Source: Microcaldota archaeon (lineage in GTDB: Archaea; Micrarchaeota; Micrarchaeia; Burarchaeales; JAKAKT01). From it: DNA of 42,362 bases. Positions within the stretch are counted from its first letter, which is position 1. Each line of letters starts with the position of its first letter. The position numbers and the translations under genes were made by a program. The notes under the pieces were generated by a model, which was not told the DNA's origin, did not search any database, and saw only the letters and a list, made by a program, of their open reading frames with translations. Below, one piece after another: positions 1-42,362 of this stretch. Location: positions 1-42,362 of the forward strand of contig JAKAKT010000030.1 in NCBI GenBank assembly GCA_021813385.1, written 5' to 3'.

Positions 1-116
1 GCGCGGGTATTTATGAGGTGCTTGCTTCGGTTGTTGCGACTTGGGAACTGCAAGGAGTCGAGCCGAGAGGGGCATTAGTGGCTGCCGTCAGGGGCTAAAC
101 ACATACCCCCAACATA

Positions 117-482
117 ATGTCTTTTATACTTGAAGGACCTTTACCTTTTAAGTCAGAAGGCATACGTGGTCCTTTTCCAGAAGCAGTAAGGAAAAAAGCA
201 ACCGATAGCCTGCCGGAAGCAATCCGAAGATATGTTGAAATCAACGGGACAGATAAGGACCAGTCTACAACCAACGTCTTTTCTAGCCTTTGTCGTCTCC
301 CAGAAACACCAGCAGATGTCAAGGATCAATTGCGAGACATGCTCGCTGCGCGCGCCACAGAACTCGCAAAAACTCGCAATCCACTCGCAGGGGATGGCTT
401 GACTGTCGACCTCCCAAGAGTCAATCGGGGGCATGGCTTGGCCGGCGGAGGGCCAGCAAAAACGAGGCTTCTGCCGAGGTAG
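117..482 (+). CDS. Small hypothetical protein (doubtful)
   Basis: This is an open frame of 121 codons upstream of the ribosomal cluster. I do not recognise the product. The middle part (roughly residues 20-90) looks like ordinary soluble protein with amphipathic helices, and the C-terminus is rich in Gly, Arg and Pro. No GGTG-type ribosome binding site precedes the ATG, although the ribosomal genes downstream mostly have one. A TATA-like ATTTAT lies near position 10, but it is far from the start. Codon choice is compatible with coding. It could also be a chance frame in an upstream spacer. Confidence 0.3.
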   Translation: MSFILEGPLPFKSEGIRGPFPEAVRKKATDSLPEAIRRYVEINGTDKDQSTTNVFSSLCRLPETPADVKDQLRDMLAARATELAKTRNPLAGDGLTVDLPRVNRGHGLAGGGPAKTRLLPR

Positions 483-486
483 GAAC

Positions 487-496
487 CTATATAAAT
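487..496 (+). promoter_or_regulatory. TATA box of the ribosomal protein cluster
   Basis: CTATATAAAT is a strong match to an archaeal TATA element. It predicts transcription from about 512-520, leaving a leader of roughly 130 nt before L3. The stretch 483-645 has no gene I can support. It holds a nine-codon open frame at 558-584 that may be chance. A leader this long would allow regulation of the operon, but I see no clear L4- or L1-type binding structure. Confidence 0.6.
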
Positions 497-645
497 CCTC
501 CCTCGTATAACATTGTCCATCGCGTTTATCCCTCCGATAACCGCGACGAAATTCACAATGGGTTGGAAAAACTCCACCTTTTGAGAAATGCCCCGGGCAT
601 ACCTCCGAAGGTTCAAAAAACAACTCATTTTTACAGGCAATCTTT

Positions 646-1623
646 ATGGCAAGAGGAAACAGGCCGAGCCATGGTTCGCTCCAGATACGGCCGAGAAAAA
701 GGGCAAAGAGCCAGATGCCCCGCATAAACAGCTGGCCGAAGGTAGAGGAGTCCACGCTTCTCGGCTTTGCGGGCTTCAAGGCCGGCATGACGCACATCAC
801 GATGATTGACGACGGCCACTCCGCGACGAAGAACCAGGAAATCCTCGTGCCCGTGACTGTTGTTGAAGTTCCTCCGATGATTATGTTTGGCCTGCGGGCA
901 TACTCGGAAGACCCGAGGTCTCTCGCCCCGCAGGTTTTCTCCGACGCTTTTTCAACTGATGAAAAAATTTCAAAGCTCCTCTTTCTGCCCAAGACCGACG
1001 GCCTTTCGGCAATAGAGAAGAGCCTGGACAAGGTCACCGAGATTCGGGCTCTTGTGGCTGCGGTTCCTTCCAAAACACACATCGGCGCAAAAAGGCCCGT
1101 GAAGATGGAAGTGGCTGTTGGCGGGAAGAGCGCCAAGGACAAGTTCGAGTATTGCAAGGCACTTCTCGGGAAGGAAATCAAGGCAGCTGATGTTTTCAAG
1201 GAGGGCGAATACGTCGACCTCGTCTCCGTGACAACCGGAAAGGGCTGGCAGGGCCCAGTCAAGAGAATTGGCGTCGAGCTCCAGAGGCACAAGGCAACCG
1301 GGAAAGTGAGGCACGTCGGGACACTCGGTCCCTGGCACCCGGCACGCGTGATGTACACGGCTCCGCAGGCAGGCCAGATGGGCTACCACAAGAGGACCGA
1401 GATTGCGAAAAGGATTATAAAAATAAGCGACAAGCCCGAGGAGATAAACCCGGACGGCGGGTTCATCAATTTCGGGCTCGTGAGGAACGATTACCTTCTC
1501 ATAAAGGGCTCAGTCGGCGGACCGAAGAAGAGGCTGATTCGGATGAGGAAGTCCTGGAGGACTGTCCCGGCGCCGAAGAAGCCAGAGATAAAATATGTAT
1601 CGAAAACTTCAAAGCAAGGTTAA
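646..1623 (+). CDS. rpl3: 50S ribosomal protein L3 (uL3)
   Basis: A large-subunit protein that binds 23S rRNA near the peptidyl transferase centre and starts subunit assembly. The N-terminus MARGNRPSHGS followed by a basic PRKRAK stretch and a WP motif is the usual archaeal L3 start. The Gly/His-rich loop around residues 205-245 (GTLGPWHPARVMYTAPQAGQ) is the extension that reaches the catalytic centre. At 325 residues it has normal archaeal length. It is the first gene of the long cluster, has no obvious ribosome binding site, and is followed 6 nt later by L4. Confidence 0.96.
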   Translation: MARGNRPSHGSLQIRPRKRAKSQMPRINSWPKVEESTLLGFAGFKAGMTHITMIDDGHSATKNQEILVPVTVVEVPPMIMFGLRAYSEDPRSLAPQVFSDAFSTDEKISKLLFLPKTDGLSAIEKSLDKVTEIRALVAAVPSKTHIGAKRPVKMEVAVGGKSAKDKFEYCKALLGKEIKAADVFKEGEYVDLVSVTTGKGWQGPVKRIGVELQRHKATGKVRHVGTLGPWHPARVMYTAPQAGQMGYHKRTEIAKRIIKISDKPEEINPDGGFINFGLVRNDYLLIKGSVGGPKKRLIRMRKSWRTVPAPKKPEIKYVSKTSKQG

Positions 1624-1629
1624 GATTGA

Positions 1630-2469
1630 ATGGCAAACCCAAAGAAAGGGACAAATTCAACAAGAAGATTGGTGCAAGAAATGAAAGCAAACGTTTATTC
1701 ACTTGAAGGCCAGGCGGTCAGGCAGGTCGAGCTGCCAAAAGCTTTCGCAGAGCCGGTCCGGCCAGACCTCATCAGGAGGGCCGTCATTTCCGAGCAGACG
1801 AGGGAGTACCAGCCCAAGGGTTCGCTCAAGGAAGCCGGTGTTCAGACGAGTGCGGACTACAAGGGCAGGAAGGAGGACTTCGGCTCGATAAAGAACCACG
1901 GAATTTCAAGATTGCCCAGGGAGAAGCTCCCGAAAGGCAGGTTCGGCAGGGTAAGAATCGTTCCTTTCTCCGTGAAGGGAAGGAGAGCTCACCCGCCGAA
2001 AGTTGAGAAAATACTCATAGAGAAAATCAACAGGAAGGAATACTCAAAAGCAATGGCAAGCGCGATTGCAGCAACAGGCAGGAAAGAGCTTGCTTCCGAA
2101 AGGGGGCATTCAGTTGATGGGGTCAAAGAGTTCCCGCTCATAGTCGAAGACGGATTCGAGAAAATTGCGAAGACAAAAGAAATCCTGAAAGCACTTTCAG
2201 CCCTTGGAGTCGAGAAAGACCTCGAGAGGGGAAAGAAGAGGAAGAAGCTGACGGGAATAGCGAGAAGGAGAAGGGGAGGCGTGAAAGGACCGAGGACCGT
2301 TCTCGTCGTAGTCGGAGACGAATGCGGAGCGCTCAAGGGCGCTAGGAACTTGGCAGGCGTCGATGTTGCCATAGTAGGCAAGCTGAAGGCGAGCCAACTG
2401 GCCCCAGGAACACACGCAGGCCGCCTAACCCTTTGGACCGAGAATGCGATAAAGAAATTGTCAGGTTGA
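1630..2469 (+). CDS. rpl4: 50S ribosomal protein L4 (uL4)
   Basis: A large-subunit protein with a globular domain on the rRNA surface and an extended loop lining the exit tunnel. The loop is visible as the basic stretch around residues 85-130 (SRLPREKLPKGRFGRVRIVPF and following). Two starts are possible. ATG 1630 follows AGGTTAAGATTGA, close to the local ribosome binding pattern, and gives 279 residues. ATG 1681 follows GGTGCAAGAA and gives 262 residues beginning MKANVYSLEG, as in most archaeal L4. I give the longer form because its 6-nt gap fits the packing, but the shorter one is nearly as likely. Confidence 0.93.
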   Translation: MANPKKGTNSTRRLVQEMKANVYSLEGQAVRQVELPKAFAEPVRPDLIRRAVISEQTREYQPKGSLKEAGVQTSADYKGRKEDFGSIKNHGISRLPREKLPKGRFGRVRIVPFSVKGRRAHPPKVEKILIEKINRKEYSKAMASAIAATGRKELASERGHSVDGVKEFPLIVEDGFEKIAKTKEILKALSALGVEKDLERGKKRKKLTGIARRRRGGVKGPRTVLVVVGDECGALKGARNLAGVDVAIVGKLKASQLAPGTHAGRLTLWTENAIKKLSG

Positions 2470-2473
2470 TTCG

Positions 2474-2725
2474 ATGAGAATACTCCAATACCCCGTCACC
2501 ACGGAAAAAGCGGTCGGCATGATTGAGCGCGAGAACAAGATAGTTTTCGTGGTCGACTCGAGGGCGGACAAGAAGCAGATAAAGGAAGCCATCGAGAAGA
2601 CCTACAATGTGAAAGTCGAAAAAGTGAATGTGATGAACGGGATAGATGGGAGGAAGAAGGCATTCATTAAGCTCGCGAAGGGCTATTCGGCTGACGACAT
2701 AGCGGCGAAACTCAAGATAGCGTAG
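2474..2725 (+). CDS. rpl23: 50S ribosomal protein L23 (uL23)
   Basis: A small 23S rRNA-binding protein at the mouth of the exit tunnel, where SRP docks. The 83-residue sequence opens with the family pattern LQYPVTTEKAVG and contains the conserved core ADKKQIKEAIEKTYNVKVEKVN, with a late loop NGIDGRKKAFIKL. Length is typical of archaea. GGTTG stands 5 nt before the ATG, and 4 nt separate it from the L4 stop. Confidence 0.96.
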   Translation: MRILQYPVTTEKAVGMIERENKIVFVVDSRADKKQIKEAIEKTYNVKVEKVNVMNGIDGRKKAFIKLAKGYSADDIAAKLKIA

Positions 2726-2733
2726 GTGTGAAA

Positions 2734-3483
2734 ATGGGAAAGATGCTCATACAACAGAAGCGCGGGAAAGGCTCCTCAGCATACAGGCGGCCCTCCCACA
2801 GGTTCTTCACCCGGCTCACTTACAGGAATTACGATGAGAAGGAAAGGAACGCATTCGTGAGCGGCCAGATAACACGGTTCATCGACGACCCGGCGAGGAC
2901 TGCGATTCTCATGGAAGTGAAGCTCGAGACAGGGGAGCAGCTCCATCTTCTTGCGCCGGAAGGGGCAAGGCTCGGTGACACGTTCCAGCAGGGAACAACG
3001 GCGCAGATTGCATTCGGCAACGTTCTCCCGCTTTCGAAAATCCCGGAAGGGATTCCGATATTCAACATAGAAGCGCACCCGGGCAATGGCGGCATTTTCG
3101 TCCGCTCGTCGGGAACAAGCGCATACGTTGTCTCCCGCGAGGGGAACACGGTCACGGTCCTTCTTCCTTCAAAGAAGACAAAGAAGCTCGACGCTTCCTG
3201 CAGGGCGCAAATCGGCGTCATCTGCGGCGGGGGCAGGCTCGAGAAGCCGATGCTAACAGCAGGCGCAAACCACCACAAGATGCACGCTAGGAACATGACC
3301 TGGCCGAACGTCAGAGGTGTAGCAATGAACGCTGTCGCGCACCCGTTCGGGGGCAAGCAGCACCACCCAGGAAGGCCGACGCCTGTCGCAAGGACCGCTC
3401 CGCCTGGAAGGAAAGTCGGGCATATCGCTGCACGGAGCACCGGAAGGCGCAAGACGGTCAAGAGGACCGACGGGCAGAACTGA
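2734..3483 (+). CDS. rpl2: 50S ribosomal protein L2 (uL2)
   Basis: A core large-subunit protein required for subunit association and peptidyl transfer. It shows the archaeal N-terminus MGKMLIQQKRGKG with SHRF, the OB/SH3-like middle, and the conserved late motif AVAHPFGGKQHHPGRP, which carries the functionally important histidine. A GTG at 2728 is also in frame, but the GGTG ribosome binding site at 2725-2728 places the start at ATG 2734, giving 249 residues. A 55-nt AT-rich spacer follows (3484-3538) with a TATA-like AAATATTAT, possibly an internal promoter before S19. Confidence 0.96.
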   Translation: MGKMLIQQKRGKGSSAYRRPSHRFFTRLTYRNYDEKERNAFVSGQITRFIDDPARTAILMEVKLETGEQLHLLAPEGARLGDTFQQGTTAQIAFGNVLPLSKIPEGIPIFNIEAHPGNGGIFVRSSGTSAYVVSREGNTVTVLLPSKKTKKLDASCRAQIGVICGGGRLEKPMLTAGANHHKMHARNMTWPNVRGVAMNAVAHPFGGKQHHPGRPTPVARTAPPGRKVGHIAARSTGRRKTVKRTDGQN

Positions 3484-3538
3484 AAAGGTTGAAACAATCC
3501 AGACTGAAAAAAATATTATGTGTTGAGAGCTGATTGCG

Positions 3539-3940
3539 ATGGCAAGAAAATTCGTTTACAGGGGAAAGAGCATCGAGGAGCTCAGTAACATGACGCTCGA
3601 TGAGCTCACGCCTCTTCTGACATCAAGAACGAGAAGGACCGTAATGCGCGCTGCAGCGAAATACAAGCAGCTACTTACGAAAGTTAGGAAGGCGAGGAAG
3701 CTCAAGCTCGATGGCAAGGATGTCACCATAAGGACACAGTCGAGGGAAGCAGTGATTCTCCCGGAATGGGTCGGCCTCAAGTTCGGAATTCACAACGGGA
3801 AGGAGTTCAAGAATGTCGCGATTACCCCTGAAATGGTCGGCTACAGGCTTGGGGACCTGGCCCATACGACGGGCAGGGTACTTCACTCGGGCCCAGGAGT
3901 CGGAGCAACGAGGGGAAGCAAGTTCATACCGCTGAAGTAG
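3539..3940 (+). CDS. rps19: 30S ribosomal protein S19 (uS19)
   Basis: A small-subunit head protein that forms a complex with S13 near the A site. Its 133 residues show the archaeal N-terminal part with FVYRGKSIEELSNM and the conserved end GYRLGDLAHTTGRVLHSGPGVGATRGSKF. Its position between L2 and L22 is the universal order. Confidence 0.96.
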   Translation: MARKFVYRGKSIEELSNMTLDELTPLLTSRTRRTVMRAAAKYKQLLTKVRKARKLKLDGKDVTIRTQSREAVILPEWVGLKFGIHNGKEFKNVAITPEMVGYRLGDLAHTTGRVLHSGPGVGATRGSKFIPLK

Positions 3941-3950
3941 GGTTGTCGAA

Positions 3951-4796
3951 ATGCCAAACTACGGATACTCGTACAAGGAAACAAGCGCAAAGTTTGCCAA
4001 GGCGCAGGCCCACGACATAGACGCGTCGTTCAAGGACCTTGGCGCCGTCTGCGATGCAATCAGGCGCAAGACTACTGACGAGGCTCTCGCGCTTCTTGAG
4101 GAAGTTTCCGAAGGGACGACCCCAATACTCTACAGGAAGCACAACAAGCACCTCGGCCACAGGCACGAGCTCGGCGGCAAGAAGGGGAGATACCCGAAGA
4201 AATCCGCGAAGATTGTCCTCACGCTCCTAAAAAACGCGATAGCGAATGCAGCCTACAAGGGGATGGGAGACGACCTCGTGGTCAAGCACGCTTGCGCGAA
4301 CAAGCAGTTGATTCTTCCCAGAATGGCACCGAAGGGGACAAGCAGGAGGTCAAATTACGAAACAGCGATAATCGAAATCGTCCTCGAGGAGTCGCCAGAG
4401 GCGGTGAACTCCTTCGGCAAGCTGAAAGCCAAAGCGAAAGCGGCGCTCTCGAAAGCGGACAAGGACAAGCTCGTTAGCGAAGAGTCGAAGAGGCTTACTG
4501 CGCACCTCACAAGCGTCATAAAGAAGAGGGCGCAGGAGAAGAAGGAAGAGAAGAAAAAAGAGGAAGAAGAGAAGAAAAATGGCTCTCACGAACACAAGCA
4601 CGAGGGAGAGGGCCATTCACACGAAGGGCACGAACATGACCACGCCCACGAGGGCCACGAACATGCCCATGAGCACAAAGAGGAGGAGCATACCCACGAA
4701 CACCCACACGAGCACAAGCACGAAACAGAGAATCACACTCACGAGCACAAGGAGGGCACTCCTGCCAACACTCGCACTGAAAGAATGAAAAAGTGA
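3951..4796 (+). CDS. rpl22: 50S ribosomal protein L22 (uL22) with a histidine-rich tail
   Basis: Residues 1-155 are a normal archaeal L22: an rRNA-binding fold whose long beta hairpin lines the exit tunnel, with the hairpin region seen at LPRMAPKGTSRRSNYETAI. After this the protein continues to 281 residues. There is a Lys/Ala-rich helix (157-195), a Lys/Glu run (195-210), and then a tail at about 213-266 with 22 histidines in alternating His-Glu, His-Ala and His-Lys steps. The family is usually about 150-190 residues, so the tail is an addition. It is in frame up to the stop, which overlaps the next gene only by the alternative GTG 4793. Runs of this kind bind divalent metals such as Zn, Ni or Cu in other proteins; here that role is inference. 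Confidence 0.94.
   Translation: MPNYGYSYKETSAKFAKAQAHDIDASFKDLGAVCDAIRRKTTDEALALLEEVSEGTTPILYRKHNKHLGHRHELGGKKGRYPKKSAKIVLTLLKNAIANAAYKGMGDDLVVKHACANKQLILPRMAPKGTSRRSNYETAIIEIVLEESPEAVNSFGKLKAKAKAALSKADKDKLVSEESKRLTAHLTSVIKKRAQEKKEEKKKEEEEKKNGSHEHKHEGEGHSHEGHEHDHAHEGHEHAHEHKEEEHTHEHPHEHKHETENHTHEHKEGTPANTRTERMKK
4583..4752 (+). repeat. Low-complexity CAC/GAG-rich tract encoding the His tail of L22
   Basis: An imperfect tandem array of short units reading CACGAG, CATGAG, CACGAA and CACAAG. The codon choice at His varies (CAC and CAT), so this is not a pure recent microsatellite, which suggests that the amino acid pattern has been kept for some time. Confidence 0.75.
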
Positions 4797-4804
4797 GATT
4801 TGAA

Positions 4805-5545
4805 ATGGATTGGGGGAATGGAATATTGGCAATTGAACGAAAATTCATCGAGGATTCCATAAACAGGTACCGGGTAGCGGTGTTCCTTGAGAAAGAGCTC
4901 GACAGGGCAGGTTTCTCCCACGTCGACATACAGAGGACCCCAATGGTTACGAGGATTGCGGTTTCAGTCACGAATCCGGGCCGCGTTATTGGCAAGAGAG
5001 GAAAAACCATAAACGACCTCACAACTGCGGTCCAGAAAGAATTCCGGATAGACAACCCGCAAATAAGTGTGGTAGAAGTTCCGACAGTGGAGCTCGAGCC
5101 CAGGCTCATGGCGAAAAAGGCCGTGAAAATGATTGAAATGGGCAAGAACATCCGAAGGATTCTTCACGCAACGCTCAAGATGATAATGGACGCCGGGGCT
5201 CTCGGCGCCGAGATAATCGCAAGCGGGAAGATTGCCGCGAAGGGAGGAAGGTCCAAGAGGCTTCGGGTCTCTGCAGGATATCTCCCGAAAGCAGGCGAGC
5301 CCTCAAGGCTTGTGAAAATCGCGTCGATAACCGCTTACCCCAAATCGGGGGCAATCGGGGTCGTAGTGAAAATAGTCCCGCCAGGGACGAAATTCCCGGA
5401 CAAGAAGGAGGCGAAGAAGATTGAGCTTCCAAGGGTGATAAGCTCAGCGGAACTTCCAGAGGCAATCGATGCCCCCGCGAAAGCCGCGGAAATCCGCCCC
5501 CCAAAGGCCGATGTGAATGAGGCCGAGGCGGAAAAGAAAGAGTAG
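4805..5545 (+). CDS. rps3: 30S ribosomal protein S3 (uS3)
   Basis: A small-subunit protein at the mRNA entry channel. The KH domain is visible with the GKRG signature at VIGKRGKTINDL, followed by the S3 C-terminal domain to about residue 195 and a low-complexity Pro/Glu/Ala tail. Starts are ambiguous. GTG 4793 overlaps the L22 stop, and ATG 4805 gives 246 residues. TTG 4826, preceded by a GGGGG run, would give MAIERKF, the form in which this family normally begins. I list ATG 4805; the TTG start is a serious alternative. Confidence 0.93.
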   Translation: MDWGNGILAIERKFIEDSINRYRVAVFLEKELDRAGFSHVDIQRTPMVTRIAVSVTNPGRVIGKRGKTINDLTTAVQKEFRIDNPQISVVEVPTVELEPRLMAKKAVKMIEMGKNIRRILHATLKMIMDAGALGAEIIASGKIAAKGGRSKRLRVSAGYLPKAGEPSRLVKIASITAYPKSGAIGVVVKIVPPGTKFPDKKEAKKIELPRVISSAELPEAIDAPAKAAEIRPPKADVNEAEAEKKE

Positions 5546-5568
5546 AACTAGCGTTGAAGCTGATGATT

Positions 5569-5820
5569 ATGGCAATCGTGCGTGTGAAGGAGGCAAGGGA
5601 ACTTTCCCCGGACCTCTTGGAAAAGAAAATCGAGGAGCTCTCCTTAGAGTTGAATACTGAGAGGGGGACTGTTGCGAGCGGCGGCAAAGCGAGCAATCCC
5701 GGCAGGATAAAGGAGATGAGGAGGACGATTGCGAGAATGCTCACGATAAAAAAGGAAAAGGAAAAAGGGGCCAAGCCAGCAGAAAAGAAGGCCGAGGCTC
5801 CGAAGAAAAAAATGGGGTGA
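5569..5820 (+). CDS. rpl29: 50S ribosomal protein L29 (uL29)
   Basis: A small helical-hairpin protein near the exit tunnel. MAIVRVKEARELS and the central NPGRIKEMRRTIARM are the family pattern. A TTG at 5554 and an ATG at 5563 are in frame, but ATG 5569 gives the usual MAI start. The protein has 83 residues, the last 25 being a Lys/Glu/Ala-rich tail. GGTGATT across the stop serves as the ribosome binding site of the next gene. Confidence 0.93.
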   Translation: MAIVRVKEARELSPDLLEKKIEELSLELNTERGTVASGGKASNPGRIKEMRRTIARMLTIKKEKEKGAKPAEKKAEAPKKKMG

Positions 5821-5829
5821 TTGGGAGCA

Positions 5830-6135
5830 ATGCCTGAAATATGCCCAAAATGCGGGTTGTTGAAGGATATCTGTGCGTGCGACGTGCTTGAGAAGGAGGA
5901 ATCCCAGCGCATCAAGGTGTATTCCACCAAGAAGCGCTTCGGGAAGCTCGTCACGATTGTCGAGGGCCTCGAGAAGGACGTTCTCGACAAGACGGCGAAG
6001 GAACTCAAGCACAAGCTGGCGTGCGGCGGGACCGCGAAAGACGGGTCAATCGTGCTCCAGGGGGACCACAAGGACAAAATAAAATCCCTTTTGGTTTCGA
6101 TGGGGTACTCCGAACACAGCATCACCGTCCGATGA
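5830..6135 (+). CDS. Translation initiation factor aIF1 (SUI1 family)
   Basis: A factor that binds the small subunit near the P site and enforces correct start codon choice. It shows the N-terminal four-cysteine motif typical of many archaeal members (Cys5, 8, 15, 17) and then the SUI1 fold with RFGKLVTIVEGL and KLACGGTAKDGSIVLQGDH. GGTGATT lies at 5817-5823. A TTG at 5821 is in frame but overlaps this ribosome binding site, so ATG 5830 is chosen, giving 101 residues. Its place between L29 and Rnp1 is standard in archaea. Confidence 0.95.
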   Translation: MPEICPKCGLLKDICACDVLEKEESQRIKVYSTKKRFGKLVTIVEGLEKDVLDKTAKELKHKLACGGTAKDGSIVLQGDHKDKIKSLLVSMGYSEHSITVR

Positions 6136-6139
6136 GCGG

Positions 6140-6430
6140 ATGTCCATGCTCAACAAGGATAACGCACTGGCCCACGAGTGGATTGGCCTGAACGCAAGGA
6201 TTCGCAAGAGCTCTTGCCGTGCGATGGAAGGCATAGCCGGCAAGGTCGTCGATGAGACGAAGAACATGCTCGTGCTCGAGGATGCGGATGGGTTCGAGAA
6301 GCGAATCCCAAAGAACTCTTCGGTGTTCGAAATCGAGGTCGGGCCCGGCGATTGGGTGAAAATTGACGGGAGCGCAGTCTGCTATGCTCCCGAAGACAGG
6401 CCGAAGAAGTTGATGAAGAGAATGAAGTGA
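6140..6430 (+). CDS. rnp1: RNase P protein component 1 (Rnp1, Pop4/p29)
   Basis: A protein subunit of archaeal RNase P, which trims the 5' ends of tRNA precursors. It has a short Sm-like barrel: GIAGKVVDETKNMLVLED followed by KRIPKNSSVFEI matches the family. Its 96 residues are usual. ATG codons stand at 6140 and 6146. It sits between aIF1 and S17 as in most archaea, linking tRNA processing to ribosome synthesis. The tRNA genes of this window would be substrates after splicing. Confidence 0.93.
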   Translation: MSMLNKDNALAHEWIGLNARIRKSSCRAMEGIAGKVVDETKNMLVLEDADGFEKRIPKNSSVFEIEVGPGDWVKIDGSAVCYAPEDRPKKLMKRMK

Positions 6431-6452
6431 TGCTCCCGAGATTGGTGATTTG

Positions 6453-6779
6453 ATGGTGGAATGCAAAGATTCAAAGTGTTATATTCATGGCGATGTCAAG
6501 GTCCGCGGCTCAAGGACCGAGGGAGAGGTCGTGAGTGACAAGGGCAAAAACTCGGTCATAATTGAACGGGACCTCGTGAAATACATCTCCAAATACGAAA
6601 GGTACGCGAGAAGAAAATCCAAGATTGCAGCCCACAACCCGCCATGCATCGGCGCAAAACTGGGGGATATTGTTGAGATTGGCGAGTGCAGGAGGCTCTC
6701 CAAGACAAAATCCTGGACAGTGACGAAAATCCTCGCGAAAGCCGAGAAAGAGAACTCGAAAAAGAGGAAGAGCAGGTAG
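6453..6779 (+). CDS. rps17: 30S ribosomal protein S17 (uS17)
   Basis: An early-assembly small-subunit protein with an OB fold. The N-terminal CKDSKCYIHGDVKVRG corresponds to the Cys-containing archaeal start, followed by HNPPCIGAKLGDIVEIGECRRLSKTKSW, the conserved S17 signature. It has 108 residues with a basic tail. GGTGATTTG before ATG 6453 decides the start over TTG 6450. Confidence 0.95.
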   Translation: MVECKDSKCYIHGDVKVRGSRTEGEVVSDKGKNSVIIERDLVKYISKYERYARRKSKIAAHNPPCIGAKLGDIVEIGECRRLSKTKSWTVTKILAKAEKENSKKRKSR

Positions 6780-6792
6780 CTAGGGTGAAATT

Positions 6793-7191
6793 ATGAAAGG
6801 AATTGAGTCTAAAATCACACGCGGCCTTTCAACTGGCTCAAGGCTCATTTGCGATGACAACAGCGGAGCGAAAATAATCCAGATAATCGGAGTGAAGAAG
6901 TGGAGGAGCAGGAAATCGAGGCAGCCGAAAGTCGGAATAGCGGACGTTGTAGTTGTTGCAGTCAAGAAGGGGACTCCGCAGATGAGGAAGAAAGTCGAAA
7001 CTGCAGTCATCATAAGACAGAGGCAGACAATTAAGCGCCCGATGGGCTACAGGCTCGCGTTCGAAGACAATGCAGCGATATTGATTGATGATCAGGGTCT
7101 CCCGAAAGGGACCGAAATCAAGGGTGCCATTGCGCGCGAAGTAGCCGACAGGTACCCCAAGGTTGCCGCAATCGCGGCAGCAGTTGTTTAG
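6793..7191 (+). CDS. rpl14: 50S ribosomal protein L14 (uL14)
   Basis: A large-subunit protein at the interface with the small subunit. STGSRLICDDNSGAKIIQIIGV and VVVAVKKGTPQMRKKVETAVIIRQ are textbook archaeal L14, as is the end of the barrel FEDNAAILIDDQGLPKGTEIKG. Length (132 residues) is normal. It lies 13 nt after S17 with GGTGAAATT before the ATG. Confidence 0.97.
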   Translation: MKGIESKITRGLSTGSRLICDDNSGAKIIQIIGVKKWRSRKSRQPKVGIADVVVVAVKKGTPQMRKKVETAVIIRQRQTIKRPMGYRLAFEDNAAILIDDQGLPKGTEIKGAIAREVADRYPKVAAIAAAVV

Positions 7192-7202
7192 AGGTCATGA
7201 TT

Positions 7203-7571
7203 ATGCCGACGAAGCCAAGGACTCAGAGAAAGGCCATGTACGAGGCGAAGCTCCACGAGAAGCACGCGCTTGTTGCCGTCCACCTCTCCAAGGAGCTAAA
7301 AGCAAAGCTCAATACGAAGGCACGGAGCCTGCCGGTCAGGAAGGGCGACAGGGTCAAGATAATGCGAGGCTCTCATGCTGGCAAGACCGGGAAGATATCC
7401 GAAGTCGACCTCAAGAGTTCGCTGGTGTTCATAGAAGGGATAGTAACAAGGAAGGCAAAGGGAGGGGAAGTCCTCGTCTCAATCAGGCCTTCAAAGCTTC
7501 TCATGCTGGATGGAGATTTTAACGACAATGAACGGAAAGCCCTCCTCGCGAGGAAGAAGGGCAAGGGTTAG
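7203..7571 (+). CDS. rpl24: 50S ribosomal protein L24 (uL24)
   Basis: An assembly-initiator protein with a KOW motif. The KOW region is VRKGDRVKIMRGSHAGKTGKI at about residues 43-63. RTQRKAMYEAKLHEKHALVAVHLS is the archaeal N-terminal part. ATG 7197 is also in frame, but GAGGTCATGATT places ATG 7203 at normal spacing, giving 122 residues with the typical basic end. Confidence 0.95.
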   Translation: MPTKPRTQRKAMYEAKLHEKHALVAVHLSKELKAKLNTKARSLPVRKGDRVKIMRGSHAGKTGKISEVDLKSSLVFIEGIVTRKAKGGEVLVSIRPSKLLMLDGDFNDNERKALLARKKGKG

Positions 7572-7582
7572 GGGTTGGTTTA

Positions 7583-8269
7583 ATGGCTAAGAAAGGAGGC
7601 TCATCTCACTTGAAAAGGATTTCATCCTTCAGGGCGCTTAAAGTGCCGAAGAAAACGCATGAGTGGCTGATAAAGGCAAGCCCGGGCCCGCACAAGCTCG
7701 AGCTTTCGATTCCCATAGGAGTCCTCGTGCGCGACTACCTGGGACTAGCCGCAAGCTCTCGCGAGATGAAATTCATCTTGAACCATGGCGAAGTATTCGT
7801 TGATGGGAGAAAAATCAAGAGCCCGGACTTCCCAGTTGGGCTGATGGATGTTGTTACGCTTCCGAAAGTGGGCAAGGGATATAGGATAGGCATAGACAGC
7901 CACGAGAGGCTCACGCTCAACGAGGTAACCCTTGAAGAGGCGAAGGCGAAGCTCTGCAGGATTCGGAGCAAGGTCAAGGTAAGGAAAGGGAAGATAATGC
8001 TCGGGTTGCACGACGGAAAAACCGTCCCTGGCGACAGCAATTACGGGGTCGGCGATTCGGTGAAGCTCACGCTTCCGGAGAACAAGATAGAACGGCTGCT
8101 GAAGCTCGCCCCGGGTGCCCACTGCCTCATCATCAAAGGCAAGCATGCCGGCAAAATCTGCACACTCAAGGAGCTCAGGATGGTAGGGAACAGGAAATAC
8201 GAGGCCCACGTGGATGGCGAGGGTGGGGCATTCATCACATCGAAGCCTTGCCTGTTCGTGATTGAGTAA
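7583..8269 (+). CDS. rps4e: 30S ribosomal protein S4e (eS4)
   Basis: A small-subunit protein specific to archaea and eukaryotes. Domains in order are a basic N-terminus (HLKRISSFRAL), an S4-like RNA-binding part (REMKFILNHGEVFVDGRKIKSP), the S4e central domain (VGKGYRIGID and after), and a C-terminal KOW region (CLIIKGKHAGKICTLKEL). Its 228 residues are normal. GGTTGGTTTA stands before the ATG. Confidence 0.96.
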   Translation: MAKKGGSSHLKRISSFRALKVPKKTHEWLIKASPGPHKLELSIPIGVLVRDYLGLAASSREMKFILNHGEVFVDGRKIKSPDFPVGLMDVVTLPKVGKGYRIGIDSHERLTLNEVTLEEAKAKLCRIRSKVKVRKGKIMLGLHDGKTVPGDSNYGVGDSVKLTLPENKIERLLKLAPGAHCLIIKGKHAGKICTLKELRMVGNRKYEAHVDGEGGAFITSKPCLFVIE

Positions 8270-8290
8270 TTTATTTGATTGGTGTTTGGG

Positions 8291-8824
8291 ATGGAAGAAA
8301 ACAAGAATCCGATGAGGGAAATATTGGTCGAAAAAGTTACGCTCAACATAGGCACTGGAGAGTCCGGGCAGAAGCTCGAGAACGCGAAGACGCTCCTCGG
8401 GCTGATATCGAACAGGGAACCTGTTGCGACTTGTGCAAAGGTGAGGAACCCCGTCTTCAAGATAAAGAAAGGGGACAAGATTGGTGCGAAAGTCACTCTT
8501 CGGGGAAAGGCCGCAAAGGACGTGCTCGAGCGTGCGTTGAAGGCAGTTGAGAACACCCTTCAGGAGCGCTCTTTCGATGCGAACGGGAACTTCTCGTTCG
8601 GCGTGAAGGAATACATCGATTTCCCTGGCGTCAAATACGACCCGAAAATCGGGATTATCGGTTTCGATGTCTGCGTCACTCTCAGGAGAAGGGGAGCACG
8701 AGTAGCAACAAGAAGGCGCGCGAAGGGCAGGGTCGGGAAAGCCCACAAGCTCACTCGCGACGAAGGAATTGCTTTCGTGAAAGGAATGAACGTGAAGATT
8801 GATCAAGGTGGTACTAATGTCTGA
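8291..8824 (+). CDS. rpl5: 50S ribosomal protein L5 (uL5)
   Basis: A 5S rRNA-binding protein of the central protuberance that contacts P-site tRNA. MREILVEKVTLNIGTGESGQKLENA and RNPVFKIKKGDKIGAKVTLRG are the family core, and the second half has IDFPGVKYDPKIGIIGFDVCVTLRRRG. GGTG at 8281 and ATG 8291 define the start (177 residues); the in-frame TTG 8279 lies upstream of that site. It overlaps S14 by 8 nt. Confidence 0.95.
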   Translation: MEENKNPMREILVEKVTLNIGTGESGQKLENAKTLLGLISNREPVATCAKVRNPVFKIKKGDKIGAKVTLRGKAAKDVLERALKAVENTLQERSFDANGNFSFGVKEYIDFPGVKYDPKIGIIGFDVCVTLRRRGARVATRRRAKGRVGKAHKLTRDEGIAFVKGMNVKIDQGGTNV

Positions 8825-9002
8825 GTCCCAGAGCAAGAAGACTGTGGCGTCAAAAAAGCTCAAGTCCAAGTTCAAGGGCAAAGGCAACAGGAAATGCAGG
8901 TTTTGCGGGACTGCGAGGGGCCTCATAAGGAAATACCACCTCACGGTTTGCAGAAGGTGTTTCAGGGAAGTAGGAGAAGAGGTAGGATTCAGGAAATTTT
9001 AG
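8817..9002 (+). CDS. rps14: 30S ribosomal protein S14, zinc-binding type (uS14)
   Basis: A small-subunit head protein. The zinc ribbon is complete: Cys27-X2-Cys30 and Cys45-X2-Cys48 in CRFCGTARGL...VCRRCF, and it ends in GFRKF. The start is ATG 8817 inside the end of L5, preceded by AAGGTGG at 8806-8812. An upstream in-frame start at 8799 lies within L5 and is not needed. At 61 residues it is slightly longer than the usual archaeal form of about 50-56, because of a short Ser/Lys-rich start. Confidence 0.94.
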   Translation: MSESQSKKTVASKKLKSKFKGKGNRKCRFCGTARGLIRKYHLTVCRRCFREVGEEVGFRKF

Positions 9003-9011
9003 GTGATGGCA

Positions 9012-9401
9012 ATGGCTAACGATCCGCTCTCAGATGCGCTCAACGTAATAAAGACCCATGAGATAGTGGGAAAGAAGGACTGCTCAATAAGACCAGCATC
9101 AAAGCTCATCAAGGAAGTCCTCGCGCTGTTCCAATCTCACAACTACATAGGTGACTTCGAGATGGTGGATGACGGCAAGTCCGGTTCCTTCAAGGTGAGA
9201 TTGCTCGGCAGGATTAACGACTGCAAAACAATAAAGCCCCGCTTCCCGGTGAAGAACCAGGACTGGAACAAGTGGGAGCAGAGATACATCCCGAGCAAGG
9301 ACTTCGGCCTTCTCGTGGTTTCAACCTCGAGAGGCATAATGACCAATTTCGACGCGAAGAAGAAGAATATTGGCGGAAGGCTAATCGCGTACATTTACTA
9401 A
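9012..9401 (+). CDS. rps8: 30S ribosomal protein S8 (uS8)
   Basis: A primary 16S rRNA-binding protein. MANDPLSDALNVIKTHE is the archaeal N-terminus, and the C-terminal signature LLVVSTSRGIMTNFDAKKKNIGGRLIAYIY is complete. ATG 9006 is in frame, but AGGTG at 9001-9005 gives normal spacing to ATG 9012. The protein has 129 residues. Confidence 0.96.
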   Translation: MANDPLSDALNVIKTHEIVGKKDCSIRPASKLIKEVLALFQSHNYIGDFEMVDDGKSGSFKVRLLGRINDCKTIKPRFPVKNQDWNKWEQRYIPSKDFGLLVVSTSRGIMTNFDAKKKNIGGRLIAYIY

Positions 9402-9412
9402 AGGGGATTACG

Positions 9413-9904
9413 ATGATAAAAGTTCCTGAAGGAGTGAAGGTTTCAATCGAAGGCGGCAAGGTCTCGGTAGAAGGCCCCAAAGGCAAGCTCTCGAGGGCTT
9501 TCCCGGGCAAGGACCTTAAGATTGAGGCGAAGGAGGGCTCCGTTACAGCAAGCGCGCCCGACCTCATGACAATGAATACGATTGAGGCGCACATAAAGAA
9601 CATGTTCGTAGGCGTTAGCGAGGGTTACGCGAGGAAAATGCAGCTCCTCTATGCGCACTTCCCGATAACCGTCGAGGTTAAGGCGCCGTTCATAATGATA
9701 AAGAACTTCCAAGGGGAGAAAAAGCCCAGGCGCGCTAAAATTGCAGGCGCGACCAAGGTCGAAGTGAAGGGCCAGGAGGTATTCCTCTCAGGTCTCGACA
9801 AGGAGGACATCGGGCAGACGATGGCCAACATAACGACTGCGATGAAGATTAAGAAAAGAGACTCCCGCGTGTTCCAGGATGGGCTCTACCCGGTGAACGA
9901 ATAA
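9413..9904 (+). CDS. rpl6: 50S ribosomal protein L6 (uL6)
   Basis: A protein near the factor-binding site of the large subunit, built of two repeated alpha/beta domains. The repeats are visible as KVSIEGGKVSVEGPKGKLSR (first) and ATKVEVKGQEVFLSGLDKEDIGQTMANI (second), with KKRDSRVFQDGLY as the archaeal end. The open frame extends far upstream into S8, but GGGGATTACG before ATG 9413 and the L6 alignment define this start. Length is 163 residues, a little under the common 175-185. Confidence 0.94.
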   Translation: MIKVPEGVKVSIEGGKVSVEGPKGKLSRAFPGKDLKIEAKEGSVTASAPDLMTMNTIEAHIKNMFVGVSEGYARKMQLLYAHFPITVEVKAPFIMIKNFQGEKKPRRAKIAGATKVEVKGQEVFLSGLDKEDIGQTMANITTAMKIKKRDSRVFQDGLYPVNE

Positions 9905-9916
9905 GGCAAATGAGTG

Positions 9917-10270
9917 ATGTTTATGGTGAACAAGGGGAAACGAGACAAGCCGAACTTCAGGCGCGCCAACTACGGCAGGACCACCCGCAGGAGGATAAAA
10001 GACGGATGGAAAAGGCCAAGGGGAAGCGACAACAAGAAGAAGCTCAAGCTCAAGGAGTTCGGCAGCGAACCCAACATCGGGTGGCGGAATGCCCGCAATA
10101 TGCGGGGGATACACCCTCTTGGCGCATATGAAGTTCTCGTCCACAACCCCGCCGAGCTCGCGCAGGTGAAGGGGAGGCTCGTTCGGATTGGGGGGAGCGT
10201 CGGGAAGAAAAAGAGGTTGCTCATAGTGAAGAAGGCAGAAGAATTGAAACTAACAGTCTTGAATGCTTGA
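9917..10270 (+). CDS. rpl32e: 50S ribosomal protein L32e (eL32)
   Basis: A large-subunit protein of archaea and eukaryotes. PNFRRANYGRTTRRRIKDGWKRPRGSDNKKK and the later NARNMRGIHPLGAYEVLVHNPAEL are diagnostic. Starts at GTG 9914, ATG 9917 and ATG 9923 are all in frame; ATG 9917 gives 117 residues. It is at the short end of the family, lacking the longer N-terminal domain of some archaea. Confidence 0.94.
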   Translation: MFMVNKGKRDKPNFRRANYGRTTRRRIKDGWKRPRGSDNKKKLKLKEFGSEPNIGWRNARNMRGIHPLGAYEVLVHNPAELAQVKGRLVRIGGSVGKKKRLLIVKKAEELKLTVLNA

Positions 10271-10287
10271 AGTACAAGGTGGAATGA

Positions 10288-10737
10288 ATGTCCGTTAAGA
10301 CGATAAGAAGGCTCGCAGCAGAATTGCTCAAGTGCGGAGAGAGCAGGATAGTGCTCAATCCGAACGAGATGAAAAAGATTGAGGAAGCACTCACGCGCGA
10401 AGACGTGAGGGGGCTCATCAGCTCGGGCATAATCACGCGCAAGCAAAAGCAAGGCGTAGCCCGCTGGAGGGCCCGGGCCAGGCACGCCCAAAGGAAGAAA
10501 GGGAGGGGCAGAGGCTCGGGTGCGATGAAGGGCAAGAAGCATTCGAGGCTCCCGCAGAAGGAGGCCTGGATGGCGAGGGTCAGGTCCCAACGCAAGCTTC
10601 TCAAGGACTTGCTTACTGAGGGGAAAGTTGATGGCAAGGCTTACAGGATAACCTATAGGATGATAAAAGGAGGGGCGTTCAAGGGAAAGAACCAGCTCCT
10701 AACGCACATGAAAGAAGCAGGGATGGTCAAAAGCTGA
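10288..10737 (+). CDS. rpl19e: 50S ribosomal protein L19e (eL19)
   Basis: A large-subunit protein of archaea and eukaryotes with long basic helices that bridges the subunits. It shows VKTIRRLAAELLKCGESRIVLNPNE at the start, the GLISSGIITRKQKQGV core and a basic stretch (ARHAQRKKGRGRGSGAMKGKK) before the C-terminal helix. Its 149 residues are typical. Confidence 0.95.
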   Translation: MSVKTIRRLAAELLKCGESRIVLNPNEMKKIEEALTREDVRGLISSGIITRKQKQGVARWRARARHAQRKKGRGRGSGAMKGKKHSRLPQKEAWMARVRSQRKLLKDLLTEGKVDGKAYRITYRMIKGGAFKGKNQLLTHMKEAGMVKS

Positions 10738-10756
10738 ATCAGGCTGAATTAGATTG

Positions 10757-10865
10757 ATGAGTTGAGAAATATGGGAATGGCAAGCGCGAAGCGAACCGGG
10801 TTAAAGAACCCGGGCGCTCGAACACGCGAAGCCGGGTTATGAGTTGATGTTATGGGTATGGCAAC
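10757..10865 (+). repeat. Duplicated translation-initiation region upstream of L18
   Basis: About 27 nt are repeated in direct orientation, 82 nt apart. The first copy, at 10757-10783, reads ATGAGTTGAGAAAT and then ATGGGAATGGCAA. The second, at 10839-10864, reads ATGAGTTGATGTT and then ATGGGTATGGCAA. The second copy contains the real L18 start. The first opens a short frame that ends at the second copy. Confidence 0.7.
10771..10842 (+). other. Possible 23-codon upstream ORF before L18
   Basis: The frame starts with MGMASAKRTG, mirroring the L18 start MGMATGPAY, and stops at TGA 10840-10842, nine bases before the L18 ATG. Inside it lies a hairpin: CCGGGTT (10796-10802), loop AAAG, AACCCGG (10807-10813), extended by AGCGC (10783-10787) pairing with GCGCT (10814-10818) around an 8-nt bulge. 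It could be a leader peptide, an RNA structure bound by a ribosomal protein, or the remains of a duplication. The 114-nt spacer is unusually long for this cluster. Confidence 0.45.
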
Positions 10866-11442
10866 AGGGCCGGCGTACGAAGTTCCGATGAGACGGAGGC
10901 GCGACAGCCTCACGAATTACCCGAAAAGGCTCGGGCTAGTGAAATCCAATGTCCCGAGAATGGTCGTGAGGAAAAGCGCGAAGCACGTGCTCGTGCAATT
11001 CATAGAATACGCGGACGGGGGCGACAGGACCATCGTTTCCGCGATGTCAAAGGAGCTTTCAAAATTCGGCTGGCCTGAGAGATGCAACACGCCAACAGCT
11101 TACTTGACTGGGATGCTCGCAGCGAAAAAGGCGATGGGGAAAGGGGTGAAGAGCTCCGTTCTCGACATCGGCCTTCAGACACCCTCGAAGGGCTCTGTGC
11201 TTTTCGCAGCAGCGCAGGGTGCGATAGGCGCCGGAGTTTCGCTCGCAGTAGGAGAAGGAATGAGCGACGCAGCAAGGGAGAAGGGCGCCCACATCGAGAG
11301 CTTCGCAAAGGCACTCAAGGGCAAGCCCGAGTACGAGAAGAAGTTTTCCGCTTACATAAAGGCGGGCGTGCAGCCCGAGCAGATTTCGGGGCTTTTCGAG
11401 AAGGCGAAGGGTTCCATTTCACGAGGTGACGTCAGTGGCTAA
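10852..11442 (+). CDS. rpl18: 50S ribosomal protein L18 (uL18)
   Basis: A 5S rRNA-binding protein of the central protuberance. MRRRRDSLTNYPKRLGLVKSNVPRMVVRKSAKHVLVQFIEY is the archaeal L18 N-terminal half, followed by TAYLTGMLAAKKA and VLDIGLQTPSKGSVLFAAAQGAIGAG. Length (196 residues) fits archaea. The preceding leader carries a repeat, a short ORF and a hairpin. Its end overlaps the ribosome binding site and start of S5. Confidence 0.95.
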   Translation: MGMATGPAYEVPMRRRRDSLTNYPKRLGLVKSNVPRMVVRKSAKHVLVQFIEYADGGDRTIVSAMSKELSKFGWPERCNTPTAYLTGMLAAKKAMGKGVKSSVLDIGLQTPSKGSVLFAAAQGAIGAGVSLAVGEGMSDAAREKGAHIESFAKALKGKPEYEKKFSAYIKAGVQPEQISGLFEKAKGSISRGDVSG

Positions 11443-12256
11443 AGGCAGACCAAAGTATGATTCACGTTCAAGGCCCCCGCGCGAAGAGGAGGAGGAAGAC
11501 TGGGCCCCTAAAACTGATATCGGAAAGAGGGTCATGAGCAAGGAGATAATCTCCATTGACCAAATCTTCGAGATGGGCAAGCCGATTCTCGAGCACCAGA
11601 TAATCGATGCCCTTGTGCCGAACCTGAAGGATGAGGTCATTGAGGTTTCGATGACCCAGAGGATGTCCCAAAACGGAAGGAAATCGCAGTTCAGGGCAGT
11701 CGTCATAGTGGGCGACGGGAGCGGCCACGTCGGGATTGGCGTCGGGAAGGCCGACGAGACGAGGCCAGCCATTACGACGGGAATAAGGCACGCGAAAAGG
11801 AACCTCATAAAAGTCCCGCTGGGCTGCGGCTCATGGGAGTGTGGGTGCGGGAAGAAGCACACGGTCCCGATAAAAGTCATAGGCCACAATGGAAGCGTTG
11901 TAATAACACTCAAGCCGGCCCCGAGAGGTGTCGGCATAGTCTCAAACGATGTCGTGAAGAAAGTGCTCGCCCTTGCAGGAGTCAAGGACGCCTGGGCGTT
12001 CTCAAGAGGGAAAACGAGCAATGTCTATAACTCCGCGATGGCGGTGTTCAAAGCGCTTGACAGCCTCAACAGGATGAAATTCGTCGGGAGCTGGGAGACT
12101 GAGGAGCCGTCCCAGCAACCGGAGGCAGAGGCACCCAAAGCTGAAGGGGCGGGCGAGGGCGAGGACAAGGGAAAGGAAACCGGAACAGGCGAAACCGGGT
12201 CCGACGGAAGTGGGGCAGTCGAGACAACAGGAGGAAACGAGAACAAGGCAGCTTAG
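11435..12256 (+). CDS. rps5: 30S ribosomal protein S5 (uS5) with acidic tail
   Basis: A small-subunit protein at the mRNA entry tunnel involved in fidelity. It has the dsRNA-binding-like N domain (RMSQNGRKSQFRAVVIVGDGSGHVGIGVGKADE) and the C domain (PAPRGVGIVSNDVVKKVLALAGVKDAW). AGGTG at 11425-11428 favours GTG 11435 (273 residues) over the in-frame GTG 11426. After about residue 220 comes a Glu/Gly/Thr-rich low-complexity tail of about 50 residues that is not part of the family fold. Confidence 0.94.
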   Translation: MAKGRPKYDSRSRPPREEEEEDWAPKTDIGKRVMSKEIISIDQIFEMGKPILEHQIIDALVPNLKDEVIEVSMTQRMSQNGRKSQFRAVVIVGDGSGHVGIGVGKADETRPAITTGIRHAKRNLIKVPLGCGSWECGCGKKHTVPIKVIGHNGSVVITLKPAPRGVGIVSNDVVKKVLALAGVKDAWAFSRGKTSNVYNSAMAVFKALDSLNRMKFVGSWETEEPSQQPEAEAPKAEGAGEGEDKGKETGTGETGSDGSGAVETTGGNENKAA

Positions 12257-12285
12257 GGTTTCATGTTTGATGCAGGTGTTTGAAG

Positions 12286-12744
12286 ATGGCAGGAAAAAAG
12301 ATTGCAGTCGTGAGAGTCCGTGGTTCAGTGGACACGCCCGGCAGGCTAAACGATACCATGAGGATGCTCGGGCTCACAAGAGTGAACCACTGCTCGATAG
12401 TGGGCGAGCGGCAGGCAGGCATGATTAGTCTCTGCAAGGACTACCTCACCTGGGGAGAAGTCGACAAGGAAACGCTCGGAGCGCTTGTGATGAAAAGGGG
12501 GATGAAGGTCGGGAACAAGAGGATAACCCCGGAAGACATCTCGAAAGCCGGCTTCAAGTCGATTGACGAATTCGTTTCAAAGTTCCTGAATTCCGAGGTT
12601 GGCCTTGATGCCATCGGGATTAAGAAAGTCTTCAGGCTCCATCCGCCGAGGAAGGGCCATGGGTTCATCAAGCTCGTGCACCCAAAAGGCGCGCTCGGGA
12701 ACAGGAAAGGAGAGATGGGCGAATTGCTCAAGAGGATGATGTAA
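12286..12744 (+). CDS. rpl30: 50S ribosomal protein L30 (uL30)
   Basis: A large-subunit protein. KKIAVVRVRGSVDTPGRLNDTMRMLGLTRVNHC is the L30 ferredoxin-like core, and the archaeal extension ends in LHPPRKGHGFIKLVHPKGALGNR. GGTGTTTGAAG before ATG 12286 sets the start; TTG 12280 is in frame but too close to that site. It has 152 residues, normal for archaea. Confidence 0.95.
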   Translation: MAGKKIAVVRVRGSVDTPGRLNDTMRMLGLTRVNHCSIVGERQAGMISLCKDYLTWGEVDKETLGALVMKRGMKVGNKRITPEDISKAGFKSIDEFVSKFLNSEVGLDAIGIKKVFRLHPPRKGHGFIKLVHPKGALGNRKGEMGELLKRMM

Positions 12745-12776
12745 GTTAATAATTATGGTTATGTGAGGTTGTTATT

Positions 12777-13193
12777 GTGGTTGTAAGGCACAGGAAACGA
12801 GGACAGCACAAATACCACGGTTCTAGGTCATGGGGAGCGGGCAACACGAAGAACCGCAGGGGAAAGGGCTCCCGCGGAGGCAGCGGGAACGCTGGCCCGC
12901 AGAAGGCCAGGTGGACCTATTTCGCCGCCTACGAACCGGACCATCTTGGAAGGCATGGGTTCGTAAGGCCAAACAAGAAGAAGCGCCTGCCCACAATCGA
13001 CCTAAACGACATACAGCGGATGGCAGACAAGGGAGACCTCAAGAAAAGCCAAGAGAAATACGAGTGCTCGTTCGAGGGCAAGGTCCTCGGCTCAGGAAAA
13101 ATAACAAGCCCCGTTCTGGTCAAAGCCAAGTCCTTTTCAGAAAAAGCCAAGGCGAAGATAGGGAAGGCAGGCGGCGAGGCCAAAACGGAGTGA
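12777..13193 (+). CDS. rpl15: 50S ribosomal protein L15 (uL15)
   Basis: A late-assembly large-subunit protein. The Gly/Arg-rich N-terminus (RKRGQHKYHGSRSWGAGNTKNRRGKGSRGG) and the C-terminal KVLGSGKITSPVLVKAKSFSEKAKAKI are typical. It starts with GTG after GAGGTTGTTATT. Its 138 residues are normal. SecY follows 4 nt later, as expected. Confidence 0.95.
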   Translation: MVVRHRKRGQHKYHGSRSWGAGNTKNRRGKGSRGGSGNAGPQKARWTYFAAYEPDHLGRHGFVRPNKKKRLPTIDLNDIQRMADKGDLKKSQEKYECSFEGKVLGSGKITSPVLVKAKSFSEKAKAKIGKAGGEAKTE

Positions 13194-13197
13194 TCCG

Positions 13198-14667
13198 ATG
13201 AAACTAGACCCAATGAGGCCGTTCATTAAGTTTCTTCCTGAAGTCAAGAGCCCGGTCCGAGCCCCCGTCTTGAATGAGAGGCTCATGTGGACGGGCGTCG
13301 CGCTTCTGATTTTCTTCGTAATGTACCACGTTTATCCTATAGGCGTGGTGCAGACCGGAGGACAGTTCGAGTTCCTCCAGATGATAATGGCGAGCAAGAT
13401 AGGAAGCTTGATCACAACAGGCATCGGTCCCATCGTTCTCGCGTCGATATTCCTCCAGCTTTTTGTTGGAGCTAAAGTCATCGATATCGACTTGACCAAT
13501 CCGACCGACAAGTCGCTGTTTTCAGGCACACAGAAGTTTCTTGCGCTTATCCTTTGCTTTTTCGAAGCCGCGGTCTATATACTGACCGGAAGCATCACCG
13601 TCTTTGGCGCCCCGGCCAGCAACGTGGCTCCGCTTTTTGGCAGCATCATACTCACTCAAATCTTCGTGGTTCTTCAACTTGCTTTCGGTTCGATAATACT
13701 CCTCTATCTTGATGAGGTCGTCTCGAAGCACGGGCTCGGTTCCGGGGTCAGCCTCTTCATAGCAGCCGGGGTCTCGCTCGCCGTCATCCAAGGGTCGCTT
13801 GCACTGGTTTTTGGCTGGGGCATCGACCCGGCGACTTCAATGGTAGGCATACTGTCAGGAAGTGGAGGGGCGACAGCGATATCAGATGCTTTGGTGGCGG
13901 TGCTTCCAATAATCTTCACGATACTCGTATTCCTAATTGTAACTTATGCCGAAGGCATGAAGGTCGAGATTCCGCTCTCTTTCGGGCAAGCAAGAGGCTT
14001 CGGTGGCAGGTACCCGATAAAGTTCCTGTATGTCTCAAACATTCCCGTAATTCTTGCATCAGCGCTGATGCTCAACATGCAGATGTGGGGCAGGGCGCTT
14101 GTCGGCAAAAGCATGGTCCTTTTTGGGACCGACATCGTGCCCCTAGTCGCGTCAGTCGATGCTACGGGAAGGATTCGGGACGGTTTCCTCTACTTCATAA
14201 GCCCAATTTACATAAACCCGGTTACCTTGACCGGCGGATACAGGTCTTATTTCACTTACCTCTCGGGCCCAACCCCGGTGTCCAATATCCCCGAATACTT
14301 CCACGTCTTCACCTATCTTATCTCGATGGTCATACTGTGCGTGATATTCGGGAAATTCTGGATAGAGACGACGAACATGGGGGCAAAGGACGTAGCGAAG
14401 CAGCTCCAGAAGTCCGGGCTTCAAGTGCCAGGCTTTCGGCGCGACCCGAGGATAATCGAATCGGTGCTCGACAAATACATCCCGACAATAACGATTCTTG
14501 GCAGCATTTTCGTCGGACTTCTTGCGGCATTCGCCGACCTGACAGGCGCGCTCGGAACAGGCACGGGAATCCTGCTCACAGTGGGCATACTGCATAAGCT
14601 GTACGAGGAGCTTTCAGCCCAGCGGATGTTCGACATTTACCCGCAGCTGAGGAACTTCGTGGGGTGA
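13198..14667 (+). CDS. secY: Protein translocase subunit SecY (Sec61 alpha)
   Basis: The channel subunit of the Sec translocon in the cytoplasmic membrane. About ten membrane segments are visible. The plug and lateral-gate regions are conserved in style (KIGSLITTGIGPIVLASIFLQL), and the cytoplasmic loop before helix 7 contains YAEGMKVEIPLSFGQARGFGGRYPIKFLYVSNIPVI. The C-terminal tail is LYEELSAQRMFDIYPQLRNFVG. Length (489 residues) is slightly above the archaeal mean. It is needed for the exported proteins encoded further along. Confidence 0.97.
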   Translation: MKLDPMRPFIKFLPEVKSPVRAPVLNERLMWTGVALLIFFVMYHVYPIGVVQTGGQFEFLQMIMASKIGSLITTGIGPIVLASIFLQLFVGAKVIDIDLTNPTDKSLFSGTQKFLALILCFFEAAVYILTGSITVFGAPASNVAPLFGSIILTQIFVVLQLAFGSIILLYLDEVVSKHGLGSGVSLFIAAGVSLAVIQGSLALVFGWGIDPATSMVGILSGSGGATAISDALVAVLPIIFTILVFLIVTYAEGMKVEIPLSFGQARGFGGRYPIKFLYVSNIPVILASALMLNMQMWGRALVGKSMVLFGTDIVPLVASVDATGRIRDGFLYFISPIYINPVTLTGGYRSYFTYLSGPTPVSNIPEYFHVFTYLISMVILCVIFGKFWIETTNMGAKDVAKQLQKSGLQVPGFRRDPRIIESVLDKYIPTITILGSIFVGLLAAFADLTGALGTGTGILLTVGILHKLYEELSAQRMFDIYPQLRNFVG

Positions 14668-14671
14668 GAAG

Positions 14672-15241
14672 ATGATTATTGTTCTCGGGACGCCAGGCGC
14701 AGGCAAGACTACGGTTCTATCGAAAGCGAAGGAAGGCTCTTCTGCCGATTTCAAGGAAGTCAATTACGGGGACCTTATGTTCGAGATAGCAATGAAGAAG
14801 AAGCTTGTTGCGAACAGGGATGAGATGCGCAAGATGCCTCTTGATAAGCAAAGGGCGCTCCAGCTCGCCGTCGCAAAAGCCCTAGGGAAGATGGAGGGCA
14901 ACTTCATACTCAACACACACGCCCTTGTCAGCACGCCGGCGGGCTATCTGCCGGGACTTTCGAAAGCCTTGTTCGACAACGTGAACATCGAAGAGCTTGT
15001 CCTCATTACGGCCCCCCCTAAGGACGTAATCCGGAGGCGCAAGGAGGATGTGACCCGGGTCAGGGACATAGAGACCGAGGAGCAGATTCAGGAGCTCATA
15101 AACATAAACAAATCCTATTTATTCGCATACTCGGCAATCTCGGGAGCCCCGGCGGCAATAATCGAGAACGCAGACGGGAAGCTCGAGCGCGCCGCGAATG
15201 AAGCGAGGAAGGTCTTGGAGGCGCGTTGGGGATGCAGGTAG
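14672..15241 (+). CDS. adkA: Adenylate kinase, archaeal type
   Basis: Interconverts ATP + AMP and 2 ADP. The P-loop is GTPGAGKTT at residues 6-14, and the rest matches the archaeal AdkA type of about 190 residues, not the bacterial Adk: NYGDLMFEIAMKKKLVANRDEMRKMPLDKQR and ILNTHALVSTPAGYLPGLS. It sits directly after secY as in other archaea, and its 3' end overlaps the next gene by 10 nt. Confidence 0.94.
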   Translation: MIIVLGTPGAGKTTVLSKAKEGSSADFKEVNYGDLMFEIAMKKKLVANRDEMRKMPLDKQRALQLAVAKALGKMEGNFILNTHALVSTPAGYLPGLSKALFDNVNIEELVLITAPPKDVIRRRKEDVTRVRDIETEEQIQELININKSYLFAYSAISGAPAAIIENADGKLERAANEARKVLEARWGCR

Positions 15242-15798
15242 AGCCGTTCTCGCAGTATTCAGTCATATTCTATTCCATCACAATCATAGCGGCGCTCTAT
15301 GCCATATTCGCGCAATTTGCCCAGAGGAAGTTCGGCAATCCCGCGAGAGTGAAAGAAATACAGAAAGAGATGCAGGACATAAACAAGCGTTATACCGAGG
15401 CGCTCAAGTCGAACAACGATTCGAAACTGAAGAAAGCCGACCTCGACCAGCGCAGGATTCCTTCGCTGATGATGGAGTCGATGAGGTACCAATTCGTGCC
15501 GCTGCTGCTCATCTTCCCGCTGCTTTTCATCCTGCCGACATTCCTAAAGCACCAATTCCCGGTTTTTGAAATAGAGACGCCCGTCCCGGTCCCGCTGTTC
15601 CCGATGCAAATCCTGAAGCACCTTTTCTCGCTGAATTTCGGGCAAATGTTCGAAGGCTTCCCGAATTTCAGGAGCGACTTCGGGACATACGGGTGGTTCT
15701 GGGTCGCGGTAGTGTTCATAGGGCTCTTTGCCCAGGGCGGGATTTGGCTTTTCGGCGAAGCTAAGAAAAAGCTCGGCCCTCAGGAGGCAAAACCATGA
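15232..15798 (+). CDS. DUF106 / EMC3-like membrane protein (Oxa1/YidC superfamily)
   Basis: A predicted membrane insertase of the archaeal DUF106 family, related to Oxa1/YidC and eukaryotic EMC3. Three or four membrane segments are seen: residues about 10-30, about 82-103 and about 158-178. A charged coiled-coil loop lies between the first two (RVKEIQKEMQDINKRYTEALKSNNDSKLKK), the position of the cytosolic hairpin in the superfamily. ATG 15232 is chosen over TTG 15226. It is translationally coupled between adkA and cmk, the usual archaeal location next to secY. Confidence 0.88.
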   Translation: MQVEPFSQYSVIFYSITIIAALYAIFAQFAQRKFGNPARVKEIQKEMQDINKRYTEALKSNNDSKLKKADLDQRRIPSLMMESMRYQFVPLLLIFPLLFILPTFLKHQFPVFEIETPVPVPLFPMQILKHLFSLNFGQMFEGFPNFRSDFGTYGWFWVAVVFIGLFAQGGIWLFGEAKKKLGPQEAKP

Positions 15799-16337
15799 TA
15801 ATCACCATTGCGGGAATGTCAGGGAGCGGCAAGAATACTGTCGGAGAGCTTGTCGCGAAAATGCTGAAGCTCAAAACAATTGAATATACATTCAAGGACT
15901 ATGCGCGGGATATGGGAATCGATTTGATGGAATTCCAGAAGATGGCGCGCGAGGATGAGAAAATCGACCGGGAGTTCGACAAGCGCGTTGCTAAGGCAGC
16001 GGGAAAGGGCAATTGCGTTGTCACCACGTGGCTTGCTCCTTGGACCGTGAAGAAAGCGGGTTTGCGGGTTTGGCTTGATGCAAGCGAGGGGACGAGGGCA
16101 AAGAGGATTGCGAAGAGGGAGAAGATGAGCCAGAAGGCCGCTCTCGCCCACCTGAAGAAGCGCGACAAGGACAACATCACCCGCTACAAAAAACTTTACG
16201 GAATCGATATCACGGACAAGGGCATTTTCGACCTCATAATAAAGACCGACCACATATTGCCCGAGGATATCGCCGATGCGATAGTTCTTACTGCCCAATC
16301 ATTAAAAAAATCAAAGATGCAAAAGAGGTGCGAATAA
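15795..16337 (+). CDS. cmk: Cytidylate kinase
   Basis: Phosphorylates CMP and dCMP. The P-loop is GMSGSGKNT at residues 7-15. The archaeal Cmk pattern continues with YARDMGIDLMEFQKMAREDEKIDREFD and WLAPW, with a lid region RIAKREKMSQKAALAHLKKRDKDNITRYKKLYGID. Its 180 residues are normal. It overlaps the DUF106 gene by 4 nt. Confidence 0.95.
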   Translation: MIITIAGMSGSGKNTVGELVAKMLKLKTIEYTFKDYARDMGIDLMEFQKMAREDEKIDREFDKRVAKAAGKGNCVVTTWLAPWTVKKAGLRVWLDASEGTRAKRIAKREKMSQKAALAHLKKRDKDNITRYKKLYGIDITDKGIFDLIIKTDHILPEDIADAIVLTAQSLKKSKMQKRCE

Positions 16338-16528
16338 AAATAAGCAATGAACTCGGGTCAGGGACAAACCCGGAACAAAAAAATAAAAAAAAACAAACAA
16401 TCCCGGCGCCCCCGAGGGCGCAAATCTCGAGCGAACCGTGCGAGCGAGTTTTTGGTTTTTTTGTTCGCATGTTCGGGCGAGCGGGGTTGTTTGTATCTGG
16501 TCGTTGTCCAAGCTAAGAGGTGCGTTTG
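16338..16528 (+). other. Spacer with GC-rich hairpin and T-runs
   Basis: A 191-nt spacer after cmk with no gene. A poly-A stretch leads into a perfect hairpin at 16406-16421 (GCGCCC, loop CCGA, GGGCGC). T-runs follow at about 16451-16464. A similar hairpin stands after cbf5 at 17744-17757. L34e, which in many archaea sits between cmk and L14e, is not found here. Confidence 0.5.
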
Positions 16529-16744
16529 ATGGGAACATTCGAAAAGGGAAGGGTCTGCGTGAAGAACTTCGGCAGGGAAAAAGGAGCGAAATGCGTTGTT
16601 GTGAACATTCTCGACGAGAATTTCGTAGAGGTCCTCTGCAAAGATCGGAAGAAGAGGAGAAAATGCAACAGGAGGCACCTTGTGCCGACAGAGGAAATGA
16701 TGGCTATCGGCAGTGACGAGGAAGCCGCCAAGGCCCTGGCTTGA
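16529..16744 (+). CDS. rpl14e: 50S ribosomal protein L14e (eL14)
   Basis: A short KOW-domain protein of the archaeal large subunit. MGTFEKGRVCVKNFGREKGAKCVVVNILDENFVEVLCKDRKKRRKCNRRHLVPTEE is the family pattern throughout. GAGGTG at 16517-16522 fixes ATG 16529 rather than the in-frame start at 16520. Its 71 residues put it at the short end of the family. cbf5 follows after 4 nt. Confidence 0.93.
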   Translation: MGTFEKGRVCVKNFGREKGAKCVVVNILDENFVEVLCKDRKKRRKCNRRHLVPTEEMMAIGSDEEAAKALA

Positions 16745-16748
16745 GCTT

Positions 16749-17708
16749 ATGGAAAAAAATGAAGCGATTGTAAAAAAGGATTTCGAGACCGACATGAAAT
16801 ATGGGAAGCGCCCGGACGAGAGAACAGTTGAGGAATTGCTGGACATGGGCATTGCGGTTATAGACAAGCCTTGCGGGCCCTCGAGCCACGAGGTCTCCGC
16901 ATGGGCGAGACGGATCATCGGCGCGAACAAGACAGGCCACTCGGGAACCCTTGATCCAAGGGTATCCGGAGTATTGCCGGTGGGCTTCAACCGCTCGACG
17001 AGAGGGATGTCCTACCTGGCCAAATCGGACAAGGAGTATGTCTGCGCCATGCGCTACCACGCAAAGCTTTCCGACGAGAAAATCCGGAGCGTCATGGGGA
17101 AATTCGTGGGAGAACTCACCCAAACTCCTCCAGTCCGCTCGGCGGTAGCCCGTCGGCCCCGCAAGAGAAAGGTTTATTACCTTAATATTCTAGAAATTAA
17201 CTCACCCGAAGTTCTCTTCGTGGTAGGATGCCAGGCAGGAACCTATGTCCGCAAGCTGTGTTTTGACATGGGAAAGCTCGCGGGGTGCGGAGCCCACATG
17301 AGCGAGCTAAGAAGAACGAAAGCCGGCGTATTCAGCGAGAAGGATTCCCATTCGCTTCAAGACCTGAGTGACGCCTACTGGCTTTGGAAGGAGAAAGGCC
17401 AAGAAAGGGAGATTCGCGCATGCGTCCTCCCGTTCGAGAGCTCAGTATCCCCAAAAAAGCTATGGGTCGCCGATCAGGCAGTAGAAGCCTTGTGCTCGGG
17501 CGCACCGCTTGCAGCTCCCGGAATTTCGAGGCTTGAAAAGGGATTTGCGCAGGGCGACGATGTCGCCATCTTCACGCTCAAGGGCGAGCTCGTTTCCTTC
17601 GGGAAAGCGCTCGTCGGCTGGGAAGGCGCCCTCTCGATGGAGAAAGGGCTCGTGACAACAACTGAGAAGGTGATGATGAAGAAAGGGACGTATCCCCGAT
17701 GCTGGTAA
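16749..17708 (+). CDS. cbf5: tRNA/rRNA pseudouridine synthase Cbf5 (TruB family)
   Basis: The catalytic subunit of H/ACA guide RNPs, making pseudouridine in rRNA and position 55 of tRNA. The catalytic aspartate lies in GHSGTLDPRVSG. The family pattern continues with YVCAMRYHAKLSDEKIRSVMGKFVGELTQTPP and GTYVRKLCFDMGKLAGCGAHMSELRRTKAG. A PUA domain forms the C-terminus (from about residue 240). ATG 16749 gives 319 residues; the in-frame ATG 16713 lies within L14e. Position 55 of tRNA is in the T loop, which is split by introns in the nearby tRNA genes, so modification probably follows splicing; that is inference. Confidence 0.95.
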   Translation: MEKNEAIVKKDFETDMKYGKRPDERTVEELLDMGIAVIDKPCGPSSHEVSAWARRIIGANKTGHSGTLDPRVSGVLPVGFNRSTRGMSYLAKSDKEYVCAMRYHAKLSDEKIRSVMGKFVGELTQTPPVRSAVARRPRKRKVYYLNILEINSPEVLFVVGCQAGTYVRKLCFDMGKLAGCGAHMSELRRTKAGVFSEKDSHSLQDLSDAYWLWKEKGQEREIRACVLPFESSVSPKKLWVADQAVEALCSGAPLAAPGISRLEKGFAQGDDVAIFTLKGELVSFGKALVGWEGALSMEKGLVTTTEKVMMKKGTYPRCW

Positions 17709-17743
17709 GGAAGGGCACGAAAAAACATAAAATTAAAAAAGCG

Positions 17744-17757
17744 GCGCCTCGGGGCGC
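17744..17757 (+). terminator. GC-rich hairpin after cbf5
   Basis: GCGCC, loop TCGG, GGCGC, flanked by A- and T-rich sequence 36 nt after the cbf5 stop and 48 nt before tRNA-Ser. It resembles the hairpin at 16406-16421. A terminator is possible, but archaeal terminators are mainly T-runs, so its function is uncertain. Confidence 0.35.
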
Positions 17758-17772
17758 AAGAAATTATTTGTG

Positions 17773-17781
17773 CAATATATC
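17773..17781 (+). promoter_or_regulatory. TATA box of tRNA-Ser
   Basis: CAATATATC stands about 28 nt before the first base of the tRNA-Ser gene, the normal spacing for an archaeal promoter. Confidence 0.6.
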
Positions 17782-17804
17782 TTCGTGTCCGATATCGCAT
17801 TAAT

Positions 17805-18039
17805 GCCGGGGTGGCGGAACCTGGTAACGCGTATGCCTGGAATCCGATTCGGGGGAAACCTCGAGTCGCCCCGGTAGCATATGGTCCTCACGGGCCGCAT
17901 GGGTTCAAGCTTTTCTTTCTTTAGAAAAGAAAGAAACCACCGAGGCTTTCAAAAAAGAAAGAAAAACCTTGGAAAAAGAAAGAAACAACGAGGAAGAGAC
18001 CGCTCGTCTCTTTGCTGCCCAAAAATCCCATCCCCGGCG
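17805..18039 (+). tRNA. tRNA-Ser(GGA) with two introns
   Basis: A class II tRNA gene split twice. Acceptor GCCGGGG (17805-17811) pairs with CCCCGGC (18032-18038), discriminator G18039. Anticodon stem TATGC (17832-17836) pairs with GCATA (17877-17881); anticodon GGA is 17839-17841. A 33-nt intron at the canonical 37/38 site (17843-17875) forms a bulge-helix-bulge: CTGG of the exon pairs with intron CCGG, and the intron has a hairpin capped by GAAA. A long variable arm follows. T stem ATGGG (17899-17903) pairs with CCCAT (18027-18031), but the T loop is split by a second intron of 116 nt. Removing both leaves 86 nt. No CCA is encoded. Confidence 0.9.
17907..18022 (+). other. T-loop intron of tRNA-Ser, 116 nt
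   Basis: The intron lies between TTC and AAAT of the T loop (about position 56/57; the exact site can slide by 2 nt because AA occurs on both sides). It begins with a pyrimidine run that folds on an AAAGAAAGAAA run (11 bp). Two more purine-rich repeats follow, then a hairpin AAGAGAC-CGCTC-GTCTCTT, and it ends in GCCCAA. Positions 17955-17984 match the tRNA-Leu intron at 28 of 30 places. Confidence 0.8.
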
Positions 18040-18069
18040 CTTTTAAACTTATGAAGGAGTTGGCTGTGC

Positions 18070-18681
18070 ATGAAACAAAAGAAAACAGACAAAGAAGTTC
18101 CAAAAGACCTCAAGGTCGAAGGAAAGGAGATTAAGGGCATCGTAAGGATTACCGGAAAGGATTTGCGAGGGGACCTCTCCCTTAAGAGGGCTCTCACGAA
18201 AATAAAGGGAGTCGGGATTAGGACGTCTGAAATAATGTCAGAAGTAGTCCTGAAGGAGCTCTCGCTTCCGGATTCAACCGTGGTCGGCTCGCTTTCCGAA
18301 GAGCAGATTGAAAAAGTTGAGCACATGCTCTCGAATCCAGTAAAGTTCGGGGTACCGAGCTACATGACGAACAGGCGGAAGGACAACGAGACAGGGCAGG
18401 ACAGGCACATGACGGGCACAGATCTCACATTTACGGTAAAGCAAGACATTGAGAAAGAGAAGCTATTGAACACGTGGAGGGGCTATAGGCACGCCTACGG
18501 CCAGAAAGTCCGCGGGCAAAGGACGAGGAGCACTGGAAGGACAGGGATGTCCGTAGGAGTCATAAGAAAGTCCATCGCGATGAAGGCAGGAGGGCCTGCT
18601 GCCGCAGCCCCGGGTGCTGCCGCTGCAGCCACCGCCGCTGCCCCGGCAAAGAAAGAGGAGACAAAAACTGATAAAAAGTGA
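18070..18681 (+). CDS. rps13: 30S ribosomal protein S13 (uS13)
   Basis: A small-subunit head protein contacting P-site tRNA and S19. The helix-two-turns-helix region KRALTKIKGVGIRTSEIMSEVVLKE and the basic end YRHAYGQKVRGQRTRSTGRTGMSVGVIRK are conserved. The first 20 residues are a Lys-rich extension. The last 35 are an Ala/Pro-rich tail ending in Lys/Glu, not part of the usual fold. Total 203 residues, against about 150-170 in the family. It is the first gene of the alpha-type cluster. Confidence 0.95.
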   Translation: MKQKKTDKEVPKDLKVEGKEIKGIVRITGKDLRGDLSLKRALTKIKGVGIRTSEIMSEVVLKELSLPDSTVVGSLSEEQIEKVEHMLSNPVKFGVPSYMTNRRKDNETGQDRHMTGTDLTFTVKQDIEKEKLLNTWRGYRHAYGQKVRGQRTRSTGRTGMSVGVIRKSIAMKAGGPAAAAPGAAAAATAAAPAKKEETKTDKK

Positions 18682-18691
18682 GGTTGTTTAG

Positions 18692-19210
18692 ATGGGCGAT
18701 CCAAGAACACTTAAGAAAAAATATGAGTCCCCGAGGAAATTGTGGGACAGCACCAGGATAGCGGAGGAGAGCGGCCTCATAGAGGAATACGGCCTGAAGA
18801 ACACGCGCGAGCTCTGGAAGGCGAAAGCCCAGCTGGGCAAGGTAAGGCGTGAAGCGAGGAAGCTCCTGTCAAAAGGTGAGCAGGGCAAGGCTCTGGCAAA
18901 GCAGCTACTTGATAAAGTCGTGCGCCTAGGCCTAGGCACTGAGACAACGAGCATTGAGGATTTACTGTCGCTTACTCTCAGGGACATTCTCGAGAGAAGG
19001 CTCCAGACGCAGGTCTTCAAGAAGGGATTTGCCAAGTCTCTCCCGCAGAGCAGGCAGCTGATAAAGCACGGCTTCATTTCAATCAGCGGGAAAAAAGTGT
19101 CGGTCCCCGGATACGTCGTTCCGGTCTCGCAAGAGAAGCTGATTGGATACTACAAGGCAATTGACATAAACTCAGGCGGGGGCGAGGGAAAGGCCCCAAA
19201 AGCCTCTTGA
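18692..19210 (+). CDS. rps4: 30S ribosomal protein S4 (uS4)
   Basis: A primary 16S rRNA-binding protein. It has the archaeal N-terminal part ([37 protein letters not shown]) and the S4 RNA-binding domain ([42 protein letters not shown]). 172 residues. GAGGTTGTTTAG stands before the ATG. Confidence 0.96.
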
Positions 19211-19220
19211 CGGTGATTGG

Positions 19221-19781
19221 ATGAGCAAGAATGAGAAGGATGAACCTGTGAACGAGGAACCGAAAGCCGAGAAGGCGCAGGCTCCAGCCCAGGCACCAGA
19301 ACCAAAACCAGCCCCGGTTCAGGCTCCTGCACAACAAGCCCAAGCGCCCGAAGAGCCATCGGACAAGGCAACTATTGTGAAAAAGATTGTTCGTGGCGAA
19401 ACGAGATGGGGAGTTGCCCACATATTCTCCTCGAAAAACAACACCATAATAACGATTACTGATTTGAGCGGGGCTGAGACAATCGCAAAGGCAAGCGGCG
19501 GGATGATTGTGAAAGCCGATAGGGAAGAAGGCTCGCCCTACGCCGCCATGCAGGCTGCTTTCAAGGCAGCCGACCAAGCGAAGCTAAGGGGGATAACGTC
19601 GATTCACATTCGCATAAGGGCCCCAGGGGGCCATGGGGCGAAGACTCCGGGCCCGGGAGCGCAGGCAGTTGTCAGGGCTCTTGCGAGGTCAGGCTTGAGG
19701 ATAGGTAAAATCGAGGACGTGACCCCCATACCGACCGACACCACAAAGAGGCCGGGCGGAAGGAGGGGCCGCAGGGTGTGA
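19221..19781 (+). CDS. rps11: 30S ribosomal protein S11 (uS11)
   Basis: A platform protein near the E site. From about residue 58 it is a standard S11: [51 protein letters not shown], then [33 protein letters not shown] and the conserved end [19 protein letters not shown]. The first 50 residues are a Pro/Ala/Gln-rich extension absent from most members. It lies between S4 and RpoD as usual. Confidence 0.95.
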
Positions 19782-19785
19782 GCCT

Positions 19786-20364
19786 ATGAAAATTGATATA
19801 ACCAAATGCGATGAGTTGGAGATGGACTTCCGGCTCACAGAGGCGACTGTAGCGTTCGCCAATGCGATGCGCAGGATTGCATTGTCCGAAATCCCCACCT
19901 TTGCGATAGAGGATGTGACATTCTACGAGAACACCTCGGCCTTTTTCGACGAATACCTTGCGAACAGGCTCGCGCTTGTGCCATTGACAACGGACCCGAA
20001 ATACACCGAGAAGGACGAAATCTCGTTCATGCTCGAAGGCCAAGGCCCGGGCACAATCTACTCTGAATCGCTCAAGAGCACTGATAAGAAAATCGATGTC
20101 GCGAACGAGAAAATACCGCTGCTCAAGCTTACTGAGGGCCAGACCATACGGCTCGAGGCGAAAGCGAAGCTTGGGGCTGCGAAGAAGCATGCCAAGCATC
20201 AGGCGTGCCTAATAACCTACAAGTACAGCGACGACAAAAAGGACACGTTCGATTTTCACATGGAATCCTTCGGGCAGCTTACTCCGAAGCAGATAATGAA
20301 AAAGACGCTCGAACTTCTCGAACTGAAGTGCGACGAATTGGAGGCTGGATTAAAAGAATCGTGA
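19786..20364 (+). CDS. rpoD: DNA-directed RNA polymerase subunit D (Rpb3/RpoA-like)
   Basis: A platform subunit of archaeal RNA polymerase, pairing with RpoL and joined by RpoN and RpoP. VAFANAMRRIALSEIPTFAIEDVTFYENTSAFFDEYLANRLALVPLTTD is the conserved dimerisation core. Its 192 residues are short compared with the roughly 260 of many archaea, and the Cys-rich Fe-S domain is absent. The 3' end holds TTAAAA (20350-20355), which may act as the promoter for the tRNA-Leu gene 22 nt later. Confidence 0.94.
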   Translation: MKIDITKCDELEMDFRLTEATVAFANAMRRIALSEIPTFAIEDVTFYENTSAFFDEYLANRLALVPLTTDPKYTEKDEISFMLEGQGPGTIYSESLKSTDKKIDVANEKIPLLKLTEGQTIRLEAKAKLGAAKKHAKHQACLITYKYSDDKKDTFDFHMESFGQLTPKQIMKKTLELLELKCDELEAGLKES

Positions 20365-20376
20365 GTTCACGATTTT

Positions 20377-20575
20377 GCGGGGGTGGCAGAGTCAGGTCAA
20401 ATGCGCAGGACTGAGGCAGCCTTTTGTTCGTCGGGCTCACAAAAGCCTGGGGAAAACTGGCTTTGGAACTCCTGTGCCCTAGCGGCTGCGTGGGTTCTGG
20501 CTTTTTCTTTCTTGGGAAGAAAGAAAAACCCAGGAAAAAGAAAGAAGAAGTCGCCCAAAAATCCCATCCCCCGCA
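20377..20575 (+). tRNA. tRNA-Leu(GAG) with two introns
   Basis: Acceptor GCGGGGG (20377-20383) pairs with CCCCCGC (20568-20574), discriminator A20575. Anticodon stem CAGGA (20406-20410) pairs with TCCTG (20470-20474); anticodon GAG is 20413-20415. A 52-nt intron at 37/38 (20417-20468) shows a full bulge-helix-bulge: exon CTGA with intron TTGG (two wobbles), 3-nt bulges GGC and AAC, and a second helix AGCC with GGCT. T stem GTGGG (20490-20494) pairs with CCCAT (20563-20567), with a 61-nt intron in the loop. The spliced tRNA is 86 nt, right for a class II tRNA. A T-run follows the gene. Confidence 0.9.
20498..20558 (+). other. T-loop intron of tRNA-Leu, 61 nt
   Basis: The intron separates TTC from AAAT in the T loop (position 56/57). 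Here the site is nearly fixed, because TGG follows TTC and would not fit a T loop. A pyrimidine run can pair with either of two purine repeats: a 12-bp hairpin closed by GGG, or a longer stem from GGCTT to AAGTC. The 3' boundary GCCCAAAAATCCCAT is the same as in tRNA-Ser. Confidence 0.8.
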
Positions 20576-20623
20576 TTTTTATATGCAAAGTGATGCTTCA
20601 AAAAAATCAAAAAGGATGATGAT

Positions 20624-20980
20624 ATGGACAGACAAACCGAAATACCAGAAGTGAGGGAGCTCATCGTGTTCCTCGAAAAGGCTTCCAAGAAAAACAAAGC
20701 GCCCATCTGGGCTGACATAGCGAGAAGGCTTTCTAGGCCAAGGCGAGGCATGGCGAGTGTTAATGTTGGAAAAATCGAGAAGAATACCAAAGAGGGCGAC
20801 ACAGTTCTCGTCCCAGGCAAGGTGCTCTCGGCAGGGTTGCTCACCCACGGGGTCGATGTCGCAGCGCTGAAATTCTCGATGGATGCAGAGAGGAAAATAA
20901 GCTCGCAAGGGTCGTGCATGGACATCAAGGCCCTCGCTGAGAAGAATCCGAAAGGAACAGGAGTGAAAATTCTCGAGTGA
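20624..20980 (+). CDS. rpl18e: 50S ribosomal protein L18e (eL18)
   Basis: A large-subunit protein of archaea and eukaryotes, related in fold to L15. KKNKAPIWADIARRLSRPRRGMASVNVGKIEKNTKEGDTVLVPGKVLSAGLL is diagnostic. Its 118 residues are normal. It is the first gene of the L18e-L13-S9-RpoN group after tRNA-Leu. Confidence 0.95.
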   Translation: MDRQTEIPEVRELIVFLEKASKKNKAPIWADIARRLSRPRRGMASVNVGKIEKNTKEGDTVLVPGKVLSAGLLTHGVDVAALKFSMDAERKISSQGSCMDIKALAEKNPKGTGVKILE

Positions 20981-21003
20981 TTTCGATTAACAGGAGTGAT
21001 GTT

Positions 21004-21429
21004 ATGAAAATTATTGATGCCAAGGGATGCGTTCTGGGGAGGATAGGCGCACGCGTTGCGAAGATGCTTCTTTCGGGAGAGGAAGTTGCTCTCGTTAACG
21101 CCGGCGAAGCGATAATTTCCGGCAATCCTCAGGCAACGACCGAGAAATATGCCGCAAGAAGAAGCGCAAAGAACAAAGCGAATCCAGAGCACTCTCCGCA
21201 CTGGCCGAGGAGGCCAGATTTGCTCGTCAGGAGGATGCTGAGAGGCATGCTTCCATACAGGACGACGAGGGGCAGGACTGCTTTCAAGAGGCTCAAGGTC
21301 TACTCGAGCCAGCCTGCTGAATTCGGGCGGGCTGAAGTCCTCGAGGGCACAAGCTCTTCGAGACTCCGGACGCGCTTCATCACGATCAATGAACTGTGCA
21401 AGAACCTAGGGTTCAGGGTGGGTAAATGA
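21004..21429 (+). CDS. rpl13: 50S ribosomal protein L13 (uL13)
   Basis: An early-assembly large-subunit protein. MKIIDAKGCVLGRIGARVAKMLLSGEEVALVNAGEAIISGN and the later RRMLRGMLPYRTTRGRTAFKRLKVY are typical. AGGAGTGATGTT before ATG 21004 sets the start (141 residues); GTG 20977 overlaps the end of L18e and would add nine residues. Its stop overlaps the S9 start (ATGA). Confidence 0.95.
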   Translation: MKIIDAKGCVLGRIGARVAKMLLSGEEVALVNAGEAIISGNPQATTEKYAARRSAKNKANPEHSPHWPRRPDLLVRRMLRGMLPYRTTRGRTAFKRLKVYSSQPAEFGRAEVLEGTSSSRLRTRFITINELCKNLGFRVGK

Positions 21430-21932
21430 AGAAGAAAACAGAAAAGACTGAAAAGGCCCCGGAGAAGGACCTCGAAGCCGGTGCTGCTCCAGCCCCGAAA
21501 AAGAAGGGAGATAGGAAGGGCGGAAAAAAGAAAGAAAAGATCTTCCACGCGAGGGGAAAAAGGAAAGAGAGCATTGCGAGGGCGACGATTACTGAAGGCA
21601 AGGGGATTGTCAGGGTAAACAAGATGCTCATAGATTTCGTCGAGCCAGAAAGGCTGCGCGATATCGTGATGGAGCCTATCCAGCTCGCAGGTGATATCGC
21701 TTCGAACATCGACATCTCTGTGAATGTCAAGGGCGGAGGCGTTGTAGGACAGATGCAGGCTGCCCGGGTTTCCATTGCGAAGGCCCTGGTGAAGCACTCT
21801 GGGAGCGAGGAGCTAAAGCAGAGGATGCTCGCACTCGACAGGAATATGCTTGTCGAGGACAAGAGGCGCGTCGAGCCGAAGAAATACAAGGGCCCGAAAG
21901 CGAGAGCAAGATACCAGAAATCATACAGATGA
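21426..21932 (+). CDS. rps9: 30S ribosomal protein S9 (uS9)
   Basis: A small-subunit head protein whose C-terminal tail reaches P-site tRNA. It has the family start of the fold ([24 protein letters not shown]), the core ([26 protein letters not shown]) and the basic end [14 protein letters not shown]. About 38 residues of Lys/Pro/Ala-rich sequence precede the fold, so the protein has 168 residues instead of about 130. Confidence 0.95.
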
Positions 21933-21985
21933 GTTTATGGATGGAGGCTTCGGCTTCCTTTCCTATTACTTTGGGCGGTGATGAC

Positions 21986-22183
21986 ATGATGATACCGGTG
22001 AGGTGCTTCACGTGCGGTTCCGTTGTCGCGGACAAGTACGAGGAATACCGAGATAGGGTGAACGCAGGCGAGAAGCCAGCGACAGTGCTCGACAGCCTTG
22101 GGTTAAAGAGATACTGCTGCAGGAGGATGCTCCTTGCCCACGTCGAGGTAGTAGAAGAAGTTGTGAAGCACGGTAAGTTTTAG
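21986..22183 (+). CDS. rpoN: DNA-directed RNA polymerase subunit N (Rpb10)
   Basis: A small zinc subunit that stabilises the RpoD/RpoL platform. [11 protein letters not shown] starts the family, and the zinc ligands Cys7, Cys10, Cys44 and Cys45 are all present. GGTGATGAC before ATG 21986 decides the start; the longer frame from 21929 is not homologous. 65 residues. In many archaea rpoK and enolase follow before S2; here they are replaced by a thioredoxin-like gene and a tRNA. Confidence 0.95.
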
Positions 22184-22227
22184 GTTGTTCTTTCATTTAT
22201 TTATTTTACACCGTTTACATACGGCTC

Positions 22228-22234
22228 TATAAAT
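22228..22234 (+). promoter_or_regulatory. TATA box of the thioredoxin-like gene
   Basis: TATAAAT lies 53 nt before the start at 22287, predicting a leader of about 30 nt that contains the ribosome binding site GAGGTG at 22276-22281. This gene therefore seems to be transcribed separately from the ribosomal genes. Confidence 0.6.
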
Positions 22235-22286
22235 GTAATGCGTGCAATCTGGTGGGGGAGAGCACATAACAATTTGAGGTGTTTCG

Positions 22287-23318
22287 ATGAGCGATAAAGC
22301 TGAAAATAAAATCGACCAACCAAAGGAGATGAATATCTGGCAGTTGGCAACCGCCGTGCTTGCGGTTCTTCTGGTATTAGCCCTTTTTTGGGGGATAACC
22401 AAACCCGGTCAAGCTCCGGCCAGCAATACGGGAACTCCCGCCTCCCAGAACCAAGGAACAACCATAACCGCCCAACAGGCCGCTGACAAGACGATAAAAT
22501 ACATTAACGACTACTTGATGCAGGGCGCGGGGACCGCGACGCTAACGGGCGTTACCGATAATGCCCAATTCTATGATGTGGCAGTTGGGGTTAACGGGCA
22601 AGCGGTCGATCTCTACGTCACGAAGGACGGAAAGTATTTCGTCCCGAAAAACTATGTTTATGATTTGGACAAGCCAGTGCAAGCACCAGCTCAAACTCAG
22701 GCAAAATCAATCCCAAAGTCGGACAAACCAGAAGTCCAGCTCTACACAATGGCTTACTGCCCATACGGGAATCAGGCCGAGGGTGTGACGCAGCCGGTGG
22801 TGAAGCTGCTCAGCTCAAAGGTCGAAATTGTTCCCCATTTTGTAATCTACCCGAACTACCAGGGCGGGTCGGACGCGTATTGCATGAACAACGGAACGTT
22901 CTGTTCGATGCACGGGATACAGGAACTCCACGAAGACGTCCGCGAGCTCTGCATATACAAGTACCAGAAGGACAAATACTGGGATTATGTCGCCGCCAAC
23001 GATGCGGCCTGCACCGCCCAGAATGCGGATTCCTGCTGGGAAGCGGTCGCGAACTCAACCGGAATAGACACTGCCAAGGTGAAATCGTGCTATGACAGTG
23101 AGGCGACAACACTTCTGCAGAATGAAGTCGCCCTTAATAAGAAATACGGCGTTCAGGGCTCACCCGACTTGGTGGTAAACGGTGTCAGCGCGGGTAATAC
23201 CAGGTCCCCAGAGGGCTACAAGACGGACATCTGCTCCGCGTTCAACTCGCCTCCGAGCGAATGCAGCACGACCCTCAGTAATGCAGGTGGCACGGCAACC
23301 GGCGGATGCGGGACTTAA
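22287..23318 (+). CDS. Membrane-anchored thioredoxin-fold protein (DsbA/GILT-like)
   Basis: Probably a thiol oxidoreductase or a Cys-rich sensor held outside the membrane. One membrane segment (residues about 17-37) follows a short charged N-terminus. Then comes a PepSY-like stretch (about 60-125), a linker, and a thioredoxin fold from about 148. That fold has an active-site-like CPYG (Cys158), where the second cysteine of CXXC is missing. Further cysteines occur in the insert (YCMNNGTFC and later), so a disulfide pair may be made differently. The GSPDLVVNG near 290 fits the cis-Pro loop. It sits inside an otherwise ribosomal cluster. Confidence 0.75.
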   Translation: MSDKAENKIDQPKEMNIWQLATAVLAVLLVLALFWGITKPGQAPASNTGTPASQNQGTTITAQQAADKTIKYINDYLMQGAGTATLTGVTDNAQFYDVAVGVNGQAVDLYVTKDGKYFVPKNYVYDLDKPVQAPAQTQAKSIPKSDKPEVQLYTMAYCPYGNQAEGVTQPVVKLLSSKVEIVPHFVIYPNYQGGSDAYCMNNGTFCSMHGIQELHEDVRELCIYKYQKDKYWDYVAANDAACTAQNADSCWEAVANSTGIDTAKVKSCYDSEATTLLQNEVALNKKYGVQGSPDLVVNGVSAGNTRSPEGYKTDICSAFNSPPSECSTTLSNAGGTATGGCGT

Positions 23319-23475
23319 GTTCCGCCTCTTTTTACTTATTTTTTCTTCTTTCAACAACCTAGACTTATCGAAACCCTTTTAATCCTTACTTGCATCAATA
23401 ACAAGAGTTTCGTCGATACGACTGCCTCGACGGTTAAAAAATGAGGGGCATACGAGTATTGCGAAACGAGAAATT
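23319..23475 (+). other. Spacer with T-runs and tRNA-Pro promoter
   Basis: T-rich runs at 23329-23352 could end transcription of the thioredoxin-like gene. TTAAAAAA at 23434-23441, 35-42 nt before the tRNA, is the likely TATA element. I see no gene here. Confidence 0.5.
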
Positions 23476-23754
23476 GGGGCCGTAGGGTAGCCTGGTCATC
23501 CTTCCGGCTTGGCATTGGTTCGAGTCGAGCCTCTGCCCTGGAATGGGGTGTCGGCGACACGAGTTCAAATACATCCCTTTTCTTTCAGATTCGGGCTGGC
23601 GCCCGAATACAGGAAAAGTTGTGGACAACTTTTCCTTCCCGAAAAGAAAGGGTCTGTATCAACCCCAAAAGAAAGGGCGACGAAAACGCCTAAAGAACAA
23701 ACGAGGGTTGATTCCAAAAAGAAAAATTTGGAAGAACAAATCTCGTCGGCCCCA
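23476..23754 (+). tRNA. tRNA-Pro(GGG) with two introns
   Basis: Acceptor GGGGCCG (23476-23482) pairs with CGGCCCC (23747-23753), discriminator A23754. Anticodon stem CCGGC (23504-23508) pairs with GTCGG (23550-23554). The loop is interrupted by about 34 nt; joining TTGG to GGT gives TTGGGGT with anticodon GGG, and the D arm also looks like Pro. The intron would then lie inside the anticodon. A canonical 37/38 intron would give GGC (Ala), but the acceptor has G3-C70, not the G3-U70 of tRNA-Ala. T stem ACGAG (23559-23563) pairs with CTCGT (23742-23746), with a 171-nt intron in the T loop. The spliced length is 74 nt. Confidence 0.8.
23567..23737 (+). other. T-loop intron of tRNA-Pro, 171 nt
   Basis: The intron interrupts the T loop; AAAT occurs at both ends, so the exact cut can slide by 4 nt. 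It contains two perfect hairpins: ATTCGGGC-TGGC-GCCCGAAT, and an 11-bp stem with arms GGAAAAGTTGT and ACAACTTTTCC. Several AAAAGAAAG-type purine repeats resemble those of the Ser and Leu introns, but overall similarity is weaker. Confidence 0.75.
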
Positions 23755-23787
23755 TTATGATTGGAGAATTAATACGGAGGTTATAAT

Positions 23788-24420
23788 ATGAGCGATTTGC
23801 TGATACAGCAGGACAAGTATCTCGAGGCCGGCATCTACATCGGCACGAAGATAAAGACATCCGACATGGATCCGTTCATCTACAAGGCGAGGAAGGACAA
23901 GCTCTACGTCCTCGACCTCAAGAAGGTGGACGAACGGCTGCGCTATGCAGCCAAGTTCCTGAGCAGGTACGAGCCTTCAGACATCGTTATCGTCGCATCC
24001 AGGACATACGCCATCAACTCGGCCTCGAAGTTTGCCCAGGTGATAGGATGCAAGATACTGGCAGGCAGATTCACTCCGGGAATTTTCACAAACCCGGGCA
24101 GGGACAATTTCGTTGAACCAAAACTCCTCTTTGCCTGCGACCCGAAGGGCGAAAGACAAGCAGTAAGGGAGGCGGCATCAATGGGCGTTCCAGTAATCGC
24201 CCTCTGCGATGCTGATAACTCGACAAAGTTCATCGATTGGATCGTGCCATGCAACAACAAGGGCCGAAGATCCCTCGCGCTCATATTCTACCTCCTCGCG
24301 CGCGAAGTGCAGAAACTCCGTGGAACTATCAAGGACGACTCTGAATTCGCCCCAAAGCCCGAGGATTTCGAGGCTTCAGCTGAAGAAGATGAAGGTCAGG
24401 AAGAAGTTGAGGGCCAGTAG
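23788..24420 (+). CDS. rps2: 30S ribosomal protein S2 (uS2)
   Basis: A late-assembling small-subunit protein. YLEAGIYIGTKIKTSDMDPFIYKARKDKLYVLDLKKVDERLRYAAKFLSRY and GRFTPGIFTNPGRDNFVEPKLLFACDPKGERQAVREAASMGVPVIALCDADN are characteristic of archaeal S2. 210 residues with an acidic tail. GGAGGTTATAAT stands before the ATG. It is the last ribosomal protein of the cluster, and T-runs follow the stop. Confidence 0.96.
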   Translation: MSDLLIQQDKYLEAGIYIGTKIKTSDMDPFIYKARKDKLYVLDLKKVDERLRYAAKFLSRYEPSDIVIVASRTYAINSASKFAQVIGCKILAGRFTPGIFTNPGRDNFVEPKLLFACDPKGERQAVREAASMGVPVIALCDADNSTKFIDWIVPCNNKGRRSLALIFYLLAREVQKLRGTIKDDSEFAPKPEDFEASAEEDEGQEEVEGQ

Positions 24421-24442
24421 CCCTTTCCTCTTTCTTATTTTT

Positions 24443-26176
24443 CTACATTCCCGCCCTAAACGAAATGTTTACGCTCGTGTTTTCGTCGCCCCGCTTATTA
24501 TAATTAAGCAATGCATTGACTCCGGCAACGTTCAATGTGAGCGAGAAACTATCTCCTTTCCCTGCCTTAGTCCATTCTGCATGCGCGCCCCATCTAGAAA
24601 GCCCAATCCTAACCCCACCTGTGCCAGCTATGCCAAAAGCGCTGAACGAAACATCAGTGTTTAAAAGCTCATGGCTCCAAGTAAACGAAACGTCGTCGTA
24701 CCTGGCAGAAAGTTTTGAAGGAAGATTTGGCATCGTGTTCGGGTCCATATAATGAGCGAGGGTTCCCAAATAAGTTTTCGATTTTCCTATAACAAAATCA
24801 AACGTATTTTCATTATCATATACCGGATGTTTAATACTTGCGTAATATGCTTTGGCTAACCTAACAAGTTCCTCTTCGCTCGCGTCCCCGCTATACGTAC
24901 CGTATTTAGCCTCTCCACTATAAAGTTCATTCGTGAGCATCAGTACGGTCTCATAATCGATGCCTTTTTGCCCCATAGCTTCGGCTTTATCTAAAAGTGG
25001 CTTGAATCTTTCGTAGTCCGCTTTTGCTTCTCCTGAAACCCACTTTTTCCTGGTCTCGTAGTAACGCGACTCTCCACGATATCGTGGCGTGTTTGCCAGG
25101 ACATAGTCGTATGGGTGGTAGCCGGAGTAGCTAAACTCGAATTTCCCAAAACGGGAATCGAGCGAGACTTTTGCCGAGGGGTCTATGAAGACAAGATTTT
25201 GGTCGAGCGTGTAACCTCCGAACTTCTCTCCTTTAAAGTAATTGTATCCTGTGGCGCTGGCCTGGAGAGATATTTCGTTCTTGCCAAATCCTATGTTCTT
25301 TTTATACTCCGTCCCCAACGCGATTCTTTTGCTTCCGCCCCCGGCCAATATCGGCTTTTTTGGCACAAGCTCGAGTGTTGTTATCCGAAACCCCCCATTA
25401 TTTCGTGTATCAAGCTCCCTTTTCACTTCCGGAAAATCCCGCGGCACCACCACTATGCAGCCGACTAACCCAAGAGTCCCAAAATCAGTGTAAGGCACTG
25501 TCTCCCTGCTACCTCCTTTGTAGTTCTGCACCTCAAGTTCTTTTTTCTCATCGTCGTATCCATTTATCACGAAAGTATGTTCTTTATTTATAGCAATTAC
25601 CGGCGTCCCAGAAGCTATGGCTTTTTTTATGAAACTCAAATCAGCACTCTCGTAATAGACGGCCGTCGCTCCGCTTAAACTGTTTATGAAATTCACCGCA
25701 GAAGAAGGCAATGTGCCTCCGTCGAAAACAAGATGCCTGGATATCTTGCTCCCAATATCCTCTTCTGAAATGTGAATTCCATAGAACGCGAGAACCGCCC
25801 TCACAGCATTTGCGCCACAATAATTGTCCTTTTGTGGCGAGAATGGCATGTTCAGTTCCATTTTTTTTGGGATTTGCTGTTTTCCCAATTCGCCAGCGAA
25901 AAGCGATGCCGCAGCTGCTGCGGGACTGCCCGTGGCCTCCAAAAGCCCGCTTTCCACATCACGCTTGAGCGCTTCTCGCAAAGGTTTCGGCACGTACTTG
26001 TCAATGGCACGGAAAACAAATCCCTTTGCCTCATCAAGCTTAAGCGCCTTTCCTGTTGTCGAGGACACATAACTCGCTAGAGCAGCGCTGGCCAGGAAAG
26101 CAGGGTCGTCTGCGAGGCCAAAAGAACGTTGGTTTCGCCTCTCAATCTCCCCCCTAAGGTTCTGTGCGTAGCCCAT
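24443..26176 (-). CDS. C39-like peptidase domain protein with beta-rich C-terminus
   Basis: Residues about 105-245 look like a papain-type C39 peptidase or related domain: the presumed catalytic cysteine is in DNYCGANAV (Cys120), the histidine in KEHTFVINGYDDE (His200), and Asn218 may be the third residue. The rest of the protein to residue 577 is not recognised. It is rich in short strands of alternating polar and hydrophobic residues (GKFEFSYSGYH, TDVSFSAFGIAG, SFSLTLNVAGV), as in beta-barrel or adhesin-type repeats, with a helical insert between. No signal peptide is seen. The start at 26176 is chosen because a TATA box (ATAAATA) lies 27 nt upstream, fitting a leaderless mRNA; the frame extends 29 codons further. 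Its AT-rich codon use differs from the ribosomal genes, a possible sign of transfer. Confidence 0.7.
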   Translation of the reverse strand: MGYAQNLRGEIERRNQRSFGLADDPAFLASAALASYVSSTTGKALKLDEAKGFVFRAIDKYVPKPLREALKRDVESGLLEATGSPAAAAASLFAGELGKQQIPKKMELNMPFSPQKDNYCGANAVRAVLAFYGIHISEEDIGSKISRHLVFDGGTLPSSAVNFINSLSGATAVYYESADLSFIKKAIASGTPVIAINKEHTFVINGYDDEKKELEVQNYKGGSRETVPYTDFGTLGLVGCIVVVPRDFPEVKRELDTRNNGGFRITTLELVPKKPILAGGGSKRIALGTEYKKNIGFGKNEISLQASATGYNYFKGEKFGGYTLDQNLVFIDPSAKVSLDSRFGKFEFSYSGYHPYDYVLANTPRYRGESRYYETRKKWVSGEAKADYERFKPLLDKAEAMGQKGIDYETVLMLTNELYSGEAKYGTYSGDASEEELVRLAKAYYASIKHPVYDNENTFDFVIGKSKTYLGTLAHYMDPNTMPNLPSKLSARYDDVSFTWSHELLNTDVSFSAFGIAGTGGVRIGLSRWGAHAEWTKAGKGDSFSLTLNVAGVNALLNYNKRGDENTSVNISFRAGM

Positions 26177-26329
26177 AGCTACTATTATCCGTCTTTTGGT
26201 ATTTATGGCTATCCATGAAAGGCAATATCCAGGTAAGCTTTTCCGCCCTTCTCGAGAAAACAAAGCGATTATGGGCAGAGGATCAACTTTTTAGCAACAT
26301 TTTTAAATCGCGTCGCCAATACTCTACTT
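26177..26329. promoter_or_regulatory. Divergent promoter region, both genes probably leaderless
   Basis: A TATA box on the minus strand (plus-strand GGTATTTATG, 26198-26207) stands about 27 nt before the C39-like gene. Another on the plus strand (TTTTTAAATC, 26300-26309) stands about 25 nt before the KaiC-like gene. Neither start has a GGTG site. Confidence 0.6.
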
Positions 26330-27139
26330 ATGCTAAATATCGGGGTAAAAAAGAAGGACGAGCCAAAAAAAGACGATGAGCTTTCTTTAAGCGGAAACCC
26401 GAGGAAGCCGACAGTAGAATTTCTCCCAACGCATGTGTCAACATTCGACGGCCTAATCGAGAGGAAAGGAATTGAGCGGGGCAATACGATACTGCTCGCA
26501 GGAGGGTGTGGGGCAGGCAAAAGCACCTTCTGCATGCAGTCACTCTACAACGGGGCCCTCAAAGGCGAGAAGGGCGTCTACCTCACTTTCGAAGAGCCTG
26601 CCGAGAAACTCAAGCGCCACATGTGGCTAAACTTTGGCTGGGACATCGACGCCATGGAGAAGAAAGGCCTGATGTCGGTCATAACTGTCAACCCATTCGA
26701 GCTCGCCCGCTCTGTTGAGGCGGCACTAATGAGGCAGAGAGGCAAGCTGCTCATTGAAATCGATGAAATGAAGATGCCGTTTACCCCGGACAGGGTCACG
26801 ATTGACTCGATAAGCGCAATTGCAGCAGCTTTCGTCACGAACCCGGAACACTACCGCGCTTATCTCCGTTATCTTTTCGAGAGCCTTGAAAAATACAATT
26901 CAGTCACCTACGGGCTCGTCGAGACCGAGCAGGACCCGACAGTTTACAGCAAGCTTGGGATTGAGGAATTCCTTTCTGACGGGGTCGTGATTCTTTATCA
27001 CATAAAGAAAGAGCAACACCGTCTCCGCGCAGTTGAAATACTGAAGCTACGCTGCTCGAACCACCTTAAGAAGATGGTGCCCTACCGCATTAACGAGAAA
27101 GGGATCGAAATATTCGAGAGCGAGGAAGTCTTCGTTTAG
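26330..27139 (+). CDS. KaiC-like RecA-superfamily ATPase
   Basis: A single-domain KaiC-type ATPase of a kind abundant in archaea, often linked to signalling or motility. Walker A is GGCGAGKST (residues 58-66), the paired glutamates follow in TFEEP (87-90), and Walker B is VTIDS (156-160). The first 30 residues are a Lys/Asp-rich extension. Total 269 residues, half the size of double-domain KaiC. It is followed 9 nt later by an Ig-like membrane protein, so the two may act together. The target is unknown. Confidence 0.88.
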   Translation: MLNIGVKKKDEPKKDDELSLSGNPRKPTVEFLPTHVSTFDGLIERKGIERGNTILLAGGCGAGKSTFCMQSLYNGALKGEKGVYLTFEEPAEKLKRHMWLNFGWDIDAMEKKGLMSVITVNPFELARSVEAALMRQRGKLLIEIDEMKMPFTPDRVTIDSISAIAAAFVTNPEHYRAYLRYLFESLEKYNSVTYGLVETEQDPTVYSKLGIEEFLSDGVVILYHIKKEQHRLRAVEILKLRCSNHLKKMVPYRINEKGIEIFESEEVFV

Positions 27140-27148
27140 GGTGCCACC

Positions 27149-28351
27149 ATGAGGGGGACAGTAGTTTTTTTGCTCATATTGGTTTTTTCATGCTCAGCAA
27201 TGTCCCTTTCAATATCCACGGACAGGTCCTCTTATGTAAAGGGGGATTCGATAATAATCACCGGTTCGAGCACGGGCGGTCCGATAGTCATATCCATCCT
27301 TAATGGGCCTCGCGGGATATACCAAACAACCGTGCAATCCTCTGGCCCATTCTCAGCTTCCTACAGAATTAACGCCATCGACCCCAAAGGGGCTTGGGAG
27401 ATAATCGCTTCACAAGGGAATGAGAAGAAATCGATATCAATCTCCGTCAAGCCGACAAGGGAGGGGGCATTTTACAGAGTGGTGTTCACGAGCCCACCCT
27501 ATGAAGAGATTGAATATGCAAGGACTGAAACAGTACCGCTTTCGATCTCAGTTCTTGACGCGGGCAAGCCCGTCGTGGGGGCGAACCTTCGCGTCTTCAC
27601 TGGCGCAAGCGAACTTCGAGTGATTGAGACATCACCCGGCGTTTACCAAGGCGATTATGAAATCCCGTTCAACGCGAAAATAGGGGCTTCCGAAATATAT
27701 GCGATAGCCGAGAAGGCGGAAGGAGAAAAGTCTTTCGGGGGTGAAAGCGAGGGCCCCCTGAAAATAGAGGTCAAGGAAGCCCCCTTGCAGATAGAGTTTG
27801 TCTCCCCAACGAGCGGCCCATACAAGGTCGGCGAAACCATCCCCATACAAGTGAAAATCTCCTACTCCACCGGGAAGCCTGTTCAGGACCCATCAATTTC
27901 AATGAAAGCTAATGAGCTCTTGCTGCCGCTTGAAAGCAATGGAGACGTGTATTCCTCAACCTACCAGGTCCGCGAGAACGATTCCGGGATACTAGCTTTA
28001 TCGGTAAAGGCATCAGATCCAGCAGGGAACAGTGGCTCGGCTTACAAAAATATCGAAGTCAAGGGAATCGCCGTCCAGGCGGTGACCGATTACTACTGGT
28101 ACCTGGTTATTGGGGGGATTCTTCTGCTGGCAGTTCTTGCCTTCGTAGCAAAAAATTTCCTTTCCCGTTCTTCCCTTGAAAAACTTGAGAGGGAGCGCGA
28201 GGACATTCTCGCAATGGAGAAGGGACTGCAGGAGGACTACATAAAGAAGGGGACAATCGACAGGGAGACGTTCCAGAAGAGGATGACATCTTACGAGACG
28301 ATGCTCACGGATTTAGACGAGAAGATAAAAAGGAAGAAAGGAAAGAAATAG
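27149..28351 (+). CDS. Exported Ig-like domain protein with C-terminal membrane anchor
   Basis: Not recognised as a named family. A signal peptide (residues 1-18) is followed by about three beta-sandwich modules like Ig or macroglobulin MG2 domains: ISTDRSSYVKGDSIIITG starts the first and SGPYKVGETIPIQVKISY the third. A membrane segment (316-335) is followed by a Lys/Glu-rich cytoplasmic coiled coil ending in the pattern YIKKGTIDRETFQKRM, a short motif common at archaeal and bacterial C-termini. The topology places the sandwich outside and the coil inside. The coil could contact the KaiC-like ATPase encoded just before. Confidence 0.75.
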   Translation: MRGTVVFLLILVFSCSAMSLSISTDRSSYVKGDSIIITGSSTGGPIVISILNGPRGIYQTTVQSSGPFSASYRINAIDPKGAWEIIASQGNEKKSISISVKPTREGAFYRVVFTSPPYEEIEYARTETVPLSISVLDAGKPVVGANLRVFTGASELRVIETSPGVYQGDYEIPFNAKIGASEIYAIAEKAEGEKSFGGESEGPLKIEVKEAPLQIEFVSPTSGPYKVGETIPIQVKISYSTGKPVQDPSISMKANELLLPLESNGDVYSSTYQVRENDSGILALSVKASDPAGNSGSAYKNIEVKGIAVQAVTDYYWYLVIGGILLLAVLAFVAKNFLSRSSLEKLEREREDILAMEKGLQEDYIKKGTIDRETFQKRMTSYETMLTDLDEKIKRKKGKK

Positions 28352-28374
28352 CTGATGAGCAGCGGGGGTATAAC

Positions 28375-29091
28375 ATGCCCGATAATGAAGCGCTCTACTT
28401 GATTGATAGTTACCTGAAAGAATGTGACGCGACTGTGGAGTCAGTTAAGGATGGGAAATTCGTTGTTCTCGATGCGACTATATTCTACCCCCGGTCTGGC
28501 GGGCAACCGAATGACATCGGGAAAATGATCCGTGGCGGGAACGAGGAGTTTAACGTCGTTTTCGTAGGGAAATTTGACGGAAGGATAAGCCACGAGGTGG
28601 ACAAAGAAGGCTTGAAACCAGGGGACAGGATTAAGTGCGCAATTGATTGGGAACGGCGTTATACCCTCATGAGATACCACACCGCAGCCCACGTCATCGC
28701 GTCTATCGTGAACAGAAGCACAGGGGCGCTGATAACAGGGAATCAGCTCGAGCTCGACAAGACCCGCTTCGATTTCTCGCTCGAGAATTTTGACCGGGCG
28801 CAGTTTAACCATCTAGTTGAAGAGGCAAACGATACTCTCCAAAAAGGCATCGAGATAAAAACATACTCCCTCCCTCGCGATGAGGCCATGAAGATTCCCG
28901 GGGTAGTGAAACTTGCCGGTGCTCTCCCCCCCAATATCGAGGTCCTCAGGATTGTTGAAATTCCCGGAGTCGACATCCAGGCAGATGGGGGGACCCACGT
29001 GAAGAACCTGAAAGAAGTCGGGCAAATCGAGATAGTCGAGCTCGTGAACAAGGGCAAGGCGAATCGAAGGGTCTATTTCAAATTGAAGTGA
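28375..29091 (+). CDS. alaX: Alanyl-tRNA editing protein AlaX
   Basis: A free-standing editing domain that hydrolyses misacylated Ser-tRNA(Ala) or Gly-tRNA(Ala). It has a partial N-terminal beta domain (DATIFYPRSGGQPNDIG) and the editing core with zinc ligands His102 and His106 in HTAAH. The second zinc motif is DGGTH (Asp204, His208), where AlaRS has CGGTH. At 238 residues it matches the medium AlaX-M type. The 3' end overlaps the convergent Cys-rich gene by 14 nt. Confidence 0.92.
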   Translation: MPDNEALYLIDSYLKECDATVESVKDGKFVVLDATIFYPRSGGQPNDIGKMIRGGNEEFNVVFVGKFDGRISHEVDKEGLKPGDRIKCAIDWERRYTLMRYHTAAHVIASIVNRSTGALITGNQLELDKTRFDFSLENFDRAQFNHLVEEANDTLQKGIEIKTYSLPRDEAMKIPGVVKLAGALPPNIEVLRIVEIPGVDIQADGGTHVKNLKEVGQIEIVELVNKGKANRRVYFKLK

Positions 29092-30640
29092 ATTTGGCAC
29101 CCAGGCTGCAAATGCCAAACCCAAGGCTGCCGTTCATTTCCAGCTTCTTTGCGATTTCATCAACTACGAGCTTCTTAATCTTCATGAATCTCTCGCGGCC
29201 TACCTCGACATTGCCAATTGCATACCTTTTCGACTTCGTATTAAAACAGAACATGCAGTTGTCGAGGTTCTCGCAGTTGTGGCAGAACATCGAGTCCCGG
29301 CAGTTCGTGCAGCTATCCATCTCGAAGCAATTCGTTAGCTTGGCACAATTGTGGCAATTTATGCAGAATTTGGAGTGCAATATCCTGAAGCAGCCGAACG
29401 TGTAATCTGAGTTCAGGGAGACCGTGCAGCAGGCGTTGTACTTTCCGTTTGTAGAATCAAAGACTTTGTACGTGTTAACCGCATTGTACCCTATCATGGT
29501 CTCCATATTGTTCTCTCCTTTGCCAGTGAAAAAGTTTATTCCGAAAAAACCAACATCCTTCAGCTTCTTGAAAATACTGCCGAGGCTCACCTCTTGGTTT
29601 TCTGAAAGTTCGATTTTAAGATTCGCGAGTTGTTCAGCTTCGTCAGAGCCAACAGCACGAGAACTGGGTATTCGGCTGAAAAAGTATATGTCAGAAGAAG
29701 GGATGCTCTGCCCGTATGGCGTCTTTAGCGTCAACATTTTCGGCAAACTTTCCATCAGGAAGCCCTCGTTTTGCTTCAGCGAGCCTATCTCCCGCCCGAA
29801 AATTATCCTTGAAGTAGACTTGAATGCCTCGTCAATCGGTTGCAGGTCCTCCCGCTTCTTTTGCGCAGCAGCAATCGCCGGAAGATTCTCGGGTGCAGCT
29901 TGCAGTTCCGGAAGTTCAAAAAGAGCCGGGAACTCCTTGTGCTTTTCAATATGCTCCCTCGCTTCAGTGACGAGTTTTTCCCTTAATTTTGCGTATCTGT
30001 CAGCCGGAAGTTCCAAATTTCCTATCGCGTTTCGCTTGCTCCTGACGTTAAAAGAAAACATGCAGTTGAAGCAATCGCTACAATTAAAGCAGCCGAACAA
30101 GTCAGAACTGTCCCTGCATAAATAAGATTCGAATGCCCTGGTCAAATTCCAGGCGCCGATCACTCGAATCAGGAACTTCGAACGAGAAAAAAGAGAGGTG
30201 CCGAAAACGTATTCAACCTCGTCCCTTACAAATGATGAATATGCCACGTATTTTGACGAAAACGTGTTGTGCGAGCAATGCACGCAATAACTGTCCGTGC
30301 AGTTGTCGCTGCAGTAAATGAGCTTTGAATTCCCGAAGACTTTGTTTCCGGCATAGACTGTCCTATCTTTAATAGCTTCAAGCAGGGAGTCAATGTCCTT
30401 TATGTCATTTATGTTGAGTTTCTCATGCTTGTTAAAATCAATCTCTTCCTGCGAAATTATCTTCGAGCCTGGTGCATACCAGCTACTCGAGAGAGCCACT
30501 TCCTTTCCGGAAATAGAGGATTTTCTTTTCATTACCGGGTAATGATATTTGAGGAGATATGGCTCAAGTTCAGAAAGCTCGACGTTGCATTCGCCGAAAA
30601 CAAGCTTGAAAGTAGTTTTGAAAGCGTCGCTTATGTCCAT
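29078..30640 (-). CDS. Duplicated Cys-rich protein of unknown function
   Basis: 520 residues with about 24 cysteines and an internal duplication. Each half starts with a segment of the type DAFKTTFKLVFG or EAFKSTSRIIFG. Each then runs through a middle domain to a cysteine ladder (YCSDNCTDSYCVHC and CFNCSDCFNC in the first, CINCHNC, CTNC, FCHNC and NCMFC in the second), and ends in FNxxSKRxAIGNxExxxxR(F/Y). The spacing of two residues between cysteines suggests metal or Fe-S binding in a repeated beta-turn structure. I recall similar Cys-rich proteins of unknown role in CPR bacteria and DPANN archaea, but cannot confirm it. No signal peptide, so probably cytoplasmic. Confidence 0.65.
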   Translation of the reverse strand: MDISDAFKTTFKLVFGECNVELSELEPYLLKYHYPVMKRKSSISGKEVALSSSWYAPGSKIISQEEIDFNKHEKLNINDIKDIDSLLEAIKDRTVYAGNKVFGNSKLIYCSDNCTDSYCVHCSHNTFSSKYVAYSSFVRDEVEYVFGTSLFSRSKFLIRVIGAWNLTRAFESYLCRDSSDLFGCFNCSDCFNCMFSFNVRSKRNAIGNLELPADRYAKLREKLVTEAREHIEKHKEFPALFELPELQAAPENLPAIAAAQKKREDLQPIDEAFKSTSRIIFGREIGSLKQNEGFLMESLPKMLTLKTPYGQSIPSSDIYFFSRIPSSRAVGSDEAEQLANLKIELSENQEVSLGSIFKKLKDVGFFGINFFTGKGENNMETMIGYNAVNTYKVFDSTNGKYNACCTVSLNSDYTFGCFRILHSKFCINCHNCAKLTNCFEMDSCTNCRDSMFCHNCENLDNCMFCFNTKSKRYAIGNVEVGRERFMKIKKLVVDEIAKKLEMNGSLGFGICSLGAKFTSI

Positions 30641-30673
30641 ACCTGCATCTCCTTGTCCCGGTAAGTTTAGAAG

Positions 30674-31897
30674 CTAGCTCTCCTTCTTCGCTTTCGAAAT
30701 AGAGACCCTCGTTCCTGAACCATCGCGCGTAATCGCCACGTCGAGATTTCCCGCCCCCATCAGTTCCCTCAGCTGGTCGTAGGTGTACATCCCAAGGCTC
30801 TTCGGCTCTTCCTTCCCCTCGCTCTTCTCCCCGGGTTTTCCAGTTTTCTCGATGATTTGCTTCCGCGTTTCGATTACCCTCTGATTCGGCACAAGCTCGT
30901 GCTTTATGAACATCCGCTTCCCGGGCATCGAGCTCTCGAACATGTCATCGAGCTCCACATCTATGATTTTCTTGTCCTGATAGACGAATGGGAGCACGTT
31001 CTCGAATTCCGTCGCCACATCGTTCGCGATTCCCCCGGTCTCGCCCTTCTCCCCAGCGACCACAAACTCACCATTCCCGATATAGCCCACGAACCCGTTC
31101 TCAGTTTCCCACTCCTGCGCCTTGTCCTGAAGAATTTGTGAAACGAGCCGCACAATCACCTTCGCGTCCTCGCTCCCGAACTGCTCCGAATAGCTGTTCA
31201 AATTTGCGACCCGCAGGTTGCAAATCTCGAAGTGTGCCCCCCCGCCAACCAGCTCTTCCAGCTCAGTGCTTATCCGTTTCTCGTCGGGCAAGTCGACAAG
31301 CGGGTCGAACCGCCTCCCGGTTTTTTTCAGGAATATCTTTGTGAGCGAACGAAGCTCTTTCGGCTTGAACGGCTTCCTGATATAATAATCTGCCCCGTAT
31401 TTTATGCCCTTGAACCTGTGCTTCGCGACGTCAGCAGCTGAAACTATTATCACAATCATGTCCTTTGTCGCCGGGTCCTTCTTGATTGTCTGGCAGATGT
31501 CCAACCCGTCGACTCCTGGAAGCATCAGGTCGAGAATAACGAGGTCCGGCTTCCATTCGCGGGCCTCCTTAAGGCCACTTGTGCCGTCGAAGGCCTGCTT
31601 TATGTCATACCCCTCGCCAAGCGTAGCTTTCTCGAGGTCGTTTATGTTCCTGTCATCTTCCACAATCAGTATTTTTTTCACTTGCTTCGGATACAGATAG
31701 TACCAGGTGACGGCGTTCCCAATCTTCCTTGCTTCTATGGGTGCCCCCGAGCCCTTCATCTCGCCGAGCTTCTTTGATACGGACCCCTTCAGAATACCGC
31801 TTAGTTTTGATATCTCGGTTTCAGTGAGCCCATCGCCAGACTCTACGGCCTTCAATATCTTCGACTCTTCGTTCAGCGCTTCGTTTTGCTCTGGCAT
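30674..31897 (-). CDS. Response regulator: winged helix - receiver - degenerate GGDEF-like
   Basis: Numbering is from the possible longer start at 31909. Residues about 10-73 form a winged helix (ILKAVESGDGLTETEISKLSGILKGSVSKKLGEM). Residues 78-195 are a complete receiver domain with acidic pair DD (85-86), phosphoacceptor Asp127 in LVILDLMLPG, Ser157 and Lys179. Residues about 203-300 resemble a diguanylate cyclase fold with the signature reduced to GNGEF (278-282), hence probably inactive. The end is Lys/Glu-rich. ATG 31897 is preceded by GGTGGTG, so it may be the true start. The gene is divergent from the histidine kinase, its likely partner. Confidence 0.82.
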   Translation of the reverse strand: MPEQNEALNEESKILKAVESGDGLTETEISKLSGILKGSVSKKLGEMKGSGAPIEARKIGNAVTWYYLYPKQVKKILIVEDDRNINDLEKATLGEGYDIKQAFDGTSGLKEAREWKPDLVILDLMLPGVDGLDICQTIKKDPATKDMIVIIVSAADVAKHRFKGIKYGADYYIRKPFKPKELRSLTKIFLKKTGRRFDPLVDLPDEKRISTELEELVGGGAHFEICNLRVANLNSYSEQFGSEDAKVIVRLVSQILQDKAQEWETENGFVGYIGNGEFVVAGEKGETGGIANDVATEFENVLPFVYQDKKIIDVELDDMFESSMPGKRMFIKHELVPNQRVIETRKQIIEKTGKPGEKSEGKEEPKSLGMYTYDQLRELMGAGNLDVAITRDGSGTRVSISKAKKES

Positions 31898-31984
31898 CGG
31901 CACCACCATTTTTAATGTTGTCCTAAATATCTATAACCATCCAATAACAAGGCGAATAAGGAATATAAAGACTGGGGTTCAGCG

Positions 31985-34525
31985 ATGGTTCTTGACCAGA
32001 AGCAATTAGAGGCACTAAAGCTCCTTTCCAGCCTTTCCGACAGCGCTTCGGAGACCCAAGAATTCCCGCATTTTCTTGCAAGCATTTCCCAGCGGATATC
32101 CCAGACGACAGGATTTGAGAAATTGGTACTCGCAATACCCTGGGGCGAGTCAGAGTTCGAGCTATATGATTGCGAGGGGGGGGAGTGCCAAAGAAAATCC
32201 CTGGCATCATCGGGCTCTTCCTTCCAGGCTGCAATGGTTGAGGGCAAGCCTGTTGCGGATTTCAGCCTCGGCAAGTTTTCGCAATACTTCGACATGAGAA
32301 AGCTGCAATCAGAGGGCTACAAATCCTGCATAACTTTTCCGTTTTACGGAAAGATAGGGGCAATATCGTTCATCAGCAGGGGCAAGGACAAGCTTGGCCA
32401 GGGCGAAGAAGAGCTCCTCAAGGCTATTGCTGGCTCGATAGGGCTTTTTGTGAAATCCGTGGCTTCGGCAAGCGGCAAAGAGGACGCAACGCGAATGTGC
32501 AGCATAGTTTTCGACAGTTCCTCAGAAGCTGTCTTCATCGCTGAACCGAGCGGGAAAATCGTTTCTGCAAACGAACGGGCGTCTGACCTTTCCGGCTTCT
32601 CTTCTGAAGACCTTTCCCAAAGGAGCCTTTTCGATTTTTACCCCGAATCTCGTGATGTTGTCGAACGGGTCTCAAGGGCGAAGGGCGGGGGCATGCAGGA
32701 GTTTGTCTCCCTTTTCAGGAAGAAAAGCGGCGAAGCTTTTGTGAGGACAAGAATTCGCGCGGTTAAGGATGACAAGAAGCCGCTCCTGGTATTCTCCTGC
32801 CTCGATGTGACTGAAGGGCTGCTTTCAGGCGCATACGAAGGCCTTCTGTATGGTTTTGGCGACATATCTTTCGCTATAGACGCTGAAAAACGGTTTATCT
32901 CCATAAGCAATAACATCCAGCAGCTGCTGGGCTATTCAAAAGAAGAGCTAGTAGGCGAACCTTTCGCGACAATCGTAGCCACAAAAGACAACACCCTCAT
33001 AAACGAACTCATCTCCTGGATGAAGGACAAGTCCGAGAAAGTCGACGGCCTCGAGATGCACATCGTTTCCCGGTCAGGCTCGGCGCGCGCATTCCTCCTC
33101 GGGGCCAGGGGTTTCTTCGACTCCAGCGGAAAGCTCATGAGAATCCATGGCATTTTGAGGGATATCGAACAGGTAAAGAAGGCGACCGGGCAGGAGAGTT
33201 TTTATTCAGAGATGCTCGAGGACCTCTCAGATGCAGTCTGGGGGGCGGATGAGGGAGGTTATGTTCGCTACTGGAACAAGGCAGCTGAGCGGCTCCTCGG
33301 CTACCCCAAAGGGGAAATAACAGGAAAGGACGCGCGCATAATTTTCCCTCCGGAAAAGGAGTGGGAATTGCCCTGGGCCCTCGGGGGGAAGGGTTTCGCA
33401 AAATCATACGATTCGCAGAGGGCGAAAAAGGACGGCGAGCTTGCCGAGTTCCGCGTCACCTCAAAACTAGTGAAAGACCAGTCCGGCAAGACCATCGGGT
33501 ATGTCGAAATCCTTCGGGACACTGAGCTCGAAAAAAGGCTCAAGGAAGCCGAGAAGAGGAACAGGGACCTCGAAGGGCTGAACAAGAAATTGCGGGAGAG
33601 AAACGACCTCGAGGCAGCTTTCGTTTCCAACGTCTCGCATGAGATAAGAACGCCCCTTACAAACATACACGGCTACTCCTTGCTTGTTCAGGAGGACGCC
33701 GGCAAACTGAATCCAGAGCACAGGAAATACGTCGACATCATCGCTAGCGAAACTGAGCGGCTAAGGCGCCTCATAAACGATGTTCTTGACATGTCCCGCC
33801 TCGATTCGATGAGATTCAAGCTTGAGCCACGGGAGTTTGAACTCTCATCCTTACAGGAGAAGTGCTCGTGCACATATCTCGCTGAGAAAAAAGGCCTTTA
33901 TGTCAATTGGGAACTTGAGGATGGCCTCCCCGGCATTTATGCTGACCCAATCCGCATCTCACAGGTGCTCATAAACCTCATCTCGAACGCCATAAAATTC
34001 ACTGAAAAAGGCGGAATAACCGTAAGGGCTTCGAGGAAGGGCAGAACTAGCATCCAGGTTGATGTAATAGACACCGGTGAAGGGATTCCTGACAGCGAGC
34101 TCGCTTCAATCTTCAAGCGTTTCTACCAAACCAGTGGAGGAAAGAAACGTGGGGGCACCGGCCTTGGGCTTGCAATCACGAAGCAGATAATCGAGCTTCA
34201 CGGAGGCAAGGTTTGGGCCACCTCGAAAGTAGGCGAGGGAAGCGTATTCTCCTTCACATTGCCCACGAAGAAAAAAACCCCCAGGGGGACGAGGAAGAAA
34301 GCGCCCGCGCTGAAAAGCGAAGCCCCGAGCTCTTCATCCAGCCAAGCTAAAGCGGAACCGGACCAAAAACTAAGCGCCGACTCGGGTCCTCCGATATCCC
34401 AATCAAAACTCGAAATCCAGGTAGAGCAGAAGCAAGGGCAACCAAAAACCCAGGAGAAACCTGAAAACGCCGAAGGCGAGACTGAATCAGAGGGGAACGC
34501 ACGACCTACAGCACTCTTCTTTTAA
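31985..34525 (+). CDS. Soluble sensor histidine kinase with GAF-like and three PAS domains
   Basis: 846 residues without membrane segments, so it probably senses a cytoplasmic signal. Domains in order: GAF-like (about 5-160), PAS (170-278), PAS (285-400), PAS (405-515), coiled coil (515-545), HisKA with His552 in VSHEIRTPLTN, and HATPase with N box NLISNAIKF (664-672), DTGEG (696-700) and GTGLGLA (724-730). A low-complexity tail (762-846) is rich in Lys, Ser, Glu and Gln. It is transcribed away from the response regulator, with a shared AT-rich spacer (31910-31984). Its 3' end overlaps the convergent nucleotidyltransferase gene by 20 nt. Confidence 0.92.
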   Translation: MVLDQKQLEALKLLSSLSDSASETQEFPHFLASISQRISQTTGFEKLVLAIPWGESEFELYDCEGGECQRKSLASSGSSFQAAMVEGKPVADFSLGKFSQYFDMRKLQSEGYKSCITFPFYGKIGAISFISRGKDKLGQGEEELLKAIAGSIGLFVKSVASASGKEDATRMCSIVFDSSSEAVFIAEPSGKIVSANERASDLSGFSSEDLSQRSLFDFYPESRDVVERVSRAKGGGMQEFVSLFRKKSGEAFVRTRIRAVKDDKKPLLVFSCLDVTEGLLSGAYEGLLYGFGDISFAIDAEKRFISISNNIQQLLGYSKEELVGEPFATIVATKDNTLINELISWMKDKSEKVDGLEMHIVSRSGSARAFLLGARGFFDSSGKLMRIHGILRDIEQVKKATGQESFYSEMLEDLSDAVWGADEGGYVRYWNKAAERLLGYPKGEITGKDARIIFPPEKEWELPWALGGKGFAKSYDSQRAKKDGELAEFRVTSKLVKDQSGKTIGYVEILRDTELEKRLKEAEKRNRDLEGLNKKLRERNDLEAAFVSNVSHEIRTPLTNIHGYSLLVQEDAGKLNPEHRKYVDIIASETERLRRLINDVLDMSRLDSMRFKLEPREFELSSLQEKCSCTYLAEKKGLYVNWELEDGLPGIYADPIRISQVLINLISNAIKFTEKGGITVRASRKGRTSIQVDVIDTGEGIPDSELASIFKRFYQTSGGKKRGGTGLGLAITKQIIELHGGKVWATSKVGEGSVFSFTLPTKKKTPRGTRKKAPALKSEAPSSSSSQAKAEPDQKLSADSGPPISQSKLEIQVEQKQGQPKTQEKPENAEGETESEGNARPTALFF

Positions 34526-35864
34526 TCCAGTCGTAAATCGTTTCCGGGTCCTCGTAGCGCATCGAGAAGTTGCCCTCCCCGCTGCTGATTATCCCCATCT
34601 TTTCAAGTTTTGTGAGCGACCTGTCAAGCTGTTCCTTCGGGACCTTGCTCACCTTGCTGAGAGCTTCGCTGCCCAGTTCCCCGAACTCCACGAGAGTCAT
34701 GCAAACCTGCAATTCGTCCCGCTCAAGTTTCTTGAAAACGGGGATTTTGTCGAGTATCGAGCTCACTCTCTCAATTTTTTCTATATTGGGCGAGAGCACT
34801 CCGCTAACTTGGGTGGATGCCTGAACCTTTACGATGGGGCCCACAACCGAGCCGCTCGCAACGCTCGCTTTCCTTTCTATTATGCACCCGGAACCTATTA
34901 TGGCCCTGCTTGCTACGAATACGCCTTCCCCGAGTTCGCTCTTGTCCCCTATGATGCAGCTCTCGACCTTGCATCCGGAGCCCAGCTTCACTGAGTCGTG
35001 GAGAATCGCGCCGGTTATCTCGGAGCCGCTCCCGACCTGGCAGTTGTTCCCAATCACGGTGTTCGGGCCTATGAGCACATCCGCGCCAACCTGCGCCCCA
35101 TCGCCGATTATGAAAGGCGGGATGAGTTTTGCGTTCCTGCTGACGAACGCCTTTTCCCCGGTTTGTCCTGAAGCGAGCCCGCCCAGCATATACCGGTTTC
35201 CTGATAGATAGTTCGCAATCGAGCCTACATCCTTCCAATACCCCTCTTGTGCGACCCCATAAACGGGCTTCTTCTGCTCGAGGAGGGATGGAAAGACATC
35301 AAGGGAGAAATCACATCTCCCATCTGGGATAAAGTCAAGGATTTCGTGGGAGAATGAGTATGTGCCGGTGTTCGCAAGGTTCGAAAAGCATTCCCCGGTC
35401 CCGGGCTTCTCGAGGAACCGTTTTACCCTACCGTCCTCCTCAAGCTCCGCAATCCCATAAGCGCTTGGGTTCTCAACTTTCGTGAGCGATATGGTCGCGA
35501 CCCCCCGGTGCGCCGCAAGGTGTTCGCGCAGGTCGATGGAAGAGATTATGTCACCCTGCGTAACGAGAAAATCGGAATCGAGCTTCCACCTGACATTCCT
35601 GACCGCCCCCGCCGTCCCAAGGGGGACAGTTTCCTCAACTACTTCGACTGGGATTTTGTAGTTAGCCTTTTTCACGTGCTCGTCAATTTGCTTAGCCAGG
35701 TAGTTTGTGGTCACAATCGCTCCGTCGATTCCTGCCCCCGCCAGCCTTTCGATTATATGGTCGAGAATCGGCTTATTAGCTACAGGCAGCATTGGTTTTG
35801 GGACCGTGTAAGTCAGGGGCCGGAGCCTTGTGCCGAGCCCGCCAGCGAGAATGACCGCTTTCAC
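34506..35864 (-). CDS. Sugar nucleotidyltransferase with left-handed beta helix and C-terminal winged helix
   Basis: Makes an NDP-sugar from NTP and a sugar 1-phosphate. The nucleotidyltransferase signature VILAGGLGTRLRPLTYTVPKPMLPVANKP starts the protein. VTQGDII and FLEKPG are further family motifs, and GYWKDVGSIANYL ends the domain at about 235. Hexapeptide repeats (IIGDGAQVGADVLIGPNTVIGNNC onwards) follow to about 365. The last 80 residues resemble a winged helix (ELGSEALSKVSKVPKEQLDRSLTKLEKMGII), an unusual fusion. The start is GTG 35864, where homology begins; the frame runs 82 codons further upstream through the aminotransferase gene, which is not credible. Substrate not determinable. 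Confidence 0.88.
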   Translation of the reverse strand: MKAVILAGGLGTRLRPLTYTVPKPMLPVANKPILDHIIERLAGAGIDGAIVTTNYLAKQIDEHVKKANYKIPVEVVEETVPLGTAGAVRNVRWKLDSDFLVTQGDIISSIDLREHLAAHRGVATISLTKVENPSAYGIAELEEDGRVKRFLEKPGTGECFSNLANTGTYSFSHEILDFIPDGRCDFSLDVFPSLLEQKKPVYGVAQEGYWKDVGSIANYLSGNRYMLGGLASGQTGEKAFVSRNAKLIPPFIIGDGAQVGADVLIGPNTVIGNNCQVGSGSEITGAILHDSVKLGSGCKVESCIIGDKSELGEGVFVASRAIIGSGCIIERKASVASGSVVGPIVKVQASTQVSGVLSPNIEKIERVSSILDKIPVFKKLERDELQVCMTLVEFGELGSEALSKVSKVPKEQLDRSLTKLEKMGIISSGEGNFSMRYEDPETIYDWIKRRVL

Positions 35865-35926
35865 AAGTCCCTTTCCGCAAGAAAGAATAAAAAACATGCA
35901 GGAAGAAGGGGCATCCGGCAATCGGC

Positions 35927-37228
35927 TTACTTCGGAATCCTGACTTTTCCTCTCCTCAGGTTTTCCACGTGCTCGCGGATGATTCCGCCTGCCCTCATTA
36001 TCGTCTCCTCGCTCACAAGCGGGGTCACCCGGAAGTAAATCTTGCCGGGGGAGAAGCATTCCGCGCGCGGGTTCTTCCTGTGGAGCGTGAATCCTATGCC
36101 CGGTGCGCACACGACTCCGGTCTCGTAAATAAGGCTCTTTACGAATCCTATGTCAGTTACCTTCTGGTCCCCCAGGTCCAGGCCGACCCAGCGGTAGAAC
36201 GCAGCGCCCGGGTCCGGGCCGAGAATAATTCCGTCAATCCCGGAGAGCGCCTTCTTGGTAGCTTCCTGCCGGAGGCGGGTCTGTTCCCTAAGGTGCGGCA
36301 AGTGGTTTTCCTTTTTTATTATCTCCGCAGCTCCAATCTGGAGCCCGTTCGGGGAAAGTCTCCCCATCTGGTCATTCTCGAGCCTTTTGTAAATGTCCAT
36401 GACCGGGGTTCCTTTTTTGAAATTCTCGCATATCCCCCAGCCCACCCTTGAGCCGCAAAGCTGGTATTCCTTCGAGAGGCTCCCCATCTGGATTATCGGG
36501 ACGTCGTCTGCAAGCGTTGATATGTGAATCGGCTGGTTGCCGCCGAATCTGGTCAAGTAATACACTTCATCTGCGAGCACAAACAGGTTATTCTCCCTGG
36601 CGACCTCCAACAATTCGAGGAGCGATTTCTTCGAGTATATCGCGCCCGTCGGGTTGTTCGGGTTTATCACGACAAGGCATTTGAGCCGTATCCCCTCGGC
36701 ATTGGCTTCGCGGATCAGGTCCCGCATATGCGCGATATCGGGGTTCCCGTCCTTATCCGCACCGTACATGAATGCGTGCCCGCCGTTTTTCACAACCTCC
36801 GTCATATAAAGCGGATATCCCGGGTCCGGGAGCAGGATGCCTGACCGCGAATCCATCGTCTGGCCGATGATTTTCTCGATAAACCAGCTCCCCCCGTCGC
36901 CAGTGAGAACGAAATCATCCTCAGGCCTCTTGCCGGTTTCCCTTTCCTGCTTGTCGGCTATTGCCTGGATGAGGGGGCCGTGGCCACGGGAGGGGAAATA
37001 ACTCCCGTCCCATTTCTTTATGCTCTCCGCGAGTATGGACGTAAAGTCCTTCGGGGCTCCGAAGACAGGGCCAGAGAGATTGCCCAAATTAAGTTTGATG
37101 ATTTCAAGATTCGGGTTCTTCTCCTTCGCTTCATCCGCCCAGACCTCGACTCTGCGCAAAAGGTACTCGCGGCCATGCCTATCGTTTACGAAAGGTTTTT
37201 TCCCATGAGCTGAAATCGGCATATCCAC
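35927..37228 (-). CDS. PLP-dependent aminotransferase, class I/II
   Basis: A fold-type I aminotransferase. Cofactor and substrate residues are in place: NPNNPTG (189-195), Asp220 and Tyr223 in ADEVYY, the Schiff-base Lys253 in GSLSKEY, and Arg261 in SRVGW. 433 residues. It starts at GTG 37228 after AGGTGATTGC. It lies 62 nt upstream of the nucleotidyltransferase on the same strand, so the two may share a transcript. The substrate cannot be read from the sequence; alanine or aspartate aminotransferase types are the closest in style. Confidence 0.9.
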   Translation of the reverse strand: MDMPISAHGKKPFVNDRHGREYLLRRVEVWADEAKEKNPNLEIIKLNLGNLSGPVFGAPKDFTSILAESIKKWDGSYFPSRGHGPLIQAIADKQERETGKRPEDDFVLTGDGGSWFIEKIIGQTMDSRSGILLPDPGYPLYMTEVVKNGGHAFMYGADKDGNPDIAHMRDLIREANAEGIRLKCLVVINPNNPTGAIYSKKSLLELLEVARENNLFVLADEVYYLTRFGGNQPIHISTLADDVPIIQMGSLSKEYQLCGSRVGWGICENFKKGTPVMDIYKRLENDQMGRLSPNGLQIGAAEIIKKENHLPHLREQTRLRQEATKKALSGIDGIILGPDPGAAFYRWVGLDLGDQKVTDIGFVKSLIYETGVVCAPGIGFTLHRKNPRAECFSPGKIYFRVTPLVSEETIMRAGGIIREHVENLRRGKVRIPK

Positions 37229-37330
37229 GCAATCACCTATCTCTGGTTATTCCACCGTCTAAGTCGTTTAAGGCTAAGTATTTCTTTCGTGCTTTATAAG
37301 TTTAATACGTCAAGTGCCGAATTTACGCTT

Positions 37331-37341
37331 ATTTTAAATAT
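37331..37341 (+). promoter_or_regulatory. TATA box of the PspC gene
   Basis: ATTTTAAATAT lies about 35 nt before ATG 37373. A short leader with GGGGGATAATT precedes the start. Confidence 0.5.
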
Positions 37342-37372
37342 CTTCCCTCCCAATTCCATCAGGGGGATAATT

Positions 37373-37672
37373 ATGGAAAGACTTTATCGCTCAAGAGACA
37401 ACAAATACCTGTTTGGCATATGCGGCGGCATAGGCGAATACTTCAACATCGACCCGACCATAGTGCGCTTGATTGTTGTGGTGCTTGCGCTTGTGAACTT
37501 AGCCAGTTCGCTTATAGCACTAGTCATTTTCTACATCGTAGCCTACTTCATAATCCCGGAACATCCGGATGAGGGCGGGCAAGGGAAGGGAAGGCAAAAG
37601 GATAAGGGCGAAAAAGAAGGAAAGAATGCGCCTAAAGAAAAAAGCCTAACGACGAGGCCAAGAAAGAAATAG
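37373..37672 (+). CDS. PspC domain membrane protein
   Basis: A small membrane protein of the phage-shock PspC type. RLYRSRDNKYLFGICGGIGEYFNIDPTIVRLIVVVLALVN is the complete PspC signature, followed by a second hydrophobic stretch up to IIPE and a Lys/Gly-rich tail. 99 residues from ATG 37373; the frame extends 28 codons upstream without support. In bacteria PspC takes part in membrane stress response, and in archaea its role is largely unknown. It precedes an ABC exporter by 28 nt. Confidence 0.9.
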   Translation: MERLYRSRDNKYLFGICGGIGEYFNIDPTIVRLIVVVLALVNLASSLIALVIFYIVAYFIIPEHPDEGGQGKGRQKDKGEKEGKNAPKEKSLTTRPRKK

Positions 37673-37700
37673 TGGCCGCATCCAAGGAGATTCGATTTCG

Positions 37701-38786
37701 ATGCCAGCCCGTAGGGGGTTATTCCCGCTTCTCAAGCGAGAGTACTGGGGCCTTCGTGCCAACACTCTCCTTCTCCTAGTTGTCTTCATCCTCCCAGTTT
37801 CAATGGGACTAATGTTCGGGACTTTAAAGAACATCTCTCCCAAGAGTGCACCCGCGGGAATCTTTCCGGAACCAGGCGCAAACGAAGAGGACGTCCGGGC
37901 TGCGGATGGGGTTGTGTCTTTTTTCGCAAGAACAAGCCCGGAGCCAGCTTTTGACGAAAAAAAACTCTACAGGGAAGAGTATTATTTTTTCGTTGGGGTG
38001 CCGCCAGGATTCAGGAACGGAGTGTCGGAAATCAAGGTCTATGTTGATTCGTCAATGTCCCCGGTTGCCGAGCTCTCGCCATACGTAAAGGACATGATAC
38101 TCTACGGGCTGTCGAAGTGGTACAGCTGGGCGCCGAATATAGATATAATCCGGGTAGGGAAGGATGCGATGCCGTTCCAATACCTAATTCCCGGAATAGT
38201 GATAATGCTCACCGCCGCCATCGGGCTAATAACAGTGCCTTTTTCGCTTTCACAGGACCGGGATGTGCTCTCGCGGGTTCTTCTCAATGTGCAGGTCCCG
38301 TCTTTCGTAGCAGGAAAACTCCTCTTTGCTTCAATCCTCTCCCTCGCGCAGTTCTTGATTTTGCTCGTCACCCAGCATCTCGCTGGCGCCCCGGGCGCAT
38401 TCATGATAATAAATTTTTTGTCCGTCTCAACATTGGTGCTCTCCTGCCTTTTCTTTACCTCCCTTGGGGTTAGCGTAATGTTCCTAACTCGTTTCGGGGA
38501 GGCAGGGAAGCAGATAAACGCCGTCCTTTTAGGGTCCGCTGTTCTTTTCTCGGGAGCCTTCTACCCTGTGGGCTTTTTTCCCTCAGTGCCCGGTTTTGGC
38601 GACATACTCCAGACGATTGGCAAATCCAATCCAGCCTATTTTTTTGTGGTGCTGATGAGGGGGTTTGGCATACGGGGACTTGGGCCGGAAGTTTTCTACG
38701 ATTACCTGGCGATTGCATCCGCTTTCACGTTGCTCGCGATTTTAGTCTTCACTTACTTAGTTTACAGGAGGAAGAAAAATGGTTGA
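37701..38786 (+). CDS. ABC-2 type transporter permease
   Basis: The membrane part of an ABC exporter. The first membrane segment is at about 22-40, a large extracytoplasmic domain follows (40-155), and five hydrophobic segments then occur between 155 and 355, the usual layout of ABC-2 permeases of the NatB type. It ends in YLVYRRKKNG and overlaps the ATPase gene by 8 nt, so they form one unit. The exported substrate is unknown. Confidence 0.88.
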   Translation: MPARRGLFPLLKREYWGLRANTLLLLVVFILPVSMGLMFGTLKNISPKSAPAGIFPEPGANEEDVRAADGVVSFFARTSPEPAFDEKKLYREEYYFFVGVPPGFRNGVSEIKVYVDSSMSPVAELSPYVKDMILYGLSKWYSWAPNIDIIRVGKDAMPFQYLIPGIVIMLTAAIGLITVPFSLSQDRDVLSRVLLNVQVPSFVAGKLLFASILSLAQFLILLVTQHLAGAPGAFMIINFLSVSTLVLSCLFFTSLGVSVMFLTRFGEAGKQINAVLLGSAVLFSGAFYPVGFFPSVPGFGDILQTIGKSNPAYFFVVLMRGFGIRGLGPEVFYDYLAIASAFTLLAILVFTYLVYRRKKNG

Positions 38787-39426
38787 TGCAATCATCGCAA
38801 AAGGCGTAACGAAGCGATTCGGAAAAATCTTCGCCCTGAAAAATGTTTCACTAACGGTTCCTTCGGGCGCAATATACTGCATCGCAGGGCCCAATGGAAG
38901 CGGGAAGACAACGCTTCTCGATATCCTCTCCGGCTCACGCTCACCCGATTCTGGGTCTGCGTCGATAAATCTGAGCATCGGCTATTGCCATCAGAACCCG
39001 CTTTTATACTCAGACTTGACAGTTCACCAAAATTTTATTCTGTTCTCTGAGATGCTCTTTGCAAGCCAAGCGAACAGGGAAAGCTTAATGTCGCTCCTCG
39101 GGCTTGGGAACTTCTCGAGCAAAAAAGTTCTTGAGCTCTCATCAGGCACAAAGAAAAAAATGGAACTCGCAATCGCCCTTTTGTCCAATCCCGAAATCAT
39201 ACTCCTTGATGAGCCGACAACAGGCCTGGACAAAAAAAGCGTTGAGGACCTGCTTGCATTTATCCGCGGCCTTAAGGGTAAGAAAACACTGGTTATAGCA
39301 ACGCACCAGCTGTCCGACCTGGAAAATGTAGCGACGCACCTGCTTGTTTTGAAAAATGGGGAAAAGCTATCCGATGGGGAACTGTCGGGTTCTCTTGAAA
39401 AAAACTACAATAAAATAATAAAATGA
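38779..39426 (+). CDS. ABC transporter ATP-binding protein
   Basis: The ATPase of the exporter encoded just before. Walker A GPNGSGKTT, the Q loop in GYCHQNPLLY, signature LSSGTKKKMELA (LSSGT instead of LSGGQ), Walker B IILLDEPTTGLD and the switch histidine in ATHQ are all present. 215 residues, compact for the family. It ends 17 nt before the convergent lipoprotein gene. Confidence 0.93.
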   Translation: MVDAIIAKGVTKRFGKIFALKNVSLTVPSGAIYCIAGPNGSGKTTLLDILSGSRSPDSGSASINLSIGYCHQNPLLYSDLTVHQNFILFSEMLFASQANRESLMSLLGLGNFSSKKVLELSSGTKKKMELAIALLSNPEIILLDEPTTGLDKKSVEDLLAFIRGLKGKKTLVIATHQLSDLENVATHLLVLKNGEKLSDGELSGSLEKNYNKIIK

Positions 39427-39443
39427 AAAGAAGAGAGAGCGTT

Positions 39444-40514
39444 TCAATCTTTGACTCCGCCGGTTCCTCCAGTTCCATAATCCGGTCCAGTGGAATATGT
39501 CTGCGCTGTCTGCGTGTTCGCCTGCTCCTTCATTTCCGCCTCGATTTTGTCTAGTGTCTCTTTCGTAACCTCGAGGCTTGCTGATAGCATCTCGCCATTC
39601 GCGTTCACCTTTATGTCCTTAAGAAGCTTTTCAGAAGCGCTGCCTGATTTCGAAAGCCCTCTCGCCATCGATAGCAGGCCTTGGAGAACATCGCTTGATT
39701 TTTGCGCGTCATTCGCACCTCGGAAGAGTACACTAGACTTCAGGGACATGGTCGGGCCGGTCTTGCCATATGAGAATGCCAGGTGTGTAGCCTTGCTAAA
39801 AGACGTTGTATCATAAGGCCCGCTCCCGCTCTGCGCAATTGCATTCGTCCAGAGAGCCGGAATCTTCATCACAACCAGCACAACTCCGTCTGAATCGACT
39901 GCTTTCGACATTCTGTCGAGAGTCCCATCGCTCAGGGCTTTTCTCTTGCCATTCTTCACGTCGATGCAGTCCTTAACTGACTCTTCTATTCCATAAACTA
40001 CCTGCCTGTCGGTCACGAAAGCGAGATAGGAAGTGCTTATGGGGGGGTTTATCCGCACGTCTTGTCCAGGGTCTAACTCGTTTTGACTGTTCGGGACAAT
40101 CTTATACACCGTTGTTCCATCGTACTGCTCTTCCGTGACAGACGCGTCTTCCCTGATTTTTCCAATAAGCTTTTGCTTGTCGAAAGTCCCCTCTGCGATT
40201 ATTCCAGTATACGCCTCAGGGGCTTCTTTTTCGGCATTCATGAAAATTATAATCTTGGTAATTGCTGCCGGGTCGAACCCGTAAGTGTCCTTCGCCTCAT
40301 TGAGTGATTTCTCGAAATCGATGCGACTGGTCTCGTTCATTGATTTCAGCAAATCCTGGTCCGAGAGTATCGCCGAAGGCTTGAGCACCGCATACCCGTC
40401 AGCCTTGTCCGGCACCAAGTATGGCTCGCCCTGCGGCCCGAACCCGAGGCACCCGAACAGCAGAAATGCTGACAGAAGCGCAAACAATGTCGCCAGAAGG
40501 CACTTTTTTTTCAT
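39444..40514 (-). CDS. Putative lipoprotein of unknown function
   Basis: The signal peptide ends in a lipobox-like LLFGC (Cys22), suggesting a lipid anchor outside the membrane. The following 335 residues have an alternating strand/helix pattern with DKADGYAVLKPSAIL near the start and repeated parts of the type YTGIIAEGTFDKQKLIGKI. The end is a Gly/Thr-rich tail. I do not recognise the family. GAGGTGCATTT precedes the ATG. It is divergent from nadM. Confidence 0.75.
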   Translation of the reverse strand: MKKKCLLATLFALLSAFLLFGCLGFGPQGEPYLVPDKADGYAVLKPSAILSDQDLLKSMNETSRIDFEKSLNEAKDTYGFDPAAITKIIIFMNAEKEAPEAYTGIIAEGTFDKQKLIGKIREDASVTEEQYDGTTVYKIVPNSQNELDPGQDVRINPPISTSYLAFVTDRQVVYGIEESVKDCIDVKNGKRKALSDGTLDRMSKAVDSDGVVLVVMKIPALWTNAIAQSGSGPYDTTSFSKATHLAFSYGKTGPTMSLKSSVLFRGANDAQKSSDVLQGLLSMARGLSKSGSASEKLLKDIKVNANGEMLSASLEVTKETLDKIEAEMKEQANTQTAQTYSTGPDYGTGGTGGVKD

Positions 40515-40546
40515 AAATGCACCTCGTTTTATTCTCGAAGCTATTG

Positions 40547-40556
40547 TTTATAAACC
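40547..40556 (+). promoter_or_regulatory. TATA box of nadM
   Basis: TTTATAAACC lies about 26 nt before ATG 40577, so the mRNA is probably leaderless. This argues against the longer frame from 40517, which would start upstream of the promoter. Confidence 0.6.
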
Positions 40557-40576
40557 TGTTCTGGAAAGTCCTATTT

Positions 40577-41098
40577 ATGATAAGCCTGTTCATCGGCAGG
40601 TTCCAGCCATTCCACAATGGCCATCTAAGAGCAATAGAGTGGATTCTCGGGAAATGCGACCAGGTAATTGTCCTAATCGGCTCTTCCCAAACCTGCTACC
40701 AACCAGAAAACCCGTTCACAGTAGGCGAGCGTGTCGAAATGATATCGCGGACACTTAGGGCCAGGAAAATTTCAGACAGATGCTTGATACTGTCGGTCCC
40801 GGATGTGAACAACAACGCTCTTTGGGTAGCCCACATTAACTCGCTCGTTCCCCGCTATGATACTGTCTTCTCGAACAACCCGCTAACCAAGCGGCTTTTC
40901 AAAGATGCCGGGAGGAAAGTGTCCCCCATACCGCGGTTCGACAGAAAGGATAACGACGCAACCCTCATACGGAAATCAATTCCGAAAGATGAAAAATGGA
41001 GGAAGAAGGTCCCGGCAGAAGTCGAGAAGTTCATCGATGAAATAAGCGGCGTAGGACGGGTAAGGGAGATTCTCGGGGGAGATAAGCACGAGAACTGA
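40577..41098 (+). CDS. nadM: Nicotinamide-nucleotide adenylyltransferase, archaeal NadM
   Basis: Makes NAD from NMN and ATP. The nucleotidyltransferase motif GRFQPFHNGH lies at the start, and the second motif appears as DATLIRKSI. GSSQTCYQPENPFTVGERVEMI is typical of the archaeal type. 173 residues, normal. The start is set by homology and by the TATA box at 40547-40556. The thioredoxin-CcdA gene begins 2 nt after its stop. Confidence 0.94.
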   Translation: MISLFIGRFQPFHNGHLRAIEWILGKCDQVIVLIGSSQTCYQPENPFTVGERVEMISRTLRARKISDRCLILSVPDVNNNALWVAHINSLVPRYDTVFSNNPLTKRLFKDAGRKVSPIPRFDRKDNDATLIRKSIPKDEKWRKKVPAEVEKFIDEISGVGRVREILGGDKHEN

Positions 41099-41099
41099 G

Positions 41100-42203
41100 A
41101 TGCAGATTCTCCTACTAGCACTACTTCTTATGTCTTCTTCCGCTATCGCCCAAGCCCAAGTAGGAGCAAACGAAGTAAAAGCTTATGAGTTCTACCTTCA
41201 GGGATGCATCCACTGCGCCGCAGTCGACAGGTATCTCGTGAATCTCGAGCGCGAATACCCTTCCCTTAATGTCACGACTTACGAGATATCCTACAGCAAG
41301 GAGAACATGCTTCTCGCGAAGAAGTTTTGCGTTGCCTTTGGAGTCAACTGCTCTGAAAAAGCCCCGACTCCGATAATTTTCATAAACGACACTTACATAA
41401 TAGGCGACGTTCCGATAAAGGAGAACCTTAAGCCGATTGTGCAGGCGTGCATGAATGGCGACTGTTCAGATCCTGCGAAAAAAATCGAGGGCATTACAAT
41501 CACAGAATTGCATCCTGAGCCGCCTATAATGGTAGTTATCCTTGCGGCGATGGTGGACAGCATTAACCCATGCGCCTTTGCCGTGCTAATTTTCATGCTT
41601 CAATATGTCGGCAGCATTGCCAGCAAAAGAAGGATGATAAATTCCGGGCTCGTCTACATCGCGGTCGTCTATATAACCTACCTTCTCGCAGGCCTCGGCA
41701 TACTGAAGGGGTTCCAATCCCTTGCGTTGACTGACCTCGTTTACAAGCTCGCAGCAATCATCGCCCTCGTGGCCGGCATAATCAACATAAAGGACTATTT
41801 CTTCTACGGCCAATGGATTTCGCTTGAGATTCCGAAGAAGTACGGCAAGATTGTCGAGAAATACGTCCGGCAGGCGACTCTCCCGGCAGCTGTCGCGCTC
41901 GGAGTCCTCGTATCAGCAGTCGAGCTCCCCTGCACGGGCGGTGCTTATTTCGCAATCCTCGCGATGCTCCAGTGGGCGCCTTTCTGGAAAGCCTTCACCT
42001 ACCTGGCCCTCTACAATTTCTTCTTCGTTCTCCCGCTAATCATAATCCTTCTCCTCTTCACCCTAGGCTATTCCGCAGACACCCTTGAGAAGATGAGGCT
42101 CGAGAAGAGGAAATACATGAGGCTTGGAATCGGGCTCCTTCTGTTCTTCCTCGGAATCGGGATGCTGATGGGCTGGTTCACAGGAGGCTTCTGGACGACC
42201 TAA
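41100..42203 (+). CDS. Thioredoxin-fold / CcdA-DsbD-like membrane protein fusion
   Basis: Probably carries reducing power across the membrane. A signal peptide (1-20) is followed by a small thioredoxin-like domain with CIHC (Cys36, Cys39) up to about 115. A CcdA/DsbD-type membrane domain of about six segments follows, with its paired cysteines in DSINPCAFAVL and VELPCTGGAY. 367 residues. It could serve the thioredoxin-fold protein encoded at 22287-23318; the link is inference. A single transcript with nadM is likely. Confidence 0.88.
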   Translation: MQILLLALLLMSSSAIAQAQVGANEVKAYEFYLQGCIHCAAVDRYLVNLEREYPSLNVTTYEISYSKENMLLAKKFCVAFGVNCSEKAPTPIIFINDTYIIGDVPIKENLKPIVQACMNGDCSDPAKKIEGITITELHPEPPIMVVILAAMVDSINPCAFAVLIFMLQYVGSIASKRRMINSGLVYIAVVYITYLLAGLGILKGFQSLALTDLVYKLAAIIALVAGIINIKDYFFYGQWISLEIPKKYGKIVEKYVRQATLPAAVALGVLVSAVELPCTGGAYFAILAMLQWAPFWKAFTYLALYNFFFVLPLIIILLLFTLGYSADTLEKMRLEKRKYMRLGIGLLLFFLGIGMLMGWFTGGFWTT

Positions 42204-42246
42204 AATCAGCAGTTTTATCCTTCACTTTCGATTCCTTAGTTGTAGA

Positions 42247-42277
42247 GTGCACACACATTTGTCCTAAAATAGTGCAC
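42247..42277. promoter_or_regulatory. Paired GTGCAC palindromes flanking a TATA-like element
   Basis: GTGCAC occurs at 42247-42252 and 42272-42277, with TAAAATA (42264-42270) between. The arrangement suggests operators around a core promoter for the truncated gene at the window end. Confidence 0.4.
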
Positions 42278-42287
42278 GAACTTATGT

Positions 42288-42330
42288 CCGCTTTCACCCA
42301 CCCGTTTGGGTGGGAAAATGGTGAAAGCGG
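42288..42330 (+). promoter_or_regulatory. Long hairpin enclosing ribosome binding site and start codon
   Basis: Arms CCGCTTTCACC (42288-42298) and GGTGAAAGCGG (42320-42330) are perfectly complementary over 11 bp. Inside, CACCC (42299-42303), loop GTTT and GGGTG (42308-42312) continue the stem, leaving GGAAAAT as a bulge. The GGGTGGG ribosome binding site is in the stem and ATG 42318 spans bulge and stem, so folding would hide the start. Confidence 0.6.
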
Positions 42331-42362
42331 CTATGGAAATCAGGCTCAAGTCGGTTGTTCTC
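42318..42362 (+). CDS. Truncated ORF at window end
   Basis: Fifteen codons, beginning MVKAAMEIRLKSVVL, run off the window. GGGTGGG stands 4-10 nt upstream. The product cannot be identified. The start lies within a strong hairpin. Confidence 0.45.
   Translation, partial: MVKAAMEIRLKSVVL

Follow-up and report, generated by a model that had tools for sequence, protein, structure and literature searches.

A uL22 ribosomal protein with a histidine-rich C-terminal tail in Micrarchaeota: a candidate ribosome-tethered metal buffer

In the genome of a Microcaldota archaeon, the gene at positions 3951-4796 (+ strand) of the window, by which we mean the whole 42,362-nucleotide stretch of DNA that was analysed, encodes a genuine uL22 ribosomal protein with a C-terminal extension, which consists of a long Lys/Glu-rich segment followed by a disordered, HxH-rich tail. 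Judging from its composition, this tail may bind Zn/Ni-type ions and act as a metal buffer tethered to the ribosome, the likeliest of the readings considered, to which we assign a probability of roughly 0.45. Ribosomal storage of zinc, His-rich tails that bind metal and low-complexity tails on ribosomal proteins have each been described before. In the literature searched, which covers subscription journals thinly, we found no report of a His-rich tail on uL22 that recurs in one class. Should the tail prove to bind metal, evolution would several times have given a metal-binding arm to a ribosomal protein that is essential and universal, and would have done so in archaea that have small genomes and little metal-transport machinery. 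The protein offers a concrete, cheaply testable case both for what fast-evolving low-complexity ribosomal tails do and for ribosomes as metal stores outside bacteria.

Results

The uL22 gene is present as a single copy in this genome (1.78 Mb in 105 contigs, estimated to be 93% complete) and encodes 281 amino acids. Its product scored above the cut-offs of PF00237 (61.5 bits; cut-off 28) and TIGR01038, uL22_arch_euk (101.2 bits; cut-off 79.85), and reached 122 of the 137 needed for a stricter profile, NF003260. Alignment with 28 Micrarchaeota uL22 sequences and the order predicted by AlphaFold2 delimited a core of residues 1-148 (3951-4394, + strand), most of which was ordered, although confidence was low in some loops, residues 71-74 among them. 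The best Foldseek matches of the predicted core were the uL22 proteins of Methanosarcina and Haloarcula from solved ribosomes (probability 1.00, TM by target ~0.8). A sequence-only reading of this DNA had described a normal L22 fold, and the profiles, AlphaFold2 and Foldseek all agree with it. Core fold and operon place are shared with archaeal and eukaryotic uL22 (TIGR01038; Haloarcula L22P, 1ffk/1s72; eukaryotic RPL17/L17e), and eukaryotic uL22 has a short charged C-terminal extension as well. In contrast, the solved archaeal chains that were matched are mostly ~150-155 residues long and nearly tail-less, and none among those listed carries a 130-residue His-rich tail.

The operon is of the normal archaeal type, with the order uL3-uL4-uL23-uL2-uS19-uL22-uS3-uL29-eIF1-Rpp29-uS17-uL14-uL24, so that uL22 lies between uS19 and uS3 as part of an S10-type operon. 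The uS3 gene (4805-5545, + strand; likely start ATG 4805, with the listed open reading frame beginning at GTG 4793) follows directly downstream, and the operon sets the limit of the tail, which does not extend into a neighbouring gene. The sequence comes from a single metagenome-type genome in 105 contigs with an estimated contamination of 3.7%, which leaves some room for the tail being an artefact of assembly or annotation. This origin is disfavoured, and we consider it extremely improbable, since the reading frame continues unbroken through core, helix and tail, the archaeal operon around it is intact and lies on a contig of 42 kb, the codon use of uL22 resembles that of the neighbouring genes, and comparable tails are present in independent genomes.

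The extension beyond the 148-residue core comprises 133 C-terminal residues of low complexity. Its first part, residues 149-211 (4395-4583, + strand), is rich in Lys and Glu (17 K, 2 R, 10 E and 2 D in 63 residues) and was predicted by AlphaFold2 to form a single long alpha helix, with a mean pLDDT of 66-93 per 10-residue block, in keeping with the Lys/Glu helix that had been proposed to follow the fold. Because the input alignment of 19 sequences contained tails in only six rows and covered part of the helix with the window's row only, this prediction draws partly on sequence composition. If straight, a 63-residue helix would be ~95 angstrom long.

The second part is the His-rich tail, residues 213-266 (4587-4748, + strand), in which 22 His residues occur with HxH spacing. 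AlphaFold2 predicted disorder over residues 212-281, with pLDDT values below 50 over residues 211-250 and 253-270. The 22 histidines that the sequence-only reading had placed at 4583-4752 were counted and located correctly: this stretch, residues 209-268, contains exactly 22 His codons (17 CAC and 5 CAT), and its 60 residues include 17 Glu in addition to the 22 His. Most of the steps from one His to the next (16/21) are of the i,i+2 type. Over its full length the protein contains 29 His; the tail has no Cys, and the last 13 residues, GTPANTRTERMKK (4755-4793, + strand), are free of His. The description of a His-Glu/His-Ala tail of a metal-associated kind also fits, both with the disorder predicted by AlphaFold2 and with a survey of prokaryotic proteins, in which His-rich low-complexity regions were statistically linked with Co/Ni-binding proteins and those of ribosomal proteins were normally of Ala/Glu/Lys (PMC6821194).

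Against the His frequency of the window (1.5%), the binomial probability of a tail this rich in His is ~1e-26. Tandem Repeats Finder detected short-period arrays in the Lys/Ala- and Lys/Glu-coding stretches of the uL22 gene only, and no tandem DNA array in the His-coding stretch. CAC and CAT are used 17:5 in the tail versus 125:59 in the other genes of the window (Fisher P 0.64, computed with 17:6; the result is unchanged). This mixture had previously been taken as a sign of selection; the usage is ordinary for the genome and argues against a recent repeat expansion, not for selection. With no tandem array and with codons mixed as in the genome, a recent DNA repeat expansion of the His part was rejected. 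An RNA-level role of the tail-coding stretch was likewise rejected, as its structure was not strong (z -1.4; 18 of 200 shuffles folded equally well).

The RNA result also bears on regulatory sensing of metal, in which metal bound to the tail would change translation or the level at which the uL22-uS3 operon is expressed. The location of the gene in the main ribosomal protein operon and the presence of a NikR_C-type regulator in the genome are compatible with such a role, but we consider it very improbable, given that no feature links the tail with regulation and the RNA encoding the tail is not unusually structured.

The HxHxH pattern occurs at 81+72 sites in the genome, and no other His-rich protein was found in the 18 regions inspected among the HxHxH matches listed. 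The open frames inspected that bear it were short, apparently off-frame stretches, together with one phosphoesterase-like HFHEH active-site motif. A denser pattern, HxHxHxxH, was present at 6 other sites in the genome, counted irrespective of reading frame. Elsewhere in the window, the genes at 18070-18681, 19221-19781 and 21426-21932, apparently uS13, uS11 and uS9, encode Ala/Pro/Lys/Glu-rich low-complexity ends without dense His.

We surveyed the uL22 tails of 138 species of the class Micrarchaeia. Tail length had a median of 76.5 residues (interquartile range 55-98); 115 of the 138 tails were at least 40 residues long and 10 had fewer than 10 residues. Their pooled composition was 24% K, 15% E, 14% A and 1.5% H. 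When the operons were compared (8 kb neighbourhoods in 80 named genomes), with tail length taken as the residues that follow the part matching the window's protein and with the window's own tail included in the twelve non-uL22 queries, the median tail length was 73.5 residues for uL22 and no more than 7 for each of the other twelve operon proteins. uL22 is thus the tail hotspot of the operon in Micrarchaeia, and its tail is a fast-evolving, low-complexity appendage.

Dense His tails, with at least 15 His, were found in 3 of the 138 species, which belong to three different families: the window's species (22 His; family f1), G033 (19 His; f16), whose tail contains HEHNHETGSAHEHPHSHEGHSHEGEG..., and G112 (23 His; f18, Sv217). 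A search of the class with the window's tail alone recovered only the tail itself and one marginal match (E 0.007), so that G033 and G112 have tails which resemble it in kind but for which this search detected no homology. A tree of the uL22 core placed three separate changes to a dense His tail; it is based on few columns and has weak deep support, and the GTDB family codes agree with it. Dense His tails therefore apparently arose separately, by convergence, at least three times. The His tail at locus L037, from a different family, shares 24/25 nucleotides with window positions 4614-4638 (peptide HSHEGHEH). This identity probably reflects shared codons by chance; less probably, it may reflect an exchange of tail DNA.

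Among close relatives, the nearest, G001 of the same family, has a core that is 57% identical and a 74-residue tail without His. Two other genomes of the window's order, G005 and G007, have short His versions, EEHVHDGE and HEGHAHAHEGEG, after a similar Lys/Glu stretch. Five Fermentimicrarchaeum-type genomes of the order, to which Candidatus Fermentimicrarchaeum limneticum (CP058998.1; L092) belongs according to GTDB, have no uL22 tail. The His tail is thus lineage-specific and labile, and not a trait of the phylum. A search of L22 homologues of the phylum had been proposed as a check on the tail, and its outcome is mixed: His tails do recur in other Micrarchaeota, and they are dense in only the 3 of 138 species. 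Absence of the tail from close relatives, which had been named as an observation that would count against the proposal, is largely what we found.

These observations give weight to a view of the tail as a charged and disordered appendage of a generic kind. It could serve solubility, crowding or attachment to RNA, to the membrane or to factors at the exit site; His would have replaced some of the usual Lys, Glu and Ala under weak constraint, and any metal binding would be incidental. A hypervariable Lys/Glu/Ala tail is present on nearly all Micrarchaeia uL22, the His counts are graded from 0 through 3-10 up to 23, and close relatives lack His; we regard this view as a real, if lesser, possibility. 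It does not readily explain the dense, regular HxH run, which is unexpected from a background of 1.5% His, the presence of dense tails in three families, or the conservation of a His motif at the protein level in one genus.

That genus is g35 (family f18), in which the uL22 tail is 74 to 135 residues long. The motif PHxH[GA]E, usually PHQHGE, forms the very end of ten g35 tails (L189, L193, L194, L197, L199, L206, L209, L213, L229 and L232), often with EHKHEAEK upstream. Identity within the genus is 72% over the last 10 residues, compared with 42% over the rest of the tail and 69% over the core. The motif's two His are encoded five times by CAT and five times by CAC, and four codons are used for its Gly; this synonymous variation indicates that conservation acts on the protein. 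That the PHQHGE end is forced by an overlapping uS3 start was rejected, because the stop codon comes after the motif and the motif's codons vary synonymously. PHxH[GA]E is therefore likely, on sequence grounds, to be a functional short motif in g35. The sign of selection on a His pattern, which had been claimed for the window's tail, thus comes from this genus.

In the g35 genome STA_33, uL24 (L110, ~7224-7724, + strand) ends in a tail of 55 residues, 8 of them His (EHKHDVHEGAVHTHEH). In this genome uL22 and uL24 both bear His tails. Like uL22, its neighbour, uL24 is a protein of the exit rim.

We also considered the metal genes of the genomes that carry His tails. No match to a ZIP importer or to a CDF exporter was found in the window's genome. 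On another of its contigs (C93; L288, 3975-6927), genes for a ZnuA-family binding protein, an ATPase and an ABC-3 permease form a ZnuABC-type set on the - strand, and a small NikR_C-domain protein is encoded divergently on the + strand. The latter scores below the NikR equivalog cut-offs, and its metal is uncertain. The ZnuA of the window's genome is apparently without a His-rich loop, and the ZnuA of G001 has a short form of it. Among the 17 genomes checked, the ABC-3 permease occurred in the window's genome and G001 only, and in none of the 15 other Micrarchaeia. G001 (L289) has the same NikR_C/ZnuABC arrangement though its uL22 tail is free of His, and the other two His-tailed genomes, G033 and G112, carry ZIP importers but lack the ABC-3 permease. 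The metal genes thus provide context and not a correlation. A CDF exporter was absent from 3/3 His-tailed genomes and from 7/14 others, and a correlation of the His tail with loss of this exporter was dropped, as the cases are too few.

Discussion

In other ribosomes, uL22 lies near the nascent-chain exit, on the exit rim of the large subunit. Because the tail is attached to a core ribosomal protein, its simplest role would be that of a ribosome-tethered buffer. According to this proposal, the extension would be anchored by the uL22 core to the large subunit, close to the exit, the helix, reaching up to ~95 angstrom if straight, would hold the tail off the ribosome surface, and the His/Glu tail would bind several ions of the Zn2+/Ni2+/Co2+ type with moderate affinity. 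The tail could then act as a buffer of, or a sink for, metal. The metal import detected in this genome is of the ZnuABC type, and no ZIP or CDF protein was found. The intact frame with its typical codon use, the predicted helix and disordered tail, the dominance of i,i+2 His spacing, the recurrence of dense tails in G033 and G112, the g35 motif and the uL24 tail of L110 count in favor of this role, and the lack of a consistent link of His tails with metal genes, in the three His-tailed genomes and G001, counts against it.

Alternatively, the tail might not store Zn/Ni/Fe-group ions in bulk but deliver them locally, to metalloproteins during their synthesis or to metal-dependent enzymes at the exit site, for example methionine aminopeptidase. 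The position of uL22 at the exit rim of solved ribosomes, the reach that the predicted helix would give and the His tails on two rim proteins in the L110 genome would suit such delivery. The distribution of the tail is sporadic, however, and most Micrarchaeia do without it, so that we judge local delivery to be unlikely. A broader proposal, that dedicated, convergent His-rich metal-binding arms on exit-rim proteins (uL22 and, in one genome, uL24) serve as the metal buffer of the cell or metallate emerging proteins, is somewhat doubtful. If it is true, exit-rim arms would give ribosomes another chemistry for storing metal, beside that of the Cys-type zinc ribosomal proteins.

The tails of SlyD and HypB and the loops of ZIP and ZnuA are other His-rich sequences that bind metal. 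Hpn and Hpn-2 of Helicobacter (PMC4671568) resemble the window's tail in their dense His and acidic residues and in their disorder, and the known cases bind multiple ions. All of these are metallochaperones, transporters or free storage proteins and none is a core ribosomal protein, and the likeness of the uL22 tail to them is one of composition and disorder. Low-complexity tails of prokaryotic ribosomal proteins (PMC6821194) are also C-terminal and surface-facing and include a Lys/Glu-rich part. However, the archaeal cases described there are chiefly Ala/Glu/Lys-rich and commonest in S3, S24, L10 and L12, and His-rich L22 tails are not mentioned.

The holding of metal by ribosomal proteins is an idea shared with the ribosomal zinc reservoir formed by L31 and L36 and their zinc-free paralogues (PMC4424684, PMC9825181). 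L31 and L36 hold zinc in folded Cys sites and release it when the paralogue is exchanged, whereas uL22 is an essential, single-copy protein that has no paralogue, and its disordered His tail contains no Cys.

The capacity of a ribosome-tethered buffer would depend on the number of ribosomes. The sequence-only reading had assumed thousands of copies of the tail per cell, which is doubtful: for ARMAN-type Micrarchaeota, a published count is 92 ribosomes per cell, at a cell volume of 0.03 cubic micrometre (Comolli et al., values tabulated in PMC6888934). From these tabulated values, the tail would be present at ~5 micromolar and, at an assumed 5-7 ions per tail, would provide ~25-35 micromolar metal sites. 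Such a capacity would be modest beside the total zinc of E. coli, quoted as ~0.2 mM (PMC4424684), which counts against the proposed role, but it would still be useful as a buffer.

Follow-up and report, generated by a model that had tools for sequence, protein, structure and literature searches.

Three tRNA genes in the 42,362-nucleotide stretch of archaeal DNA analysed here, hereafter the window, raise the question of what interrupts a tRNA in its T arm and whether the interruption is particular to these genes. ARAGORN and Rfam (at gathering thresholds) return no tRNA match in the unmodified window. The genes emerge from a search with a split-tRNA pattern, in which the acceptor and D arm are followed at a distance by the T stem with TTC, and then by the 3' strands of the T stem and acceptor. 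Pairing below refers to the T stem and acceptor; the introns were delimited and removed in silico.

17805 to 18039, + strand: tRNA-Ser(GGA) gene with two introns; 12/12 bp; 86 nt when spliced
17843 to 17875, + strand: tRNA-Ser anticodon-loop intron, 33 nt, position 37/38, from reconstruction
17907 to 18022, + strand: tRNA-Ser class B T-arm intron, 116 nt, predicted at 56/57; HB AGC/GCU; T-stem GGG and U54 with intron GCCC
20377 to 20575, + strand: tRNA-Leu(GAG) gene with two introns; 12/12 pairs (one G-U); 86 nt when spliced
20417 to 20468, + strand: tRNA-Leu anticodon-loop intron, 52 nt, from reconstruction
20498 to 20558, + strand: tRNA-Leu class B T-arm intron, 61 nt, predicted at 56/57; HB GGC/GUC; T-stem GGG and U54 with intron GCCC
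23476 to 23754, + strand: tRNA-Pro(GGG) gene with two introns; 12/12 bp; 74 nt when spliced
23513 to 23546, + strand: tRNA-Pro anticodon-loop intron, 34 nt, from reconstruction; boundary ambiguous (run of G)
23570 to 23740, + strand: tRNA-Pro class A T-loop intron, 171 nt, predicted at 59/60; spliced T loop UUCAAAU

With a strict box A filter, the pattern has no match in unrelated archaeal contigs totalling 28 kb, nor in the window after shuffling. With a loose filter, each shuffled window yields 2-4 matches scoring 23.4-24.5; Ser (27.5) and Pro (27.2) both lie above this range, and Leu scores 24.2. The identification of tRNA-Leu is supported also by its class B homology and by the ARAGORN call obtained once its introns are removed. 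On the intron-free sequences of the window, ARAGORN names all three genes, as tRNA-Ser(gga), tRNA-Leu(gag) and tRNA-Pro(ggg). Pattern search and stem pairing thus confirm the T-arm interruption that had been predicted for each tRNA, and reconstruction confirms the additional anticodon-loop introns; the predicted span of the T-arm introns (61-171 nt) and the spliced lengths with paired stems prove exact. Intact second copies of Ser-GGA, Leu-GAG or Pro-GGG, the counter-evidence that the original prediction had named, were looked for in the draft genome and none was found.

Where the original prediction placed all three introns at one common T-loop site, there are two: Ser and Leu are best read at 56/57 and Pro at 59/60. 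These sites belong to separate intron classes, so that Ser/Leu and Pro share no single site. Class A introns, at 59/60, have the T stem as their outer helix, and the YGAA at their end pairs with UUCR of the T loop. In class B, at 56/57, a good outer helix is absent from the pre-tRNA, and intron GCCC pairs with the T-stem GGG (in one gene, GCUC with GAG). The class B pairing covaries in seven genes: GGG occurs with GCCC and GAG with GCUC, AGC with GCU, and GGC with GCC/GUC. A class B site at 59/60 was dropped because it would leave odd T loops in Leu and in a further gene (L029), whereas 56/57 yields UUCAAAU throughout.

The splice geometry can be followed across 65 introns. T-loop positions 54-57 form on average 3.43 of 4 possible pairs with the four nucleotides before the last three of the intron, compared with 1.61±0.12 in shuffled introns and 1.06-2.31 in slid registers. 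All four pairs are present in 43 introns, three in 12 and one or two in about 10; the tRNA-Pro intron of the window, with the end GAACAAAU, is among the last and matches the geometry poorly. A 4-bp central helix with 3-nt bulge(s) is found in most of the set, for class B by covariation, and intron removal restores a TTCRAN[T/C] T loop in nearly all 65. An endonuclease of suitable specificity is also encoded in the genome: a 388-aa EndA matches ARMAN-2 EndA (4FZ2) from end to end (E 2e-137), conserves ASL residues Y160 and K161, and by this comparison is an ARMAN-2-type (epsilon) splicing endonuclease. Epsilon2 EndA has a broad specificity that covers BHB and BHL substrates (PMC12397907, PMC6379350).

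In the mechanism that we propose, the pre-tRNA would fold so that its T arm closes the splice junction. The T stem of a class A gene would serve as the outer helix, and positions 54-57 together with YGAA would form the central helix, leaving a 3-nt bulge, mostly AAU, ahead of the 3' strand of the T stem. In a class B gene, intron GCCC would pair with T-stem positions 51-54. The broad-specificity epsilon-type EndA would then cut in the bulges, and a ligase would join the exons into a standard 7-nt T loop.

The two classes are related and have a core in common. It consists of a hairpin, U(n)CU(m)/A(m)GA(n), and after it a third strand of purines, A(n)GA(m), which mirrors the purine strand of the hairpin. 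In the window its strands are as follows.

20501 to 20511, + strand: Leu intron Y strand CUUUUUCUUUC of the three-strand core, from sequence
20519 to 20528, + strand: Leu intron R1 strand GAAAGAAAAA, pairing with Y, from sequence
20535 to 20544, + strand: Leu intron R2 strand AAAAAGAAAG, mirror of R1, proposed third strand
23570 to 23573, + strand: Pro intron P1 5' strand UACA, pairing with UGUA at 23655-23658 (covarying helix P1)
23578 to 23585, + strand: Pro intron Y strand UUUUCUUU, from sequence
23667 to 23674, + strand: Pro intron R2 strand AAAAGAAA, parallel match to Y, from sequence

Of 103 elements, 87 have an R2 that matches Y, compared with 28.8±4.1 in shuffles (maximum 46 among 20,000), by a statistic that ignores relatedness; the third strand thus covaries with the duplex, as is looked for in an RNA triple helix. 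The match holds in 27/28 elements of the own genome and in 54/66 from elsewhere, and among the asymmetric elements (n=76) the mirror occurs in 66 and a direct copy in 14. These values suggest that the core is a triple helix. RNA triple helices in telomerase pseudoknots and MALAT1-type ENE elements likewise carry an A-rich strand along a U-A-rich helix. No homology to them is claimed, and they differ from the present core, which would combine two purine strands and one pyrimidine strand, with the third strand parallel to the pyrimidine strand. RNA databases yielded no counterpart of the apparent three-stranded core. Of the other helices, P1 varies on both sides at all four pairs across 12 own-genome introns, P1 pairing stands at 3.91, compared with 2.65±0.20 when partners are swapped, and support for P3 is weak (3.75 compared with 3.25±0.17). 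Pseudoknot pairing of the P2 loop with the bases that follow R2 was also weakly supported (9/75 with at least three G-C-rich pairs, 2.9 expected) and was left out of the model.

A different role for R2, within a second duplex or as a tract bound by protein, its match to Y being a by-product, is possible but on balance doubtful. A downstream tract complementary to R2 over at least 7 bases occurs in 28/81 elements, where R2 could be duplexed, and A-rich tracts are bound by proteins; nevertheless, two thirds of the elements have no such partner, and the parallel match to Y is preserved in those 66 asymmetric U(n)CU(m) elements. With R2 as the third strand, the intron would fold by itself into P1, the U-rich/A-rich hairpin P2 and R2, probably lying along P2 as a third strand, an arrangement that would draw the splice sites close and keep the folding of the intron separate from that of the exons. 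Since nearly all tRNA T loops carry GUUCRA, the same intron would be spliceable from almost any tRNA, and a copy that moved into another gene could persist. The anatomy, splice geometry and homology of the introns are backed by sequence and covariation; from these we infer splicing and mobility, together with cleavage, ligation, the geometry of the triplex and the way in which copies arise. No mobility enzyme or mobility event was identified.

The introns extend far beyond the window. A count across the isoacceptors, collated by hand, gives T-loop interruptions in about 36 of the 43 tRNA genes of the draft genome, class A introns being present in about 20 tRNAs. Lengths run from 25 to 244 nt, mostly 57-160 nt. 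Where the anticodon arm is intact, as in 27 of the T-loop-interrupted genes, ARAGORN recognizes 3 before intron removal and all 27 afterwards, each with an isotype; a normal tRNA is restored, as expected of archaeal BHB/BHL tRNA introns. Search model R1 matches the tRNA-Pro T-loop intron at 23617-23679 (E 8.9e-5) and has 22 copies in its own genome at E<1e-3, and has no match in one Ca. Iainarchaeum and one Woesearchaeota genome. A phylum-wide search found copies in 28 of 295 genomes at E<=1e-5, all within one class, and related introns occur in at least 14 families of that class. The lineage-wide expansion that had been proposed is therefore supported, and the T-loop introns themselves had been seen correctly, although their two sites and two classes with a common core, their homology and their structure had not been recognised. 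Relatives occupy anticodon, D and T-stem positions, and also lie directly 3' of intact tRNAs. Class B occurs in the T loop, anticodon loop, D loop and T stem; outside the T loop, class A/B cores lie in four anticodon loops (L005, L050, L087 and L138), a D loop (L025) and a T stem (L163). Like introns thus stand in different tRNAs and positions, as in transposed tRNA introns.

We therefore hold, with a probability of about 0.88, that the T-loop insertions of the window belong to a single family of structured tRNA introns, and that this family has spread among the tRNA genes of a DPANN archaeon, which to judge by its endonuclease is probably one of the Micrarchaeota. Their likeness could instead descend from an ancestral intron older than the divergence of the tRNA genes, and T-loop copies in many families of the class and in one genome from another phylum would fit such an origin. 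We consider it improbable in view of the cores outside the T loop, the patchy distribution and a near-identical internal hairpin repeated in several introns of the own genome. Self-splicing, by a group I or other ribozyme in place of EndA, is very improbable: the conserved covarying core and near-invariant unpaired bases exceed what a BHB intron needs, yet the shortest introns have just ~25 nt, the correct cut is predicted from bulge geometry in most introns, and a broad-specificity EndA is encoded. Group I identity was rejected, since neither Rfam at gathering thresholds nor a permissive search shows a group I core or any other ribozyme family; the 39 archaeal group I introns described in PMC6125680, some from Micrarchaeota, are likewise structured, but they have the group I core and all lie in rRNA genes. 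That mobile elements have integrated into the loci and left decaying or pseudo tRNAs, the functional ones being encoded elsewhere, has hardly any chance of being right. In its favour, tRNA genes are preferred targets of integration, typically at their ends (PMC3293823), and copies also lie directly 3' of intact tRNAs. Against it, all tRNA stems are still paired, most isoacceptors are interrupted, no intact second copy of the three window tRNAs was found, P1 and the splice-site pairing are conserved, and the inserts leave the tRNA interrupted, contain no integrase or ORF and, at 25-244 nt, could not hold an integrase gene.

The nearest known parallels of this family include the noncanonical tRNA introns of Thermoproteales, which are described as transposed (Sugahara 2008; Fujishima 2010; reviewed in PMC4090602, PMC4033280). 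Those introns have BHB or relaxed BHB motifs at many positions, including 56/57 and 59/60, and similar introns in different tRNAs are read as large-scale transposition, as here. Compared by description only, the present introns differ in lineage, in the T loop as main site, in their mostly 57-160 nt length, and in the covarying core, the apparent three-strand motif and the relatives 3' of intact tRNAs. Atabeyarchaeia and Freyarchaeia also have intron-rich tRNAs (92-95% of genes), often at noncanonical positions, but are Asgard archaea, and the accessible part of that report gives no shared structured intron family or T-loop bias (PMC11291895). ARMAN-2 (Ca. Micrarchaeum) shares the broad epsilon2 EndA type (4FZ2), whereas its accounts, as far as their available text goes, describe no such T-loop intron family (PMC12397907, PMC6379350). 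A search of the open-access literature turned up no description of this family. We give even odds to a broader reading, that these elements are an undescribed structured RNA family with a three-strand core (Y-hairpin and mirror-copy purine strand), almost confined to DPANN pre-tRNA transcripts, occurring either as introns, in the T stem or in a T, anticodon or D loop, or as trailers on the 3' side of intact tRNAs; such an RNA would behave as mobile or domesticated and be released with each tRNA made.

For the organism, an essential RNA gene set is mostly interrupted at a near-universal loop, and half of the splice signal would come from the T loop itself, which offers a concrete reason why introns could invade so many tRNAs. 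Ordinary BHB introns need little conserved sequence; the shared covarying core sets the structured T-loop family apart from them, and opens both the gain of introns and the function of the released RNA to testing. Since standard tRNA finders miss the interrupted genes, the number of tRNAs counted in such archaea and their completeness scores are probably underestimates.

The T loop was found to be interrupted in 36 of the 43 tRNA genes of the genome, with one of the 36 cut by a contig end and another read across two contig ends. The genome is a draft, 93% complete, of 1.78 Mb in 105 contigs. Searches of it combined the Rfam tRNA model with a class A intron model (model R1, distinct from the strand R1 below), a tRNA 5'-half model and patterns, and the matches were collated by hand; the 43 genes are a lower bound, since some isoacceptors, for example Cys, were not found. 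The original prediction, made on the window genes, had proposed such a count of T-loop introns in other isoacceptors. Seven genes keep an uninterrupted T loop (Thr-TGT, Thr-GGT, Gln-TTG, Gln-CTG, Phe, His and Leu-CAA), and four of these carry introns at other sites:

tRNA-His: class B intron in the anticodon loop
tRNA-Leu-CAA (L025): class B intron in the D loop
tRNA-Gln-CTG (L010): intron in the D loop
tRNA-Phe: intron in the anticodon arm

Other insertions were also seen. Val-CAC (L028) has a D-loop intron and a tRNA-Met (L024) has an insertion near 7/8. The tRNA-Pro at L053 (anticodon TGG) has anticodon and T-loop introns and a probable 21-nt acceptor-stem intron at about 4/5, ATGATGTTCGTATCACCTTAA between GGGG and GGA. 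In the tRNA-Met at L163, a class B intron lies between the T stem and T loop (about 53/54), with a second class B core seemingly nested inside it, in addition to one T-loop and one anticodon intron.

As it stands, the window yields no tRNA with ARAGORN or with Rfam at gathering thresholds. A search tolerant of T-loop insertions recovered tRNA-Ser, tRNA-Leu and tRNA-Pro where they had been predicted, with 12 of 12 positions of the T stem and acceptor paired in each; removal of the anticodon-loop and T-arm introns gave the 86, 86 and 74 nt originally proposed, and ARAGORN called the intron-free sequences tRNA-Ser(gga), tRNA-Leu(gag) and tRNA-Pro(ggg). With the strict filter, neither a shuffled window nor 28 kb of contigs from other archaea gave a false match. 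With the loose filter, shuffled windows yield matches near the Leu score, and the tRNA-Leu call therefore leans also on class B homology and on the ARAGORN call after removal. For 27 T-loop-interrupted genes with an intact anticodon arm, from this and related genomes, ARAGORN detected three before and all 27 after intron removal, with an isotype given for each.

Class A introns typically end in YGAA followed by AAU, and T-loop positions 54-57 pair with the YGAA, the T stem forming the outer helix. This pairing averages 3.43 of 4 over 65 T-loop introns (mostly class A, with at least one apparently spurious member, L135), versus 1.61±0.12 in shuffled introns and 1.06-2.31 in slid registers. Cuts in the predicted bulges would leave a standard 7-nt T loop with the intron at 59/60. 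Some class A introns fit this pattern poorly, including that of the window tRNA-Pro, which ends GAACAAAU. The seven class B introns found in T loops all follow the order T-stem GGG/GAG, UUC, NGC ... GCN, GCCC/GCUC, AAAAAU. The two sides change together (GGG with GCCC, GAG with GCUC; AGC with GCU, GGC with GCC or GUC), which argues for a bulge-helix-bulge with predicted cuts fixed at 56/57 that would leave the loop UUCAAAU.

The introns also share an RNA core. In class A, a common helix, P1, varies on both sides at 4 of 4 pairs in 12 introns, and its pairing averages 3.91 versus 2.65±0.20 with partners swapped; a second helix, P2, is formed by CCUUUUCUUU and AAAGAAAAGG. Where the pyrimidine strand Y is U(n)CU(m), the strand that pairs with it, R1, is necessarily A(m)GA(n); a second purine tract, R2, directly after CCCC downstream of P2, is A(n)GA(m), the mirror of R1 and a parallel match to Y. 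R2 agrees with n, which ranges from 2 to 7, in 87 of the 103 elements, versus 28.8±4.1 in shuffles (no correction for relatedness), and among 76 asymmetric elements the mirror is found in 66 and a direct copy in 14. The three tracts recur in class B, where CCNNGG separates R1 from R2. The simplest reading of these patterns is that R2 would lie as a third strand along P2; in 28 of 81 elements, a downstream tract of at least 7 bases could pair with R2 instead. The data lend modest support to a helix P3 (CCCC with downstream GGGG) and weak support to a pseudoknot between the P2 loop and the bases after R2. The introns matched no Rfam family at gathering thresholds, and a permissive search returned only tRNA and chance-level matches.

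A double hairpin (CAGATTTGGGC...GCCCAAATACAGG...) recurs almost unchanged in the P2 loop of six or more introns in this genome, as though another element had gone into copies of the first:

L014, L018, L033, L053 and L057: double-hairpin copies
Window 23586-23641: double-hairpin copy

Model R1 has 22 copies in this genome (E<1e-3) and matches 18 of 60 relatives, this genome counted; at E<=1e-5 it matches 28 genomes out of the phylum's 295, and these belong to about 14 families or more, all of a single class. Most inspected matches are T-loop introns, a frequency biased upward in the relatives because their loci were chosen by match to model R1. Copies also occur in anticodon loops (L087, L138), and at some loci the Y-R1-R2 element forms a trailer instead of an intron, beginning a few bases downstream of a tRNA gene that is itself intact:

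L072, L108 and L109 (genome G002): 3' trailer copies, that at L108 lying between two tandem tRNA genes
L070 (genome G053): 3' trailer copy
L081 (genome G019): 3' trailer copy
L167 (genome G491): 3' trailer copy

In the phylum with a Woesearchaeota contig, 237 genomes gave only two weak matches, one a T-loop intron and the other 3' of an intact tRNA-Ser, its mirror having two C; these two genomes may be contaminated. Outside the sample of the window's phylum, one tRNA gene (L166, genome G464) carries both a T-loop and a D-loop copy, which may reflect horizontal transfer, contamination or deeper ancestry.

The genome encodes a 388-aa tRNA splicing endonuclease (EndA) that aligns with the three-unit ARMAN-2 enzyme over its whole length (E 2e-137) and keeps the ASL residues Y160 and K161. 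EndA of the ARMAN-2 type cuts both BHB and BHL introns (PMC12397907; PMC6379350). Judged by its EndA type, the genome probably belongs to Micrarchaeota. A second EndA-like ORF adjoins tRNA-Thr(GGT):

L118:1135-1770 (+): EndA-like protein of 212 aa

This protein seems to be missing the catalytic histidine and is possibly a structural partner of the epsilon-type EndA.

Neither T-loop introns nor their spread is new in kind, since Thermoproteales have noncanonical introns at 56/57 and 59/60 with large-scale intron transposition (PMC4090602, PMC4033280), and in two Asgard lineages 92-95% of the tRNA genes carry introns (PMC11291895). What appears to be new is the T loop as the dominant site in a DPANN lineage; a common covarying core with a predicted mirror third strand; the occurrence of this core at several sites, 3' of tRNAs among them; and an explanation in which the near-universal T-loop sequence would serve as half of the splice signal.
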